From Fibrobacterota bacterium (GTDB lineage Bacteria; Fibrobacterota; Fibrobacteria; UBA11236), in assembly GCA_028287505.1 (NCBI GenBank), contig JAQBPN010000120.1, positions 1 to 64,000 of the forward strand: 64,000 bases of DNA, read 5' to 3'. This document shows, piece after piece, positions 1-64,000 of the stretch. The notes under the pieces were generated by a model. The model was not told where the DNA came from, made no database searches, and saw only the letters and a list, made by a program, of their open reading frames with translations. The stretch's first letter is position 1, and each line of letters starts with the position of its first letter. The position numbers were made by a program, and so were the translations under genes.

Positions 1-125
1 TGGGCAAACTGACCTTGTTCGAGGGGGTTAAAGAATATTCATCGCGCATCAAGTGCGCGTCCCTGGCCTGGCATGCCCTGATGGGCGCCCTGGAAAAAAA
101 ACCATCCGCCACCACGGAAGGGTAA
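1..125 (+). CDS. sufU: SufU-type Fe-S cluster assembly protein, C-terminal end (partial)
   Basis: The reading frame enters from the left edge (first full codon at 3) and stops at 123-125, leaving the last 40 residues. The segment RIKCASLAWHAL matches the C-terminal Arg-x-Lys-Cys-Ala-x-Leu-x-Trp block of the SufU/IscU family, which carries the third cluster- or zinc-binding cysteine. SufU receives sulfur from the SufS desulfurase in the cytoplasm. The rest of the gene, and any suf neighbours, lie outside the window. The identification rests on one short motif. Confidence 0.75.
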   Translation, partial: GKLTLFEGVKEYSSRIKCASLAWHALMGALEKKPSATTEG

Positions 126-293
126 CCTCCCCTTCCCCTCGAAGCGTCAAAACGACCTGAAATCGGGCGCCGGCCCGGGATCCCCCGTAACCGGAGCCAA
201 ATCCTTTGGCGGGAAATCGATGCATTTAATAGCTTTACCCCCTGTACCGGGAGAGGCCGCTGCAGGGAGTCTTCTCCAATCCATGGGAGCGCT

Positions 294-1628
294 ATGACGA
301 CGAGATTGAAATTCGCGATTATCGGGCTGGGGCAATGCGGCGGAAACCTCGCCAACGCCTTCGCCAAGTACGGATACCCGAGCATGGCGGTGAACACTTC
401 CATCCTGGATCTTAAAGACCTGGCCAACATTCCCGAGAACCGGAAAATCCATACGCCCCTCAACGATACGGACGGAGCCGGCAAGGATCCCCGCATCGGT
501 GAAAAGGCGATCTTCTCCCATCTTCCCAACATCCTGTCCGGAATCCAGCAATTCGTTTCCGGCGCGGACGCGATCCTCATCACCGCCGGCCTAGGCGGCG
601 GCACCGGCAGCAACGTGGCCTTGCTCGGCAACATGCTCAAGCGCTTCAACCTGCCCATCGTGGCGCTCGTGACCATCCCCACGAACGACGAATCGGCCCT
701 GTCCAAGGTCAACGCCCTGCGCGCCATCAACCGCATCGTGGGCGAGAACTTCGACTCCTGCATCATCGTGGACAACAACAAAATCCTGAACCAGTTCCCG
801 GACAGCAGCCTGTCCGCGTTCTACCCCCAGGCCAACGACTACGTGGTCAAGACCTTTTCCAATTTCAACTCGCTCACCACCGAGTTCTCGGCCAAGAGCC
901 TCATCAGCTTCGACAACGAGGATTTCCGCAAGGTGTTGCTCTCCAAGGGCATTCTCATCTTCGGCGAAACCGAGTTGGCGGCCACCCAGATCAACACCCT
1001 GGACGATATCCTCCCCCGCCTCAAGGAAATCTGGCAGACCAGCGGCCTGATGGCGGAAGGCTTCAACTTCGCCACCGCCGCCAGCGGCGCCATCAGCATC
1101 TACGCCCCGGCCGCCATCCTGCAAAAGACCTCGAGCCGGTTCCTGAACGCCTTGGGCGAGGAATTCAAAGCCCTGACCAACGGCGCCACCTGCTATTTCG
1201 GCCTGTACGAAGTGCCGAATTCCTCCACCATCAAAATCAGCACCATGTTGGGCCGCCTGACCATTCCCGTCCGCCTCCAGGAAATGCTTATCGAGGCGTC
1301 TTCCGAAGGCAAAAACCTGACCCAGAAGCTGGCCCAGGAACTGCCCACCCTGGACATTTCCGCCTTGGACGCCATGGACCTTTTTTCCAACGGACCGGAT
1401 CCCCGCTCGCCCGCCACCGGCAGCGAGACGAACATCCTTTCCCGGGAAGCGATGGCGAACGGCACCGGCGCCAGCTACTCCTCGGAACCGTCGCCCTCTT
1501 CCGCCAAGGAAACCAAGGAAACCAAGGAAGCGAAAGAAGCCCGGGAAGCCGAGCTGGACCTGGAAAACCGTTCCTACAGCCTGGAAGAATACGTCAAGCT
1601 GAAGAAAGCGAAGACCCCCGCCGGCTAG
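294..1628 (+). CDS. Divergent tubulin/FtsZ-superfamily GTPase
   Basis: This 444-aa protein carries the tubulin-superfamily nucleotide loops. There is a T1-like GLGQCGGN loop at residues 11-18, the GGGTGS signature (T4) at 101-106, and a T7-like SFDNEDFRKVL segment near residue 200 with the acidic residues that activate GTP hydrolysis in trans. It is not ordinary FtsZ: T1 is not the usual poly-Gly loop, the GTGAAPV continuation of T4 is replaced by SNVALL, and the tail lacks the FtsZ DIPAFLR-like peptide. Instead it ends in a charged Lys/Glu linker (about 400-420) and a short helix with SLEEYVKLKK. A GGGAG box precedes the ATG. It stands alone, with no TubR-like partner, and is followed by a strong terminator. 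It probably forms a cytoskeletal polymer; its role is unknown. Confidence 0.8.
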   Translation: MTTRLKFAIIGLGQCGGNLANAFAKYGYPSMAVNTSILDLKDLANIPENRKIHTPLNDTDGAGKDPRIGEKAIFSHLPNILSGIQQFVSGADAILITAGLGGGTGSNVALLGNMLKRFNLPIVALVTIPTNDESALSKVNALRAINRIVGENFDSCIIVDNNKILNQFPDSSLSAFYPQANDYVVKTFSNFNSLTTEFSAKSLISFDNEDFRKVLLSKGILIFGETELAATQINTLDDILPRLKEIWQTSGLMAEGFNFATAASGAISIYAPAAILQKTSSRFLNALGEEFKALTNGATCYFGLYEVPNSSTIKISTMLGRLTIPVRLQEMLIEASSEGKNLTQKLAQELPTLDISALDAMDLFSNGPDPRSPATGSETNILSREAMANGTGASYSSEPSPSSAKETKETKEAKEAREAELDLENRSYSLEEYVKLKKAKTPAG

Positions 1629-1663
1629 GAATACAGGGGCTTTTGCCCTGTGGTCCGACCCAC

Positions 1664-1680
1664 TCGTCGGGCGTCGGGCG
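1664..1680 (+). repeat. GTCGGGCG direct-repeat motif before the terminator
   Basis: The sequence holds two adjacent copies of GTCGGGC(G) followed by an A-rich run. A near copy occurs at 4279-4293, and an inverted copy at 4344-4358, also flanking a terminator hairpin. It may be a dispersed intergenic element tied to gene ends. Confidence 0.5.
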
Positions 1681-1713
1681 CAAAAAAAGAAGGAAACCTT
1701 CAGGTAACCTCTA

Positions 1714-1746
1714 AGCGGTTCGGTTCGTCCCGAACCGCTTTTTTTT
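1714..1746 (+). terminator. Rho-independent terminator of the tubulin-like gene
   Basis: A perfect 10-bp stem (AGCGGTTCGG at 1714-1723 with CCGAACCGCT at 1730-1739) encloses a 6-nt loop and is followed by an eight-T tract. It lies 86 bp after the stop codon. Confidence 0.9.
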
Positions 1747-1793
1747 GCTCCCAAAATGAACGAAAAGCAAGAATCATTGGCTCGCGGATTCTA

Positions 1794-1822
1794 TTGTTCC
1801 TAGGGATTCTACAAGGTATAAT
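1794..1822 (+). promoter_or_regulatory. Sigma70-type promoter for the small membrane protein
   Basis: TTGTTC (1794-1799) and a consensus TATAAT (1817-1822) are separated by 17 bp. The expected start point near 1829 leaves about 22 nt of leader before the ATG at 1851. This fits the gene being transcribed separately from the terminated gene upstream. Confidence 0.6.
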
Positions 1823-1850
1823 AGGACAAATTCGTCTAGGAGCCGAACAT

Positions 1851-2051
1851 ATGCTGCTTTTGCTTTGCCTGGTCTGCGTCTTCAGTTGCTTCGGCGGGAT
1901 CCTTCTCGGCCAATCGCTGAAGGGGTTGCTGATTTTCACCCAAGGCCTGGAAAAGGGCCAGAAGAAGATGTTCGCCATCGGTATCGGCTCGGTCGTTGCG
2001 GCGCTCGTTCTGAGCGTGGCTTCCATTTGGGTGCCCGGCTGCCATCTTTGA
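1851..2051 (+). CDS. Small two-helix membrane protein (66 aa), unknown function
   Basis: I place the start at the ATG at 1851. It has an AGGAG box about 8 nt upstream and its own promoter, whereas the longer in-frame ORF would run through the preceding terminator. The protein has two hydrophobic segments (about residues 1-21 and 40-60) separated by a basic loop rich in Lys and Gln, giving a hairpin in the inner membrane. I do not recognise the family. The stop codon lies inside the first unit of a 17-bp tandem repeat. Confidence 0.6.
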   Translation: MLLLLCLVCVFSCFGGILLGQSLKGLLIFTQGLEKGQKKMFAIGIGSVVAALVLSVASIWVPGCHL

Positions 2052-2108
2052 TGGCTCGCCATCCTTGATGCAACGCCATCCCTGATGGCGCGTTTCCACT
2101 GATGGCCC
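2041..2108 (+). repeat. Four-unit 17-bp tandem repeat (GCCATCyyTGATGgc type)
   Basis: Units begin at 2041, 2058, 2075 and 2092, exactly 17 bp apart. The first three share GCCATC(t/c)(t/c)TGATG and the fourth keeps CTGATGG in register. Each of the first and third units is itself an inverted repeat (GCCATC...GATGGC). The array starts within the final codons of the small membrane protein. No T-tract follows. Confidence 0.7.
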
Positions 2109-2340
2109 GCCTGCTCGGCAGGCCCCATCCTTGAATCTCTTCCCCATCCACTCCCGCGTCTTCCATCTTCGATTCCGATCGTAACGCCGGTTTCCGGAAT
2201 CGGATTCGGATTTCCGCCTGAAAATCCCGACGCCGGGACCTGGGCAATTTGGCAAATGTGTTTTCGTGGTCATGGGAATTGCATTAGTGTAAGATAATAT
2301 CGATATCCTATCGGCAAGAAATCATCGGAGGAAAGAAAGC

Positions 2341-4251
2341 ATGGGCGCGGAAACCAAGGACACGAAAGAAGTCGAATTCGAAATCAAAATTGACACGTCG
2401 AAGATGTCCAAAGAGAAGGCCGAAGCCATGATGGTGGCCGAGTCTTCCCGCGAAGACAAATGGGAAAGCCCCAGCTTCGCCGGCGGCCTGTTCATGGGCA
2501 AGTTCCAGCCCGAGCTCATCGTGCCCTTCCCCGAGCAGTCCGCGGACGACAAGCTGATCGGCGACAAACTGTGCAAGGAAGTGTCCGACTTCCTCAGGGC
2601 CAACCTCGATCCGGATGAAGTGGATCGCACCCGGGAAATCCCCAAGAAGATATTCGAGGAATTCACCAAAATGGGCCTATGGGCCATGAAAATCCCCAAG
2701 GAATACGGGGGCCTGGGCCTGACCCAGGTGAACTACAACCGCCTCGTCTCCATGGTCTCCTCGTATTGCGGATCCACCGCGGTGTGGCTTTCCGCCCACC
2801 AGTCCATCGGCGTGCCCCAGCCGCTCAAGCTTTTCGGCACCCCGGAACAGAAGAAAAAGTACCTGCCGCGCTTCCGCGAAGGCGCCATCTCCGCCTTCGC
2901 CCTCACCGAACCCAACGTGGGATCGGATCCCGCCAAAATGTCCACCACCGCCACGCCCACCGCGGATGGCAAGCATTACATCATCAACGGCATGAAGCTC
3001 TGGTGCACCAACGGCCCCGCAGCCGACATTCTCGTCGTCATGGCCCGGACCCCTCCCAAGATAAGGAACGGGAAAGAGATCACCCAGATCACGGCGTTCA
3101 TCGTCGAGAAGGGCACTCCCGGCCTGAAAACCGAATGGCGCTGCGACTTCATGGGCATCCGCGCCATCCAGAACGGCCTGATCAGCTTCAAGGACGTGAA
3201 GGTTCCCGCCGAGAACATAATCCTGGGGTTGGGCAAAGGTCTCAAGCTGGCGCTCAGCACCTTGAACGTGGGCCGCCTGACCCTGCCCGCCGCCTGCGTG
3301 GGCATGGGCAAGCAGTGCATGAACATCGTGCGCAACTGGGCCAACGAGCGCGTGCAATGGGGCCTCCCCATCGGCAAGCACGAAGCCGTCGCCAACAAGA
3401 TCGCCTACATGTCCTCCACCCTGTTCGCCATGGAAGCGACCACCTGGCTGACTTCCGCCATGGCCGACATGGGCGGCAAGGATATCCGCATCGAAGCCGC
3501 CATGGCCAAACTGTTCTGCTCGGAAGCCGCCTGGAAGATGATCGACGAGACCATGCAGATCCGCGGCGGCCGCGGCTACGAAACCGCCGAGTCCTTGAAG
3601 GGACGCGGCGAAAAGGCGGTGCCGGTGGAGCGCATGATGCGCGATTGCCGCATCAACCGCATCATCGAAGGCACCTCGGAAATCATGCATCTGTTCCTGG
3701 CCCGCGAAGCCATGGATCCGCACATGCAGGTGGCCGCGGAAATCATGCTCAAGGTGCCCATCGGACGGAAAATCAAGGCGGGCCTAAAGATGGCCAATTT
3801 CTACAGCACCTGGTATCCCACGCAATGGATAAACTCCAGCGTGTTCCCGGGCTATTCGGAGTTCGGCCCCAAGCTGGCCCGGCACATGAACTATGTGGAG
3901 CGGACCTCCCACCAGTTGGCGCGCGGCATTTTCCACGCCATGGGGATGTACCAGAACACCCTGGAACGCAAGCAGGTGCTGTTGAGCCGCTTCGTCGATA
4001 TCGGCACGGAACTCTTCGCCATGTCCTCGGTATGCGCCTTGGCCAAGTTGCGCCGGGAAAAGGACCCTTCCAATCCCCACTACGTCCATCTGGCCAACTT
4101 CTTCTGCAAGGAAGCTCGCCGCCGCGTGGACGCCCTTTTCGCGGGCATCAACGACAATGACGATCGCCAGGCCAACAAGATCGCCAAGGCCATGATGGCC
4201 GGGGAATACAAGTGGATCGAAGAAGGCATCATGAAATGCTACGAGGACTGA
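2341..4251 (+). CDS. Acyl-CoA dehydrogenase, long form (636 aa)
   Basis: FAD-dependent alpha,beta-dehydrogenation of acyl-CoA thioesters, the first step of beta-oxidation. The N-terminal helical domain is followed by the family signature FALTEPNVGSDP, a middle beta domain, and a C-terminal helical domain with the FAD-binding MQIRGGRGYE segment. RIIEGTSEI carries the likely catalytic glutamate, in the position used by MCAD and VLCAD. The extra ~150 residues at the C-terminus resemble the VLCAD/ACAD9-type extension. About 60 charged residues precede the fold. A strong GGAGGAAAG ribosome site sits just before the ATG. The gene appears monocistronic and ends at a hairpin shared with the convergent gene. 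Confidence 0.9.
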   Translation: MGAETKDTKEVEFEIKIDTSKMSKEKAEAMMVAESSREDKWESPSFAGGLFMGKFQPELIVPFPEQSADDKLIGDKLCKEVSDFLRANLDPDEVDRTREIPKKIFEEFTKMGLWAMKIPKEYGGLGLTQVNYNRLVSMVSSYCGSTAVWLSAHQSIGVPQPLKLFGTPEQKKKYLPRFREGAISAFALTEPNVGSDPAKMSTTATPTADGKHYIINGMKLWCTNGPAADILVVMARTPPKIRNGKEITQITAFIVEKGTPGLKTEWRCDFMGIRAIQNGLISFKDVKVPAENIILGLGKGLKLALSTLNVGRLTLPAACVGMGKQCMNIVRNWANERVQWGLPIGKHEAVANKIAYMSSTLFAMEATTWLTSAMADMGGKDIRIEAAMAKLFCSEAAWKMIDETMQIRGGRGYETAESLKGRGEKAVPVERMMRDCRINRIIEGTSEIMHLFLAREAMDPHMQVAAEIMLKVPIGRKIKAGLKMANFYSTWYPTQWINSSVFPGYSEFGPKLARHMNYVERTSHQLARGIFHAMGMYQNTLERKQVLLSRFVDIGTELFAMSSVCALAKLRREKDPSNPHYVHLANFFCKEARRRVDALFAGINDNDDRQANKIAKAMMAGEYKWIEEGIMKCYED

Positions 4252-4275
4252 AAGGGTCTCTGGTTCAAAGCTGAC

Positions 4276-4360
4276 GTCGTCAGGCGTCGGGCGTAGAGAA
4301 AAGAAAACGAAAACCAGGAATCCGTTCCTGGTTTTTTCTTTTCGCCCGACGCCCGACGAT
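4276..4360. terminator. Bidirectional terminator between convergent genes, with nested inverted repeat
   Basis: The core hairpin AACCAGGAA (4312-4320)/TTCCTGGTT (4325-4333) has A-rich DNA on the left and T-rich DNA on the right, so it can end transcription in both directions. An outer arm, GGCGTCGGGCG near 4283-4292 with CGCCCGACGCC near 4344-4354, extends the stem. The outer arm is the same GTCGGGCG motif seen before the terminator at 1714. Confidence 0.85.
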
Positions 4361-4366
4361 CTTATC

Positions 4367-4717
4367 CTAGGCTTCAGCCATGGCCCTGGCCATGTTCTTG
4401 CAGGCCACGGCGCACAGTTCGCAGGCCTCGGCGCAAATGCGGCAGACATCCACGGAGCGGGCATGCCGGCGGCATTCTTCCGCGCAGAGATCGCAGGCTT
4501 CCATGCACAGGTGGCACAGGGCGATTTGCAATTCCGAATCCCTGCGTATCAGGCGGACGTTTTCCAGGCAGATTTCCGCGCAATCCATGCACAAACGGAT
4601 GCAGCGCGCCATGTTTCCGTTTTCGAGCTCGGACAGGGCTTGGGACGCGCAGCTGTCGCAGGCCTGGGCGCATTCCAGACTGGTTTGGATGACCTTTGAA
4701 ATCGTTTGATTGGCCAT
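4367..4717 (-). CDS. Four-helix-bundle copper-storage protein (Csp3/DUF326-like)
   Basis: I use the ATG at 4717 because an AAGGAGG box lies about 8 nt upstream; the longer ORF has none. The 116-aa product holds 17 cysteines, mostly as CxxxC or CxxC along predicted helices (for example CAQACDSC, CHLCMEACDLC, CRICAEACELC). This is the pattern by which Csp proteins line a helix bundle with Cu(I) sites. No signal peptide or Tat motif is visible, so it should be cytosolic like Csp3. Family members sequester copper. No copper exporter or regulator sits beside it. Confidence 0.85.
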   Translation of the reverse strand: MANQTISKVIQTSLECAQACDSCASQALSELENGNMARCIRLCMDCAEICLENVRLIRRDSELQIALCHLCMEACDLCAEECRRHARSVDVCRICAEACELCAVACKNMARAMAEA

Positions 4718-4807
4718 GGAGCCTCCTTGGGTAACCGGACCGGGTGGGGATCGATGGGAAAATAATATCCCGTCCGGCGCCGACAAAGGAAATTCTCGTG
4801 ACCGGGA

Positions 4808-5086
4808 TTACAGGGCCAAATCCTCTTTATGGCGCTTGTGGAAACGCCGGCGCAGGAGTTCGCTGACCACCAGAAAGGCCAGGGCGAGCGCCAGGATGAG
4901 GTTGTAGCGCTCGGAAAGGAAATCCGGAAGCAAGGAGGGAAGCAGGTCCCCGCCATAGCCGTCCGTGAGCATGGGCCGGAATTTGTTGACGATGGCGAAT
5001 ACGGGGAAAGCGCCCAGCAGGTATTCGAGAATCTGCCAGCGCCGGTGGACGCGTTTCAGACGGAGGACTTCGTCCAGACCTTTCAA
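4808..5086 (-). CDS. Small membrane protein coupled to the peptidase-like lipoprotein
   Basis: The 92-aa product starts with TTG inside the stop region of the upstream gene (TTGA overlap, 5083-5086), after an AAGGAG box. This indicates translational coupling. Two hydrophobic stretches (about 20-36 and 60-78) are separated by a loop rich in Leu, Pro and Gly, and the C-terminus is very basic (RRRFHKRHK). No family recognised. Coupling suggests it works with the preceding zinc-peptidase-like lipoprotein. Confidence 0.65.
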   Translation of the reverse strand: MKGLDEVLRLKRVHRRWQILEYLLGAFPVFAIVNKFRPMLTDGYGGDLLPSLLPDFLSERYNLILALALAFLVVSELLRRRFHKRHKEDLAL

Positions 5087-6642
5087 AATTTGGCTCCTTG
5101 GGGAAAAGATATGGTTTTCCCGCGCGCCTTTGCGGCGGTCTTACCGGGCGGATCGATTCCGCTGATGGGCGACGTCCCTCCCCCGGGAGCGAACCGTCCC
5201 ATGGCCCGTAGGGCCGCGTAGGTATGCTTCAGGCTGTCCAGCCCCAATGGCGCGGCCTGATCGAGCAGGCCTTTCAGGAATGCCGCGGAACTACCTCCCG
5301 CCAGGCGATCCACCGAAGCCTCGAGATCGGAGCGGTGGAAGGCGGTTCCGTAGGAGCGGACCAAGTCGCGGATCAGATCGTAAATCGACCGCTTGCCGCC
5401 GGAACCCTCCAGGATATACCGGTCCAGGATCATGGCGGCCTGGCTGCCCTTGCCGTATACAAGGCCGGCGAAATCGGCGGGGTCCGCCGGGTACGCGAAC
5501 GCCGAATCCATGGCCAGGAAAAGGTGATCACGGACATATGGATCCGACAAGGCGTGCTCCCTGACCGCCGGAAGCGTATCGCGCAGCGTCAGGATGTCCC
5601 CGGCGAATGCGCTATCCCCAATCAGTCCGGCCTGGAGGGCGAGCAACTGGCCCAAGTAACCGGCCACGCCCTCCTTCCACCAGGGATCGTCATGGTCGGA
5701 ATGGTATACGCCCACGAATGTATGCGTGATCTCGTGGACGTGGACGGCGGCCAGTTCCCGGGCCTCGGCCTTGAACCAGTATCCCTGGATGCCTTCGATG
5801 CCCCAGAATTCCGGATTCTCCCCGGCGAAATAACGGTAGGTGGGCAGGGGCATCAAGGAGTCTTCCGCCACGCGGATGCATTTTTCCAGGAGACCGCCGA
5901 ACGCGACGAGGTCCAGGGTGCCGTCGGAAGTGGCGTATACGGTAACTTCATGGTTACGCATGGAAAAGGTCCGCGTCCTGATGGGATCGTACGCCGCCCG
6001 CACGAACATCAATTCGTAGTTGGTCGCCAGGGAAAGCCTGGCATCCACTCCTACCAGGGTGCGGCCGGGGATGGGCGCGAACTCCAGCGAGATCCGCGCG
6101 GGGGTGCGCCATTGGGCGGGATAATCCCTGCCGAGCAGAGGCAGGATGAAAAAATAGGCGCCATCGATCAGGTCCACCCCTTTGGCGGTTCCCGGCGTGG
6201 GCAGGCCGAAGCGGGAGCTGTCGCCCGGGGCCGCATCCACGGCGTAGGAAATGGTGCGGGCGGAGGCCGGCACGACGATGAAATTGCCGTCCAGGGAAAC
6301 GCCGGCGAGCGCGGTGTCCCGGGCGGCCAGGGCATTCCCTCCGCCGTCCGTGACCGTCAGATCGGAAGCCTTGTATCCCGGGGCGGGCATAACGGGATTG
6401 TCCGCATAGAATACCGGCGCCTGGAAAATCCTGGCCTCGTTTCCGGGCCAGGCGCGGATGGTGATTTCCACCCGGCAGCCCTTGCTTCCCGCAGCGGCGG
6501 AAACCAGATAGTCCAGACGGTGGTCCGCTCCGGGCGCCTCCGTGGCCGTACCGGGCGAGGCGGTCTCGAACAGGCAGGAGCCCAGCGGCAAAGCGAAGAT
6601 GGACAGCGATGCCAGCCTCCACCGCCAGCCGGTTCCAATCAT
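5083..6642 (-). CDS. Lipoprotein with M1/M61-like (peptidase MA) zinc-protease domain
   Basis: Starting at the ATG at 6642 gives a hydrophobic signal ending in a lipobox (LGSC), so the 519-aa protein is probably anchored in the envelope. A beta-rich N-terminal half precedes a gluzincin domain. H303-E-I-T-H307 supplies two zinc ligands and the general-base Glu, and E324 in WWKEG is the likely third ligand, 17 residues downstream. This spacing is typical of M1/M61-type folds. Substrate unknown. It is coupled to the small membrane protein downstream. An alternative start at 6693 would bury the signal sequence. Confidence 0.75.
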   Translation of the reverse strand: MIGTGWRWRLASLSIFALPLGSCLFETASPGTATEAPGADHRLDYLVSAAAGSKGCRVEITIRAWPGNEARIFQAPVFYADNPVMPAPGYKASDLTVTDGGGNALAARDTALAGVSLDGNFIVVPASARTISYAVDAAPGDSSRFGLPTPGTAKGVDLIDGAYFFILPLLGRDYPAQWRTPARISLEFAPIPGRTLVGVDARLSLATNYELMFVRAAYDPIRTRTFSMRNHEVTVYATSDGTLDLVAFGGLLEKCIRVAEDSLMPLPTYRYFAGENPEFWGIEGIQGYWFKAEARELAAVHVHEITHTFVGVYHSDHDDPWWKEGVAGYLGQLLALQAGLIGDSAFAGDILTLRDTLPAVREHALSDPYVRDHLFLAMDSAFAYPADPADFAGLVYGKGSQAAMILDRYILEGSGGKRSIYDLIRDLVRSYGTAFHRSDLEASVDRLAGGSSAAFLKGLLDQAAPLGLDSLKHTYAALRAMGRFAPGGGTSPISGIDPPGKTAAKARGKTISFPQGAKF

Positions 6643-6753
6643 CCGGGTATCCCGACCTTTCCGCCCGCCCGCCTTGGAGGGGCATAGAAACATACTCGGA
6701 TCCGGAAGCGGCAGCCAGGTGTCAAAGCCGGGCCAAGTAGTATCTTTACGGGG

Positions 6754-8433
6754 ATGGCATTGAAAACCACGCGGGCTCCGGCTCTATGGATCGCGATTCT
6801 GCTGGCCGTCATTTCGGTCCCATGGGCCACCCCGGTGGACATCGAAAATCCCGTGTACGCCTTTCTCCGGCGCCTGGAAATGGAAGGACGGATTGCGCCC
6901 GGGTTCCTCGGCTCCCTTCCCCTTTCCAAAACCGAAGTAAGCACGCTGTTGCAGGAAGCCGATTCCCGCCGGGAGACATTGCCGTCCTGGGAAAAATCCC
7001 GCTTGGACGCCTACCGCGAGGAATTCGGACTGATGGAAAGCCGGGACGGGCGCTACCATCCCCTGGGATATCGGGACTCCAGCTTCCGGGTGGACATCCA
7101 TGCCGAGTCCTTCAATGGGGGTTACATCGCGGATTCCATCCCCCGGGCGCAAACCCACGGCTTCGGGTCGCTGTCCGGGACCATCGAAGGCTCCTACAAG
7201 GAAAAAATCCAATTCTTCTCCAATGCGGGAAGCGGCCAGGAGCGCTCCCTGCACGAGCGTTTCACGGAAACGTACGATCCCGCCCGCGGGCTTCCCTACA
7301 ATACCGACCGGACCGGCAAGGCGGGAATTCCCCGCGCGGTCAGCACCTTCGATGCATTCCGGACGGTGGTGGGATTCGAAGAGACCGGGTTCCGCCTGGA
7401 GTTCGGCACCGATTGGAACCAATGGGGTCCCGGCATCTGGCAGCATGCATTCCTGTCCCAACGCCCCTGGTTCTGGGTCCAGGACTCCCTGCCTCCGAGC
7501 GATTCCGCCAGGTTCGAAGGCACCCCGTTCCCCGGCAGGTATCGCCGCGGTTACCGCTATCCGGGGGAATCGGCCCCCATGACCCAGATGCGCATGGCAT
7601 TCCGCCTGGGCCATTTCACCTATACCAAGATCGTGGCCCAGCGGACCGGGCTTTGGAGCGATTCCCTGGCCCACATAGCGGCGCATCGCCTGGAATTCCG
7701 GCCCTGGAGCTTTCTGGGGCTGGGGATGCAGGAGATGGTGGTCACTGCGGGACGTCCCATCGATTGGGCATACATGGTTCCCCTGGTCCCTCTCAAATAC
7801 ACCGAGCATGAATTGGGCGATCGCGATAACGCCGCGGTGGGGATCGACGCGGAAGTCCTGCTGGCCGGGCATGGACGGTTGTTCGGGGAATTGCTGGTGG
7901 ACGATTTCAGCGGCTGGGACCTGGATTTCTGGGGAGCCAAATACGCCTACTCTTTGGGCGCGGAGGCCGTGGGATTCCCTTTCTCCGCCTCGCGGCTGCA
8001 AATGGAATATGCGCACGTGGAACCCTGGGTCTTCACCCACCAGGTGACGGACGATCAGATGCAACACTTCGGCGCCTTGCTGGGAAGTTCCCTCCCCTCC
8101 AATTCCCATGCCCTGCGCGCGGCCTGGGAACATCCGGTCCGCTTCGACCTGGACCTGCGCCTGGAATACGCTTTCATGCAACGGGACCTCAACTCCCGGG
8201 GCAGCTCCCTGTTCGATGTGCACGACACGCCGACCGAAGGAACCCGGAAAACCTTCCTGGGAGGAACGGTGGAGACCCGCAACGCGGTGCTGATCGGGGG
8301 AACCTGGCGCTGGCGGCGCTTCGTGGAGTTCCGCGGCAGCCTGGGGTTTCTGGAAGTGGAGAACTGGAAGAGCGTTGAGGGTGAAAGCCTGTCGTCTCCT
8401 ACCCTATCGGGCGAGCTTACGCTACGCTACTGA
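6754..8433 (+). CDS. Wzi-like outer-membrane beta-barrel protein
   Basis: 559 aa with an N-terminal signal (ILLAVISVPWATP). A short helical region is followed by a long run of alternating aromatic and polar strands ending in LTLRY, a typical barrel C-terminus with a terminal aromatic residue. Motifs such as WNQWGPGIWQHAFLS and HRLEFRPWSFLGLG match the Wzi capsule-assembly family (the RWGPG and HRLE blocks). Wzi anchors capsule polysaccharide at the surface in Enterobacteria. Here no capsule synthesis locus is adjacent, so the ligand is uncertain. Confidence 0.75.
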   Translation: MALKTTRAPALWIAILLAVISVPWATPVDIENPVYAFLRRLEMEGRIAPGFLGSLPLSKTEVSTLLQEADSRRETLPSWEKSRLDAYREEFGLMESRDGRYHPLGYRDSSFRVDIHAESFNGGYIADSIPRAQTHGFGSLSGTIEGSYKEKIQFFSNAGSGQERSLHERFTETYDPARGLPYNTDRTGKAGIPRAVSTFDAFRTVVGFEETGFRLEFGTDWNQWGPGIWQHAFLSQRPWFWVQDSLPPSDSARFEGTPFPGRYRRGYRYPGESAPMTQMRMAFRLGHFTYTKIVAQRTGLWSDSLAHIAAHRLEFRPWSFLGLGMQEMVVTAGRPIDWAYMVPLVPLKYTEHELGDRDNAAVGIDAEVLLAGHGRLFGELLVDDFSGWDLDFWGAKYAYSLGAEAVGFPFSASRLQMEYAHVEPWVFTHQVTDDQMQHFGALLGSSLPSNSHALRAAWEHPVRFDLDLRLEYAFMQRDLNSRGSSLFDVHDTPTEGTRKTFLGGTVETRNAVLIGGTWRWRRFVEFRGSLGFLEVENWKSVEGESLSSPTLSGELTLRY

Positions 8434-8445
8434 ACCGGATAGAAG

Positions 8446-9231
8446 TCAACCCTTACCCCAAGCGACCCACGTACTCCACAATAGCTTTCCCGCCATGGCC
8501 AATCCGGTCCAAAGCAGGAACCGGTTGACCCAGGCCTCGCCTTGCCGTACCTGCCACATGCTGCCCGCCCAACCGCCGGTGAGGTTGCCCGCCGCCAGCG
8601 CGACCGCCACGGGCCAGTCGATGCGGCCCGCCGCCGCGAAGGTGGCCAGGGAAACCGAGATGAAGATGACGGTGTTGGAGACCTTCAGGGAGTTCACCTG
8701 GAAAATATCCAGATTGCCCAGGCGGTTGAAAACCGCCATCATGATGAGGCCGGAGCCGGCCTGGATGAAACCGCCGTAGAACCCTATCCCCGCGTAGGCG
8801 ACCAGGGCGACCCAGTCGTTACGTAACACGGCGGCTTCCCCCAGGGACGGTCGCCCGCCCGATCCGCGCAGGGTGGAGGCGACCACGAAGAGAATCACTC
8901 CCGCCAGGATGGGATTGAAAATGCGGTCCGACATGCCTACGGCCAGCAGGGACCCGGCCAGGGATCCGATGGCCGCCGGCCAACCCACCTGGAACGCCTG
9001 CCTGGGCAGGAAGATGCCTTGCGATCGGAATGCCAGCAATGAAGCCACCGAGCCGAGCAGAATGCCCAGCCGGTTGGTCCCGTTGGCCGTGGCCGCCGGC
9101 AGGCCCATGAAGATGAGGAGGGACAGGCTCAGGATGGACCCGCCCCCGGAAACCGAATTGATGAAGGAAACGGCTATGCCCGCGCAGAACAAAGCGCCAA
9201 AGCCCCAGAGCCCCGGGAGTTCAGGGACCAT
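8446..9231 (-). CDS. TauE/SafE (DUF81) family membrane permease
   Basis: 261 aa with about eight hydrophobic segments. The GGGSILSLSLLIFMGLP stretch and the internal repeat of four helices are typical of the TauE/SafE family, whose members move sulfite, sulfoacetate or other small anions. The start lies 6 nt after the stop of the BrkB-family gene, so the two are probably co-transcribed. Convergent with the Wzi-like gene, 12 bp away. Substrate not predictable from sequence. Confidence 0.85.
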   Translation of the reverse strand: MVPELPGLWGFGALFCAGIAVSFINSVSGGGSILSLSLLIFMGLPAATANGTNRLGILLGSVASLLAFRSQGIFLPRQAFQVGWPAAIGSLAGSLLAVGMSDRIFNPILAGVILFVVASTLRGSGGRPSLGEAAVLRNDWVALVAYAGIGFYGGFIQAGSGLIMMAVFNRLGNLDIFQVNSLKVSNTVIFISVSLATFAAAGRIDWPVAVALAAGNLTGGWAGSMWQVRQGEAWVNRFLLWTGLAMAGKLLWSTWVAWGKG

Positions 9232-9236
9232 TCCCG

Positions 9237-10598
9237 TTACACCTTGGCCTGGTCGGGCTCGGCCAGGACGGTGCCCAGGTAAAGGGGCGGATGGCTTTTG
9301 CCGGAGGAATAGAGAATGCCGAGGGTATGTTTGATTTCATCCCAGGACGTAAGCGACCGCAGCATGCCGGTTCCCTTGGGATCGAGGCGGAGCAGAAGGT
9401 AATGGATTCCCGTGAGATCCACTTCCGCGAGCGGCTTGCGGGGAGCGTAGACGGGACCCGATTGGATGCGGCGTTTGGCCAGCAATCCCAGATCGACCAG
9501 AGGTTCGGCCAGGCGTTCCACGGAAGCGGCGTCGTCCCAGAGTTCGCCCGCCAGGAGTTTCAGGGGAACCACGCGCCGGCCTTGCATGGCTTTGGATCCG
9601 GAGAGTCTGTAGACCGCCTTGAGCACGTCCAGCACGTCCTTTTCCATGCGGCGGAATGCCTCGGAATCGCCTTGCACCGCGGACGTCTTCTCGCGGGAAT
9701 GGTAGAGCCGTTGGTACATGAACGCGACGGCGGCGCCGTAGAGCACGATCATCCAGAACAGGTAGATCATCAATAGGACCGCCGGGAAAATGGCGAGGGA
9801 CCCGTAGATGAAGTTGTTGCGGGACAGGATGAGACTGGGAAAGAGGACCAGCACGCGGCTGAGCAGGTAGATGAGCCCGGTGGAAATGGCGGCGGCCAGG
9901 ACGGCGGGGAAAAGCCGGACCCGGGTGTTGGGAATGATATAGAAGAGGAGGCCCAGGGCGATCCATAGGAAGCCCACCACGGCCACCGTGCTCAGGAGAA
10001 CCACCGTTTCGTGCACCAGTCCCGGAACTTCCACGCCGGAAAATTTGGTGTCCAGAAAGGTCCGGTACCTCAACAGGATGTTCCCGGCGACCACCATCAG
10101 CAATATCAAGAGCAGGAGAAAGGGCGTGTAATCCTTGATGCGCCGCCACCAGTTGCGGTCCTTCTGGATATCCCAGATATGATCGAAAGCGAGCTCGATA
10201 TTGCTCATCGACAGGAAGAACGCGAAAAGCAGGCCCAGGCTGCCCACCAGCCCGAGCCGTTGGAAGTCGACCTTTTGGGCGTAGTCTATCACGCTCAGTA
10301 CCGGATCCAGGTTCAAATCGAGGTTCATGGAGTCCGCGAGGTAGATGACCAGGCGCGAAAGCAGGTCCAGATAGCCGAAGCGGCCGGCCACGGAAGAAAG
10401 GATGACCGCGAATGGCACGAATGATAGAATTGAGGTGTAGGTCAGGGCGCTGGCCCGGACCGGGATCTGGTTGACGGGAAAGCTCATTCCCGCCAGCACC
10501 AGGACCCGCGCCAGCCGCGCCGCGAACTGCCGGGTCCAGCGGATGTCTTGGTCCATCCCCACCCGATGCAGGCTGGACAGCAGCGCCAGGCCCTTCAT
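9237..10598 (-). CDS. YihY/BrkB-family inner-membrane protein with C-terminal winged-helix-like tail
   Basis: The conserved YihY signature PVRASALTYTSILSFVPF and six hydrophobic helices place it in the YihY/BrkB (UPF0761) family. The last ~120 residues are soluble and look like a winged-helix region, as in longer family members. I choose the ATG at 10598. The ORF could extend to 10754, but that would overlap the start of the divergent gene at 10746 and leave no promoter. The ribosome site at 10598 is weak, so a nearby start is possible. Exact function unknown. Confidence 0.8.
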   Translation of the reverse strand: MKGLALLSSLHRVGMDQDIRWTRQFAARLARVLVLAGMSFPVNQIPVRASALTYTSILSFVPFAVILSSVAGRFGYLDLLSRLVIYLADSMNLDLNLDPVLSVIDYAQKVDFQRLGLVGSLGLLFAFFLSMSNIELAFDHIWDIQKDRNWWRRIKDYTPFLLLLILLMVVAGNILLRYRTFLDTKFSGVEVPGLVHETVVLLSTVAVVGFLWIALGLLFYIIPNTRVRLFPAVLAAAISTGLIYLLSRVLVLFPSLILSRNNFIYGSLAIFPAVLLMIYLFWMIVLYGAAVAFMYQRLYHSREKTSAVQGDSEAFRRMEKDVLDVLKAVYRLSGSKAMQGRRVVPLKLLAGELWDDAASVERLAEPLVDLGLLAKRRIQSGPVYAPRKPLAEVDLTGIHYLLLRLDPKGTGMLRSLTSWDEIKHTLGILYSSGKSHPPLYLGTVLAEPDQAKV

Positions 10599-10745
10599 GG
10601 AAAGGGCCCGGAGCAGCAGGTTCAGCCGTCCGCCGGGAATCAGGAAGGTACGATGTTTGTTATCTTTTTCCGCCAAAAGCTTTCCCAAATCAGGTCGGAA
10701 ACCGCCCGGTATCTCTCCGGAATCCCACCTTTGAAAATAGTCAAA

Positions 10746-12101
10746 ATGCGCCATTCCGAACGTCCACTAATCCTGTTAGCCATCGCAATCCTCATTACTG
10801 CCGCCGCCTCCCGCGCGGATTCCACGGCGGAGGAGAAGGCCTCCCTGTCCGAAAAGTCCCTGGGCTCCGAATCCAATCCGTCCTATCACGAACCGGACCT
10901 GCAGGATGGATATCACCTTTACCTCGATCTCAGCGAGGACCAGAGCGAACTGGCCCATCTGGCCCTGAGCCAGGCCTATTCCGCCAACATACAGCGGGCG
11001 CGCAAATCGGTGGCGGCCCTGCGGGCGATGGAGACCGCCAAGCATCTGCCCCCCCTGAGCTACCTCCTCTCCGTGGCCATCGACGTGATGCGCTACCAGA
11101 ACGGGGACTACGAGGACGAAGAGGAGGAGAAGGCGCTGCTGAAATCCATCGACGACGCGTCGGAACAGGGAAGTTACCTGTGCAAGCGCGCCTTGGACAA
11201 GGAGCCGGACCATCCCACCTTTATGCTGATCCTGGGCGGCATCCGCGGATTTTCCGCCACTTTGAAAATCCACGGCAATCCCAGCCAGGCCATGGGCGAC
11301 GGCTTCCAGGCCTTGAAGCTCCTGGAACGTTCGCGGGGGCGGGATTCCCGCATCAAGGACAGCTACATGGGCACGGGCATATTCAACTGCACCGCCGCCA
11401 ACGCGCCGCTTTTCGTGCGCGCCACCCTCAAGATCATCGGCCGCAGCGTGACCATGAAGGCGGGCCTGGAAGCCCTCCGCGTCAGCGCCTACAAGGGCCA
11501 ATATACTTCCGTCTCCAGCCAGCTGTTCCTGATCCAGTTCCTCACGCCTTACGATCAGGAACTGGTGCGCGAAAAGCGCGAGATCTTCCGCTCCCTGGAA
11601 TCCTCCTTTCCCCGCAATCCCTACTACACCTTTTTGAAAACCGACGAAGCCCTCTGCTTCTACCCGGACAGCTTCTATTCCCATTCGTCCCGCACCGCCT
11701 TGGCGTCCAGGATCACCGCCTTCGCGTCCCAGGATTTCACCAGCCGCCGTTACGGAAACCTCGTCCGCTTCCAATACACCCTGCTCGATCCCAGCCCGGA
11801 CAAGCGCTACGCCCCCGATACGTCGTTCCAGTTCCGGGACTACGAATTCTATCCCGCGTTCATCGAAGCCCTGCGGTTCAAACGCGCGACCGAGGACACG
11901 CTGGGCACGGATGAAAAGCCGCCCAAGGCCGCCATCCTCGCCTTGAAGGCCTTGCGGGACTCGACCATCGAACTGATCAGCAACTCTCCCATGAACCCCA
12001 CGCGCAAGCGATACTATCAATGGCATGTCACCGACGCCTTGCGTTGGCCTTCCAAACAGGGGCGCATCCTCCCCGCCGAGGAATCCACCACCTCGCGCTG
12101 A
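10746..12101 (+). CDS. Secreted helical-repeat protein, unknown function
   Basis: Starting at the ATG at 10746 gives a clean signal peptide (LILLAIAILITAAASRA). The mature ~430 residues are mainly alpha-helical with TPR-like spacing of Leu, Ala and Tyr, then more loop-rich sequence. It contains segments such as ILGGIRGFSATLKIHGN. I cannot name a family with confidence; TRAP-TatT-like or other periplasmic helical repeats are possible. It is divergent from the BrkB-family gene, and the 147-bp gap presumably holds both promoters. Confidence 0.6.
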   Translation: MRHSERPLILLAIAILITAAASRADSTAEEKASLSEKSLGSESNPSYHEPDLQDGYHLYLDLSEDQSELAHLALSQAYSANIQRARKSVAALRAMETAKHLPPLSYLLSVAIDVMRYQNGDYEDEEEEKALLKSIDDASEQGSYLCKRALDKEPDHPTFMLILGGIRGFSATLKIHGNPSQAMGDGFQALKLLERSRGRDSRIKDSYMGTGIFNCTAANAPLFVRATLKIIGRSVTMKAGLEALRVSAYKGQYTSVSSQLFLIQFLTPYDQELVREKREIFRSLESSFPRNPYYTFLKTDEALCFYPDSFYSHSSRTALASRITAFASQDFTSRRYGNLVRFQYTLLDPSPDKRYAPDTSFQFRDYEFYPAFIEALRFKRATEDTLGTDEKPPKAAILALKALRDSTIELISNSPMNPTRKRYYQWHVTDALRWPSKQGRILPAEESTTSR

Positions 12102-12249
12102 AGCCCTCCGCGCGTAACCCGATTTTTTCCCCTTCGTCCTTTTCCATTCCGCAAGTTTCACGCTTCCGGGCCATTCCAACGCCATGGCGTAATATGCCCG
12201 CGACGCGGGGCTTTCGGGACGACCCCGGTTCGATATAGTTTAGGGGCGG

Positions 12250-13008
12250 GTGGATGCGATGGAATCTGAAAACGGAATCATAGACCCGGTCACGGCCAAG
12301 GATAAGGTCGGGCCCCGCAGCGGCCACTTCCGGATCTTCTTTACCGGCTATCGGACCAAGCCGGTGGAGGAATCCGCGGCCTCACAGCGCGCACCCGCGG
12401 CGCGCGCCTCCGCTTGGAATACGCCCGAAGGCGAGGACGATAAGGCGTATTTCCAAGCGGACATTTCCTGGATCAATCTGGCCGCGGGCGGAGCCCCGCA
12501 AAACGCCGTGCTGACGGCCATGATCACGGGGGATGTCCGGGGCTTGAAGAAACGGTTTCCCTGGGATCCGGCCGGCCCGGCCAAGGCTTCGGAATGGCTG
12601 CCCCTGTCCCTGGGAACTTATGCGCTGGTCTCCAAGGCCAACGCCATTTCCATCGGCAATCCCACCATCGAACGCCCGGGGCGCCGGCTTACAGGCGGCT
12701 TTGCCGGGGACCTCGCCGGCGGCCCAAGCGGCAGTCCAAACAGCGGCCTGGCCGATTCCGCAACCAAAGAGGCGGCGGATCCGGAAGCAACGGAGCGGAA
12801 GCGGGTAGTGGGATTGGGCCGCCCTTGCGTGGTCGATCTGCCTTTGAGCAAAACCAGCCGCTCCAAAGTCATCTTCCTGACCTATGAGACGGCGAATACC
12901 CTGGCGATGATGGATCAGGGATTGGGGCGGGGAGTGTTTCCCATCGAGTGCGGAGATCCCCATTCGGACTTTGCCTACACGCTTTACTTCGGGATCGATC
13001 GGCTCTAG
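12250..13008 (+). CDS. Hypothetical soluble protein (252 aa)
   Basis: Read from a GTG at 12250 after AGGGGCGGG; an ATG three codons later is equally possible. The N-terminal ~130 residues and the last ~70 look folded (for example VIFLTYETANTLAMM). They are separated by a Gly/Ser/Pro/Ala-rich linker around 145-190. No signal peptide or membrane helix. Not recognised. It shares a CTAG stop with the convergent rarA-like gene. Confidence 0.5.
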   Translation: MDAMESENGIIDPVTAKDKVGPRSGHFRIFFTGYRTKPVEESAASQRAPAARASAWNTPEGEDDKAYFQADISWINLAAGGAPQNAVLTAMITGDVRGLKKRFPWDPAGPAKASEWLPLSLGTYALVSKANAISIGNPTIERPGRRLTGGFAGDLAGGPSGSPNSGLADSATKEAADPEATERKRVVGLGRPCVVDLPLSKTSRSKVIFLTYETANTLAMMDQGLGRGVFPIECGDPHSDFAYTLYFGIDRL

Positions 13009-15245
13009 AGTTCCAGGATCAGGAAATCGTAGCTCTGGCGCCAGTCGATTCCCTGGCCGGAAAAAACGTCCATGAGCGCGGCTTCCAACATCGCCCGCTC
13101 CCGTACGGAGAGCTCTCCGGAAAGTTTCGCCAACAATGAATCCGGACGCTCCGCGGCTTCCGGGGAAAGCCATTTGCGGATCTGGGCGGGCGTGAAATGC
13201 TTTTTGGCCCCGAAATCCCTGGGCGAAATGGTGGCGGCAAGTCCCCGGGCCGCGAGATCGCTTCGCAGGGATTCCAGCGGCGAGGGCGGCAGGGCGTTCC
13301 GCCAAGTCCGTTCCAGGGTTTCCACTTTGGCGGCCAGTTCTTCCGGGATGCGCCCGCCGGGCAGCAATTCACGGAAGCCCTGGGAACGCGCCGGATTCGC
13401 TTCCGCCCAAATCAGCGACGCTCCCTTGGCGGCGAACGGTTTCAGCGACATCACCAGTTCCGCGGGATCCGCCGTCTTGCGCAACAGGTCCAAGCCCACC
13501 AGGGCATCGAAGCGGGGCCGTTCCGCGCGCTCGTCCAGCGCCTGCGGCAAGGCCTCCAATTCCGCGGTCACCAGCTCGGGACGCGCCAGGGTTTCCAGGT
13601 GCCGGGCCCATTCCTCCATCGCCTGGCGTTTTCCCGCGTCGTCGCAGCGCGACCATACCCCGCCCGCCGGGCACAGGCGGCAGGCTTCCCAGGTCAGGAA
13701 TCCCGTGCCTCCGCTCAGGTCCAGCACCAGACTGTCGCGTTTGACGCGGGCCAGGCGGAAGATTTCCTCCCGCGCCTTTTTTAGGATCTCGCCGCTTTGG
13801 CTGGCGGCGCGGTCCAGCCACGATGAGGAAACTTTGCCGCTACGTGGCTTGGAGGTTCCCCCCCATCCCCCGCCGGCCTCGCGGCGATCCTGATCGGCGG
13901 CTTCCAGTTGCGCCTCCCGGTTGCGGGCCACGCGCTCGCGGATGGTGGCTTCGTATCCGGAATCGGTCGGTTGGTAGAAAACCTTGCCCTGCAGGGAACC
14001 CGGCAGGTATTGCTGGGCCACCCAATGGTCCCGGTACGCGTGCGGGTAGAGATAGCCTTTGCCGTGGCCCATATCCTCGCCGTCCCGGCTGGCATCCTTG
14101 AGATGATCGGGGACCTCATCCTTCTGTTCGCTGCGCACCGATTCCAGGGCGTCGAAATAAGCCATGGTGGTATTGCTCTTGGGCGCCGAAGCCAGATACA
14201 GGCAGGCCTGCGCCAGATGGAACTGGCCCTCCGGCAGGCCCACGTAGTCGAACGCCGCGGCCGCCGCGGAAACCACGCCCAGGGCCTGGGGATCGGCCAG
14301 GCCCACGTCCTCGGAGGCCAGGATGAGCATGCGGCGGAAGATGAAACGCGGATCCTCCCCGGCATAGACCATTTTGGAAAGCCAGTACAGGGACGCGTCC
14401 GCGTCCGATCCGCGCAGGGATTTGATGAAAGCGGAGATGGTATCGTAGTGGGCGTCCCCGTCCTTGTCATAAAGCACCGCCCGGCGCTGGATGCTTTCCT
14501 CGGCGACGTCCAGGTTGACGCGGGCCACGCCGTCGGCTCCGGCCGAGGTGGTTTCCACCGCCAGTTCCAGGGCGTTGAGGGCGCTGCGCGCGTCCCCGGA
14601 AGCCACGCGCACGATATGGTCCAGCGCCTCCGGATCGATTTCCACCCGCAAACGTCCGTAGCCGCGTTCGGGATCCGCCAAGGCGGCCAGCATCACGGCG
14701 CGCACATGTTCCTCGCCCAGCGGTTTCAACTGGAAGATCCGGGACCGGGAGACCAGGGCCTTGTTGACCTCGAAGTAGGGATTCTCCGTGGTGGCGCCGA
14801 TCAGAGTGAGCGTCCCGTTCTCCACGTGCGGGAGCAGGGCGTCCTGCTGGGACTTGTTGAAGCGATGGACTTCGTCCACGAAGAGGATGGTCTTCTGATC
14901 GCTATCCTTGCGCGCCTGCTTCGCGATTTCGATCGAGTCCCGGATGTCCTTCACCCCGGCCAACACCGCGTTGATGGCCAGGAAGCGGGCGCGGGTGGTG
15001 TTGGCGATGATTTGCGCCAAGGTGGTCTTGCCCGTGCCCGGCGGTCCGTAAAGGATGATGGACGTGAGCTGGTCCGCCTGGATGGCCCGGCGCAGCAAGC
15101 GCCCGGGACCGATGATATGCTCCTGGCCGATGAATTCGTCCAGGGTGCGGGGCCGCATGCGCGCGGCCAGGGGCGAATCCTTTTGGGCCTGGACGCCCGC
15201 GGGCGTTTCAGGTTCTGCGAAAAGGTCCTCTTCCTTGCGCTTCAT
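13005..15245 (-). CDS. rarA: RarA/MgsA recombination ATPase fused to a methyltransferase-like domain
   Basis: The first ~420 residues are a complete RarA: Walker A GPPGTGKT (about 67-74), Walker [11 protein letters not shown], sensor GATTENP, and the C-terminal tetramerisation region with YLYPHAY. RarA (MgsA/WRNIP1 family) acts at stalled replication forks. After a Gly/Ser-rich linker (~450-475) follows a ~270-residue Rossmann-like domain with [16 protein letters not shown], resembling motif I of SAM methyltransferases. Cyanobacterial genomes carry annotated RarA-unknown-domain fusions of similar length, so the architecture is not unique. I use the ATG at 15245; an upstream TTG is possible. 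It lies 18 bp after the lipoprotein gene and may be co-transcribed. Confidence 0.85.
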
Positions 15246-15263
15246 CCCTTCCAAAATAGCTAA

Positions 15264-15974
15264 TCACCGCGGCTTGAAAGGGATGACCCCGACATCCCGG
15301 AACCCCTGGGCATCGAGGAGCGGGAACTCGAAACCCTCGGTAGGCAAGGGCTCGTCCAGTTGGTCCACGGAGACTTCCGGCTCCGCATAGATGGCGAGCC
15401 GATGCGCCTGGAAGGGCGCTTCCGACAAGGTGAAAGCCACGCCGGCCGTGTCCGCTACGCCCGGCTGGGCGGGATCCAGGGACCGGAAATTGTCCGTCCC
15501 GGCAATCCCCACCCAGGCGCGGGTCACCCAGGGTTTTTCCAGAGGCCGCAAGCGGCCCTGCAACAGGATGGATTTCTCCAGCAGCAATTCGCCCAATCGG
15601 CGGGGCTTGGAAGAGCTGTCCGGGAATTCGTGGAACCAGGATTCCGGGAACGAATCGGCGGCGGCGGGAACCTTCGGGACGCGCCTGATCTCGAGATAGA
15701 AGGGCATGGCCCCGGGGAGCTTCAATTCGAATCTGCCGGACGAATCCGCGTAGGCCAACCCGATCAGGAGGGATTGCGGCACGCGGTTGCGCGCGAGGAC
15801 TACCTGGGCGCTGCGGGCCGAAACCACCGCGCCCGCGGCGGGCAGCCCGCCCGGCAGCATGGCGGTTCCGGTGACGGTATTCTCGGCGGTGGTGGACGTC
15901 CCGGCCAGACGGTCCGAGCATCCCGCGGCCAGTAGGCAGAGGACGGAAAGGTGGAGGAACCTAAGCTTGGACAT
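15264..15974 (-). CDS. Lipoprotein with carboxypeptidase-regulatory-like domain
   Basis: 236 aa with a lipobox (LLAAGC at about 14-19). The N-terminal part, around GTAMLPGGLPAAGAVVSARS then DSSGRFELKLPG, matches the CarboxypepD_reg/prealbumin-like beta-sandwich that often serves as a binding or structural module. Its start overlaps the TIGR02147 stop by 14 nt, so the two are one transcription unit. That pairing suggests that TIGR02147 regulates or responds to this envelope protein, but this is inference. Confidence 0.7.
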   Translation of the reverse strand: MSKLRFLHLSVLCLLAAGCSDRLAGTSTTAENTVTGTAMLPGGLPAAGAVVSARSAQVVLARNRVPQSLLIGLAYADSSGRFELKLPGAMPFYLEIRRVPKVPAAADSFPESWFHEFPDSSSKPRRLGELLLEKSILLQGRLRPLEKPWVTRAWVGIAGTDNFRSLDPAQPGVADTAGVAFTLSEAPFQAHRLAIYAEPEVSVDQLDEPLPTEGFEFPLLDAQGFRDVGVIPFKPR

Positions 15975-16800
15975 GCGACGCTTTCGGATGGGTGATCGGG
16001 AAGACTTGCAGGTTCATCTGGACCACGCGGTCCTCATTTTGATCGGATTGCACGATTTCCAGGATGCGTTTCCGGCAATCCTTGATCACCGCTTTCACCC
16101 GCTCGAGCCCTTGCGCGGACACGCTCATGGTGACGCAGGAAATATCGCGGTCCTGCGGCGTCACCTCCGTCAAGGCGCGCCGGGCCAGATCGATCATCTC
16201 TCCCTGGAAGCCGCGCACCAGCAGGGCGGTGGATTCGTCCTTTTGCGAGAGCAGGGAAACCTGGGTGGCGCGCCAGCGTCCTTCCGCGTCCCTGGAAATG
16301 AGTTGCAGGCTTTCCAGCAGCCTGAGCGCGGCCTTGGTCTGCGACACGGTGATGGCAGGCCGCAACAAGGAAGCGAGCTCTTCGGGATTGTCGCGGACCT
16401 CGTGGACGGCCAGCGCCTCGCGCACGGCCACGTAGTACCATTTGGAAAAATATTCCCGCTGGCTTTGCTTCAGTCTTTGCGTCTTGACCGGCATCGCCGC
16501 CACCAGCAGTTCATATACGATCTGCTTGGCCGCTTCCGTCTTCGCATCCGTGAATGCCACCAGCAAGGACAGGTAATGCTCTTCCGCCTCGGACAGATTG
16601 AAGGCCTTGGAGAACTTCGGGATCTTCGCGCGCGTCAGGTTGCGCCGGCCGCTCAGGACTTCGCTGAAATATCCCGTGGAGGCGATGCCGGCCTTCTCGG
16701 CGATCAGCCGGTAGGAGAAATGCCTGTTGACGGATTTCTTCCAGCGGTAATATTCCGCCAGGTACTTCCTATAGTCCAGATAGTCGAAAACGGAAACCAT
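15961..16800 (-). CDS. TIGR02147 family protein (Fibrobacter paralogous regulator family)
   Basis: Full length at 279 aa. It opens with the family hallmark FDYLDYRKYLAEYYRWKK, then a helix-turn-helix-like segment (YRLIAEKAGIASTGYFSEVL) and the Lys/Arg-rich NLTRAKI. The second half holds KWYYVAVREAL, a winged-helix-like block around LLRPAITVSQTKAALRLLE, and DRDISCVTMSVS. Family members are generally taken as transcription factors but lack experimental characterisation. It is divergent from the Kazal/rhodanese operon across 162 bp of AT-rich DNA and overlaps the lipoprotein gene downstream. Confidence 0.85.
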   Translation of the reverse strand: MVSVFDYLDYRKYLAEYYRWKKSVNRHFSYRLIAEKAGIASTGYFSEVLSGRRNLTRAKIPKFSKAFNLSEAEEHYLSLLVAFTDAKTEAAKQIVYELLVAAMPVKTQRLKQSQREYFSKWYYVAVREALAVHEVRDNPEELASLLRPAITVSQTKAALRLLESLQLISRDAEGRWRATQVSLLSQKDESTALLVRGFQGEMIDLARRALTEVTPQDRDISCVTMSVSAQGLERVKAVIKDCRKRILEIVQSDQNEDRVVQMNLQVFPITHPKASHVQA

Positions 16801-16962
16801 TGAATCAAATATACGCTATTTTCCGGATAAAAAATGAGAGCATACTTGGAGCAATTAATTGATTTTATGCCGTTTTATGGAAGTATTTCAAAATATCATG
16901 GTGTATTTTTGAGAGTGAGAGGGGAGCGCCCCCGCAGCCAATATCACTCAAAGGAAATCCAA
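16801..16962. promoter_or_regulatory. AT-rich divergent intergenic region
   Basis: This 162-bp gap between TIGR02147 and the Kazal operon is far more AT-rich than its surroundings, with several A/T runs near 16810-16915. It must hold the promoters of both operons and is the natural place for a TIGR02147 operator. I do not see a single clear -35/-10 pair. AAGGAA at 16951-16956 is the ribosome site of the gene at 16963. Confidence 0.5.
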
Positions 16963-17493
16963 ATGCATGCTATCGCCCCCCTTTCGAAACGGATCCGCCG
17001 GGGTTCGCTCTCCGCCGGCTTGCTCACGCTCACCCTGGCCCTGTTCGCCTGCCAGGAATCCTCCAACCCGGCCTCGGACGGCTCGGATGCCCGCACCAAG
17101 CTCAAGGAAAAAAAGGAGGCCTGTATCGATGTGCTGGTCTGCGGCGGGAACGGCAAGGTTTATGGCAGCCCCTGCGATGCCGATGCGGCCGGGATGACAT
17201 ACACCTACGATTTATCCCAATGCCCGGGATACCCGGAAACGCCCATCGATCCGGTGGTGGTCCTGCCCCCGAAGACCGGACCCGTCGGCTGCGAACCCAA
17301 GCCGGTTCCCGTGGACTCTCCCATCAGCATCGATCCCATCGAAAAGGATCCCTCCACCCTCCCCGGCGTCTGCACGGACGAGTGGAATCCCGTTTGCGGC
17401 ATGGACGGAAAAACCTATTCGAACGAGTGCGGTGCAAAGGTTGCCATGGTCAAGGTCGTGCATTTGGGCGCCTGCAAGCAGGCCACCTTATGA
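16963..17493 (+). CDS. Kazal-type protease-inhibitor lipoprotein
   Basis: I start at 16963, where AAGGAA lies 6 nt upstream and a lipobox (LALFAC) follows the signal. The 176-aa product ends in a good Kazal domain, including [14 protein letters not shown] and a final GAC. Kazal domains are canonical serine-protease inhibitors stabilised by disulfides. An earlier Cys-rich stretch, beginning [16 protein letters not shown], looks like a second, degenerate Kazal domain. A Pro-rich linker (~90-130) joins them. The stop overlaps the next start (ATGA). It probably protects the cell surface from proteases, host, prey or self. Confidence 0.85.
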
Positions 17494-18305
17494 CTTACAA
17501 TTCCATTTTTCCGTCCTTACTGCTGTTCCCGGCGCTGTTATGCCTGACGCCGTGCGGAGCCCAGACCCTGAACTTCGATTTCGAATCCGACCTGCAAGGT
17601 TGGACGTGCGATTTCGCGGATTATCCCATGGCGGACAGCGTGAACTGGCATCTGCAATACAAAGTCGGCGCGATGCCCGATATAACGCCCTCGCAGAACG
17701 GCGTGGTCATGAAGGGGGATAATTTTTCCGACGACCTGTTCTTCTTTCTGAAGAAGCGGATAACCGGCCTGGCCGCGAACACGTCCTATACGGTTTTCTA
17801 TTCCATCGATGTGGTTACGAATTCCGGACCGGGCTCGATCGGCGGTTCGGATTTGATGCTGAAGGCGGGCGCGACCCTGATTGAGCCGAAGAAGGAAATC
17901 GGATCGGGCGGGATGTATCGGATGAATATCGCCAAAAGCAATCAATCGTCACCGGGTCCGGATATGGATACCCTGGGGCATGTCAATCATACCGACCCCG
18001 CTTCCCGGAAATACCTCAAAACCACTTTCAAAAACGACAAGCGCCCCTTTTCCATCAAGACGGATGCCAAAGGAGAGGTATGGCTGATCGTGGGAGCTGA
18101 AAGCCAGTTCGAAACGCCGGCGGAGTTCCTGGTGGCCGCCATAACCGTAACCATGACCTCGCCGACCGGAGTAATATCCCGTTTTCCGGCGATGGGCAAA
18201 CCGGGTTCCGCCAAGGGCGGGTATGGACCGGTTTACGACTTTTCGGGCCGTCGCGTCCTGAACGCCCGAATGCCGTGCAAGGGAATTGTATTTTTCGTGA
18301 GATGA
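17490..18305 (+). CDS. Secreted protein with Fibrobacter-like C-terminal tail
   Basis: 271 aa, starting at the ATG that overlaps the Kazal stop (ATGA at 17490). The signal peptide ends at CGAQ. The mature part starts [16 protein letters not shown], the usual opening of a carbohydrate-binding or jelly-roll module in extracellular proteins. The C-terminus, [20 protein letters not shown], resembles the YDLSGRRV...GVYF tails of Fibrobacter/T9SS-type sorting domains. No catalytic motif seen. Coupled on both sides, so it should act with the inhibitor and the rhodanese. Confidence 0.65.
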
Positions 18306-18856
18306 TGAAACATCGCTCTTTTTTCCGTCTGCCCGCGAAAATCCTCATGGCCGCCCTGTTGTGCGCGACCCTGAGCCATGCGCAAACCCTGTCCCGGGCC
18401 GAAAAGCTGGAAGGCAAGCTGCGCGTGGCCATCATCAAGGCCAACAAAGGTCTGGACGTCCCCCTCATCAAGGCGGCCGACCTCAAGCAGATCATCGACG
18501 ACACCAATCTCGTCTTGATCGACGTGCGCAAACCCCGGGAGCAGGAGGTTTCCATGCTGCCCCACGCCCTGACCACGGAGGAATTCGCGGCGCGCTTCCG
18601 GCACGGCATTCCCAAGGACAAGCGCCTGGTGGTCTATTGCACCATCGGGTATCGGAGCGGAAAGTACGCGCTGGAGCTGGCCAAGCAGGGGATCAAAGCC
18701 GAGAGCCTGGAAGGCGGGGTATTGATGTGGAGTTTCGTCGGCGGAAAATTCCTGGTCAAGGATGCCAAGGGCGAGTGGATGGAAACCAACCGCATCCACG
18801 TGTACGATCCGGAGTGGAACATCGTGCATCCGGATTATGTGGGAGTGGTGCAATAG
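18302..18856 (+). CDS. Periplasmic rhodanese-domain protein
   Basis: The start at 18302 overlaps the previous stop (ATGA); a second ATG follows at once. A signal peptide (ILMAALLCATLSHAQ) sends the 184-aa product out of the cytoplasm. The single rhodanese domain runs from about 55 to 150, with LVLIDVRKPREQE and the active-site loop C113-TIGYRSG. Rhodaneses carry a persulfide on this cysteine and transfer sulfur or act as thiol carriers. It is the third gene of the operon; with two Cys-rich secreted neighbours it could serve disulfide or thiol chemistry, which is a guess. Confidence 0.8.
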   Translation: MMKHRSFFRLPAKILMAALLCATLSHAQTLSRAEKLEGKLRVAIIKANKGLDVPLIKAADLKQIIDDTNLVLIDVRKPREQEVSMLPHALTTEEFAARFRHGIPKDKRLVVYCTIGYRSGKYALELAKQGIKAESLEGGVLMWSFVGGKFLVKDAKGEWMETNRIHVYDPEWNIVHPDYVGVVQ

Positions 18857-18930
18857 GCGAGGTAGCCGCGGGGGTTCGGAGGAGCGTGGGGGTACCGCCA
18901 AACCTTATCCGCGACTACCTCTTAGCCTAT
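18853..18930. repeat. Long imperfect inverted repeat after the rhodanese gene
   Basis: ATAGGCGAGGTAG with CCGCGGGGGTT on the left is mirrored by AACCTTATCCGCG and CTACCTCTTAGCCTAT on the right. Together they form a stem of roughly 25 bp with a few bulges and a ~25-nt loop. The left arm contains the rhodanese stop codon. No T-tract follows, so it is not a classic terminator. It may stabilise the 3' end of the operon mRNA. Confidence 0.6.
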
Positions 18931-19042
18931 CGCTTTATCCAATCTAACCCTTGGGCAGATGCCTCTCCCGGCGATTTCCGGCGGATGTGGGGGCAATTCC
19001 GCCCCAATCGTCGGCGGAAATTCCCGGGACGCGGGAGTCGGA

Positions 19043-19534
19043 TTATTGGGCTTTGAGGACGGGATCCCGGGCATAATAAGCCGTCTCCCGGAAGCCTGTA
19101 TTGAACGCTACATCACGTTCTTTGGAAACCTCGGTCACCAGCACCAGGGTATCCTGCCGGAAGGAAAAGCTACTTTTCCCCGCCGCCGAAGAATCCCCCG
19201 CCTCGAGCGTCAATTGCAACTCCCCAATATCCCGGTTGCCCTGAGAAACCATCACTTGGGTGATGATCCCTTTCGTCAATGTGGAATCGTTGCCTGCTCG
19301 GATGCCTTCCAGGTAAGCGCTGTCCGCGGTGACTATCAGAGTGCCAGTCAACTTCACTATGGAAGGATCATATCTTCTACCATCGTTGTATTCAAAGAGA
19401 TAGTCTACCAGGGTATAGTCTCCTGCCAAGCGCGTGTCCGCCAGGGATACCGATACCAGGGACGACTCATCGTTTCCGGTGGAGCAGGCTCCAAGCAGGA
19501 AAGCGGACAATAAGAGGATGCTTTTGCGCGTCAT
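19043..19534 (-). CDS. Hypothetical lipoprotein (163 aa)
   Basis: Start at 19534 chosen because a lipobox (LLGAC) follows the signal at about residue 17. The mature part is beta-rich with many Thr, Ser and Asp residues (for example LTGTLIVTADSAYLEG), like small lipocalin-type or beta-sandwich lipoproteins. No family recognised. Last gene of the epimerase/glycosyltransferase/dehydrogenase run on the minus strand, 36 bp after the preceding stop. Confidence 0.6.
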   Translation of the reverse strand: MTRKSILLLSAFLLGACSTGNDESSLVSVSLADTRLAGDYTLVDYLFEYNDGRRYDPSIVKLTGTLIVTADSAYLEGIRAGNDSTLTKGIITQVMVSQGNRDIGELQLTLEAGDSSAAGKSSFSFRQDTLVLVTEVSKERDVAFNTGFRETAYYARDPVLKAQ

Positions 19535-19570
19535 GTTTCCGGGGTTCTCCGCCTTGGATTGTACCAAGCC

Positions 19571-20629
19571 TCAGGCCATCTTCTCAAGCATCTCCCGGGT
19601 CACCTGGTATTTGAGCGGGCGTCCCTGGCGCCAGGCGGCAAATTCCTCCAGGCAGTAATCGGCGAGGCGGACCACTTCGTTGCCGTTCGATCCCGCGATA
19701 TGGGAACTGAGATGAGCGTTTTCCAGGGCGTACCAGGGGGAATCCGGCGCCGGCGGCTCCGGAAAGGTCACGTCCAGCAAAGCCGTGAGGTCCGGCCGGG
19801 CCCGGAGCACTGCCGCCAATTCCGGTTCGGAAACCGTCGCTCCCCGCCCGGTATTGATGAAGGTGGCGTCGGGCCGCATCGATGCGAAAAGCCCGCGCCC
19901 CAGAAGTCCCCGGGTGGGAGGCAGATCGGCAAGATGGTTGCTGACCACGTGCGCCGAAGCGAACGCCTCCGGGAGGGAAACCAGGCCGACTCCCAGTCCG
20001 GCCGCCTCCCCCCGGGAAAGATATGGATCGTACGCCACCACGTTCAACCCGAAGGGACGTAACAGCTGCGCTACGGACCGTCCCACCATGCCGCATCCCA
20101 GCAGGGCCACCGTCTCCTCGAAAACGCCGGGCGCGGAGGTTTCCGCCGTCCGGCCCCGGTTGGCGGGCAGACGCGCTTCCCGGACGTTGCGGAAATAGCC
20201 TTTCAAGGACAGCAGGATCTGCGCCAGGGTGAACTGCGCCACCGGCACGGCGTTGGCCGCCCAGGCGCTCACCACGGTGATGTTCCGATCCAGCAAAGGG
20301 CGGGCGAAATGTTGCACGCTGCCGGCGGCGTAGAACAAGGCTTTCAGATTGGGAAGTCCGGAAACCAGGCGCGCCAGTTCCTCGTCCATGCCCCAGGTGG
20401 AGAAAAGGACTTCCACATCCCGGAGCAAGGGAGCCTGATGGACGAACCGGTCCGTGGACACATACTGGGGGAAAACCTTAGCGGCGGCTTCCAGGGCTTC
20501 CCGCCGGCCCCGGGCATAGACGCGATCCAGTTGCCAGGCGAGGTTGCCGCAAAAAGCCAGCTGCGGAAGGGAAGTCGGTGGGGTGGCGGCGGCCGGGCTC
20601 ATGGTTTCCATTATGGCATACGCGGCCAC
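19571..20629 (-). CDS. D-isomer-specific 2-hydroxyacid dehydrogenase
   Basis: NAD(P)-dependent interconversion of a 2-hydroxyacid and its 2-oxoacid. The protein has the two-domain fold with the nucleotide-binding GCGMVG (after VALL). The catalytic set is visible: Arg in NTGRG, Glu in DVTFPEP, and His in SSHIAGSNG. The Ser-Ser-His-Ile-Ala-Gly block is close to the phosphoglycerate/formate dehydrogenase type. The frame opens at a GTG at 20629; ATGs at 20611 and 20602 are alternatives, none with a strong ribosome site. Third gene of an apparent operon with an epimerase and a glycosyltransferase. Confidence 0.85.
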   Translation of the reverse strand: MAAYAIMETMSPAAATPPTSLPQLAFCGNLAWQLDRVYARGRREALEAAAKVFPQYVSTDRFVHQAPLLRDVEVLFSTWGMDEELARLVSGLPNLKALFYAAGSVQHFARPLLDRNITVVSAWAANAVPVAQFTLAQILLSLKGYFRNVREARLPANRGRTAETSAPGVFEETVALLGCGMVGRSVAQLLRPFGLNVVAYDPYLSRGEAAGLGVGLVSLPEAFASAHVVSNHLADLPPTRGLLGRGLFASMRPDATFINTGRGATVSEPELAAVLRARPDLTALLDVTFPEPPAPDSPWYALENAHLSSHIAGSNGNEVVRLADYCLEEFAAWRQGRPLKYQVTREMLEKMA

Positions 20630-20636
20630 GGAGGCG

Positions 20637-21389
20637 TCAAGGCGCGGGGGCCCTTGCCGGGGCGGCGGCGTAGCGGCCCATTTTGTACCGGGCCATCACC
20701 CGCAACGTCCGCAAGCCGTACTTGATGGGGTTCAGATGGGACTTTTCGCCCGCATAGCGGGTGGGAATGCCCAGTTCGGAAATGTGCAGGCCCAGGGCGC
20801 GGGCGGTGGCGATGACTTCCAGATCGAAATCGAAGTAGCCGCTGAGCCGCTCGAAAGGGATGCTGCGCAAGGCGCGCCTGCTGTACATGAGGAACCCGGA
20901 GTGGTAATCGGTCAGGGCCAGGCCGAAGCAAAGGTTCTCCATCCAGGTCAGGGTCTTTCCCGCGGCGATCTTGTATCGCGGCATTCCCCCCGCCCGGGCA
21001 GTACCCTGCAGGTGACGGGAACCCTGGAGCACGTCCACGCGGTACCTTTGCATATGGTCCACGAATTGCACCAGCTTCTCGGGCGGATACTGGCCGTCCG
21101 CGTGCAGGCAGGCGCAGAAATCGCTGCCGCTTTCCCGGCAGAATCCCAGTCCCTTGCGCACCGCCTGTCCGTAGCCGCGGTTCCGTTCGAAGCGGTGCAA
21201 TTTCAGCTTGGGATACTCCGCCATCATCCGCTCGACCACCTTCGCGGTATCGTCCGCGCTGCCGTCATCGATGACGGTGACCGCGCCGATGTCCGCCCAT
21301 AAATCCCTGGGGATGCGTTCGATCACTTCCGGAAGGGTTTTGGCCGCATTGTAAGCGGGGATGAAAATGCTGAGGATGGGATTGTTCAT
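20637..21389 (-). CDS. Family 2 glycosyltransferase (polyprenyl-phosphate sugar synthase-like)
   Basis: Starts at the ATG at 21389, overlapping the epimerase stop (ATGA). The GT-A fold is clear: LSIFIPAYNAAKTLPEVIE at the N-terminus, VIDDGSADDT, and the LHADGQYPPE metal-binding block. Length (250 aa) and motifs resemble dolichol-phosphate-mannose-synthase-like enzymes that load a sugar on a lipid carrier at the inner membrane. No C-terminal membrane helices. Acceptor and donor not predictable. Coupled to the epimerase, so it probably serves envelope glycan synthesis. Confidence 0.85.
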   Translation of the reverse strand: MNNPILSIFIPAYNAAKTLPEVIERIPRDLWADIGAVTVIDDGSADDTAKVVERMMAEYPKLKLHRFERNRGYGQAVRKGLGFCRESGSDFCACLHADGQYPPEKLVQFVDHMQRYRVDVLQGSRHLQGTARAGGMPRYKIAAGKTLTWMENLCFGLALTDYHSGFLMYSRRALRSIPFERLSGYFDFDLEVIATARALGLHISELGIPTRYAGEKSHLNPIKYGLRTLRVMARYKMGRYAAAPARAPAP

Positions 21390-22318
21390 GGAGGGTTCTT
21401 CAGGCAATCCCGCAGGGAGACCAGGGTGGCAAGGCCCTCCCGGAAAGGCCGCGGCCGAAAACCCAGATCGCGTTCCGCGGCCTGGTGCGAGGGCGCCGCA
21501 TCCTGGACGAGACCGGTGTAGGTTTGCCACGTGAAAGCGGTTTTCCCGCCGGTCGCCTTGTCCCTGGCCCAGAGCGCGGCGACGCCGAGCAGGCAGATCC
21601 AGGCCGGCACGCCCACGATGGGTTTGGGGCGGCCCATGTACGCCAACAGGGATCGCGCCATCTCCCGCAAGCTCAACGCATCCCCGCCGGAAAAGACATA
21701 GGTTTTCCCCAAGGCGAGGGGATTGCGCGGCAACGCGAGAAAGCCCGCCACCAGATCCTCGATGTGCACGGGACTCTTGAGGGCGCGGCCTCCTTGGGGA
21801 AGCAATATCACGGGAGCACGCCGCAAATGATCGACGAAGCCCAGGAACTCGATGGCTCCCCCGTCTTCATAGGCCAGGGAGGGCCGCACGATGGTGTACG
21901 CCAGCCCGGACGCCTTGACCCATTCCTCTCCCCGCAATTTGGAACGCGCATAGGCGTTGGACCTGGGGTACTCCACGGAGATGGAAGACACGTAGATGAA
22001 ATGCTTCGCGCCCGCGGTCTTGGCCGCCTCCGCCAGGTTGCGGGTCCCGTCGGCATTTACGGCCTGGAACGCTTGTGGATTGCCGGGAGACAAAAGCACG
22101 GCGGCGAGGTGGAAAACCGTTTCCACGCCATCAAGGGCGGCTGGCAGGGTTTCCCGCTTGGTGATATCGGCGCGGACGATTTCGATGTCGCCGCCTTGGA
22201 GAGAAGCCGCGGCCGGATCCCCGGGCAGACAGAGGACGCGCACGCGATGTCCGCGCTCCGCCAAGGCCGCGGCCAATCTGCGCCCCATGTTACCGGCTCC
22301 GCCCGTCACCAGAATCAA
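21386..22318 (-). CDS. NAD-dependent epimerase/dehydratase (extended SDR)
   Basis: 310 aa with the N-terminal cofactor loop TGGAGNMGRR and the YVSSISVEYP block. A displaced Tyr-x3-Lys pair (YARSK) follows, as in extended short-chain dehydrogenases that modify nucleotide sugars or related substrates. LAAVLLSPGNP and VHIEDLVAGFLAL are also typical. First gene of the minus-strand run; its start is divergent from the phosphoesterase gene with ~100 bp between them. Confidence 0.85.
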   Translation of the reverse strand: MILVTGGAGNMGRRLAAALAERGHRVRVLCLPGDPAAASLQGGDIEIVRADITKRETLPAALDGVETVFHLAAVLLSPGNPQAFQAVNADGTRNLAEAAKTAGAKHFIYVSSISVEYPRSNAYARSKLRGEEWVKASGLAYTIVRPSLAYEDGGAIEFLGFVDHLRRAPVILLPQGGRALKSPVHIEDLVAGFLALPRNPLALGKTYVFSGGDALSLREMARSLLAYMGRPKPIVGVPAWICLLGVAALWARDKATGGKTAFTWQTYTGLVQDAAPSHQAAERDLGFRPRPFREGLATLVSLRDCLKNPP

Positions 22319-22419
22319 ACCGCCATCCTCTCATGGAAACCCCGGAACTCCGGGATGGAACAAGATAAGAAGTCCCCAGGGTCCCGGCCAAAAATCGGCG
22401 GGCGGGTTACTTTTCCCGC

Positions 22420-22914
22420 ATGGCCTCCACCCTGCGCCGCATCGGCCTCATCTCGGATACCCACGGACTGCTCCGGCCGGAAGCCCTGGAGCTTTTGCGC
22501 GGATCGGACCTGATTGTCCACGCGGGCGACATAGGCGGGAAGGACGGCAAGGGCGGACGCGAAATCCTCGCGGCCCTGCGGGACATGGCCCCGGTGGCGG
22601 CCATCCGCGGCAACAACGATACCCAGGCCTGGGCGCGCGGCCTGCCGGAGCGGAAATCCATCCGCGTGAACGGGGATCGCGTGCACATCCTGCATGACGT
22701 CCACGACTTGGCCTTCGATCCCGCCGCCCGGGGAATCCGCTGCGTGGTGGCGGGGCATTCCCACCAGCCTTCCGTTGAGGAAAGAAATGGAGTCCTGTTC
22801 GTGAATCCGGGCAGCGCCGGACCCCGCAGGTTCACCCTTCCCGTCACTTTGGCCAGGATCGAAATCCTCAAAGGGAGGTGGCGGGCCGTCATCCTTCCCA
22901 TCGCCATACCCTGA
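22420..22914 (+). CDS. YfcE/MJ0936-type metallophosphoesterase
   Basis: 164 aa, the usual length for small calcineurin-like phosphodiesterases. Metal ligands are in order: SDTHG near residue 13, HAGDIGG, GNND, and GHSHQP. The final NPGSAGPRR is the family signature. Such enzymes hydrolyse phosphodiesters with two divalent metals in the cytoplasm. Single gene; substrate unknown. Confidence 0.88.
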   Translation: MASTLRRIGLISDTHGLLRPEALELLRGSDLIVHAGDIGGKDGKGGREILAALRDMAPVAAIRGNNDTQAWARGLPERKSIRVNGDRVHILHDVHDLAFDPAARGIRCVVAGHSHQPSVEERNGVLFVNPGSAGPRRFTLPVTLARIEILKGRWRAVILPIAIP

Positions 22915-23111
22915 AAAATCGCACGCAGCGGGAAATGTCGACGACGAACTTGGGGATGCCCTTGCCGCACAGCGCAAATCCATGAAAAAACGGCACTGTT
23001 ACACCCCAAAGAATCCGGCCCGGGCGTACACTTCACAGGGTATGTATACTTATTTTTCCTTTTGTCCCGGCCGCCCCCAAAAGCGGTCCTTCCCGGATCA
23101 AGCGAGCGGAT

Positions 23112-25010
23112 ATGAAACAGGATAAAGACATCACCACCATGAAGACCCGATCTTTGGGCAAGGGCGCGCCCCAGCCCGCTCCGGCTTCCGTAGAACCGGC
23201 CTATCCATCCCGGGAATTTCCCACCGGGTCCCACTCCCTCAACGTCCAGGATCCCGGTGTCGATGCCCCCACCGGCCCGACCGACATCCATTACCAATCA
23301 GGGCCCATGGACCCGATGGACCGCACCGGATCGATGCAGGCCATGCCACAGTCCGGAGAAATACAGGAGGCCGATGCCTCCATGTTCGCCGGCGGCATTC
23401 CCATGGATCCCTTTTCCGGCGATCCCTTCCTGGGCCAGATGGTGGGCCATTGCAAAATCCTGGAGAAAATCAACGAAGGCGGCAGCGCGCTCATCTACCG
23501 GGCGCATAACCTCACCTTCAACCTGGATCGCGTCATCAAGATCCTGAAGCCCGCCCTGGCCGAAGACGAGGACAACTTCGAACGCTTCAAGCAGGAAGCC
23601 CAGCTCACCGCGCGCCTGGACCATCCCAACATCTTGCGGGTGTTCGATACCGGCGAGATCGGCAAGCAGTTCTATATCGAGATGGAATACGTGGAAGGGC
23701 AGTCGTTGCGGACCTACCTGACTTCGCATATCCGCGTGCGCGAGTCGGACATCCTGGGCCTGGCTTCCCAGATCGCCGGCGCCCTGGATTACGCCCATAA
23801 CGTGCAGATCAAAACCGCCGGCGGCGAACTCATCCACGGCATCCTGCATCGGGATATCAAGCCGGAAAACATCATGATCACCGGGAACGGCACGGTCAAG
23901 CTGATGGACTTCGGCGCCGCCAAGCCCATGAGCGTCAATACGCGCACCATGCAAGGCACGGTGGTGGGCACCCCGCATTACATGTCCCCGGAACAGATCA
24001 ACGGGGATGCCCTGGATGCCCGGAGCGATTTCTTCTCCCTGGGCGTCCTGCTCTACGAGTTATGCACCGGACGCCGTCCTTTCGAGGCGGACAACCTGGC
24101 CACCCTGCTCTGGAAGATCGACGCCTGCAAATACGAACGGGTGCGCAAATTGCGCGAGGCCATCTCTCCCCTCACGGAAGAGTTGATCGAAAAGCTGTTG
24201 GCCAAGAATCCGGACTTCCGGCCCGCCAACGCTGCGGAAATCCAGGAATCGCTCCAGGTCAGCCTGCGCGCCTTCCGGGTATGGGGCAGCGGCGGCACCG
24301 CGCGCATCCCTTTCAACCTCCGCCGGGCCTTCCCCGCCATCGCCCTGGGCGCATCCCTGCTGGCCCTGGTCCTGTCCGGCTATACGTTCTGGCGCGGTTG
24401 GCGCTTCATGAACGGATTTTCCGCCTCTCCCCAATTGCATTCCTATTTCTCCTCCCTGCTGGGCAAAGGCATGGAGGCGGAAATGGCCAAGGATTATCCG
24501 GCCGCCCTGGCGACCTACGAACTGGTGCCCGCTCCGGACAAAGGCGGCGACCGCCAGGTCTATCTGGAAGCCCAGCTCCGCAGCGGCGCCATCTTTTTCA
24601 AGCACAAGGATCAGCTCACCAAGGCGCGATCCATCCTGGAACAATTGCGCCGGGACTACGATGATCCGGCCATCGACGCCTACCTGGGGCAACTGTACTT
24701 CGGCCAGGCGCTCTACATGGAAGCCAAAGAGCGGTTGGAGGCCTTTTTCAATTCCTCCAAGTCCACGGTGCTGCGGAACTCCAGTTATTTCAATCCGCAC
24801 GATTTCCAGCGGGACGCTTTGTACGCCTATGCCAACACCCTGGACGGGCAGTATACCTATATCGAGCAAAAGCCGGAACTTCTCGACGCCGCCCTTGTCG
24901 CCTGGGACCGGTTCGGCAGATTCTCCGATTGTGCGAGCGATCCGGACGATAAGCGCTGCCGCTTCATGGAAAAGCGCACCGAGGAGCTCGCGAAATTGCG
25001 CAAGAAGTAA
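23112..25010 (+). CDS. Transmembrane Hanks-type Ser/Thr protein kinase with TPR-like C-terminal domain
   Basis: A disordered Pro/Met-rich N-terminus (~1-110) precedes the kinase domain. It carries a glycine loop NEGGSALIYRA, the ATP-binding Lys143 in VIKIL, the catalytic D248 in LHRDIKPEN, DFGAAK, and the activation end GTPHYMSPEQ. One membrane helix at about 409-430 is followed by ~200 residues of helical repeats that should lie outside the cytoplasm (for example YPAALATYELVPAPD). This layout suggests a sensor kinase whose extracytoplasmic TPR-like domain binds a protein. The penicillin-acylase-family gene begins 24 bp downstream. Confidence 0.88.
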   Translation: MKQDKDITTMKTRSLGKGAPQPAPASVEPAYPSREFPTGSHSLNVQDPGVDAPTGPTDIHYQSGPMDPMDRTGSMQAMPQSGEIQEADASMFAGGIPMDPFSGDPFLGQMVGHCKILEKINEGGSALIYRAHNLTFNLDRVIKILKPALAEDEDNFERFKQEAQLTARLDHPNILRVFDTGEIGKQFYIEMEYVEGQSLRTYLTSHIRVRESDILGLASQIAGALDYAHNVQIKTAGGELIHGILHRDIKPENIMITGNGTVKLMDFGAAKPMSVNTRTMQGTVVGTPHYMSPEQINGDALDARSDFFSLGVLLYELCTGRRPFEADNLATLLWKIDACKYERVRKLREAISPLTEELIEKLLAKNPDFRPANAAEIQESLQVSLRAFRVWGSGGTARIPFNLRRAFPAIALGASLLALVLSGYTFWRGWRFMNGFSASPQLHSYFSSLLGKGMEAEMAKDYPAALATYELVPAPDKGGDRQVYLEAQLRSGAIFFKHKDQLTKARSILEQLRRDYDDPAIDAYLGQLYFGQALYMEAKERLEAFFNSSKSTVLRNSSYFNPHDFQRDALYAYANTLDGQYTYIEQKPELLDAALVAWDRFGRFSDCASDPDDKRCRFMEKRTEELAKLRKK

Positions 25011-25034
25011 GCGCAATACTTAAATTATCCCCAG

Positions 25035-27560
25035 ATGAATCCGAAATCCACCCCCGGCTGGATCGAGCCCGTCGCGCTCGGCGGCGTGCTCTTGCTTGTC
25101 CTGATCCTGCTTGATTGCCGGCTGGGACCGCTTCCTCCCATCGCCCGCTTCTTCAATCCCTTTTCAGGCTTCTGGCTGAACGCCGAAGGGGATCATCCCA
25201 AGGACGCCCAACTGCGCGCCCCGGGCCTCTATGAAACCGTTACCGTCGTGTTCGACAAGCGCCAGGTGCCGCATATCTTCGCCCAGAACGCCCATGATCT
25301 TTTCTTCGCGCAAGGCTACGTCACGGCCCGGGATCGGCTTTGGCAGATGGAAATCCAGAGCCTGGCCGCGGCGGGCAGGCTGGCCGAGGTGATGGGACCC
25401 GCCCTGGTGGACCATGACCGGTTCCAACGCCGCCTGGGAATGCTGCAGGCGTCCGAAAAGACCCTGGAGTTGGTGAAAAAGAACGAGGAATCCTGGCAGG
25501 CCGCCAAGGCCTATTCGGACGGGGTCAACGCCTGGATCAAGGATCTGGAGCCGGCCGACTACCCCATCGAATACAAGCTGCTGGACTATGCGCCCCGGCG
25601 CTGGACTCCCCTGAACACCGTCCTGATGAACAAGAACCTTCAGTGGACGCTTTCCGGGGGCGGCGACGATCTGCCCATGACCAACACCCTGGCCAAACTC
25701 GGGCGGGACTTCGTGGGACGCTACTTCCCCCTGCGTTCCCCGGACGTAACCCCGGTGATTCCCCCGGGAACCCGGTGGGATTCGACCACCATGGCCCCGC
25801 CACCGCCCATCGATTCGACCCGGGGAACCGGAAGCCCCTGGACCCGTTTCCTGCAGATACCCGGAGCGGGCGGCGGCGATTCCGCAATCCGGCAAGCCAG
25901 CCCGCCGGAATCCGCCGAGCCCTCATCCCCTACCCCCCTGCCCGTGCCCGCCACCCGCCCGGACCCTGGGAACGGCAGCAACAACTTCGTAGTCTCCGGA
26001 AGCAGGACGCGCGGAGGTTACCCCATCCTCGCCAACGATCCCCATCTCGATCTGGGATTGCCGTCCATCTGGTACGAAATCCAATTGTCCGCTCCCGGAA
26101 TGGCCGCCTACGGGGTTTCCCTGCCCGGCGCCCCGGCCGTCCTCATCGGCTTCAATCGGAAAATCGCCTGGGGCGAAACCAACGGCAACGACGATGTGTT
26201 CGATTGGTACCGGATGACCTTCAAGGACAGCTCTCTGTCCGAATACATGTACGCGGGGCAATGGAAACCCACTTCCCGGGTGATCGAGGCCATCAAGGTC
26301 CGCGGCGGGCCGACCATCCTGGACACGGTGGTCTATACCCATCAGGGACCCCTGGTGCTCAAGAGCCAGGAGAAGCCCTGGACCCGGAACACCCCTTCCT
26401 TGCATGCCCTGCGCTGGCTGGCCCTGGATCCTTCCGATGAAATGCTCACATTCCTCCGCATCATGAAGGCGGGCGGTTACGACGAGTTTTCCGCCGCCCT
26501 GGATCCCTTCCATTGCCCGTCGCAGAATTTCGCGTTCGCCTCCGCCGCCGGCGACATCGCCCTGTTCCACCACGGGCTGTTCCCCCGCAAGTGGAAAGGC
26601 CAGGGCCGCTTCACCATGGACGGGTCCGAACCCGGCAACGATTGGTCCGGGTGGCTTCCCCGCCGGGCGGAACCGGCCGCGAAAAACCCCGCGCAAGGAT
26701 GGCTTTTCTCCGCCAACCAATCCCCTACGGATACCACTTATCCCTTCTACCTGGGTTCGCAATTCCTGAACGGATCCCGGGCCAAACGCCTGGGGCAGAT
26801 CCTCTCCGAAGCCGATTCGCTCACCCCGGAAAACGCCTTCGGCATCCTGATGGACGATTACGATCTGCATGCGGCCGAGGTGCTGCCGGCCTTGCTGGCG
26901 AAGACCGCCAAGGCGCGCTTTTCCAAAGAAGACTCGGCCGCGCGCCAGAAACTCGCGGCCTGGGATTTCCGCCACGACGCGGGGAAGCAGGCCCCGGCGC
27001 TGTTCGACAAATGGTGGCGCATCCTGTATCGATCGATTTGGCAGGACGAGTTCGGCGGGGACAGCCTGCATTACCAATGGCCCGGCAAGGATCGGACCAG
27101 GCGGATGATCCTGGAGGAACCGGACGCGGAATGGTTCGACGATATCTCCACCCCTTCGCGTGAGAACCTGTCCTTCCTGGCGGCGCGATCGTTCCGCGAA
27201 GCGTGCGATATCCTGCGCAGCGGACCGGATTGGTCCCATTACCGTCCCGTGCAGATCCGCCACCTGGCCCACATCGATGCATTCAGCCGCCTTGACGTGA
27301 TGGCCGGCGGCTGCGCCGATTGCGTGAACGCCTTGAAGGGGACCCATGGGCCGTCCTGGAGGATGGTGGTGGCATTGGACAAGGAGCCCCGGGGTTACGG
27401 CATCTATCCGGGCGGACAATCGGGCAATCCCGGCTCGCCCCATTATGCGGATTTCATCGGCGATTGGGCCGCGGGCCGGTACTACAACCTGACATTCCTG
27501 ACCGATCCCGGCATGGTCAGCGGCGAGACCTCCTATCGCCTGCAACTGAGAGGGAAATGA
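25035..27560 (+). CDS. Penicillin acylase family (Ntn-hydrolase) protein
   Basis: 841 aa with an N-terminal hydrophobic anchor (VALGGVLLLVLILLD), so it probably works in the periplasm. FAQGYVTARDRLWQMEI is the hallmark of the alpha chain. The autocatalytic cleavage site NGS315NNFVVSG supplies the N-terminal Ser nucleophile of the beta chain. IAWGETNGNDDVFDWY and FSANQ are further family blocks. Family enzymes cleave amides such as acyl-homoserine lactones, N-acyl amino acids or beta-lactam side chains; the substrate here is unknown. A long Pro/Thr/Ser-rich linker before Ser315 is likely trimmed. Next gene starts 1 bp after the stop. Confidence 0.85.
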   Translation: MNPKSTPGWIEPVALGGVLLLVLILLDCRLGPLPPIARFFNPFSGFWLNAEGDHPKDAQLRAPGLYETVTVVFDKRQVPHIFAQNAHDLFFAQGYVTARDRLWQMEIQSLAAAGRLAEVMGPALVDHDRFQRRLGMLQASEKTLELVKKNEESWQAAKAYSDGVNAWIKDLEPADYPIEYKLLDYAPRRWTPLNTVLMNKNLQWTLSGGGDDLPMTNTLAKLGRDFVGRYFPLRSPDVTPVIPPGTRWDSTTMAPPPPIDSTRGTGSPWTRFLQIPGAGGGDSAIRQASPPESAEPSSPTPLPVPATRPDPGNGSNNFVVSGSRTRGGYPILANDPHLDLGLPSIWYEIQLSAPGMAAYGVSLPGAPAVLIGFNRKIAWGETNGNDDVFDWYRMTFKDSSLSEYMYAGQWKPTSRVIEAIKVRGGPTILDTVVYTHQGPLVLKSQEKPWTRNTPSLHALRWLALDPSDEMLTFLRIMKAGGYDEFSAALDPFHCPSQNFAFASAAGDIALFHHGLFPRKWKGQGRFTMDGSEPGNDWSGWLPRRAEPAAKNPAQGWLFSANQSPTDTTYPFYLGSQFLNGSRAKRLGQILSEADSLTPENAFGILMDDYDLHAAEVLPALLAKTAKARFSKEDSAARQKLAAWDFRHDAGKQAPALFDKWWRILYRSIWQDEFGGDSLHYQWPGKDRTRRMILEEPDAEWFDDISTPSRENLSFLAARSFREACDILRSGPDWSHYRPVQIRHLAHIDAFSRLDVMAGGCADCVNALKGTHGPSWRMVVALDKEPRGYGIYPGGQSGNPGSPHYADFIGDWAAGRYYNLTFLTDPGMVSGETSYRLQLRGK

Positions 27561-27561
27561 C

Positions 27562-27978
27562 GTGGCGACCCTGATCCTTTTCGCGGCCTCGCTTCTGGGC
27601 GGCTACCTGTTTCCGTGGTGGTGGCCGGCCGTGGCCGCCTACGCTGTCGGCTTCTGGCTGCCTCGCCGCGCCGGCGCCGCCTTCGCTTCCGGATTCGCCG
27701 GCACCGCCCTGGCCTGGACGGCCTGCGCGGGCTTCCTCGATTTGCGCAACCACCATCTCCTTTCCAACCGCATCGCCGACCTGTTCCATCTCCCCGCGGG
27801 CGCGCTGGTGCCGTTCCTGACCGGACTGATCGGCGGCATCATGGGCGGGATGGCCGCTTGGGCCGGATTCGCCCTCCGCGCTTATGTCAAACCGCGCGCT
27901 CCCGTGGCCGTAACCGGCCCGGATTCCGATACCGGCGGAGCTCCTGCCGCCGCCGGTGAAGACACTGCTGCCGTCTGA
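27562..27978 (+). CDS. Hypothetical membrane protein downstream of penicillin acylase
   Basis: GTG start with GAGAGGGAA just upstream, immediately after the acylase stop. 138 aa with three to four hydrophobic helices (for example GLIGGIMGGMAAWAGF) and a short Ala/Pro/Asp-rich tail. The last 97 nt overlap the end of the convergent DMT-transporter gene. Not recognised. Position suggests co-translation with the acylase. Confidence 0.6.
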   Translation: MATLILFAASLLGGYLFPWWWPAVAAYAVGFWLPRRAGAAFASGFAGTALAWTACAGFLDLRNHHLLSNRIADLFHLPAGALVPFLTGLIGGIMGGMAAWAGFALRAYVKPRAPVAVTGPDSDTGGAPAAAGEDTAAV

Positions 27979-28931
27979 ACCGGCGCCGGCTTGGGCCTTG
28001 CCATCCCCAGCTTGAGGGTCCCCGCCACCACCAACCCCAGTCCCGCCAGTTGCAGGATTCCCGTGCGCTCTCCCAGCAGGAAGCCCGCCAGGACCATGGT
28101 GGAAACGGGCCCCACGCTGCTCACCACCGCGGCCTTGCCCGCGCCCACCCGGTGCACCCCGTACCCATAGAGATAGATGGGAACCACGTTGCAGAACACG
28201 GAAGTGAATCCGGCGATCCAGTAGACCCCGGCGGGCTGGGCCAAGGCGCCCCATGGGTAACATGCCAGGAACTGGATGAAAACGCAGACGGAGGAAACCA
28301 TCATGCATCCCGCCGCCAGACGCTGGGGCCCGAAGCGATGGATCATCCTGCCCTGCCCGACCAGGAACAGCGCATAGAAGACGGCGCTGAGGAACACCAG
28401 GATGCCGCCGTAAATCGGCCTGCCCCCGCCGGACCCGCCTCCGGCCTCACCGCCGAAGGAAAGGGCGATGCCCGCGTAGGAAAGCAGCAGCGGCGCAATC
28501 ATGGACCGCGGGATCGCGGCGGAACCCTTCGGGTTCCGCTTGCGGAAAATCCAGGCCGAGAACAGCACCACCAGGGTGGGATACACGTAGAGGACGAGCC
28601 TTTCGGTTCCCGCGGAGACGTATTGCAATCCCACCATGTCGAAAATACTGGCGAGGTAATAGCCGGAAAAACCCAACCAGGCGATGATGAGCATATCCTT
28701 TCCCGTCATCGCGGCCGGACGCAGGCCGGGGGCGCGGAAGCGCTGGACCAGGAACGGGAGCAGGTAGAACGGCAGGGAAAACATGCCGCGCATGGTCTGC
28801 AGCACCACCGGCGGCGTGCCGTAGCGATAGCACAATTTGAAGAACACGGACTTGGCCGAAAACAGGATGGACGCAGCCACCACCGCCAGAATCCCCAGCT
28901 TGACCTTCCGACTCTCCGATTCCGATGACAT
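27882..28931 (-). CDS. DMT/EamA-family transporter
   Basis: I start at the ATG at 28931, which has AAGGAG 8 nt upstream; the ORF upstream of it runs through a terminator. The 349-aa protein has ten hydrophobic helices in two EamA repeats, with typical segments such as LQYVSAGTERLVLYVYPTLV and SSVGPVSTMVLAGFLLGE. Drug/metabolite transporters of this group export amino acids, purines or other metabolites. Its mRNA leader (28932-29118) looks like an attenuator. The C-terminal Pro/Ala-rich tail overlaps the convergent gene. Confidence 0.85.
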   Translation of the reverse strand: MSSESESRKVKLGILAVVAASILFSAKSVFFKLCYRYGTPPVVLQTMRGMFSLPFYLLPFLVQRFRAPGLRPAAMTGKDMLIIAWLGFSGYYLASIFDMVGLQYVSAGTERLVLYVYPTLVVLFSAWIFRKRNPKGSAAIPRSMIAPLLLSYAGIALSFGGEAGGGSGGGRPIYGGILVFLSAVFYALFLVGQGRMIHRFGPQRLAAGCMMVSSVCVFIQFLACYPWGALAQPAGVYWIAGFTSVFCNVVPIYLYGYGVHRVGAGKAAVVSSVGPVSTMVLAGFLLGERTGILQLAGLGLVVAGTLKLGMARPKPAPVQTAAVSSPAAAGAPPVSESGPVTATGARGLT

Positions 28932-28956
28932 AAGCGGGTGCTCCTTGACCCGAACA

Positions 28957-28991
28957 CAAAACAAAAAGCCCGCTCTTGGGGAGCGGGCTTT
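28957..28991 (-). terminator. Intrinsic terminator in the transporter leader
   Basis: On the minus strand an 11-bp perfect stem (AAAGCCCGCTC / GAGCGGGCTTT, plus-strand 28981-28991 and 28965-28975) with loop CCCAA is followed by TTGTTTTG. It ends just before the AAGGAG of the transporter gene, which is the geometry of an attenuator. Confidence 0.8.
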
Positions 28992-29019
28992 GTCTTGATC
29001 CGGAATGTTTAGATTCGAA

Positions 29020-29118
29020 TCAGTCGCGCGCGCCCGCTGTGTCCATAACGGCTTTGACATGCCAGGCTTTGGCCAGGGCGATATCGAGTCGAATGGGTTG
29101 GGCGATCAGGTGCGACAT
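29020..29118 (-). CDS. Candidate 32-aa leader peptide, leaderless start
   Basis: The ATG at 29118 coincides with the predicted transcription start 7-8 nt after a consensus -10 box, so it would be translated as a leaderless mRNA. The peptide begins MSHLIAQPIRL and ends AVMDTAGARD; no obvious run of one amino acid. Its ACA-GCG-GGC codons near the end coincide with the proposed antiterminator strand, and the stop lies 10 nt beyond. Coding status is unproven; it could also be an untranslated leader. Confidence 0.4.
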   Translation of the reverse strand: MSHLIAQPIRLDIALAKAWHVKAVMDTAGARD

Positions 29119-29125
29119 GTTTCCA

Positions 29126-29153
29126 ATTATATGCAATCGTGACGGTTTGTCAA
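29126..29153 (-). promoter_or_regulatory. Consensus sigma70 promoter of the transporter leader
   Basis: On the minus strand TTGACA (29148-29153) and TATAAT (29126-29131) both match the consensus perfectly with a 16-bp spacer. It is the strongest promoter I found in the window. Confidence 0.85.
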
Positions 29154-29162
29154 GGGAGGCTT

Positions 29163-29777
29163 TCAATATTTGTGCACCGGGGCGGCCGATGGCTTGGTTC
29201 CCGTCGGCGCGGAAGAGGGTTGCGCCTGGGGCGTGCCGTTCGGCATCACGCCCAATTGCTTCATCATCCCCAATTGATCCGTTACGCCCCAATGCTCCAC
29301 GGCCTTCCCGTTCTTGAAGAGCACCTCATCGAATCCGATCACGTCGAACTTCCTGTTGGTGGGAGCGATGCCGTTGAAGGTGCCGGTGTGGGTTCCCGTG
29401 CTGCGCACCCGCGCTATGATGCGATCGCCTTCGCCGATCAGTTCCTGGATTTCCGCGCGCGAGTCCGGAAATGCGCTCCGCCAGGCCGTGACGAATTGCT
29501 TGAACCCGTCGAGACCTCCCACCGTGTTGCCCGGATCATGATCGACCATATCCTTGGAGATGTATTTGTCCGCCACGGACAGGTTGCCCTTGTTCAGGGC
29601 CTGATCGATTACCGCGCGGTAGGCGGCCTTGTTCGCTTCCACCGCGGCGCTCGAGCCCATGGTCTGCGTGCCGGAGGAGCTTCCCGGTTGCATGTTGGGA
29701 TTGGCCGCGGGTCCCGCCGCGGAAGCCAGGGTGATGGAAAGAGCCGATACTGCGAAAATGGAAATTACGGTTCTCAT
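29163..29777 (-). CDS. Secreted SnoaL-like (ester cyclase) domain protein
   Basis: The start at 29777 has GGAGGA 5 nt upstream and gives a signal peptide (ISIFAVSALSITLASAA). After a Ser/Gly/Asn-rich spacer comes one SnoaL/NTF2-like domain (about 60-180). It includes KYISKDMVDHDPG, WRSAFPDSRAEI, GDRIIARVRSTGTHTG and the final KAVEHWGVTDQLGMM, which match the SnoaL-like polyketide-cyclase family. Many members bind small hydrophobic molecules without known chemistry. A Pro/Ser/Ala-rich tail ends the protein. Separately promoted or co-transcribed with the membrane protein 67 bp upstream. Confidence 0.8.
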   Translation of the reverse strand: MRTVISIFAVSALSITLASAAGPAANPNMQPGSSSGTQTMGSSAAVEANKAAYRAVIDQALNKGNLSVADKYISKDMVDHDPGNTVGGLDGFKQFVTAWRSAFPDSRAEIQELIGEGDRIIARVRSTGTHTGTFNGIAPTNRKFDVIGFDEVLFKNGKAVEHWGVTDQLGMMKQLGVMPNGTPQAQPSSAPTGTKPSAAPVHKY

Positions 29778-29844
29778 GGAATCCTCCCCGAAAAAAGTTT
29801 GAGGGGAAATTATATGATTCAAGGCGCGGGCGCAAAGGTTTTCA

Positions 29845-31578
29845 TCAGCGCGACAGATGGGCCGCGGCATCTTCCCGACCGGCAGCCCTCAGGAAATCGA
29901 CCGCATTCCGGATGGCCATGGATTCAAGGCGCGGATTGGCGGCAAAGCGGGCATGGATCGCGTCCGGGACGGGAATGACGGGAGGCAGGGCCGCCGCCAT
30001 CGTTGCGGAGTCGGCCAGAATCACGCTGGCGCCGTCGCAATAAAGCAGGGACCAGCCGTTTTCCCGCAGCAAATGCGCGGCCAGCGGTAGGAAGCGGCGA
30101 TCTTCGGAAATGGGCAGCACGCAGTGGGTAAGGGCATACCGGGATCGATACGCCTCGAAGCCTTCCGGATGGTCGACTACGGACAGGAAGTCCCGGTAGA
30201 ACTCCGGAGTGCGCAGAATCATGCGCCCGTCCACGAAAGCCAGTTTTCCCGGATAGAGCCTGAACTCCATGTAACCGCCGTAACGCAACTCGTTGAACAC
30301 GTTGCCCGGCAGGGGATTTTTTTCCAGATAGTCCACGGCCGGGGCCGGAAAGCGGAATGGCGTCTCCATGCTCCCGGGCAGTTCGTACTTCCACGCCCTG
30401 AGCACCTTGGTTCCGTAGAGCAGGACGATGGCCGTCAGCGCGGCCCAACCCGCGCACGGCATGAGTCTGGCCGCATAGCCCGCGCGGACCTGAACCGGGA
30501 TTTCCGCGCCCGGGGTCCCGGCCAGGGAAACTTGCAGGTTACGTCCGGCCGCCATCAGTCCCGCCAGCATGGCCAGGGGAAGGTTGCGCTGGGCCATCCA
30601 ACCCAAAGCGGCGAAGGCCAGGACAAGCAGGGCGTGTCCGGGACTGAAGCGCGCGCGGGCCCGATCGAAGGTGAAGATCACCAACAGGAAGAAGAACAGG
30701 AAGGGCAAGGCTTCCATGGGATGATGGCGGAGCAGATCCGTGAAGGGAAGGTTTTCCGCGATTTCGGAAGAGAAGATATTGGAGGAGACCGGCGCGATGC
30801 GTCCAAGCAGGGAGAGCGGCAGCTTGAATCCCGACAATCCGTAAGGACTGACCAGGCCGGCGCACCACAGCGCACAACACGTCCACGCCAGCGGCCCCAG
30901 GTTTTCCGGCCCCTCCGCTTTTCGCTCCATGCCTTTACCAGTACCTATACGCGCGAGGTACGCGCCCAGGGTCAGGCAGGTGACCAGCAAAGCGCCCAGA
31001 GGATAAAGCCCCTGGATGTTGACCAAGGCGATTTGCACCGGGAGGAGCGCCAGCCAGGGACGGCGCAATCCTCCCCGCAGATGGGAAACCACCGCGGCGT
31101 ACTGGATCCCCAGGCCCAGCAGGGTCAGGGCCAAAGGCCGTACATCGATGAAGAAGCGCACGTGAAAGATGCCGAAAGCGGCCGGCGGGATCAACCAGGA
31201 AATGGTGCGGCGATCGAGATGCGGCTTCAGGGCGAAGGCCAGGGCGCCCGCCACCGCCAGGCACTTGCCCGCCACCAGGGCTTTGGCGCCTCCCGCCTTC
31301 CAGGCCGCGTAGGAAAGGCATTGGAAGCCCCAATGCAGATCGGTCCAAGGGGTTCCCAGGGAAACCAGGCAGAATGGGTCTTCGCGCAGGAATGCCTTGC
31401 GCGCCCACATCAGCTTGGCGGAGGCCAGGTGCCACCAGATGTCCGTATCCGTAAGGGGGAACCAGAGACAGGCGAACACCCAGAGTAGCGAGGCGGCGAG
31501 CAGGAGCGCGGGGGAAAGTTTTCCTTCTCCCTGTTTGCCCGCCGGTCGGGCGGATAGCGGACGCTGGTCCCTGGCCAC
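29845..31578 (-). CDS. Polytopic membrane protein with GT-C-like features
   Basis: 577 aa from a GTG start, with about ten hydrophobic helices followed by a soluble C-terminal domain. The first loop has FPLTDTDIWWHLASAKLMW, an acidic pair and tryptophans placed as in GT-C glycosyltransferases. The motif NVFNELRYGGYMEFRLYP followed by FVDGRM is a recurrent block in large uncharacterised bacterial membrane proteins of that kind. Probably a lipid-linked-sugar glycosyltransferase or relative acting on the outer face of the inner membrane. No acceptor can be named. Confidence 0.65.
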   Translation of the reverse strand: MARDQRPLSARPAGKQGEGKLSPALLLAASLLWVFACLWFPLTDTDIWWHLASAKLMWARKAFLREDPFCLVSLGTPWTDLHWGFQCLSYAAWKAGGAKALVAGKCLAVAGALAFALKPHLDRRTISWLIPPAAFGIFHVRFFIDVRPLALTLLGLGIQYAAVVSHLRGGLRRPWLALLPVQIALVNIQGLYPLGALLVTCLTLGAYLARIGTGKGMERKAEGPENLGPLAWTCCALWCAGLVSPYGLSGFKLPLSLLGRIAPVSSNIFSSEIAENLPFTDLLRHHPMEALPFLFFFLLVIFTFDRARARFSPGHALLVLAFAALGWMAQRNLPLAMLAGLMAAGRNLQVSLAGTPGAEIPVQVRAGYAARLMPCAGWAALTAIVLLYGTKVLRAWKYELPGSMETPFRFPAPAVDYLEKNPLPGNVFNELRYGGYMEFRLYPGKLAFVDGRMILRTPEFYRDFLSVVDHPEGFEAYRSRYALTHCVLPISEDRRFLPLAAHLLRENGWSLLYCDGASVILADSATMAAALPPVIPVPDAIHARFAANPRLESMAIRNAVDFLRAAGREDAAAHLSR

Positions 31579-31695
31579 GCGGCAAATCTACAAACATCCC
31601 AATCGCTTCCCCTTCCGACGGACGGGCTTCCCGGCCCGCGGACCTTACCTCCGTCAAACCGGCCTACGGGCCCCGTGTTTACTAGCTTTTCCCCC

Positions 31696-32751
31696 ATGTC
31701 CAGGATTGCCTTGCTCGGCTGCGGCGGATTCATCGGCAGCCATTTCCTGGACGCCTTCCTGCTTGATCCGGACGTCCGGATCGAGGGTTGGGACTGGACT
31801 CCGGCCAAGATCCTCCCCCATCTCACCAATCCGAATTTCCGTTTCCACTCCGGCGATATCTACTCGCAGCCCGACCTGGAAGCCCTGCTGTCGCGGTGCG
31901 ATGTGGTGGTCTCCCTGGCGGCCATCTGCAACCCTTCCCAATACAACACCAAGGCCTTGGACGTCATCGACAGCAATTTCATCCAGGCCCGGAAAATCGC
32001 GGATCTGTGCGCCAAGCTGGGCAAATGGCTGATCCAGTTTTCCACCAGCGAAGTCTACGGCCAGACCCTGGCCCATTGGACCGGCGCCGGAGACTCCAAT
32101 CCCGCGCTGTACGAAATGGGCGAAGAGGAAACACCCCTGTTACTGGGGCCCATCGCCAGCCAGCGCTGGAGCTACGCCTGCGCCAAACAATTGCTGGAAC
32201 GCTACGTTTATGCGTTGCATAAGGAAAAGGGCCTCTACTTTACCCTTATCCGACCCTTCAACTTCCTGGGACCGCGCATGGATTTCCTCCCCGGCCGGGA
32301 CGGGGACGGCCTGCCGCGCGTGCTGGCCTGCTTCACCTCCTCCCTCCTGGACAGGAAACCCCTGCCCTTGGTGGATGGCGGCGGCGCAAGGCGCACTTTC
32401 CTGGCGGTGGAAGAAGCCGTGGCGGCCCTGCGCCTGATGCTGGAGCGGCCCGGCCTGGCGCGCAACCAGATTTTCAACCTCGGGAATCCTGCCAATGAAA
32501 CCACCATCCGCGGGCTGGCGGAATCGATGCGGAAAGCCGCGGCGGACCTTACCGGGGACGCGACTTATCTGAGCCTGCCCCTTGTCGATGTCACCGCGGA
32601 AGAATTCTACGGAGAAGGCTATGCGGATTCGGATCGCCGCATGCCCCGCATTGACAAGGCTTTGCGGCTGCTTGACTGGGAGCCCAGACAGGGCCTGCCG
32701 GAAATCCTCCACCGCACTCTGGAATACGCTTTCCGGATCCATGGGCGATAG
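31696..32751 (+). CDS. ArnA-type UDP-glucuronate decarboxylase / nucleotide-sugar SDR
   Basis: The 351-aa protein follows the C-terminal domain of ArnA almost block by block: GCGGFIGSH cofactor loop, STSEVYG (including the Ser-Glu used in ArnA chemistry), LLLGPIASQRWSYACAKQ with the Tyr/Lys pair, FTLIRPFNFLGPRMD, LVDGGGARRTF, FNLGNPANE, and YGEGYADSDRRMP with the Arg equivalent to ArnA R619. ArnA oxidatively decarboxylates UDP-glucuronate to a 4-keto pentose. No formyltransferase domain or arn cluster is attached, so UDP-xylose-type or lipid-A-type roles are both possible. I use the ATG at 31696; a GTG at 31675 is in frame. Confidence 0.8.
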   Translation: MSRIALLGCGGFIGSHFLDAFLLDPDVRIEGWDWTPAKILPHLTNPNFRFHSGDIYSQPDLEALLSRCDVVVSLAAICNPSQYNTKALDVIDSNFIQARKIADLCAKLGKWLIQFSTSEVYGQTLAHWTGAGDSNPALYEMGEEETPLLLGPIASQRWSYACAKQLLERYVYALHKEKGLYFTLIRPFNFLGPRMDFLPGRDGDGLPRVLACFTSSLLDRKPLPLVDGGGARRTFLAVEEAVAALRLMLERPGLARNQIFNLGNPANETTIRGLAESMRKAAADLTGDATYLSLPLVDVTAEEFYGEGYADSDRRMPRIDKALRLLDWEPRQGLPEILHRTLEYAFRIHGR

Positions 32752-32825
32752 CCCGATATTCCTATATTTTCGCCCCATGGACGCGGGGTTGGCCGATGTC
32801 CTCCACATTAATTCCGGGAGCTTGC

Positions 32826-34880
32826 ATGCCTAATCCCAATTCCGCCCACGGTTACCGTTCCTCCCTTCCCGCCGAAGCCGTCCGCAACGCGGCCGCGTGC
32901 TGCCTGGCGATGGGATTGCTGCTGGCCGGATGCCAGGTGGAGGACAAGAAATCCGCCGAGCCCGCCGTGGTCACCGTCAATCCCAACTATAACCGGCTGC
33001 ATTCCCACGTGTTGGTGCGCAACGTCAAGATCCCCACGGAGGCGAACCTGGACTTCGCCGCGTATTCCAAGAACGTCATGCTGGCGGAACCGGACTGGAA
33101 AGCCGTCCATCCCGGAGTGAAGATAAACATGACCTCCTTGGGCTTCGGCGGGCTGCTCCAGGAAGTCAAACCCATCCTCGATTTCACGCCCCTGACCGAA
33201 GCGGAAAAATCCCATCCCATGGCCTGGACGCCGGTGCTGGAACACATGCTCAAATGGAATTTCGAAAAGGCGTCCGGACTCGCGAACGCCTACTCTTCCG
33301 TGACCGGGGAGAAATGGGGCGATACCAGCGACATCGCCCAGGCCTATCAGGAATTCGCCTCCGTCTACATCCACAACAAAGGCAACGTGAAGGAAGTCTG
33401 GGTGGAACTGGAATTCAAGCCCTGGCTGAACTCCTTCCTGGACGGGATCCAGGATCAGGACCGGGACGGATACGCCGAAGTGGTGGCCCGCCTGGATTCC
33501 CGCATCTTCACGACGGAAATGGCGGATGAAATCGCCGGGGACTATTCGACCAAGAAACTGAACGAACCGCAGGTCATCGATTGGGGACGCAACCTGGCCT
33601 CGCGCTGGTACCCGTCGTACAACACGGATATCCTTCCCCTCAAGGCCGGCTCAGCCTGGCCCTATGAGGAAACCCCCGCGGACTCCAAAAAGGAAATGGC
33701 CGGCACCTGGGTTTCCAATCCCCTCTTCATCCTGCAAGGGCATCCTTTCACGGACACGCTTTACAACGCCTTCGAAGTGGAAGGCATGGGAGCCGCCAAA
33801 CCGGAAAACGAAAAGCGCAAGGAAGGCAAGCCCATCGCGCGCGGGCTGGACAAAGGACTCACCGTGCGCCTGGAAGCCATCGCCGCCAAGATGGACAAGG
33901 AGAAGAAGGCTTACGGTGGCGGAGACTGGGTGAAATGGAACGCCAAACTCGGCGCATTCCACGACGACGTGAGGAAATTCTCCGCCCAGGAGCCGGACGC
34001 AATCCTGGGCCTGATGGCTCCGGAAAATTTCCTGGTGTTCCGCCGGGAGTTGGAATACCTGCTGGCCCCCGACTGGTCAGCTCCGGGCGCGCCCCAAAGT
34101 CCGGTGCCCGCCATCGCCGCCTTCAAGGATTATCTGGCCGCCCAAGGCATCGATTTCCTGTTCGTGCCCATTCCCACCAAGCTCGACATCTATCCGGAAT
34201 ATCTGGCGCCCAAGGCGGACACCCTGCCCGGGCATATCGCCCAACCCCTGTTCCGCAAGCTGATCCGGGACCTGGCCGATGCGCGCGTGGAAACGGTCGA
34301 CTTGCTCGATCCCTTCCTGAAACTCAAAGGCGCCAGCGAAACCGGCAAACGCTCCCTGTACCAGCGGCAGGACACCCATTGGACCACCTTGGGCCTGGAA
34401 ACGGCCGCCCAAATCGTGGCGGAGCGCGTGAAGAATTATTCCTGGTACGATTCCGTGTTCCGCGACAAGCGGGAATACAAGGTGAAGGACACCACTTTCG
34501 ACAACCTCGGCGATATCCAAGCGCGCCTGGCTGACGCGAAAAAAGGAAAAGTAGCCCCCGAATCCCTGCTCGGCCGGCAGATCGTGGACGCGCAGGGCGC
34601 GCTGTACGAAGATACCGATTCCTCTTCGGTCCTGATCCTGGGCGACAGCTACACCGGCGTCTACCAGACGGTGGGATGCCGTCACGCGGGCGTTACCGCC
34701 CATCTTGCCAAGGACCTGGGCGGGCCCGTGGACCTCATCATGGGATGGGGCGGCGGTCCGGAGGCGCCCGGCAAACTCAAGAAGCGCGGCGAGGACTATC
34801 TGCATTCCAAGCGTCTGGTGGTCTGGATGATGTCGGCGCGGGATCTGTTCGTCTATCCCGGGGGCTGGGCGGTGAAGTGA
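32826..34880 (+). CDS. Lipoprotein with AlgX/AlgJ-like SGNH acetyltransferase domain and large novel N-terminus
   Basis: Start at 32826 after GGGAG, with a lipobox (LLLAGC) giving a 684-aa envelope lipoprotein. The C-terminal ~260 residues resemble AlgX/AlgJ: D516-T-H-W519 in QRQDTHWTTLG and the catalytic Ser in G606-D-S-Y609 form the expected SGNH set. Such proteins O-acetylate exopolysaccharides in the periplasm. The first ~400 residues are not recognised. They contain one calcium-loop-like DQDRDGYAE segment, as in EF-hand or dockerin loops. GTGA overlap with the next gene. No MBOAT acetyl donor partner is seen nearby. Confidence 0.7.
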   Translation: MPNPNSAHGYRSSLPAEAVRNAAACCLAMGLLLAGCQVEDKKSAEPAVVTVNPNYNRLHSHVLVRNVKIPTEANLDFAAYSKNVMLAEPDWKAVHPGVKINMTSLGFGGLLQEVKPILDFTPLTEAEKSHPMAWTPVLEHMLKWNFEKASGLANAYSSVTGEKWGDTSDIAQAYQEFASVYIHNKGNVKEVWVELEFKPWLNSFLDGIQDQDRDGYAEVVARLDSRIFTTEMADEIAGDYSTKKLNEPQVIDWGRNLASRWYPSYNTDILPLKAGSAWPYEETPADSKKEMAGTWVSNPLFILQGHPFTDTLYNAFEVEGMGAAKPENEKRKEGKPIARGLDKGLTVRLEAIAAKMDKEKKAYGGGDWVKWNAKLGAFHDDVRKFSAQEPDAILGLMAPENFLVFRRELEYLLAPDWSAPGAPQSPVPAIAAFKDYLAAQGIDFLFVPIPTKLDIYPEYLAPKADTLPGHIAQPLFRKLIRDLADARVETVDLLDPFLKLKGASETGKRSLYQRQDTHWTTLGLETAAQIVAERVKNYSWYDSVFRDKREYKVKDTTFDNLGDIQARLADAKKGKVAPESLLGRQIVDAQGALYEDTDSSSVLILGDSYTGVYQTVGCRHAGVTAHLAKDLGGPVDLIMGWGGGPEAPGKLKKRGEDYLHSKRLVVWMMSARDLFVYPGGWAVK

Positions 34881-35806
34881 GGTTTCGTTTTTTTGCGGCG
34901 GCTCTGGCCGCCGCGTTCCTGCTCGCGTGCCGCCTGGAGCGGCCCGATCCGGCCTCCCAGGCGGCCGCCATCCTGCATAAGCATCCTTCCGACTTCCTCG
35001 ATCAACTCGTATCCCTCGACGCCTTGGCCGCCCGCGAGGTGAAGGCGTTGGAACCCGAGGTGCTGTCCGGCCCCGGCGGGGCCGGCCGGGCGATCCTGGC
35101 CGAAAGCCTGTACGCTTATACCCTGCGACTGCGACCCGCCCTCGCCTCGGCCGCGCGGTCGGGGGCGTCTATCGGAATCGATCCGGATTCCGCGCGCATC
35201 GCCATCCTCAACGCATTCCTGTTCGACAGCCTGGGAATCGTTCCCGTCCTGGACAACAGCACCCTGGCGGAATCCGTGCCCAGCCTGGTGCTCGCGCGCC
35301 GTCGCGGCGCTTGCGTGGGACTGGTGTTGTTATACCTGGCTTTGGGCCGCTCCCTGGATTTGCCCTTGGTTCCGGTTTTCCTTCCCGGCCATATTTTCGT
35401 GCGCTACCGCCCCGCGGCCGGGCCGACGCGCACCATCGAAACATTGCGCAGGGGAATCCCGCGCAGCGATTCCTTCTATCGGGAAACCTTCGCTTTGGAT
35501 CGACGCCCCTGGTACCATCTGGAGGATGCCCGGCCGGAGCAGGCCTTGGCCGCCCTGGTTTTCAATCTCGGTAACGCCCATCGGATCTCCGGCAACCTCC
35601 CCGCGGCGAGGGAGGAGTACCGCTTGGCGGAAGAAGCCTTGCCGGGGTTTCCCGAAGCCTTGGGCAGTCTGGGCGTTTGCCTGATGCTTGCCGGGGAAAA
35701 ATCCCTGGCCCGGGAAAAATTCACCGCCGCCCTGGCGGGAGACTCCCTGTCCCCGGCCGCTTTGCGCAATCTGGAAATCCTGGATAAAGCCCGAAACCCG
35801 GATTGA
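34877..35806 (+). CDS. Lipoprotein with SirB1/transglutaminase-like domain and TPR tail
   Basis: The GTG start at 34877 overlaps the previous stop (GTGA). A signal with lipobox (AFLLAC) leads to a domain matching SirB1 transglutaminase-like proteins: RRRGACVGLVLLYLALG, with the Cys, and VPVFLPGHIFVRY, with the His. The last ~110 residues form TPR-like helices (NLGNAHRISGNLPAAREEY). Catalysis is not established for this group. 309 aa. Its coupling suggests joint work with the AlgX-like lipoprotein. Confidence 0.7.
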   Translation: MRFRFFAAALAAAFLLACRLERPDPASQAAAILHKHPSDFLDQLVSLDALAAREVKALEPEVLSGPGGAGRAILAESLYAYTLRLRPALASAARSGASIGIDPDSARIAILNAFLFDSLGIVPVLDNSTLAESVPSLVLARRRGACVGLVLLYLALGRSLDLPLVPVFLPGHIFVRYRPAAGPTRTIETLRRGIPRSDSFYRETFALDRRPWYHLEDARPEQALAALVFNLGNAHRISGNLPAAREEYRLAEEALPGFPEALGSLGVCLMLAGEKSLAREKFTAALAGDSLSPAALRNLEILDKARNPD

Positions 35807-35983
35807 AACGCCCAGGACGCGCCTGCGGCCATCCCGCGGCTATCCCATGGCCATATCCGGTTCTCCCGGAGGTGAACCCTTTTGCTCCCGGGAACCCGGT
35901 TCCTTCCGCGCGCGGCGTCTATGACCGCTATGTTTTCCAGGTGGAACGCCTCATGCGGGGCGATTCCGGGAAGGGGCAAATCG

Positions 35984-36292
35984 ATGCGTGCTGCGGAATC
36001 GCGGAGCTCCACCCTGCGGGAAATCCTTATCGGAACCCTGACACTTTCCCTATGCTTCGCGGGTCTGTGCGCATATGCCTTGCATCAGCGCAACGGACTC
36101 GACCGCGCAGGCCGGCCCGGTGACGGATCCCGGTTGGCGGTGGGCGCAGGGGAAGCGCCCCTGGAGCGGCTGTCGGACTCGCTCGCATCCGGATACCGAT
36201 TGAAGGTCACATGGGGTCGCGCGCCGGTTACCCCATACGCCATCCAGGTCAGCGGTCCTTCCATCTCTCCAGGGCCGGAATCCCCTTGGTGA
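35984..36292 (+). pseudogene. Degenerate minor-pilin relict
   Basis: The frame reads STLREILIGTLTLSLCFAG, then AYALHQRNGL, and near the end TPYAIQVSG. It lines up with the intact pilin at 37262: FTIVEILIGFFVLSIAFVS, AYTSSQRSGL and VPYTVQITV, with DG..AV and a DS pair also shared in between. The prepilin cleavage site is lost (Ser-Ser in place of Gly-Phe) and the centre is shortened. No ribosome site or promoter is evident. It probably arose by duplication of the pilin gene and decay. The 3' end overlaps the zinc-ribbon gene on the other strand. Confidence 0.6.
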
Positions 36293-36515
36293 AAAACCCG
36301 CCCAGGAAACCGGGGATCCCCATTTCCTTCAGCTTGCCTTTGACCCGCTGCCTCATTCCCTCCACGCTCATGTCGGGCAGGGTGAACGCTCCCTGCTGGT
36401 AGCAATGGCTGCAATACATTTGGTTTTTTGAGCCGTCGGCGTTGGTCCCGCCGCCTCCCGCGTCCCGTTTCAACGGCATTCCGCAGCTCTGGCAATTCTT
36501 ATGGGTCCGTTCCAT
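36249..36515 (-). CDS. Small zinc-ribbon protein (88 aa)
   Basis: The start at 36515 follows AAAGGACGG. CQSCGMPLKR near the N-terminus and YCSHCYQQG about 30 residues later form a two-knuckle zinc ribbon, matching the putative zinc-ribbon family of ~90-aa proteins. A C-terminal helical part contains MRQRVKGKLKEMG. Function unknown; cytosolic. Overlaps the pilin relict in antiparallel orientation. Confidence 0.75.
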   Translation of the reverse strand: MERTHKNCQSCGMPLKRDAGGGGTNADGSKNQMYCSHCYQQGAFTLPDMSVEGMRQRVKGKLKEMGIPGFLGGFFTKGIPALERWKDR

Positions 36516-36614
36516 GGAGCCGTCCTTTCCCAAAGTCCGAAAAATAGCAATCGGAACCGGATTGACCTTTCCGTTCCCTCCCGCCAGCGCATAAAATCAG
36601 GGTGGGTAAACCCT

Positions 36615-37265
36615 ATGGAAAAACTACTGCTGACCGCACTCTGCGTATTGGGGCTATCGGGAATCGGCCATGCCCAGACGGATATCTACACCCCTTACAA
36701 AAACAAGGATCTCTGGACCGCGGACACCCTGTATATCGGAGCCGGGTTCGCCCGGTTGGATTACAAGCCGGTTAAGATCTGGCTGGTGGGAAACGAGGCG
36801 GCCCTGGACGGCGAGTTGTATTACGTCGATCCCACCACGGGCAAGGAATATTTCCTCTTCGGGAACCACGAAGCGCCGGGCAGGGTGGTGAACGTGACGG
36901 ATTTGGTCAACGTACCCTTGGGCGTTACCCTGACTTTCGTCTACAAGGTGGTGGGCCTGGGAGGATGGAGCAAGGGAGAGGACCACATGGGCGAATTGTC
37001 GCAACCCAAGTATACCGGTCCCAACAAAAAGGGCTCCAAGTATTACAGTCCCACTTCCAGCGACGACAACAATAACGAAAGCCGCCGTTTCGGCCATCGC
37101 TGGTCGGTGGCGGGCAGGATCAACAAGGACGTGCTGGAATTCGGATTCGAAGACGACAGCACCCCGACTTCGGACATGGATTTCGACGATATCGTCTACG
37201 GCGTCGACGGCCTGACCCTGGTCAATTTCCAACGCACCGCCAAGGTCCGGAGTTACATCTGGTGA
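36615..37265 (+). CDS. Secreted DUF4114-like protein at the head of the pilin operon
   Basis: Start at 36615 gives a signal peptide ending GIGHAQ. The 216-aa product ends with FGFEDDSTPTSDMDFDD, the acidic, probably calcium-binding signature of DUF4114 domains, found in large extracellular and adhesin proteins. KYTGPNKKGSKYYSPTSSDD is a polar loop. The next gene begins within its stop (GTGA), so it is translated together with three prepilins and may be carried or displayed by the pilus. Confidence 0.65.
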   Translation: MEKLLLTALCVLGLSGIGHAQTDIYTPYKNKDLWTADTLYIGAGFARLDYKPVKIWLVGNEAALDGELYYVDPTTGKEYFLFGNHEAPGRVVNVTDLVNVPLGVTLTFVYKVVGLGGWSKGEDHMGELSQPKYTGPNKKGSKYYSPTSSDDNNNESRRFGHRWSVAGRINKDVLEFGFEDDSTPTSDMDFDDIVYGVDGLTLVNFQRTAKVRSYIW

Positions 37266-37705
37266 AACGCGGACCGATGATGCCCCCATTGAAGCGGTCC
37301 CGCGGACAAAGCGGGTTTACCATCGTGGAAATCCTCATCGGGTTTTTCGTCCTGTCCATCGCCTTTGTCAGCCTGGGGGCCTACACGTCCTCCCAGCGCT
37401 CCGGACTCTACAAGTCCAGCCAGCTTTCCGACGGCACCCAGGCGGCTGTCTCCTCCCTGGAGGAAATGAAACGCCAACTTTGCGATTCGACCAGATTTTC
37501 GCAGATGTACGAGCAGACCAAGCATGGCGCGTTCCCCATCACCATGAACAAGAACGTGAACAACGTTCCCTACACGGTCCAGATAACCGTGACGCAAGGT
37601 CCGCCGCAGGACTACCTGCTCAAGGTGCGGGCCAAGGCGGTCTGGAAGGGCTCGCATTCCGTCGAGTTCGGCGTGTTGGTTCCCGGCGCGGCGGCGGGCA
37701 CATGA
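37262..37705 (+). CDS. Type IV pilin-like minor prepilin (PilV/PilE type)
   Basis: 147 aa from a GTG overlapping the previous stop. A basic leader is followed by the prepilin-peptidase site QSG-FTIVEILIGFFVLSIA, with Glu at +5 of the mature protein, then a hydrophobic helix and a small globular domain. Such pseudopilins prime or cap type IV pili or type II secretion fibres. Second gene in the coupled set. Its relict paralogue lies 1.3 kb upstream. Confidence 0.85.
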   Translation: MKRGPMMPPLKRSRGQSGFTIVEILIGFFVLSIAFVSLGAYTSSQRSGLYKSSQLSDGTQAAVSSLEEMKRQLCDSTRFSQMYEQTKHGAFPITMNKNVNNVPYTVQITVTQGPPQDYLLKVRAKAVWKGSHSVEFGVLVPGAAAGT

Positions 37706-38313
37706 ACGCCGCCGAACCTTTCCGGCAACGGCCCGGCCAATCCGGATTCACGCCCATGGAATTGCTGGTGGCGGGTTTCCTGGGAGTGCTGCTGGTGATA
37801 TGCGGCGGCTACCTGTTCACCTCGCAGGTCAAGGGTTACATGGACATCCGGGACCAGGCGCGTATCCAGGCGGATTTGAAAAAGGCGATGCAGGCCATCA
37901 CCCGCCAGATATCCACCGCCGGCGCCTGCCTGCCGGATCCGCGCCAGGGATTTTCCGCGGGCCATGACAAACTTTCCTTCAACTACGTGGACGTGAAGAA
38001 ACGTTTCTGCTCAGATGAAACGGATGTCCTGTCCATGACCCTGTATTCGAAAGCGGGTTCCTCCTCCGAGGATTACCTGATCCAGGAAATCCGCTGCCCC
38101 GGGAAAGCCACCGAAACCCGCACTCTGGCCAAGGTTCCCGGAGGCGTCGATCTCGTTTTCAACTACGTGGACAAGATGGGCGCGGCCACCATGGACGTGA
38201 GCAAGATCAAAGCCGTGCAAATCGATTTGACCCTGCATACCAAGGAAATGGGGGGACGCCCGGGAAGGACCCGCAAGCAATCCCTGCAGGTGGAGTGTCC
38301 TAACCTGATATGA
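37702..38313 (+). CDS. Type IV pilin-like minor prepilin (PilW type)
   Basis: Start at 37702 overlaps the previous stop (ATGA). The prepilin site is QSG-FTPMELLVAGFLGVLLV, with Glu at +5. The Tyr-rich helix end and the two Cys-containing segments in the globular half (GACLPDP, KKRFCSDETD) are typical of PilW-like minor pilins. 203 aa. It is coupled at both ends. Confidence 0.85.
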   Translation: MNAAEPFRQRPGQSGFTPMELLVAGFLGVLLVICGGYLFTSQVKGYMDIRDQARIQADLKKAMQAITRQISTAGACLPDPRQGFSAGHDKLSFNYVDVKKRFCSDETDVLSMTLYSKAGSSSEDYLIQEIRCPGKATETRTLAKVPGGVDLVFNYVDKMGAATMDVSKIKAVQIDLTLHTKEMGGRPGRTRKQSLQVECPNLI

Positions 38314-38861
38314 AACCCGCAACCCCAAGCAACCGCGAAAGCGGATTCGCGCTGATTGGCGTAATCGGCATCATGGTGGTGCTGGCCATTCTGGGGACCA
38401 TGGTCTACCAGAACGTGAACACGGACATCACCCACTCCGGCAAGGATGTGAACCGGGTGCGGGCGGAGTTCGCCGCGGAAAGCGCCGTGCAATGGGCCTT
38501 GGCGGAGGTGGCCCGCAAACGCCCCGGCAACCAGCCCTTCTCCCTGGCCACCCATACCAAAGAGGGGACGTATCCGATGCCGGTGAGCACGGACGAGGAC
38601 GGCCATTCCCTCAAATTGGATCAGAACGACATCGAGCTTCTGGATGGCGCCCACGGCGGGGTCGACAAACAAGGCTGGATTTACCAGACCATCAAAAACC
38701 GAGAGCTCTCCGTTTCCAATGCCAAGGATGAGACCCTTTCCTTCAAAGTGTGGTACCCGGACGATAGCACCCTGCGGATCCAAGGCCGGGGCGAGGTGGA
38801 CGGGTCAACCGCCGATGTGGACCTGATGAGCCGACTCCGGGATATCGCCATTCCCATGTAA
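38310..38861 (+). CDS. Type IV pilin-like minor prepilin (PilX type)
   Basis: Start overlaps the previous stop (ATGA). 183 aa with the PilX-type N-terminus ESG-FALIGVIGIMVVLAILG, which lacks the usual Glu at +5. A long amphipathic helix (EFAAESAVQWALAEVARK) follows. PilX/GspK-like subunits without Glu5 sit at the fibre tip. Last gene of the operon. Confidence 0.8.
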   Translation: MKPATPSNRESGFALIGVIGIMVVLAILGTMVYQNVNTDITHSGKDVNRVRAEFAAESAVQWALAEVARKRPGNQPFSLATHTKEGTYPMPVSTDEDGHSLKLDQNDIELLDGAHGGVDKQGWIYQTIKNRELSVSNAKDETLSFKVWYPDDSTLRIQGRGEVDGSTADVDLMSRLRDIAIPM

Positions 38862-39179
38862 CCTGTGCCCCGATAGCCGACCCGTTGGGCCGCCCCCCCG
38901 TAATTTCATAGTTTACCAAATGTGACAAATCGGGAGAATTCCTCCCGATTGACCCGTTACCGGGCAGGAAGTAGATTTCGAATGTACAGACAGGGATCAG
39001 CATTATCCCCCTTACCTTGATAATCGGGGTACAGCGGGCCAGCGTTGGTTTCCCTCTTCTCTAAGTTTGCGGGACACATCCAGACGACTGGACTGCTTCG
39101 GTTTCGGCCGGGGACCTCGCAAATGGCATTGGCATCCCGCCTGTCAGGGGGAGCTTTCACGATAAAACCTGGGGATCCC
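38862..39179. other. 318-bp intergenic region
   Basis: I see no gene here. It holds a perfect 9-bp hairpin, AATCGGGAG (38928-38936)/CTCCCGATT (38942-38950), without a T-tract. It may end the pilin operon weakly or act in the leader of the next gene. AT content rises around 38900-38940. GGGGAT at 39173-39178 is the ribosome site of the gene at 39180. Confidence 0.5.
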
Positions 39180-40508
39180 ATGGATAAGTCCCTCCATGTA
39201 TTTGTGTGCAGCACCTATCGCGACCTCGTCAGCGAACGGAATGCGGTATTGGACGGCCTGGAAGGCTTGGGAGATCAGTTTCCCGATCTGAGCTTCTACT
39301 GCCCGCGATCGATCCAACCCCTGGATTCCGCCAAGGAAGAGATCCGCCGCAGCGACGTGCTGGTGATGATCGTGGGGAACATGCAAGGCGTCATCGCCCC
39401 GGGCATGGACATTGCCCATGGAGAGGCGGAATACAACGAAGGCGCCGCCCAGGGGAAACCCGTCCTCGTCTATCTGCGCGATCCGGATGCCGGCCTCTAC
39501 CCCGCCCATTTCGAGCGGGACCCCGCCCGGGTGATCCAGTTGAAGGCCTTCCGCGAAAAGCTGGAGAACCATCACGGCGCCAAGGTCTTCGACGACATCT
39601 ACTCCCTGGTCAGCCTCGTCACCCAGGATCTTTTCCGCCTGGCGCAGGAAACCGGATTGCAGACCAAATCCGGGCCCAAGACCACCAAGTTCAAGGCGCG
39701 GTCCTGGGAAACACGCAGGATACCCACGATGAACGGAGTCCAACCGGTGCAACTGCTTCCGGAGGATATGCAGACCCGGACCATTCCCATGCTGCAAAAG
39801 GCCCTGTCCACTCCTTTCCGCCGGCGCCGTCCCGTCCACCTGCCGGTCGGCAAAAGCCTGACCATCGGAGTGGTGACGGTGGCCCTGGTCGGTTTCGCCT
39901 TGGCCAAGATGAAAGTCCTGCCGTTCCTGAAAATCACCCATCAGGCGATGGGCGACTCCCGCCCGAATCCCGCCGCGGCCGCGGCAGCCGCCGGCCAACA
40001 GGATTCGGATGCTCCCGGCGCCGCCCCGAGTCCCGCGGAAACCCGCGCCATTCCCGCGGCGCCCAAAGCCAGCGGCTCCGTGGCCGTGACGGATGATGAG
40101 GATCCGACCAAGGTGTTCCTCCGCAAAGCCATGGACGGCTCCCCGGAGGATCAATTCCAGGTGGGCCAGATGTATGAACAAGGGAAGGACGTGCCCAGGA
40201 ACGACTCGCTGGCCTTCAAGTGGTACAAGAAGGCCGCCGAGAAGGGCCTCTCCGAATCCCAATACAAGGTAGCGCTCATGTACCGTACCGGCAAAGGTAC
40301 TACCAAGAGCTCTTATCAGGCGGCCCACTGGTTCCAGGCCGCGGCCGAGCAGGGAAATGCCAAGGCCCAGGTCAAGCTGGGGCAGATGTACCGCAACGGA
40401 AAGGGCGTGGAGCGCAACGAGACCACCGCCTTCAAATGGTTCCTCAAGGCCGCGGATCAAAAGGATCCGGACGCCGAGAAGATCATCGCCGAGCTCAAGG
40501 AAAATTGA
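39180..40508 (+). CDS. DUF4062 domain - membrane helix - Sel1 repeat protein
   Basis: The start at 39180 begins the DUF4062 domain directly (HVFVCSTYRDLVSERNAVL, then SDVLVMIVGNMQG and ~150 residues of alpha/beta fold). DUF4062 is a TIR/SLOG-like module often found at the N-terminus of NTPases in signalling and conflict proteins. Here it is followed by a linker, one membrane helix (about 224-242), an Ala-rich spacer, and three Sel1-like repeats (for example VGQMYEQGKDVPRN, VALMYRTGKG, LGQMYRNGKGVERN). The cytosolic DUF4062 would signal, while the Sel1 part binds a partner across the membrane. No partner is evident next door. Confidence 0.75.
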   Translation: MDKSLHVFVCSTYRDLVSERNAVLDGLEGLGDQFPDLSFYCPRSIQPLDSAKEEIRRSDVLVMIVGNMQGVIAPGMDIAHGEAEYNEGAAQGKPVLVYLRDPDAGLYPAHFERDPARVIQLKAFREKLENHHGAKVFDDIYSLVSLVTQDLFRLAQETGLQTKSGPKTTKFKARSWETRRIPTMNGVQPVQLLPEDMQTRTIPMLQKALSTPFRRRRPVHLPVGKSLTIGVVTVALVGFALAKMKVLPFLKITHQAMGDSRPNPAAAAAAAGQQDSDAPGAAPSPAETRAIPAAPKASGSVAVTDDEDPTKVFLRKAMDGSPEDQFQVGQMYEQGKDVPRNDSLAFKWYKKAAEKGLSESQYKVALMYRTGKGTTKSSYQAAHWFQAAAEQGNAKAQVKLGQMYRNGKGVERNETTAFKWFLKAADQKDPDAEKIIAELKEN

Positions 40509-40514
40509 GGCGCC

Positions 40515-40570
40515 GGCCGCCCGGGCGGCCCCGCGTCCCGCACGGGCGGACCGTAAGGAAATCTTTACGG
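40515..40570. repeat. Two inverted repeats after the DUF4062 gene
   Basis: A perfect 16-bp palindrome, GGCCGCCCGGGCGGCC (40515-40530), is followed by CCGTAA (40551-40556) with TTACGG (40565-40570). No T-tract follows either hairpin. They could end transcription inefficiently or protect the mRNA 3' end. Confidence 0.5.
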
Positions 40571-40666
40571 ATGCTCCGCTTCCCTTCGCCCCTGCCATAA
40601 ACCGATTTGCCAAATCGCCCGTCCGATTAGCTTGTGCCGGAGCCATCCGGAAATCTTTTTAATTCC

Positions 40667-41458
40667 ATGAACACGCATATACGCTCCGCCGCGTCCGCTC
40701 TCGGATGGTGCCTGGCGGGAATGCTCACTGCCTGCAGCATGCACATGCCCATCCCGGATGAACTGGCCTCCAAGGCCGAGGAAATGCCGGTAAAGCGGAA
40801 AAACTCGATGCTTACGGACCGGGTCAAATGGGTGCATTTCGGCCCCTACAGCGTGGAGGATATCCACGCGAAAGGAAAACCCACGGACCGGAGCGGAAAG
40901 TTCGGCCATTCCAAACAAGCTTCCGAGGCCCGCTATTATTTCAGCGTGGTCTCCGGAGAGAAAGCGCCTTGGACCTGCGATTGCCGCAACCATGCGGAAC
41001 GGGAGGATTATTTTCCGCTCCTGGGACGGGCCCGCGAAGTGGGCTACCGGGTGACCCTGGAATGCAGCCTGATTCCGCCCGGCGGCGGCGCGCCCTGGAA
41101 CATGAGCCTGGTGGAGGAGGATTCCTCCGGAGGCAATCTCCGCGGCAACCTGAGCGACGGAGAGCGCCTGATAGAGGTGGCCGGAACCCATGAGTATCGC
41201 GGCCGCAAAGCCAAAAGCCTCAAGCATACCGGATTCCAATTCCTGGACGGGACGGGAACCCTGGGCGCGGTCGAGCTTTTGGGCAAACAAAAGGTTCTCA
41301 TCGACGAGAATATCCCCGCTGACGTCCGCCCCATCCTGGCCACCGTTTCCGCGGCTCTTCTGCTCTACCAGGATTTGAATCAGCGGATGAAAGAGGAAAT
41401 GCAGAACAAGTCCGCGTACGGCATCGAAGTGGCCGCCGTCGAGCAGCCCCGCAAGTAG
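40667..41458 (+). CDS. Hypothetical lipoprotein (263 aa)
   Basis: Start at 40667 gives a signal with lipobox LTAC. The mature protein includes DRVKWVHFGPYSVEDIHAKG, a CDC pair, and a beta-rich centre with NMSLVEEDSSGGNLRGNL, then a C-terminal helix. No known domain recognised. It stands alone on the plus strand between the DUF4062 and TPR genes. A GCTCCCG/CGGGAGC hairpin (41511-41527) lies downstream. Confidence 0.55.
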   Translation: MNTHIRSAASALGWCLAGMLTACSMHMPIPDELASKAEEMPVKRKNSMLTDRVKWVHFGPYSVEDIHAKGKPTDRSGKFGHSKQASEARYYFSVVSGEKAPWTCDCRNHAEREDYFPLLGRAREVGYRVTLECSLIPPGGGAPWNMSLVEEDSSGGNLRGNLSDGERLIEVAGTHEYRGRKAKSLKHTGFQFLDGTGTLGAVELLGKQKVLIDENIPADVRPILATVSAALLLYQDLNQRMKEEMQNKSAYGIEVAAVEQPRK

Positions 41459-41673
41459 GCCGGTCCCCCGTTCCAAAGGGATTTTGAAGGAGTAGAGCCC
41501 TCCCCATTGCGCTCCCGATTCGGGAGCGGGCCTCCCCGATTCCTCCGGACTTTCCCCCTGCCCCACCCGGGGTTCCGGCTTACCTTTAGCCCAGAACCGG
41601 GCCGGCCCCAAAGCCGATCGACGCCGTTCGTATCGCCTCGCGGATTCTTCCCAGAGGCAAAGGGGTTTGCCGC

Positions 41674-44400
41674 ATGCGTTTTGTTTCCCTGTCCATTCCG
41701 CTTTTCCTGATCGCCGTCTTCGCGGGCCGGTCCGCGGGCGAATCCCTGCACGGCCGCTTGGTCGACTGCGCCTCCCTGGAAGCTTCCACGTCCGGCAAAG
41801 GTCTCGCGGGCGTGCGCCTCACCCTCTTCGATGCGGCCGGAAAAAAGGTCGGCGTCAAAACCACCTCCAAACAAGGCGCCTACCGATTCCCGAAACTGGC
41901 CCCCGGCACCTACACCCTGGTCCTCAACCGCAAGGAATACCTTCCCGCTTCCCTGGTGCGCGTCGTGACCGTCGCGCCCGAAGATACCCTCTCCCGGGAT
42001 TTCACCATGGACCGGATCCCCATGCAGGGCGGAATGGCCATGCGAACGACCGCGGGCGCGCGGGCTCCGGGCAAGAAGAAAACCGTCGCACCGGTCTATT
42101 ATTATCCCCGCCTGGCGGAAGGCATGCTGGCGGCCATGCGCATGCCGGCATTCCACCGCGAGAGCGCCGAGAACCGCATCAGCCTGAGCCGGTTCTTCGA
42201 CGCCGAGGACACCACCGAAGCCTATCGCGCCTTGTGGACTTCCATGCTCTGGGCCGAAGTCGAATCCCAGCAACGGCCCATCGAGGCGAATGTCTATCTT
42301 GCCCATGCCCTGGACTCGGCGCTGCAAGCGGCGAACCTGCCCGTGCCGGCGGCCCTGAAACCCTATCTCAAGGTCTCGCCGGATTCCCTGGAATCCCTGA
42401 CCGCGGCGGTGCGGGCCATGATGCTGGCGCCTTCCAAGAAAATCCTCCCCGAGACCCTGACCAAAAAGCTGGTGCCCCGGAACATGGTGGCGCAAATCAT
42501 AGAAGCGCAGCTCGCCTCCAATTCCGCGCCCAAGCCCAAGCGCAAAGCGTTCCTGGTCCGGGTCAAGGGCCTGATCGGCCCCGAGTCCGCCCAAAGGCTG
42601 GCCCTGTCGATCGATCCTCCCAAGAAGAAAAAACAACCTGCGGCCGCTAAAAAACCCGCCCCCCAGGAACCGCCGCAAGCGGACGTGGACGGCATCTGGA
42701 AAGTAGTGCTGGAAATGGCCGGCGCCAAGCGCTCCAATCCCGTGGCGCTCTTCCATGTGGCCATGCGCCGCCTGGAGCAGGGACAGGCGCGGGACGCCCT
42801 GGCGGACCTGGAAAGAATGGGAAGCCTCAGGCCCGATTATCCCCAGGCCGTGAACGCCATGGCGCAATGCAAGCTTTCCCTGGCGGATACTTCCGGCGCC
42901 GAGCGCCTCTACGATTCGCTTTCGAAAATGGATTCCCCGGAATGGCAGGCCCGCGGATTCCAGGGATTCGCCAAAATCCAATGGCGGGCCGGACGCGCGG
43001 AAAAGGCGGAGAGCGCCCTGTACCGCGCGATGGGCCTGGACTCCAAATCCCCCGCGGCGCGCGAGGCATTGCTCCTGCTCGCGGAAGTTTCCCTGTCGCG
43101 GGAAACCTGGAATTCGGTGGAAGGTTTGCTGGATTCCCTGGTCAAGACGCGTCCCCGCGAGGCCGACGGACATTATTGGCTGGGCCGCATGGCCCTCAAG
43201 CGCCAGCAGGACGGCGTGGCCCTGGAACATTTCCAGAAGGCTTCCGCGCTTGCGCCCCAGCGCGTTGAATTCGCCGCCGCCGTGGCCGCGGCCTATTTCG
43301 CCCGCGAGGAATGCGACGCCGCCCTCAAGACCCTGAAGCCTTTGCGCGCCAAACTGTCCGGAGAGGGATTGTCCATTTACGGGCAGTGCCTGCTGCGCCA
43401 GGGGAAGGCCAAGGAGGCCGTGCAGGAGTTCGAACGCCTTCAGACCGCCCACCCTTCTCCTGAGAACCTGGTGCAATTGGCCCGGGCGCTTTCCGGTTCC
43501 GGCGAGGCCAAGCGCGCGGTCGCCATCATCCAGGCTTCCCCGTATTCGGCGGATTTCGAGGTGCGCAAGGCCCTGGCGGCTGCGCAGATAGAGCAAGGTT
43601 CGGCGGAACTGGCCAAACAGTTGCTGGAACCGCTGGAAGCCGGCAAGGAAAACGACGCGGAAGTGCATTTCCTTTTGGGCTGCGCCGCCTTCGCGCTCCG
43701 GGAATATTCCGACGCGTCCAAGCAGTTTACCTCCGCGTTACAGTACCAGGAAGATTACCCCGAGGCCAAATACCGGCAGGGCCTGTGCCTGCTCAAACAG
43801 GGCCGCAGCGGGGAGGCGCACCATTACTTCCTGGAGCTGATGGATTCGGACAAGCCCTCCTGGAAAGCCAAGGGATTGCTGGGCCAGGGCCAGGCATTCG
43901 CCAAGGAGGAAAAGCCGGAAGCGGCCGCGGAAAACCTCAGGAAATCCTTCCTGGCATCGGCCTCCGCAGAAGCGGCGGCGCATCTGGCGCTGGTCCTCCT
44001 GCTCATGAAGCAGACGGATGAGGCTTCGACCTGGGCCGCCAAAGCGCGCAAGCTCGATGCCGACGAACCCCTGGGACTGATGGCGGCGGTGGACGTTCTG
44101 CTGGCCAGACACCAGGAAGACGAGGCCGTGGCCTTGGCCCAGAGCGGATTGGATCGCCATCCGGAAGGGTGCGATTTCCTGGTCGTGGCCGCCAAGGCCC
44201 AGCTGCGCGCGGGCCATGACGAGCAGGCGAAGAACCTGAGCGAGCAGGCCCGGGGCCGCTGTCCGGAGGAATCGGCGCCCTATTTTTTCCTGGGGACGCT
44301 TTCGGCGCGATCCGGAACGAAGGCGGAAGCCCGCAGGAATTTCAGCGAGTATATGAGAACCGGCGGGGACGCGAAGCGGGTGCCGGACGGCTATCGCTGA
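41674..44400 (+). CDS. Large secreted TPR protein with N-terminal carboxypeptidase-regulatory-like domain
   Basis: 908 aa with a signal peptide (LSIPLFLIAVFAGRSAG) and AAAGGGG upstream. Residues ~25-115 form a CarboxypepD_reg-like sandwich (KTTSKQGAYRFPKLAPGTYT). After a Lys/Pro-rich region, residues ~370-890 are a long array of TPR units (for example HYWLGRMALKRQQDGVALEH, HFLLGCAAFALREYSDASKQ). It is likely a periplasmic or outer-membrane scaffold. Its last 10 bp overlap the convergent lactonase-fold gene. Confidence 0.75.
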   Translation: MRFVSLSIPLFLIAVFAGRSAGESLHGRLVDCASLEASTSGKGLAGVRLTLFDAAGKKVGVKTTSKQGAYRFPKLAPGTYTLVLNRKEYLPASLVRVVTVAPEDTLSRDFTMDRIPMQGGMAMRTTAGARAPGKKKTVAPVYYYPRLAEGMLAAMRMPAFHRESAENRISLSRFFDAEDTTEAYRALWTSMLWAEVESQQRPIEANVYLAHALDSALQAANLPVPAALKPYLKVSPDSLESLTAAVRAMMLAPSKKILPETLTKKLVPRNMVAQIIEAQLASNSAPKPKRKAFLVRVKGLIGPESAQRLALSIDPPKKKKQPAAAKKPAPQEPPQADVDGIWKVVLEMAGAKRSNPVALFHVAMRRLEQGQARDALADLERMGSLRPDYPQAVNAMAQCKLSLADTSGAERLYDSLSKMDSPEWQARGFQGFAKIQWRAGRAEKAESALYRAMGLDSKSPAAREALLLLAEVSLSRETWNSVEGLLDSLVKTRPREADGHYWLGRMALKRQQDGVALEHFQKASALAPQRVEFAAAVAAAYFAREECDAALKTLKPLRAKLSGEGLSIYGQCLLRQGKAKEAVQEFERLQTAHPSPENLVQLARALSGSGEAKRAVAIIQASPYSADFEVRKALAAAQIEQGSAELAKQLLEPLEAGKENDAEVHFLLGCAAFALREYSDASKQFTSALQYQEDYPEAKYRQGLCLLKQGRSGEAHHYFLELMDSDKPSWKAKGLLGQGQAFAKEEKPEAAAENLRKSFLASASAEAAAHLALVLLLMKQTDEASTWAAKARKLDADEPLGLMAAVDVLLARHQEDEAVALAQSGLDRHPEGCDFLVVAAKAQLRAGHDEQAKNLSEQARGRCPEESAPYFFLGTLSARSGTKAEARRNFSEYMRTGGDAKRVPDGYR

Positions 44401-45476
44401 CGGGGTACGTGCACGTGCACGCAAACGGGAGCGGGAACCGAGGCGTTATGTCCGGTGTATTCCAGGTCCCCGGTCTTGGCGTCGATGCGGAACACCATGA
44501 GGGAATCCGAACGCTGATTGGCGGCCAATAGGAACCGCCCCCCGGGATCGATGGCGAAATGCCGCGGGAACTTCCCGCGCGTGGGTTGGCATCCCGCATA
44601 TTCCAGGCTTCCATTGTCCGCGTCGATCCGGAAATGGGAAATGCCGTCCTGTCCGCGGTTGGAGACGTAAAGGAACCTTCCGCGCGGATCCACCTGGATC
44701 CCGGCCCCGAAATTCTCGCCCTCGAATCCGGGAGGCAAAGGCGAAACCGCCTGCAATTCGGTAAGCGCCCCGGTCATGCCGTTGTAGGCATAATGGGAAA
44801 CCCGGTTTTCCAACTCATGCACCACGTAGAGCCATTTTCCGTTCGGATGGAAGGCCAGATGGCGCGGTCCCGATCCGGGTTTCGTCCGGGTGGCGGGAGC
44901 CCGGCCCGGGCGCAGAACGCCGCGTTCCGCATCGAAGGCGTAGGCGAGGATTTCGTCGGTCCCCAGATCCACGGCCAGGACATGGCGGTTGAAGGGATCC
45001 GGAAGCACGCAGTGGGCGTGCGGGGCTTCCTGGCGGGCCTGGTTCGGTCCCGAGCCTTGATGCTGGATATGACTGGAAAAGGGAGCCAGACGGCCGTCCG
45101 GGGCCAGAGGAAACACGGCCACGGAGCCGCCTCCGTAATTGGCCACCAACAGGAAGCGGCCGGACTGATCCAGGGAAATGTGGCAAGGGGAAGCCCCCCG
45201 GGAAGGCTGCTGGTTCAGGAACCGCAGTTCCCCCGTTCCCGGCTCGATGGCGAAGGCGCTCAAGGCCCCCTCCGGTTTCCCGTAATAGGCCTCCACTTCG
45301 TTGACCGCATAGAGAAAGCGGCCTCCGGGTTCGATGGTCAGGAAAGAGGGGTTCACCACGCCGACCATGGTCTGCAGCCGGGTCAGGCTTCCGGTTTCGG
45401 CATCCAGGGCGAACAGGTATATGCCTTCGCCGCCGTTCGATGTGTAGGTCCCCACGTAAACGTGCAGATCCGTCAC
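44391..45476 (-). CDS. Lactonase-family (6-phosphogluconolactonase-like) beta-propeller
   Basis: 361 aa from a GTG with GGGAGGG 6 nt upstream. The seven-bladed propeller opens HVYVGTYTSNGGEGIYLF and repeats blades of the form GRFLYVSNRGQDGISHF and GRFLLAANQRSDSLMVF, the COG2706/Pgl signature. Typed members hydrolyse 6-phosphogluconolactone or other lactones. No signal peptide, so it is probably cytosolic. Single gene; the true substrate may differ. Confidence 0.85.
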   Translation of the reverse strand: MTDLHVYVGTYTSNGGEGIYLFALDAETGSLTRLQTMVGVVNPSFLTIEPGGRFLYAVNEVEAYYGKPEGALSAFAIEPGTGELRFLNQQPSRGASPCHISLDQSGRFLLVANYGGGSVAVFPLAPDGRLAPFSSHIQHQGSGPNQARQEAPHAHCVLPDPFNRHVLAVDLGTDEILAYAFDAERGVLRPGRAPATRTKPGSGPRHLAFHPNGKWLYVVHELENRVSHYAYNGMTGALTELQAVSPLPPGFEGENFGAGIQVDPRGRFLYVSNRGQDGISHFRIDADNGSLEYAGCQPTRGKFPRHFAIDPGGRFLLAANQRSDSLMVFRIDAKTGDLEYTGHNASVPAPVCVHVHVPRQR

Positions 45477-45537
45477 GGAATTCCCTCCCTTGAAAGGAGA
45501 GATAGATAATTATTCCGGCGGAGCCGAGCGTCCGGCC

Positions 45538-46053
45538 CTAGCTTTCTTTCATCAAATCCGTGATGCGGCCGTTTTCCGATTTGACGGGGCCGTAATAGGT
45601 GGCATCCTCGTCCTTTTGCTTCTGGATCTCCAGAAAGCACTTCACCATGCGTTCCTCCAGTTCATCCGCGTTGCGCATTTCCCAAAACCCGCCCTCGTCC
45701 TGGATGACCATTTCGCTCAGCTTGATTTTCACTTGGCTGAACAGGTCCACGACGCCCATGTGCACTTCGATGGGGGCGAACTGGGTCTTGCACCAGTTCT
45801 TGAAATAGCCGTCATGGGTGATCTGGAAATGCAGGGGCTCGCAATGTTCATGGGGTTCGATGATGAAGGAACTGAGCTTGCCGTTGTACGGGATTTCGCC
45901 GTCGGGATGGATGAGGACGTGCGCTCCGTCGGTTTCCGTCAAATCGGTGATGAACCAATCCTTCTCTTTGCAGATCAGACCGGCGTAGATGTAGAACTCC
46001 TTGATCCGGAGCTTCGGATTCACCCGTCCGCGATAATGAATGGTAATGCCCAT
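45538..46053 (-). CDS. Hypothetical cytosolic protein (171 aa)
   Basis: ATG preceded by AAAGGAC at 6 nt. Composition is rich in Glu, Lys, Ile and aromatic residues, with no signal or membrane helix. Blocks such as GITIHYRGRVNPKLRIKEF and THDGYFKNWCKTQFAPIEVH look well folded. I do not recognise a family. It lies 61 bp from the lactonase start and may share its transcript. Confidence 0.55.
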   Translation of the reverse strand: MGITIHYRGRVNPKLRIKEFYIYAGLICKEKDWFITDLTETDGAHVLIHPDGEIPYNGKLSSFIIEPHEHCEPLHFQITHDGYFKNWCKTQFAPIEVHMGVVDLFSQVKIKLSEMVIQDEGGFWEMRNADELEERMVKCFLEIQKQKDEDATYYGPVKSENGRITDLMKES

Positions 46054-46185
46054 GAACGTCCTTTCGATCCCTGAGTCATTTTATCCCATTCCCGCCGAAA
46101 ATGCCCGGCCATTGGGTTATTTGACCTGCACGGAGCCGGCCCTTCCGGCAATCCGGGTCGAGGCTTCCTATATTGTGGGCCAATC

Positions 46186-48750
46186 ATGACCCATCCCAAA
46201 AACGGATTCCGCCGACCGGAAATACTATCCCCGGTAGGCGATATGGACATGTGCCAGGCCGCCGTGCACAACGGCGCCGACGCCATCTACGTGGGGTTTC
46301 CCGGTTTCAACGCCCGCGGCCGCACCCAGGACCACTCTTGGGAGTCCCTGGAGGAAATGATCGCCTTCTGCCATAAGCACGAGGTCAAAGTCTTCCTGGC
46401 CCTGAACGTCCTCATTTTCGAGCGGGAGTTGCGCCAATTGCTGGCCGACCTCCCGCGAGCCTTACGCGCCGGGGTGGATGCCTTCATCGTCCAGGATCTG
46501 GGTCTGGCCCGGCTGATCCGGTTCCTCTCCCCCTCGCAAACCCTGCATGCCTCCACCCAGATGACCGTCACCAACCACGAGTCCATCGCCCTGACCGCGG
46601 ACCTGGGAATGGCCCGCTACGTGCTCGGCCGGGAAGTGTCCCTCCCGGAAATGGCCGTCATCCGCGGCAATACGGAAAAGGAACTGGAAGTCTTCGTCCA
46701 CGGCGCCCTGTGCGTTTCCTATTCCGGCCAATGCCTCACCAGCGAAGGTTTCGGCGGCCGCTCCGCCAACCGCGGCCAATGCGCGCAGTCCTGCCGCATG
46801 GAGTACGATCTGGTGGTCGACGGCGAGAAACGGGACCTGGGAGCGCGACGCTATCTGGTCTCCCCCAAGGATCTGTGCGGCCTGGGCGACGTGCCCGGCC
46901 TGATGGAACTGGGCATCGACTCTTTCAAGATCGAGGGGCGGCTCAAGACCCCCCAGTACGTGGCATCCACCGCTTCGGCGTACAGGCAGGCCATCGAAAA
47001 AGGCGCCGGCGTCGACGGCGGGACGCCGGAAAACCCGGCGGGTACCGCACCGGTTACCGTGGAAGGGCTCGAGGTCATCTACTCGCGCGGCTTCTTCAAA
47101 GGCTGGCTGGGCGGAGTCGACCATCAGCGCCTGGTGGACGGCCGTTATGGTTCGCACCGGGGCCTGGATATCGGCACGGTTTCCGCGCGCATGCCCGGAG
47201 GCCTGAGCATCCGGTCCCGGCATCCCCTCCAGGCGGGAGACGGCTTGCTGTTCGTGGAGTACTCGGGCAAAGGCGATCGCAGCTGGGGCGGACGGATTTT
47301 CTCCGCGGACCGGGTTTCCGAAACCGAATGGGACGTCTCCTTTTCCAACGAGTTCCGAGCGGAGGAAGTCCCCGCGGGCGCCGTCATCTATCTAAACGAC
47401 TCCCCTTCCCTGGAACGGGACATCCGCCGGAGCTTTTCGGACAAGTCCCGCTGGAAGACCCTGCCCCTGCGCATGCGCCTGCAAGGCGAAGCGGGAGGCC
47501 CCTTGCGGATCTCGGTGACGGACGCGGCCGGGCGCAACGGCCTGGGGCAATCCGCGGCCGTGCTGCAAAACGCCAACAATCCCGCCACCGCCTTGACCCG
47601 GGAGCGGGCGGAAAAGGAAGCCGGGGGCCTGTCCGGATCCGGATATCGCCTGGCCGGTTTCGAATACGATCTTCCCGGCGGACTCTTCCTGTCCGACAAG
47701 GAAGTCCGCAAAGCCAGGCAGGCCGCCGTGGCCGCCCTACAGGCCCTGCGGGATGCCCACGAGAACGCAATGGTCCGCACTCCGGAAGAAGCGGAAGCGT
47801 GGATGGAAACCGAAGCTCTGCAAGGATTGCAGGTAACCTCCAAGGGGCCGCGCTCCGACCCCGAACCGGCGCGCCTCAATCTCCTGGTCCGCGAGATGTC
47901 CACCCTGGAATCCCTCGCCGGGCTTCCCTTGCACACGGTGTACCTGGACTTCGAGCATGGCAAGGACTACAAAACCGCCACCGCCATGGTCCGCGACCTG
48001 GGATTCCGCGCCGGCATCGCCACCACCCGCATCCTGAAACCCGCCGAATACCATAACCTGAAGGTGATCGAAGCCCTGGCCCCGGACGCGGTGCTGGTCC
48101 GCAATCTGGGGGCTTTGCACTATCTCTCCGGCAAAGGACTGACCCTGGATGGGGACTTCAGCCTCAATGTCAGCAACTCCCTGTCCGCCGCCTATCTCGC
48201 TGGAAAGGGGCTGGCCTCCCTGTGCCCTTCCTACGACCTGAACCAGTGGCAATTGTTCGACCTGATCGACGCCATGACCTCGGCGGACGCCCAAGCGATG
48301 CGCATGCTGGAAATAACCGTCCACCAATACCTGCCCAGCTTCCACATGGAGCATTGCGTCTTCGCCGCCTTCATGAGCACCGGTTCCAGTTTCCGGGATT
48401 GCGGCAAACCCTGCGAAAAGCACCGCGTGGAACTGCGCGACCACACCGGCGCCCTGCATCCCCTGAAAGCCGATCAGGAATGCCGCAACACCATGTTCAA
48501 CGGAAAGCCCCAGAGCGCGGCCATGCTGGTGCCGTCCCTGTTGGCCAAAGGCGTGCGCCGCTTCCGCATCGAGGCCCTCTATGAGGACGCGGAGACCCTG
48601 CGGACCAAGGTGGAGGCCTATGCCGGCCTGGTGTCCGGAGCCGCCACGCCCCAGGAGGTTTTCACCCGCATGGGCGTGGTGGAAAAGTACGGCGTGATGG
48701 AAGGCCAGTTGCGCAACGCGGCCGTGCACCGCGATCGCAAGAAGGTCTGA
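46186..48750 (+). CDS. Peptidase U32 family protein (RlhA-like)
   Basis: 854 aa. The N-terminal TIM-barrel-like domain starts EILSPVGDMDMCQAAVHNGADA and has STQMTVTNH, VHGALCVSYSGQC and NRGQCAQSCR, the cysteine cluster of U32 proteins. IDSFKIEGRLKTPQYVA follows. The C-terminal half corresponds to the DUF3656-type extension and a last Cys-rich block (MEHCVFAAF, then GKPCEKH). Despite its name, the family includes RlhA, which hydroxylates C2501 of 23S rRNA, and UbiU/V-type Fe-S enzymes. The length fits RlhA plus an extension. Single gene. Confidence 0.85.
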   Translation: MTHPKNGFRRPEILSPVGDMDMCQAAVHNGADAIYVGFPGFNARGRTQDHSWESLEEMIAFCHKHEVKVFLALNVLIFERELRQLLADLPRALRAGVDAFIVQDLGLARLIRFLSPSQTLHASTQMTVTNHESIALTADLGMARYVLGREVSLPEMAVIRGNTEKELEVFVHGALCVSYSGQCLTSEGFGGRSANRGQCAQSCRMEYDLVVDGEKRDLGARRYLVSPKDLCGLGDVPGLMELGIDSFKIEGRLKTPQYVASTASAYRQAIEKGAGVDGGTPENPAGTAPVTVEGLEVIYSRGFFKGWLGGVDHQRLVDGRYGSHRGLDIGTVSARMPGGLSIRSRHPLQAGDGLLFVEYSGKGDRSWGGRIFSADRVSETEWDVSFSNEFRAEEVPAGAVIYLNDSPSLERDIRRSFSDKSRWKTLPLRMRLQGEAGGPLRISVTDAAGRNGLGQSAAVLQNANNPATALTRERAEKEAGGLSGSGYRLAGFEYDLPGGLFLSDKEVRKARQAAVAALQALRDAHENAMVRTPEEAEAWMETEALQGLQVTSKGPRSDPEPARLNLLVREMSTLESLAGLPLHTVYLDFEHGKDYKTATAMVRDLGFRAGIATTRILKPAEYHNLKVIEALAPDAVLVRNLGALHYLSGKGLTLDGDFSLNVSNSLSAAYLAGKGLASLCPSYDLNQWQLFDLIDAMTSADAQAMRMLEITVHQYLPSFHMEHCVFAAFMSTGSSFRDCGKPCEKHRVELRDHTGALHPLKADQECRNTMFNGKPQSAAMLVPSLLAKGVRRFRIEALYEDAETLRTKVEAYAGLVSGAATPQEVFTRMGVVEKYGVMEGQLRNAAVHRDRKKV

Positions 48751-48771
48751 GCCTCAGTAGATCCCGAGGTA

Positions 48772-49149
48772 TCAATAGATACCTTTGCAGTCCCAGGTCT
48801 CCATCTCGTTGTTATGGAGGCACCGGTTCCTGCCCATGTGGGGATAGACATATTCGATTTGATATCCGAAGGAGTCCGTCTTGTAGGCGAACTCGATGCA
48901 ATCGGGGCAATCGGCCTTCAACTCCATTTCCACTTGCCTGCCGAAGCCGGGCTTGATATCGTCGAGCAGAACGGGATAGCGCCCGTTGCGCTCCTTGTAC
49001 TTTTCGATTTCGGAAACCGCCTTGTCCAGCACGGCCGCGCCGGATTTGGCCTGGGGGCAGCTCTGGGGGCCGCAGCAGGATTGCAGGACTCCCATCAAGA
49101 GGATCAAAGCAAGCGGGCCCGGCAACCTCATGGCTTTCAAGACCCGCAT
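48772..49149 (-). CDS. Small Cys-rich lipoprotein (125 aa)
   Basis: The start at 49149 lies 4 nt after the preceding stop; GAAGGC is a weak ribosome site, and an ATG six codons later is possible. The signal ends in LQSCCGPQSC. The mature part starts with a helix and YKERNGRYPVLLDDIKPGF, reminiscent of pseudopilin C-terminal domains that read Asn-Gly-x-Tyr-Pro. It then has a Cys pair (CPDC) and a C-terminal YVYPHMG. No catalytic motif. Third member of a coupled run of envelope genes. Confidence 0.55.
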   Translation of the reverse strand: MRVLKAMRLPGPLALILLMGVLQSCCGPQSCPQAKSGAAVLDKAVSEIEKYKERNGRYPVLLDDIKPGFGRQVEMELKADCPDCIEFAYKTDSFGYQIEYVYPHMGRNRCLHNNEMETWDCKGIY

Positions 49150-49153
49150 GCCT

Positions 49154-50050
49154 TCAAGCGGGCTTCCGCGAATTCGCCGCGATTTTTGCGGGCAGCTTCC
49201 GCAATTCCAGAACCTTTTTCCTGCGCGTCGCATCCGCCAGCGGGCATTCATAGTCCCGGAATGACTTGCAGCTTTTGGGGAGGGCGATCTCGAAGAGTTC
49301 CAGCTTGTCCCCGGACGCCTGGTAGGCGAGATAGAAGGAACTGTCCGCATTGGACAGGACGAAGTAATCCATTTGCGGCATGTTGTCCAGCCAATCGATG
49401 GCCACCTGCAGGTGATGGTTGCGGCCCATCAACCCGTAAATCGAATCCCCCGCGAGCACCACGGTATCCCGGCACATGCGGATATCGCCGCAGCGGTAGG
49501 TTCCGTTCAACAGCAGGGTGTGGTACAGGTCGTAGATGGTTTCGATGCCGGCGTCCATCCTGATGAACTCGGTGGAAAATGCGGAGCCGGATTCCCAGGC
49601 GAGATAAAGCGAATCCTTGATCCGGCCCAAAGCCACGGCATCGGGCCGATCCGCCCCGGCCGGGTCCTTGATGAGGCCGGAATCCCGCATGGGCTTGAGG
49701 GCGGCGGTCAGGCCTTCATGGTTGCTGAAGTCCAGTTCCACCGAATCCCCGCGGACCCGCAGGCTCACGCTCCGGGCCGGGAACTTGGTCGAGAAGATCG
49801 AATGATTGTGCTTTAGCCCTTCGAGGTATTCCTTGCTGATGTAGAATCCGTCCAGATCATGGCTTACCGCCGCCTCACGCTTGGCCGGTTCCGGAGTCTG
49901 TTCCGCTTGCAGGGTATCGTCCGACGAGGATGCGGAGGTATCGGGGCCGATCCGGGCGGACCGGGAAACGCCGTTTCCGTGCTTCTTGTCGCACCCGATC
50001 AACAGGGACAGGACGCAAATCAGGCCGGCCGCTCCGGAAAGGCGCGTCAT
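49154..50050 (-). CDS. Hypothetical lipoprotein (298 aa)
   Basis: A signal with lipobox LLIGC is followed by a Ser/Thr/Glu-rich stalk (~25-65) and a beta-rich domain. Recognisable blocks include FYISKEYLEGLKHNHSIF and TYRCGDIRMCRDT, the latter with a probable disulfide. It ends in a basic tail. No family recognised. The start overlaps the stop of the upstream gene by one base (TGATG). Confidence 0.55.
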   Translation of the reverse strand: MTRLSGAAGLICVLSLLIGCDKKHGNGVSRSARIGPDTSASSSDDTLQAEQTPEPAKREAAVSHDLDGFYISKEYLEGLKHNHSIFSTKFPARSVSLRVRGDSVELDFSNHEGLTAALKPMRDSGLIKDPAGADRPDAVALGRIKDSLYLAWESGSAFSTEFIRMDAGIETIYDLYHTLLLNGTYRCGDIRMCRDTVVLAGDSIYGLMGRNHHLQVAIDWLDNMPQMDYFVLSNADSSFYLAYQASGDKLELFEIALPKSCKSFRDYECPLADATRRKKVLELRKLPAKIAANSRKPA

Positions 50051-50484
50051 CAGCCTTCTTTGGTTTTCACGAAGACATCGGCGGTATAGTCGTCATCCTC
50101 GGCGTCCAGGGGCTTTTCGCCCGTGGGCTCTTCCGATTCCGGCTCTTCGCCGCGACGGTAGGCCACGGTCATTTTCAGGCGCGAAAGGGGAATGATCGAT
50201 TGCTTGTCCATGACGAACAGCTTCTCTTCCTTGAAGTCGAAGGTGAGCACCTTGACCACTTCGCTGCCGTCGGCAGGAAGGTTTTCCGTGATGCCGTTGC
50301 TCGCCAATTCCTCGAAGGTCACCGCCCGGCCTTTCTTGGTATAGCCGAGCACGGCCTTGATGGCATACTTGGAAACGGAATCCAGGATCTCATCGTTGAT
50401 ATCCCCGATGTTCACCGAGGCATCGTTCTGGAACGCCAATTTGAAACTGCGGGTTTCGCAGACCACCTGATTCGCCAACGCCAT
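50050..50484 (-). CDS. Hypothetical cytosolic protein (144 aa)
   Basis: No signal. The N-terminal ~105 residues look folded (SFKLAFQNDASVNIGDIND, VLTFDFKEEKLFVMDKQ). The tail is acidic and disordered (EEPESEEPTGEKPLDAEDDD). Not recognised. First gene of the coupled run 50484-48772. Confidence 0.5.
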   Translation of the reverse strand: MALANQVVCETRSFKLAFQNDASVNIGDINDEILDSVSKYAIKAVLGYTKKGRAVTFEELASNGITENLPADGSEVVKVLTFDFKEEKLFVMDKQSIIPLSRLKMTVAYRRGEEPESEEPTGEKPLDAEDDDYTADVFVKTKEG

Positions 50485-50551
50485 GCATACCTGCCCGGTT
50501 CGAGTCGCCCTGGAACCCAGGGAGCGGCAGGCATCCCTGCGCAGCCCAAAT

Positions 50552-51076
50552 CTAGTTCACGGGGGCAAGGGGAGGCAATGCGATGGCGGGGTACTTTTCC
50601 GCGATTTTGCCGCGGAAATTCAGCAACTCCCGCGGCCGCACCCGGTGGACGAATTCCCCGTCATGGTAGAGCCCGCCGGCGGAAAGATCCAGGGTGATAT
50701 CCTCCATCTCATTGTGGGCGCAGGGATTGGACGGAAAGGGGTGCCGGTCGTTCCTGAGGATCTCCCATTCGGAGCCTTGCGCCTTGGTCAAGGCCGCGTA
50801 AACTCTCCGGATGCTGCCCGGCACTTCGATGGCGGAATCCTCGATCACGCCCAGGATGATGGCCGCGTCGAACTCGTGGTTTTCCAGCGCCCGGATCAGG
50901 CCCTCCGTGGGCAACTGCATTTTGCAGATGGTTTCGGGATTGGGCTCTCCCAGCACTTCCATCAGCGCCGAAAGCACGTCCACATACTCCACGTGGATTT
51001 TCCTCTCGGAATGGAAATACGCTTCCACCTCCGCGATCTGTCCGTTGAAGCGATTCATTTCCTGCCGGGAAAGCAT
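50552..51076 (-). CDS. Hypothetical protein (174 aa)
   Basis: No signal or membrane segment. Contains EVEAYFHSERKIHVEYVDVL and a hydrophobic core AAIILGVIEDSAI; the C-terminal third has VHRVRPRELLNFRGKIAEKY. I cannot assign a family. Starts 13 bp after the stop of the membrane-protein gene, so co-transcription is likely. Confidence 0.5.
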   Translation of the reverse strand: MLSRQEMNRFNGQIAEVEAYFHSERKIHVEYVDVLSALMEVLGEPNPETICKMQLPTEGLIRALENHEFDAAIILGVIEDSAIEVPGSIRRVYAALTKAQGSEWEILRNDRHPFPSNPCAHNEMEDITLDLSAGGLYHDGEFVHRVRPRELLNFRGKIAEKYPAIALPPLAPVN

Positions 51077-51089
51077 CGTCCGGAATCCG

Positions 51090-51593
51090 TCAGGTTTTGT
51101 GCAACCCGTCCCGCAGGGAGGGCAATGCCAGGCGCGGCAGGACCACGGCCAGGGTCGCGATGGACAGCCAGATGAAATTGAACGGCCTGTCGTAGACCTT
51201 GGCGTGGGAATAAAGGGCGATGGCGAGCAGGGCGACCAGGCCGAGATACCTGGTAATCCAATTGTCGTCCAGACCCGGTCTGAACCTGGCGATGAGGAGC
51301 CAGATCAACAGGGCCGGCAGGACGGAGCGGGGAACCGTAGCCAGCATGACCATCAGGATCAGATAGAAGGAGGTCACGATGCCGGAGAACACGGACCCGG
51401 AAGCATGGGTGGTTCTGGCCGTCGTGACCAGGGTGGCGACCAGGGCGAAAGCCAGCGGAAACAGGACCGCGCTGCAATAAATCCAGGTGACGGGTTTCCG
51501 CGTCCTGGCCAGCCAGTCGGACAATGTGGCGAACATTCCTTGCGATCGTGTCACTCTACCGTCCCTTTTCCCGATTGCCTGCGAGGCCATCAT
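51090..51593 (-). CDS. Hypothetical inner-membrane protein (167 aa)
   Basis: Four to five hydrophobic helices, with segments WIYCSAVLFPLAFALVATLV, VTSFYLILMVMLATV, VLPALLIWLLIA and IWLSIATLAVVL. The start is uncertain: ATG pair at 51593, GTG near 51557, or ATG at 51536, all with weak ribosome sites. No family recognised; no charged residues inside the helices that would suggest a channel or transporter type. Confidence 0.5.
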   Translation of the reverse strand: MMASQAIGKRDGRVTRSQGMFATLSDWLARTRKPVTWIYCSAVLFPLAFALVATLVTTARTTHASGSVFSGIVTSFYLILMVMLATVPRSVLPALLIWLLIARFRPGLDDNWITRYLGLVALLAIALYSHAKVYDRPFNFIWLSIATLAVVLPRLALPSLRDGLHKT

Positions 51594-51742
51594 GCCTGTA
51601 AATATAGCATGTAGAGAGGCGGTGATTTCATTCGCGTTGTCCGTAAAACGATATATCGAATAGGGAATGCGGGAACGAGAAGGTGACGGGCCCAGGCGGA
51701 GCGGAAGCCGCGCCATAAAGGCCCATCACCGGCACTTGGGGT

Positions 51743-51850
51743 TTAGCGGGGCTTGGAAGCCTTCTTTTCCCGCTTCTCCATCTTCTTCTCCTTGGCGCTC
51801 TTGACGGGGGCCTTCTTGGTTTCCTTCTTAGCGCTTTTTTCCTTGGACAT
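51743..51850 (-). CDS. Lys-rich 35-aa peptide
   Basis: The ATG at 51850 has AGGAG at 6 nt. Of 35 residues about 15 are Lys, in repeats of the type KSAKKETKKAPVKSAKEKK. There are no aromatic residues. Such peptides resemble ribosome- or nucleic-acid-binding tails or histone-like tails. The good ribosome site argues it is translated. Function unknown. Confidence 0.5.
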   Translation of the reverse strand: MSKEKSAKKETKKAPVKSAKEKKMEKREKKASKPR

Positions 51851-52000
51851 GATTACTCCTGGGATTTGGCATGAGCCTTGTTGAGCCACCGCAGTGGCTA
51901 CGTGGAAAAGTAAACAATTAATCCGGATTTGCACGCCTTCAAAGGGGAATCCATGCAAAAAGGATTTCGATCACCGGGCCGGGCAAATTATCTTAAGCCC

Positions 52001-52384
52001 ATGAAAACAGCCAAGTTCGTCTTCGTGGGATTGATCCTATTCGCCTTGCTGGGCTTGGGGTTCTATGCGTTCGGAAATTACAGCGATGGCTATCGGGCCG
52101 GCATCGTCATCAAACTCAGCCGCCGGGGTCTCCTCTTCAAAACCTATGAAGGCCAGTTGAACCTGGGCATGGGCATCAACGATGGAACGGGCTCCCTATC
52201 GGTTTCCAACGTCTGGGCTTTTTCCGTCAGGGCCAAGGATACCCTCGCCTTGGCGAGACTGGATTCCGCCATGATGAGCGGTAAGCGCGCCAAGGTCCAC
52301 TACCGGGAAAAATTCATCAAGGCGCCCTGGCGCGGGGACACCAAGTATCAGGTGTACAAAGTTGAGTTGACGGAGTCGCCCTAG
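52001..52384 (+). CDS. Conserved single-helix membrane protein (127 aa)
   Basis: Start at 52001 gives one N-terminal helix (FVFVGLILFALLGLGFYAFG) and an extracytoplasmic domain beginning YSDGYRAGIVIKLSRRG then LLFKTYEGQLNLG. These blocks match a widespread family of ~150-aa membrane-anchored proteins, often misnamed 6-phosphogluconate dehydrogenase in Bacteroidota. I see no enzyme motif. It shares a CTAG stop with the convergent barrel protein. Confidence 0.65.
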   Translation: MKTAKFVFVGLILFALLGLGFYAFGNYSDGYRAGIVIKLSRRGLLFKTYEGQLNLGMGINDGTGSLSVSNVWAFSVRAKDTLALARLDSAMMSGKRAKVHYREKFIKAPWRGDTKYQVYKVELTESP

Positions 52385-52950
52385 CCTCCTATCAGACCTG
52401 TAAAGCTGATTTGAAGGGAAAAAGTCTGTTCGCTCTGGCTGTCCATGGTGGTATAGGTGAAAGTGGGCTGAAGGTTGAGGAAAAAGGACCTGCCCACCTG
52501 GAATTTGCATCCGGCATAAATCGGCATGTAGATTCCTCCGGCCTCATCCGAAATTTCGGCGCCGAAGGGATTGTCCTGTTTGAAGGAAGTGGAAATACGC
52601 CCTATCGACATCCCGAAATACGGCGTCGCGGCGCCCTCGGAAGGCATGGCGAAGCCGGCATTGGCCCCGTATATCAAGCTGGTCAGGCTGACGGTTTCGC
52701 TCCAGCGGCTATTGAAATTCAGCAAGGGGCCGAGATAGAATCCGGGGGCGATGCAATAGAAATTGAGGATGGGACCCGCGATCAATTCGGAATTGTTTTC
52801 CCCCTTGTCGACCATATGCACCATGAACGCCCCGCCGCCGCCCATTTCAACGGCGCCGGGATGGAACCTGTTCTGGCAATGGCCGTTTTTCAGGCATACG
52901 GACATCAATGCGAAAAGAAATAGTGGGAATAAGCGGAATAGGCGGCGCAT
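52381..52950 (-). CDS. Small outer-membrane beta-barrel protein
   Basis: AGGAG lies 6 nt before the ATG. A signal peptide (LFPLFLFALMSVCLKNGHCQ) is followed by ~165 residues of alternating strands with Gly and aromatic residues. It ends in SLQISFTGLIGG, as in eight-stranded OmpA/OmpX-like or OMP_b-brl proteins. No ligand predicted. Confidence 0.65.
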   Translation of the reverse strand: MRRLFRLFPLFLFALMSVCLKNGHCQNRFHPGAVEMGGGGAFMVHMVDKGENNSELIAGPILNFYCIAPGFYLGPLLNFNSRWSETVSLTSLIYGANAGFAMPSEGAATPYFGMSIGRISTSFKQDNPFGAEISDEAGGIYMPIYAGCKFQVGRSFFLNLQPTFTYTTMDSQSEQTFSLQISFTGLIGG

Positions 52951-53038
52951 GCAAGCTCCTGCTTTCAGTTCAAATGTTTTCGATCAGCGCGGTTCAAAAC
53001 GGGGACCAGGCGGTCCCGCCGGAAAAGATAATCACCAA

Positions 53039-53467
53039 TCAGGCGCGATAGGTATCCGGCCGCCACTGCTTGATGGATTTTTTGATGGCTTCGCCCCTGA
53101 GCTTTTCCGCCACTGCGCGGGCGGCCAGTTCCGGGAACTCTTCGTTCGAGGCGAAACGCAAGGCCACGATCTGGCCCTTGCCCAGGCCGTCCGGCAAAGG
53201 CTTCCCGGTCAGGAGATAATGCCGGAAATTTTCTTCCGCCCGGATGGCCCGGTCCTGGACTTTGTGGACCATCACGCTGGAGTTGAACCAGCCGAGCAGC
53301 AATGCGCCGCCGGTCAGTACCGGAAGGATTGCGGTAAGCCTTCCTCCCAGGATTTCCGGGCAGCATAGGTTGGCCAGGGCTCCGAAGAAAACCAGAGAGG
53401 CGGTGACGGGGAGGTAATAGCGGCGAATGGGATAGCGACGATGGGTTGCGTAATTTTGGATTTGCAT
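53039..53467 (-). CDS. DUF6526 family membrane protein
   Basis: 142 aa. QIQNYATHRRY at the N-terminus, two central hydrophobic helices, and the C-terminal RHYLLTGKPLPDG, then IVALRFASNEEFPELAARAV and IKKSIKQWRPDTYRA, match DUF6526. Role unknown. Monocistronic; its promoter lies in the 194-bp gap shared with the truncated TIGR02147 gene. Confidence 0.8.
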   Translation of the reverse strand: MQIQNYATHRRYPIRRYYLPVTASLVFFGALANLCCPEILGGRLTAILPVLTGGALLLGWFNSSVMVHKVQDRAIRAEENFRHYLLTGKPLPDGLGKGQIVALRFASNEEFPELAARAVAEKLRGEAIKKSIKQWRPDTYRA

Positions 53468-53661
53468 GGTCGTGATATAGCAAATCCGGACGAAATGGCC
53501 TCCATCCGGACGGAATGGCCGGGGTGGCCCGATTTTTTAAGACGTTAAATCCAAAGAAGCAAAAAGCCCCAATCTTCCGGGGTCCGCGAGCGTACTCCAG
53601 GGAGAACGATTTCCAAAAGGAATCCGGCGTGGTGATATTGAATGCGCGCTAAAATGGACTT

Positions 53662-54093
53662 ATGTCCGTTCCGATGCCCGTGATCTTCGATTACATGAAC
53701 TATCGCGATTTCCTGCGGGACTATTATCTGTGGCGCAAAAAAGCCACGCCATCCTTCTCCTATATGCTGTTCGCGCGCACGGTGGGATTCGCATCCAAAA
53801 GCTTTCTGCCGCATGTCATCGAAGGCAAAAAGGACCTGGCCCAGGAGTCCGTTTTCCAGATTGGCCAAGGGCTTGAACTGGACCTGAAAGCGATGTCCTA
53901 TTTCGAAGATCTCGTGGCTTTCAACCAGAGCAAGGACCCGAAAAAGCGCTCGCATTTCATCCTGAGCTCCCAGATGAAGCTCTTCTCCAACTGGTATCAT
54001 TCGACCATCCGGGAACTCGCGACGGTTTATGACTTCAAGGAGGATTATTCCGCCTTGGCCAAAATGGTGCAGCCGCGCATTTCGACGGCTCAG
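53662..54093 (+). pseudogene. Truncated TIGR02147 family gene
   Basis: The first ~144 residues are clear TIGR02147: FDYMNYRDFLRDYYLWRK, SYMLFARTVGFASKSFLPHV, KLFSNWYHSTIREL, and LAKMVQPRISTAQ. At this point the intact relative at 15961 continues with KAALRLLESLQLISRDAEG and ~110 more residues. Here the similarity stops dead, and the frame runs into unrelated sequence until 54345. The C-terminal half is missing, so the regulator is likely non-functional, though the HTH-like half could still be made. Confidence 0.75.
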
Positions 54094-55432
54094 GTCATCA
54101 CATCGCCAATGCGGACGATGCCAGTCTGCAATTCGGTACCGGGACTTCGCGCCCAGGACTCCCTGATTGCCGTCGCGGACCAAAAAGACGTCCGGGACCT
54201 CGGGGGCGCCGGACAGCCGGTCCAGGTTCAAGATCCATACCGCTCCGGGGTTCGACCTCCGCTGGTCCTACCGCAATCCCGCCAACCAGGGAGTCATTTA
54301 TATGATGACCGTGGCGGGAGCCCAGATATGGGCCACCGGGATTGAATTCGGAATCGACAATCGCACCGATGAAAGCAAGGTCGGACCGGGGGCCGCGTAT
54401 GATATCTTCGCGCCTTCGCCCAACACCTACAACCTCTTCGACACCAACAAATGGAACGATGCCCGCATCGTGATCGTCGGCGATAGCGGGGAGCGTTGGG
54501 ACAGGGATGTATCACGGACGGCTACCTGGGCTGGCAGGCCGATCACGGCGGCGCGTGGTTGATCCGCAGCCTCCGCATCGGCATCGATCGCGCCGACGAA
54601 AACAACGACCATCAGAATGGCGCCGTCTTCTTTTTCACCGGCGGCTTCGGCACCGCCGCGCTCAACCGCATGGCGTGGAACACCAAGGAAAACAGCATCG
54701 TCGTGGCCTCATGGGGAACCATCGCCGGCAATTGGCCCAACGGGGGCTCGAAAAAGCCGCACTGGAAGATGACCATCGCGGACAATCCCAGCAGCTTCGA
54801 AATGAAAGGCATCTTTTCCCGAGCGGGCGGATTGCTGGTGCAATTCACCAAGCCGGTGGACAAGGCGACCGTGGCCGCGGGAGCGTTCACCGTCAACCAA
54901 TCGAACTACCATCGCACCGCCACATACGGCTGCTGCGTGGATGGCGCCGAGTCCCGGACGGTTTCCCAGGCTACCGCCACCAACGACGGAACGGCCGTGT
55001 TCATCAAGATCGACGGCATCAAGAACAACCATCCCGGTAGCGCCCTCAACGATTATGTCACCTACCTCAAACTCGGGGGTATCAAATCGGCCACTGGGCA
55101 ATCGCTCTTCTACAGCGAGGCCTGGTACACCTTGAACTACCAATCCCAGAAGGCATTCGACCCGGCCGCTACCGTCGCCGTGGCCCCTCGTCCGGGCGCG
55201 AAGCTCGCGAAGGCGATGGCGTATCGCGTCCAGGGAATGGATGTCAAGGTCAGCGTGGATCTGGAAGGCGAGTATGGCCTGGTGCTGGCGGATCTTTCCG
55301 GGCGCGAGATCGCGTCCCGATCCGGACGCGGAGCCTCCGAATTCGCCTTCCAGGCGCCCGGGGCCCGAGGCTTGTACCTTCTGCAGCTTGCGCCAAGGCG
55401 GAGTAAGCTACTCGCGCCCCATCGCCTTCTAA
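54094..55432 (+). pseudogene. Decayed gene for a secreted DUF1080/lectin-fold protein
   Basis: Pieces of one protein appear in successive frames. ANADDASLQFGTG is near 54110. Then, in another frame, come FDLRWSYRNPANQGVIYMM and IWATGIEFGIDN, followed by NKWNDARIVIVG, matching the DUF1080 (3-keto-disaccharide hydrolase-like) fold. After a shift at about 54490-54510 there is GGLLVQFTKPVDKATVAAG through EAWYTLN. A further shift at about 55390 reaches the end GVSYSRPIAF. The tail LVLADLSGREI...GLYLLQL is a Fibrobacter/T9SS-like sorting domain. The 5' end with the signal peptide is absent. At least three frameshifts plus truncation make this a pseudogene. Confidence 0.7.
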
Positions 55433-55696
55433 TGCGGTTATGCCGCCCTTGGGGGCGGCCCACCCGACCATTCAACCTCCGCTTTCTGGAAAAAGGGATC
55501 CCGCGTCCCTGTAAAAAAGTCAGTCAAAATTCCCGAAATCTGCCCCCAAGAGTGCCTTTTTTAACCATATTTGGCCACCAATTCTCAAATACCCCAACCA
55601 ACTGTAAGAGTACCCGACATTTTCTATTGGATGCCTACTACCCATAAAAGTGTTTATGACTATTGCCTCAATCGGGCAAACCAAGGGAGTTCCCAA
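55433..55696. other. Intergenic region before the sigma-factor gene
   Basis: It contains a hairpin GCCGCCC/GGGCGGC (55442-55459) just after the pseudogene. The following DNA becomes AT-rich (55560-55680) and probably holds the sigma-factor promoter. No gene seen. The open frame from 55571 to 55696 has no ribosome site and no family similarity. Confidence 0.4.
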
Positions 55697-56629
55697 GTGA
55701 ACAAATCGACCGAAATGTCCTCGTCCTCTTCGGCAACCGAAACGCTTCCGGTTACCCCCCGCCCCAAAGCAACCCGGGCCAAGAAACTGGAGTTCGTCAA
55801 GGACGATAGCGCGCTCACCTCCTACTTGAACGATATCAGGAAGGCGAAAAACCTGACCTTGGCGGAGGAACAAGCCCTGGCCTCCCGGATCCAAAGCGGC
55901 GACAGTTCCGCGATCAACAGCCTCGTCGAGGCCAACCTGAAATTCGTGGTCGCCGTCTGCCGCAACTACCAATACCAGGGAATGCCCATGGGTGACCTCA
56001 TCAATGAAGGCAACCTCGGCCTCATCCGCGCCGCGCGGCGTTTCGACGGCAGCATGAATTTCAAGTTCATCTCCTATGCGGTATGGTGGATCCGCCAAGG
56101 CATCCTCACCGCCCTGGCGGAGCAGTCCCGGGTCATGAACATTTCCGCCGGCAAGATCACCGTGATGCATCGCATCGGCAAAGCCAGCCAGAGGCTGGAA
56201 CAGACCCTTGGCCGTCAGCCCACCATGCAGGAAGTGGCCGTGCACATGGAAATGACGGAAAAGGAAGTGGCCGAGTGCCTGCAATTGGCCACCAAACCGA
56301 TTTCACTGAACCGGCCTGCCGGCAGCGAAGAAGACGGCAACCTGGTGGAAGACGGCATTCCGGATCTCAATGCCCCCGGCTCGGACGATGCGGCCATGAA
56401 GACCATCCTGGGCAAGAACATGGAAAGCCTGCTGGGCACCTTGGATGAGCGGGAAGAAAGCGTCATCCGTCTCTACTACGGCATCGGCTTACCCAACACC
56501 CTTACCTTGAACGAAATCTCCGATCGCTTCGACCTGACGCGGGAACGCATCCGCCAGATCAAGGAAAAGGCATTGCAGAAACTGCGCCACCCTTCGCGCG
56601 TCAAGCACCTGGCCCTTTTCCGCGGCTGA
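55697..56629 (+). CDS. RpoD-like sigma-70 factor, short form
   Basis: I start at the GTG at 55697, which has AAGGGAG at 6 nt. The 310-aa protein lacks region 1.1. Region 1.2 is LTSYLNDIRKAKNLTLAEEQ. Region 2 is LVEANLKFVVAVCRNYQYQG through FKFISYAVWWIRQGILTAL. Region 3 follows, and region 4.2 is LNEISDRFDLTRERIRQIKE. The lack of region 1.1 and the length recall the primary sigma of Bacteroidota. However, the junction after region 2.4 (SRVMNISAGKI) departs from the usual VRLP form, so a group 2 role is possible. Followed by a strong terminator. Confidence 0.85.
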   Translation: MNKSTEMSSSSSATETLPVTPRPKATRAKKLEFVKDDSALTSYLNDIRKAKNLTLAEEQALASRIQSGDSSAINSLVEANLKFVVAVCRNYQYQGMPMGDLINEGNLGLIRAARRFDGSMNFKFISYAVWWIRQGILTALAEQSRVMNISAGKITVMHRIGKASQRLEQTLGRQPTMQEVAVHMEMTEKEVAECLQLATKPISLNRPAGSEEDGNLVEDGIPDLNAPGSDDAAMKTILGKNMESLLGTLDEREESVIRLYYGIGLPNTLTLNEISDRFDLTRERIRQIKEKALQKLRHPSRVKHLALFRG

Positions 56630-56682
56630 AATCCGGGGGGAGTTCTATCTCCTCCACGGCCACTCTGTAACCCATCACATGG

Positions 56683-56723
56683 TAGACCTTGGGAACCAAA
56701 CGTCCCAAGGTCTATCTGTTTTT
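56683..56723 (+). terminator. Rho-independent terminator of the sigma-factor gene
   Basis: A perfect 12-bp stem (TAGACCTTGGGA at 56683-56694, TCCCAAGGTCTA at 56703-56714) with an 8-nt loop is followed by TCTGTTTTT. Confidence 0.9.
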
Positions 56724-56755
56724 ACTTCACGGTTGATTGTGTCCTGGGCCATTCT

Positions 56756-57274
56756 TCACTGAGCCTGCACGGGCGATTCGGCGGGTCGGCTCCGGATCAT
56801 GATCGCCACCAGTTCCCGGGTCCTGGTCAACAGCGCCAATGCCAACAACAGGTGGAAAACCGCCTGCACGCAAAAACCGGCCGCTTCGGTTTTTCCCGGC
56901 GTGTAAAAACCCGCCATGACGTTGAACGTGGTGACCGTGTAGTACAGGAATTGGCCGAAGATGTGGATGCCGAACAGCTTGATCCCGATGCCCAGCAGCT
57001 TCGCGTATTCCGGGTCGTTGCCTAATTGATCGTCTCCTCCGACAAAGCCGTCTTTCAGGATCAGGTTCAATATTCCGGCCGGATAGAACGTCAGATAAAT
57101 GCCGGTGAACAGATCCAAAAGCCCGTGGAGAACCACCCCTTCCAGGGAATGTTGGCGCAGTTCGCCATACCCAACAAGCAAATTGATGATGCTCATGGCC
57201 TGGGAGAAGAAAAAGTAGATGAGGATCAACCCCTGGATCCTCATTCCAATGGCCAGCCACTTTACATAGGGCAT
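56756..57274 (-). CDS. Hypothetical membrane protein (172 aa)
   Basis: The start at 57274 has GGGAGG upstream. Four hydrophobic helices are visible: IQGLILIYFFFSQAMSIINL, VVLHGLLDLFTGIYL, LFGIHIFGQFLYYTVTTF and AVFHLLLALALL. An acidic cytosolic or periplasmic loop (GGDDQLGNDPEYAK) lies between the second and third. Family unknown. Convergent with the sigma-factor gene, whose terminator lies 33 bp away. Confidence 0.6.
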   Translation of the reverse strand: MPYVKWLAIGMRIQGLILIYFFFSQAMSIINLLVGYGELRQHSLEGVVLHGLLDLFTGIYLTFYPAGILNLILKDGFVGGDDQLGNDPEYAKLLGIGIKLFGIHIFGQFLYYTVTTFNVMAGFYTPGKTEAAGFCVQAVFHLLLALALLTRTRELVAIMIRSRPAESPVQAQ

Positions 57275-57376
57275 TGCAACCTCCCGGTACCGGATTGATT
57301 CGATGGAACAGCCTTGGCGCGAGCCTAAAGGATAGCATCCCGGCCAATTTTTCCCAAACACTGATGGAAAGAGGGG

Positions 57377-58330
57377 TCAATCCAGACCGATGAATTCCGA
57401 TCCTTCGGCCACATCGTCGATATACACCGTGGAGGGTTGGCTGGGATCCGCGCAATCGTTCCGAAGAGCGCTATTGGAATACCACCCTCCCAAGAGGATT
57501 TTATTCAACTTGGTTGCGGCGCCGGCCTTACCCCTGATGTCAAGGCCGCCTTTCGAACCCTGAAGCCGTCCGTCTATCCAGAGAGTGACGGATCCATCCG
57601 CGGATCCGGGAGTATTCAAAACAACCTGGTATTCCACCGCATACCAGCGGCCGCGCTCGAAATGGGCCGGGACGATCAGGTGGCCCCAATCGTGACCCTC
57701 GGGCTTTCCATTGTAGAACAGCCCCAGGTCCTGCATTTCCGTGAGCCCGCATTGATCCACGTCCCCGGAACTGCGCACGGTCATGATGATGTCGATGTCG
57801 TTCGTCTGGGTCGCATGATTGTAGGATCGGATGCGGCCCACCTTGATGCCTTGGCCGAAATCGAAACCCTCCGCGAAATTGTAGTAGGCGCGCACGTTCA
57901 CGACGTCCGCGGCCATGGAAAGGGTGGCCCCGCCCCGGCTTTCATTCTTATCGTACGTCACTTCCAAGGCCTTGCGGCCGGAGCGGCTGGTCTTGCCCAC
58001 GGCAAGCTGCGCGCCAACGGGTCCGATGCTTCCCCAATGACCGCAGGGGGTGTGGGCATATCCGGAAGCCAAGCGGTCGTCCCAACACGCGGAAGACTCG
58101 TCCTCCAGATCACTGCGGAAGACGGGGGCGCCAGGTTCCTTGGTCAACGGAATGCCTTCGTCGGGGTCCAAGCCGGATTCGGTCGCCAGGCCGGCCAATC
58201 TCACCACGCCATGCTCGCCCTCCCCATTGCCATTGAGGTCGCACGCGGTCAGATGGATTGATCCGGCTGCGCCAAGGAGAGTCAGAAACAAGAGTCGGAA
58301 GGATAGCGGGGATTTTCCGTTGAAATACAT
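57377..58330 (-). CDS. Lipoprotein with lectin/polysaccharide-lyase-like jelly roll
   Basis: Using the ATG at 58330, a signal with lipobox HLTAC is followed by ~270 residues of beta-sandwich. GRKALEVTYDKNESRGGATL, NVRAYYNFAEGFDF, FERGRWYAVEYQVVLNTPG and the concluding LLGGWYSNSA resemble PL14/heparinase-I-type concanavalin-A-like folds, which bind or cleave acidic polysaccharides. Catalytic residues cannot be fixed from sequence alone. A TTG at 58375 is an alternative start but lacks a ribosome site. Confidence 0.6.
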   Translation of the reverse strand: MYFNGKSPLSFRLLFLTLLGAAGSIHLTACDLNGNGEGEHGVVRLAGLATESGLDPDEGIPLTKEPGAPVFRSDLEDESSACWDDRLASGYAHTPCGHWGSIGPVGAQLAVGKTSRSGRKALEVTYDKNESRGGATLSMAADVVNVRAYYNFAEGFDFGQGIKVGRIRSYNHATQTNDIDIIMTVRSSGDVDQCGLTEMQDLGLFYNGKPEGHDWGHLIVPAHFERGRWYAVEYQVVLNTPGSADGSVTLWIDGRLQGSKGGLDIRGKAGAATKLNKILLGGWYSNSALRNDCADPSQPSTVYIDDVAEGSEFIGLD

Positions 58331-58433
58331 GCCAGAAAATAATTCGCGGAACAAGGGGGTGGTTGGGATTTCCAATATGATTTTCCGCTTCGGAAAACCC
58401 CGGCGGAAAAACCGGAAACTATTCCGACATGCG

Positions 58434-60587
58434 CTAGGTAGGCGTTGAGCCCGAGAGCGCGCGCTTCATCTTGAGCAAGGATTGGATTTTCTTCAGGAAT
58501 GCGCCCGGGTAGAAGGGCTTGGCGAGAAAGAAGGATTCACCGAAATCGGAAACCGGGAACTCGTAGGTTTCCGCCGCATAGCCCGATATGAACAGGATGT
58601 TGACGTCGGGATATTGCTTCTTCAGATTGACCGCCAGCTCGATCCCGCCCATCTTATCCATCAAAACGTCGGTGACGATAAGATCCAGATGGGGAGGGTA
58701 GGAAGCCACCTTTTCCAAGGCATCCACTCCATTGCAGGCCTCGATCACCCTGTAGCCTGTCTGGGTCAGGATTTGGACGATCAACTTCCGGACCACGGTT
58801 TCATCTTCCACCACCAGGATTGTCTCTCCGGAGCCGAGGTTGGGCGCGGACTTCTGGATCGGCTTATGCTCGTGGACCGCGCCTTCCGCCATGGGCAGAA
58901 GGATCTTGAACATCGACCCCTTGTCGACCTTGCTGAAAACCTGGATGTACCCGTTCATCTGGCGGACGATTCCGAATGCCGTGGAAAGGCCGAGGCCGGA
59001 GCCTTTGCCGAAATCCTTGGTGGTGAAGAATGGCTCGAACAGCCTGTCGAGGGTTTCCGCGCTCATCCCGTGCCCGGTGTCCGTCACTTCGATGACGGCG
59101 TATCTCCCCGGAGGCGGCCCTTCCCCGCCCTCTTTCAGCAATTCGCCCACGGTCCCGGATGCGTCCTGTTTCGCCAGGTCCACTTCCAGGGTACGTATGC
59201 CCAAGGTTCCGCCCTCCTGCATGGAATCCCTGGCGTTGAGCGCGATATTGATGAGTACTTGCTGGATCTTGGCCTCGTCCATGTCCGCCTTGAGAGCCTT
59301 CTCCGACAAATCGATTTCTATCCGGATGTTTTCCCCGATAAGCCGATCCAGGAGCTTGCGGCATTCTTCAACCACGTCGTTGATAGGCCGTGTCTTCAAA
59401 GCTATGACCTGCTTCCGGCTGTAGGCCAGAAGCTGGCTGGTGAGGACCACGGCGCGATCGCCGGCCTTTTTCACCTCGGTCAGATTCGACAGGATGACCG
59501 GCTCCTGGGTCATGGCCAGGGTAAGGTCCGTGAACCCCAGAATGGCATGGAGGAGATTGTTGAAGTCGTGGGCAATGCCTCCGGCCAGTCTACCGATGGC
59601 CTCCATTTTCTGGGATTGCCTCTGTTTCTGCACGCTTTGGACCAGGGCCTTCTCGGCCTGGATCTGGACCCGGATATCGCTGATTACAAGCAGGCTTCCA
59701 TCGCCTGTAGCCAAGATGGAATGGAAGCAATGGGTGGGAATGCGGGTGCCGTCGGCTTGGACAAGCAATGCGCGGAAGGACTGCTTTCCGGAAACCAGGG
59801 GGCGGCCCACGGTGAAATCCGGAATGGGAAGGGCGACGTCCGGATCCGGCTCGAACTGGATCCGATCGAAGAACAGCTTTCCGATGAGGGCGCCTTCGGG
59901 AAGGCCGAAAAGCCGCGCCGAGGCCCGGTTCTGGAGAATGACGCGGTCCTGTTGATCCATCAGGATCAATCCCTCGCTCACGTTGTCGGTGATCGATTTC
60001 GTCAGTTGCAATTGATAATGGAGCTGCCCGTTGCGGACGGTGGATTGGATTTCCGCGCGCTTTCGATCGGTAATATCGGTCAGGCTGATCAGCCCTCCCG
60101 TGCACGCCATCTTGGCATCCAGAATCGGCTTGGCATCGATTTGGAAGTAACGGATTTCCCCGTCCTGACGCTGATGGGACATGTCGATGCCCGTCATGGG
60201 AACGCCGCCGGCCAGCCAATCGGCCGGAAACTCCCTGCTGCTCCCGGATCTGACCCCGATCGGCCGCAGAAAAACCTCGGAATGGAAAGGCGCGTTTTCC
60301 GGTAGGTGTCCGAAAAGCCTTTTTCCCGAATCGTTTACCTGGAGAATGCGATTGGCCGAATCCACGATGAAGGTGGGATTGTCCACCAGATTGAAGAGGG
60401 AATCGGCGATGCTGCCCGGCTTCATGATATTGCGGAGATCTTCTCCATGCAGGCCTGACGCCGCTTGTGCATCCGCATTGTGGTGAACGATAGCCGACGG
60501 AATGGAGTCATCTTCCGCGGCCCTGGTGAGCGCCAAGGCCAACGCCTTATCCGATTCCGGGGTCAGGTTTTCCACGATGCCTGCCAT
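58434..60587 (-). CDS. PAS-PAS hybrid histidine kinase with receiver, output partner of KaiBC
   Basis: 717 aa, soluble (no membrane helix). Two PAS domains (~62-180 and ~195-310) precede a DHp/CA core. H340 in GGIAHDFNNLLHAILG is the phosphoacceptor. N451 lies in NIALNARDSM, and DTGHGM (503-508) and GLGLS (531-535) bind ATP. A C-terminal receiver (~588-710) has E594/D595, the phospho-accepting D640, S668 and K690. It begins 6 nt after kaiB, so it is part of the kai operon. In cyanobacteria the SasA kinase reads the KaiC state, and in some other bacteria a histidine kinase sits next to kaiBC. No DNA-binding output is fused, so an outside partner is needed. Confidence 0.88.
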   Translation of the reverse strand: MAGIVENLTPESDKALALALTRAAEDDSIPSAIVHHNADAQAASGLHGEDLRNIMKPGSIADSLFNLVDNPTFIVDSANRILQVNDSGKRLFGHLPENAPFHSEVFLRPIGVRSGSSREFPADWLAGGVPMTGIDMSHQRQDGEIRYFQIDAKPILDAKMACTGGLISLTDITDRKRAEIQSTVRNGQLHYQLQLTKSITDNVSEGLILMDQQDRVILQNRASARLFGLPEGALIGKLFFDRIQFEPDPDVALPIPDFTVGRPLVSGKQSFRALLVQADGTRIPTHCFHSILATGDGSLLVISDIRVQIQAEKALVQSVQKQRQSQKMEAIGRLAGGIAHDFNNLLHAILGFTDLTLAMTQEPVILSNLTEVKKAGDRAVVLTSQLLAYSRKQVIALKTRPINDVVEECRKLLDRLIGENIRIEIDLSEKALKADMDEAKIQQVLINIALNARDSMQEGGTLGIRTLEVDLAKQDASGTVGELLKEGGEGPPPGRYAVIEVTDTGHGMSAETLDRLFEPFFTTKDFGKGSGLGLSTAFGIVRQMNGYIQVFSKVDKGSMFKILLPMAEGAVHEHKPIQKSAPNLGSGETILVVEDETVVRKLIVQILTQTGYRVIEACNGVDALEKVASYPPHLDLIVTDVLMDKMGGIELAVNLKKQYPDVNILFISGYAAETYEFPVSDFGESFFLAKPFYPGAFLKKIQSLLKMKRALSGSTPT

Positions 60588-60593
60588 CCTCGG

Positions 60594-60926
60594 TTACTTC
60601 ACCCGCGTGATGTTCAAGCCCATGAGGACCTGGTCTTCATCGGAAAGATCGCCGATGATCCGGCTGATGGGAGTGGGCAGGCTCCGGACCAGGGTCGGAA
60701 TCGCCAGGATCTGGTTCGTGCGCGCAAGCGCCGGTTCCTCAATCAGGTCGATGACTTCGATTTCATAGCGTCCCTTGAGATGCTCCTCGCAGATTCTCCT
60801 GAGATTGGTGATTGCCGTCAGGGATTTCGGCGTCTGGCCGGCGACGTACAACTTGAGCAGGAAGGTTTCGGTTTCCTCCTCCAGAACCGGGCCCGGCGGC
60901 TTTGGTTCATACTTGTCAATTGTCAT
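60594..60926 (-). CDS. kaiB: Circadian-clock-type protein KaiB
   Basis: The start at 60926 has GGGGAG upstream; the long frame before it lies antisense-like within kaiC. 110 aa with the full KaiB signature: [45 protein letters not shown], and [17 protein letters not shown]. The Gly-Asp of IIGDLS matches the residues that control KaiB fold switching in cyanobacteria. KaiB binds the KaiC CI ring and drives the timer through its cycle. It sits between kaiC and the hybrid kinase. Confidence 0.92.
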
Positions 60927-60966
60927 AATAGCTCCCCCCCCGATGCGGTAAGGTTCCAGGGCGTTT

Positions 60967-62706
60967 TCAATCTGATTTCCTCGACATGCCCATTTCCTCG
61001 CGGTCCACGGCCGTGCGGGATTGGACCTTCCGCTTTTCTTCCATACGTTGCAACATTTCCACTTCCTCGGCCTGGAAAGTGGCCTGCATCGCCAGCCATT
61101 GGGCTTCCAAGGCCTGCTTCTTACGATCCATCTTCTGCTGCATGCTATCAATTTCCTGCTGCAGGGTCAGGGCGAAAGCCTTATCCTCGGCTTCCATGGT
61201 GAGGCGGCTGGACCCGGTGAGCACCCCGGAAGGGCCTACATAGACATCCTTGAGATCGATGCCGGTGGAAGAAAGCAGGAACTCGCGGATCTGGTTGGAA
61301 TGGGCCATGCCGCGCGACTTGATGATATACATGCCGCGGTTCCGCTCCCCGTTGTGCTCGATATCCCGCAACAGGAGCCAGGTATCGATAAGGGAGGAAA
61401 CGCCTCCCTTGGTCAGTTCCACGCTACCGCCATCGCCTCCAGCGGTCAAGCTGGTGAATAGCGCCGTAATGCCTTCGCTTTTCAGATAGTCGAGCAGGCG
61501 CACCAGCATGGAGTTGACCTCGCTGTTGGTGCCCATGGCATCCAGGTTGGTCACCGGATCGATGATCACCACGTTCGGCGAGAACTCGCGTATCAGCTTA
61601 TGGATCTTGGCCAGATGCATTTCCAGTCCGTATACGGAGGGCCGCGATGCATGGAACCGGAGCAGACCGGAGTCGATCCAGGGATGCAAGTCCAATCCGA
61701 TGGACTCCATGTTCCGGAGGATTTGCGACGGGGACTCTTCGAAAGCGAGGTAAATGCAACGCTCTCCCCGGGCGCAGACGGCGTTGGCGAAGAAGTTGGC
61801 GATGCTGGTCTTGCCGCTTCCCGCGGTGCCGGAAACGAGGATGGTGCTCCCACGGAAATATCCCTTGCCTCCCAGCATGGCGTCCAGCCTGGGAATGCCC
61901 GTGGATATCCGCTCAGTCAGGGCTTTATGGTCCAGGCTCATGGAGGATACCGGAAGTACGGAAATCCCCCCTTCGTCGATCAGGAAAGGATATTCGTTGG
62001 TGCCATGCACGGATCCCCGGTACTTGGCGATGCGCAGACGCCGCGTGGAAATCTGGTCCACAATGCGATGATCGAGCATCAGAACGCAGTCGGAAACGTA
62101 TTCCTCCATCCCCTGGCGGGTCAAGGTGCCTTCGCCCTTTTCCGCGGTGATGATGGCCGTCAGGTCTCTATCCTTCAGCCAGCGGAACAGCCTGCGGACC
62201 TCCTCGCGCAAAAGCGCGGTATTGTCGAATCCCCCGAACAGGACTTCCAAGGTATCGATGGAAATCCTCTTGGCGCCCACGGAATCCACCGCGAATTGCA
62301 AGCGGAGGAAAAGGCCTTCCAGATCATAGGCGCCCGCGATGGCGATTGCGCCCTTGTCGACATGGATGTATTCCACGACCAGCTTGCCATCGTCTTCCAG
62401 CTGCCTGAGATTGAATCCCAGGGAGGCGACGTTCTTGGCCAGGTCTTCCGGCGTTTCCTCGAAGGCGACGAAGACTCCGGGTTCGCCGAACTCCAGGATT
62501 CCCCGGATGAGGAATTCCATGGCCAGCATAGTCTTGCCGCAACCCGCGCCGCCGCAGACCAAGGTGGGCCGGCCGCGGGGAAGGCCGCCCAGAGTGATTT
62601 CATCCAGACCCTGGATTCCCGTCGGCGCCTTGAGCAGTTTTGCTTCAGGAGGAATTTTGGTCTGTGTCGGATCGGGGGGGCTCATGGTTTGTGTCGAAGG
62701 GGACAT
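60967..62706 (-). CDS. kaiC: Circadian-clock-type ATPase/kinase KaiC with C-terminal coiled coil
   Basis: I use the ATG at 62706, which has AGAAGGA 7 nt upstream. The 579-aa protein has the duplicated RecA-like CI and CII domains. Walker A motifs are GGAGCGKT (52-59) and GTAGSGKT (293-300), and the paired catalytic Glu residues are at 83-84 and 323-324. In CII, VS437S438LIDT aligns with the S431/T432 phosphosites of Synechococcus KaiC, so both positions keep a hydroxyl. After CII, residues ~505-562 form a charged helix predicted as coiled coil ([20 protein letters not shown]) in place of the short A-loop tail that binds KaiA. Rhodobacter sphaeroides KaiC, which runs a KaiA-free hourglass, has such an extension. 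First gene of the operon. Confidence 0.93.
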
Positions 62707-63208
62707 GTGAAAGTCCTTCTGGGTTGACTCGGTTTCAATTTCCATCCGGATCAACCGCGACACCGAACGAATAGACAATCAAAGATGCGATTCCGCTACC
62801 ACTGAAGATATACGTCCGTATATCATTAATAACATACGAAATCTTCGCAAAAGCCGATGTTTGCGATAATAAAGAAAGGACGGAAAGTTGGGTAACATGT
62901 ATGTGACCCCCCGGCACTCGCTCGCTGTTCGGGAGATTTGACCTTTTCCCTGCCGGAGGACTGGCGCCGGGGTTGGACTATGATCGAAAGCTTGTGTCCC
63001 TAAGAACGGTTTAATGGGATCCGTTAGAAAGACTTATTTCGACTATTTCGACCCGGCTCAGATTGCCGCTCAGGCGGGAATGGGAAGCGTGGAATTCAAT
63101 CCGATTTCGCCATTAGTTGGGTTCATTACTAGGGTTGAGAAGGACCCTGGGCGGGAGCCTAGGGGATGGAAATCGGCGGATTTGGACCCAAAGGGAGCCC
63201 GGAAGCGA
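62707..63208. other. 502-bp region upstream of kaiC
   Basis: I see no convincing gene. The kaiC-proximal part (62780-62880) is unusually AT-rich and contains the inverted repeat at 62807. A weak promoter-like pair on the minus strand, TTGCGA near 62845-62850 and AATGAT near 62822-62827, could serve kaiC. The rest (62930-63208) is GC-rich and has no clear motif. Confidence 0.4.
62807..62824. promoter_or_regulatory. Inverted repeat in the kaiC upstream region (candidate operator)
   Basis: GATATACG and CGTATATC, perfect 8-bp arms, are separated by two bases. It lies 101 bp upstream of the kaiC start in the AT-rich segment. Symmetric sites of this size are typical for dimeric regulators. No regulator gene is adjacent; the histidine-kinase output or a TIGR02147-type factor could be the binder, which is a guess. 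Confidence 0.4.
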
Positions 63209-63427
63209 TTACTCGTCCCTTTCCACCTGCTCGTTGTAAGCGTCCAGACCCTCTTCGGTAATGGACCAACTGCCCCGTTCGCCATTAATGACATGTCCCT
63301 GGGTCACCAGGTGCTCCATGGCGGATTCCACCTCGCTCTCCTCCCCGACATGCTCGATGAACTCCTCGGTGAAATGCTGGCCTTCGTCGGACAGGAACGC
63401 GAGAATCTTCATTTGAAATTCTTCCAT
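63209..63427 (-). CDS. Small winged-helix-like protein (72 aa)
   Basis: I start at the ATG at 63427, before the folded part. The sequence MEEFQMKILAFLSDEG, EEFIEHVGEESEVESAME, HLVTQGHVI and GSWSITEEGLDAYNE has the pattern of a small winged-helix domain with a closing EGLDAY helix, as in PadR/MarR-like modules. Very acidic overall, so DNA binding is not assured. No family name assigned. Confidence 0.5.
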   Translation of the reverse strand: MEEFQMKILAFLSDEGQHFTEEFIEHVGEESEVESAMEHLVTQGHVINGERGSWSITEEGLDAYNEQVERDE

Positions 63428-63540
63428 GGAAACCGCCTTGATAATGGATTGGTGGGTACATTCTCCAATTACGACACCCTGCGTGCAAGCTACAACCAGA
63501 ATATAATCGCTGGGAAGCGCCCCCGAAGGGCGCGCTTGAG

Positions 63541-63810
63541 CTACCCCAGCAAACTTTCTTTCCAATCCCTGATGGTTGCCTTGGCAACGATTCCCTCCGA
63601 CACAAATGGATCTTCCTTCACGAACCGCTCCGCGGCATCCCTATTCGCGAAAACGCCCATCGACCCTTCCATAGGATTCGCCCAGGTACCGATGGCAATC
63701 ACTTCGCCTTTGGCGTGAAAGGCGTCGACCAGTTTCTTATGCCGCGGATATGCCTCCATAATCTTTTCCATGGGCACATTCGCGGTTTCGTAGAAGATCA
63801 CAGCTTTCAT
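63541..63810 (-). CDS. YciI family protein
   Basis: 89 aa from the ATG at 63810. KAVIFYETANVPMEKI, YPRHKKLVDAFHAKGEVIAIGTW, SMGVFANRDAAERFVKEDPFV and ATIRDW reproduce the YciI fold, with the conserved His and Asp of its putative active site (HKKL, EDPF). Members are small dimeric proteins; some act as enzymes on aromatic lactones, most are uncharacterised. Confidence 0.85.
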   Translation of the reverse strand: MKAVIFYETANVPMEKIMEAYPRHKKLVDAFHAKGEVIAIGTWANPMEGSMGVFANRDAAERFVKEDPFVSEGIVAKATIRDWKESLLG

Positions 63811-63894
63811 TTTTCCGGTTCCCATTTCTATCGTTGAATAACTTGCCGTCAAAAGATAATAGTCCGAGGTGGCCGCATCTCCGACACGGATTGG

Positions 63895-64000
63895 TTACAA
63901 CCCCACAATCCAGTCTTTTATTTCTCCCAGGGTATAGGCCGCATCGGAAATAAAGTGGCCTTTTCCCTCCAGTACCCTCAATACCGCGCGCCCTCCCCTT
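63895..64000 (-). CDS. C-terminal end of a hydrolase-like protein (partial)
   Basis: A frame enters from the right edge on the minus strand and stops at 63895-63897, leaving ~34 residues. The end LRVLEGKGHFISDAAYTLGE followed by IKDWI resembles the C-terminus of alpha/beta hydrolases, where the catalytic His sits in a G-x-G-H motif. Too short for certainty. Confidence 0.45.
   Translation of the reverse strand, partial: RGGRAVLRVLEGKGHFISDAAYTLGEIKDWIVGL

Follow-up and report, generated by a model that had tools for sequence, protein, structure and literature searches.

The window, a stretch of 64,000 nucleotides from a Fibrobacterota contig, carried on its minus strand a compact operon in which kaiC was the first gene, followed by kaiB and a hybrid histidine kinase gene (Table 1). 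The kaiC frame opened with an ATG at position 62706, with an AAGGA site ahead of it, and closed with a TGA at 60969-60967. The promoter scan gave no match, and Rfam gave none within positions 50000-64000. A TIGR02147 (Fsuc_second) protein was encoded nearby, a hint of Fibrobacterota.

Table 1. Features of the kaiC-kaiB-hybrid histidine kinase operon (window positions)
Feature	Coordinates	Strand	Basis
kaiC (KaiC2 type), 579 aa + stop	60967..62706	(-)	translation; NF006799; PDB 8dba; Foldseek 8fwj
Ser437 + Ser438 codons, predicted phosphosite pair	61393..61398	(-)	counterparts of S413/S414 in R. sphaeroides; 60/63 sequences Ser-Ser
C-terminal helix, predicted coiled-coil tail, residues 498-576	60979..61215	(-)	AlphaFold2; 58/63 sequences; gap-free alignment with R. 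sphaeroides coil
kaiB, 110 aa + stop	60594..60926	(-)	Pfam KaiB 86.7 bits; ATG; 40 bases past kaiC stop
Hybrid histidine kinase, PAS-PAS-HisKA-HATPase_c-receiver, likely output	58434..60587	(-)	Pfam domains; 6 bases past kaiB stop

The KaiC protein consisted of two RecA-like ATPase domains (CI and CII) followed by a C-terminal helix. Two stretches matched the KaiC ATPase family PF06745 in Pfam, as in a two-domain KaiC, and the NCBIfam KaiC model NF006799 scored 731 bits (cut-off 408), while TIGR02655, a model built on cyanobacterial-type KaiC, scored 362 bits, under its cut-off of 546. The closest PDB entry by sequence was 8dba, a dodecamer of Rhodobacter sphaeroides KaiC (E=1.6e-199; 55% identity), with an alignment that reached into the tail. 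Both catalytic glutamate pairs (E83/E84 and E323/E324) and the R-finger R230 were kept, as were W443, Y460 and R474 of the R. sphaeroides allosteric network, which showed conservative changes at I462 and I473. T221 occupied an alignment column that we take to be the position of the R-linker arginine of cyanobacterial CI; the column held T, S, I or M in 63 of 63 rows, and to judge from the alignment the missing arginine is as expected for KaiC2. With its two domains, two serines, C-terminal extension and no CI R-linker arginine, the window protein is an ordinary member of the known KaiC2 branch, which has a KaiB partner and no KaiA.

Conservation was assessed in a sample of 63 sequences, made up of the window protein, R. 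sphaeroides KaiC and 61 relatives from Pseudomonadota, Verrucomicrobiota, Bacteroidota, Myxococcota, methanogenic archaea and others. The homologues were retrieved with peptide patterns from the window protein, which biases the sample towards relatives of the same kind, and the Ser-Ser and tail counts given below therefore apply to the subgroup rather than to KaiC at large. kaiB lay directly downstream of kaiC in all 61 relative loci, and in 45 of these kaiC was followed by a tandem pair of kaiB-like frames, as against a single one in the window and in its same-genus relatives, where a related kinase frame also came after kaiB. In a quick tree with several long branches, poorly supported deep forks and no broad KaiC1/KaiC3 sample, the window KaiC clustered with those of same-genus genomes (support 100, starred), and a wider fork of 24 rows (support 84, unstarred) held both the window and R. 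sphaeroides proteins, to the exclusion of the single KaiC1-type outgroup. The KaiC2 of a further genome of the same family (G009, locus L070) clustered with Verrucomicrobiota (100, starred), outside the window clade, which suggests a separate transfer.

Residues Ser437 and Ser438 occupied the alignment columns of S413/S414 in R. sphaeroides KaiC and of the S-T pair (S431/T432) in the cyanobacterial type. The replacement of the cyanobacterial pair by two serines, put forward in a preliminary description of this DNA, was thus borne out by translation and alignment, the serines being predicted phosphosites. Across the sample the pair was Ser-Ser in 60 sequences, Thr-Ala in two and Thr-Ser in one. 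The two Thr-Ala proteins (L014 and L015, near-identical KaiC2 of Opitutae) had an intact tail, and with Thr-Ala in place of Ser-Ser the second phosphosite was lost in both. A full tail was present in 58 of the 63 sequences, across many phyla. In published work it is chiefly members of the kaiC2 subgroup, with its two serines, that have an extension of ~50 residues (PMC10076222), and two serines are also given for KaiC2 elsewhere (PMC5520375). Given these reports and the counts of 60 and 58 out of 63, serine pair and tail are above chance and form a hallmark of the kaiC2 subgroup; that Ser-Ser might be a peculiarity of the window protein was ruled out. As hallmarks already published, the pair and the tail teach little that is new.

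For the tail, AlphaFold2 (single chain; window KaiC and 45 relatives as input; mean pLDDT 83) predicted one unbroken helix of 79 residues (498-576), with block pLDDT values mostly of 84-92 up to residue ~560 that dropped to 76 and then 57 in the last two blocks. The model argues against a disordered tail and agrees with the C-terminal coiled coil predicted earlier, for which a length of ~60 residues was slightly short; counted from position 500 on, the extension comprised ~80 residues, compared with ~50 in the kaiC2 definition. In a Foldseek search the top ranks were taken by chains of the R. sphaeroides dodecamer (8fwj, E=1e-69, 557 alignment columns, the match running into the tail), and the coil-less R. 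sphaeroides construct 8db3 was within the top 17; every cyanobacterial-type KaiC structure ranked lower, with matches ending at ~466-478 columns. The tail aligned with the R. sphaeroides coil free of gaps, at only 25% identity. Hydrophobic residues were kept across homologues at positions 526, 533, 537, 540, 544, 551 and 555, which in the window KaiC include a bulky face of L533, W537, M540, F544 and M551, and a second strip was mostly alanine (A532, A535, A539, A542 and A546 in the window). The R. sphaeroides coil packs via Ala/Arg in one state and via Leu/Ile in the other (PMC10076222), and by this analogy the bulky and alanine faces fit two packing states, to each of which one face may be assigned. 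Four KaiC2-like homologues (L040, L054, L055 and L057) carried Ser-Ser and no coiled-coil tail.

Tested along the full length of the tail, simple hydrophobic periodicity reached significance neither in the window protein (p=0.86) nor in the R. sphaeroides coil of known structure (p=0.45), so this test was set aside as uninformative. A windowed heptad test on the family-average tail gave p=0.003-0.013 (at 35 columns p=0.003, with an equal fit in 0.3% of shuffles of the columns). It was picked after the whole-tail test had failed, and all its p-values are to be read in that light. Taken singly, the window tail gave p=0.035 at 21 residues and p=0.22-0.50 at 28-35 residues, and the R. sphaeroides tail gave p=0.08-0.17, though its coiled coil has been solved, so that the test has little power on a single sequence. 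A long helix in a monomer model, with weak periodicity of its own, is compatible with a bundle and does not prove one.

A search for KaiA (PF07688) gave no match in the genome to which the window belongs (assembly 98.7% complete; positive control in Synechococcus) and none in nine genomes of the same family. A KaiA-driven oscillator is therefore excluded, as far as an assembly of this completeness allows, and the earlier view of a tail of R. sphaeroides type in place of a KaiA-type tail is upheld by the gap-free alignment, together with the negative search for kaiA. The genome search found a single KaiB, the one downstream of kaiC, and no second phosphosite-bearing KaiC in the same genome; a two-domain KaiC-like homologue (contig C24, 7270-8682) lacked both the sites and the tail, and was followed by a histidine kinase-like frame. 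Among the nine same-family genomes, KaiC2 and KaiB were both present in four (G001, G002, G004 and G009) and both missing from the other five, and the presence of KaiC2 was patchy even inside the genus. G002 had two kaiC2 copies, and in G004 (contig C76, locus L067) a partial kaiC, a kaiB and a kinase lay just upstream of a complete kaiC-kaiB, in what looks like a tandem duplication.

The preliminary description had also held that the R. sphaeroides extension stacks two hexamers and removes the need for KaiA. Its first half agrees with the published work, in which two hexamers are linked and stabilised through the coil, and dephosphorylation is fast only when the coil is there (PMC10076222). 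The second half failed on deletion data from the same study: R. sphaeroides KaiC lacking the coil autophosphorylated at 5.5 per hour, compared with 7.4 per hour for the wild type, and exchanged nucleotide at 19.1 compared with 18.0 per hour, both nearly unchanged, which rules out the coil as the source of KaiA-independence. The study credits the exposed A-loop with constitutive, KaiA-independent autophosphorylation, and its discussion attributes KaiA-independence to the entire extended tail (PMC10076222).

The best inference for the window operon is an hourglass-type KaiBC timer with kinase readout, and a KaiA-independent KaiB-KaiC2 timer of stacked hexamers, in which Ser438/Ser437 autophosphorylation is reset by ATP/ADP and KaiB and read out by the kinase, is given a probability of about 0.7. 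On the model of R. sphaeroides KaiC, 55% identical, two hexamers would be joined end to end via a 12-helix bundle of their C-terminal tails, and CII would autophosphorylate Ser438 and then Ser437 in the absence of KaiA because the A-loop is held away from its inhibitory position. A drop in the ATP/ADP ratio and the binding of KaiB to CI would then raise ATPase activity and let the serine pair dephosphorylate, which a register change in the coil would speed up; in R. sphaeroides, KaiB and a low ATP/ADP ratio drive dephosphorylation (PMC10076222). The adjacent PAS-PAS hybrid histidine kinase would sense the KaiB/KaiC state and, going by gene order, is probably its reader. The KaiBC systems of R. 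sphaeroides and Rhodopseudomonas palustris, both without KaiA, are hourglass or strongly damped daily timers (PMC10076222; PMC4794148). Of the earlier proposal of an hourglass or damped timer rather than a KaiA-driven oscillator, the exclusion of the latter stands; sequence alone cannot separate an hourglass from a damped timer.

The strongest competitor, with chances somewhat short of even, is a KaiC2 switch for stress or energy state that has no daily function, in which phosphorylation tracks ATP/ADP and KaiB relays the state to the histidine kinase. The genome gave no match to a photosynthetic reaction centre or a phytochrome, and none to a rhodopsin, the last a weak result from a search without a working positive control; with no reaction centre, a daily swing in ATP/ADP is not obvious, and the input may be other than day and night. 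Such a switch would also suit the patchy distribution of KaiC2 within the genus, and the KaiC of Legionella pneumophila is tied to stress response (PMC5520375); against it, the KaiC2 of R. palustris supports adaptive growth in rhythmic conditions (PMC5520375, PMC4794148). The biochemistry of switch and hourglass would be identical, so the two are inseparable at the level of sequence. It is improbable that KaiC remains a single hexamer, with a tail that forms a lone helix or engages some other partner, as the weak heptad pattern of the window sequence and the few tail-less homologues might suggest, since the tail aligns gap-free with a solved coil and its core positions are kept in 58 sequences. 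A self-sustained circadian oscillator without KaiA is very improbable: the window does encode KaiB and a CII with both phosphosites intact, but nothing speaks for it directly, and those kaiC2 systems that have been characterised behave like an hourglass or show strong damping, with an ATPase that is not temperature compensated.

The window operon extends the known range of the KaiB-KaiC2 module by one lineage, a probably non-phototrophic one of Fibrobacterota, and does so in compact form, with a kinase that is a candidate reader of the timer next to kaiB and kaiC. Our literature search found no paper joining KaiC, KaiB and Fibrobacter. A tentative suggestion, on the doubtful side, is that the module has a direct link to a single PAS hybrid kinase and responds to an input other than light, acting as a timer or a sensor of energy state whose readout is simple.

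Of the known systems, R. sphaeroides KaiC (8DBA, 8FWI, 8FWJ, 8DB3; PMC10076222) shares with the window protein the two RecA-like domains, the Ser-Ser pair, the catalytic Glu pairs, the allosteric Trp and Arg, a C-terminal helix of similar length, a kaiB partner and the lack of kaiA. It differs in 45% of residues overall and 75% in the tail, where the coil core of the window KaiC contains W537 and F544; on the window side, the one whose gene neighbourhood was considered, kaiB is immediately followed by a hybrid histidine kinase gene. The KaiC2 of R. palustris, likened here by its published description (PMC4794148), has the same Thr-Ser-Ser sites (T432, S437 and S438 in the window), a longer C-terminal region and no KaiA, and differs in its photosynthetic, nitrogen-fixing host, for which daily rhythms have been shown. 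Synechococcus elongatus KaiC1 (1TF7, 2GBL), at ~38-39% identity in the structure alignment, has the double RecA-like fold and KaiB partner in common with the window protein, but is set apart by its Ser-Thr pair, its KaiA-binding tail without a coiled coil, its R-linker arginine and the presence of KaiA.
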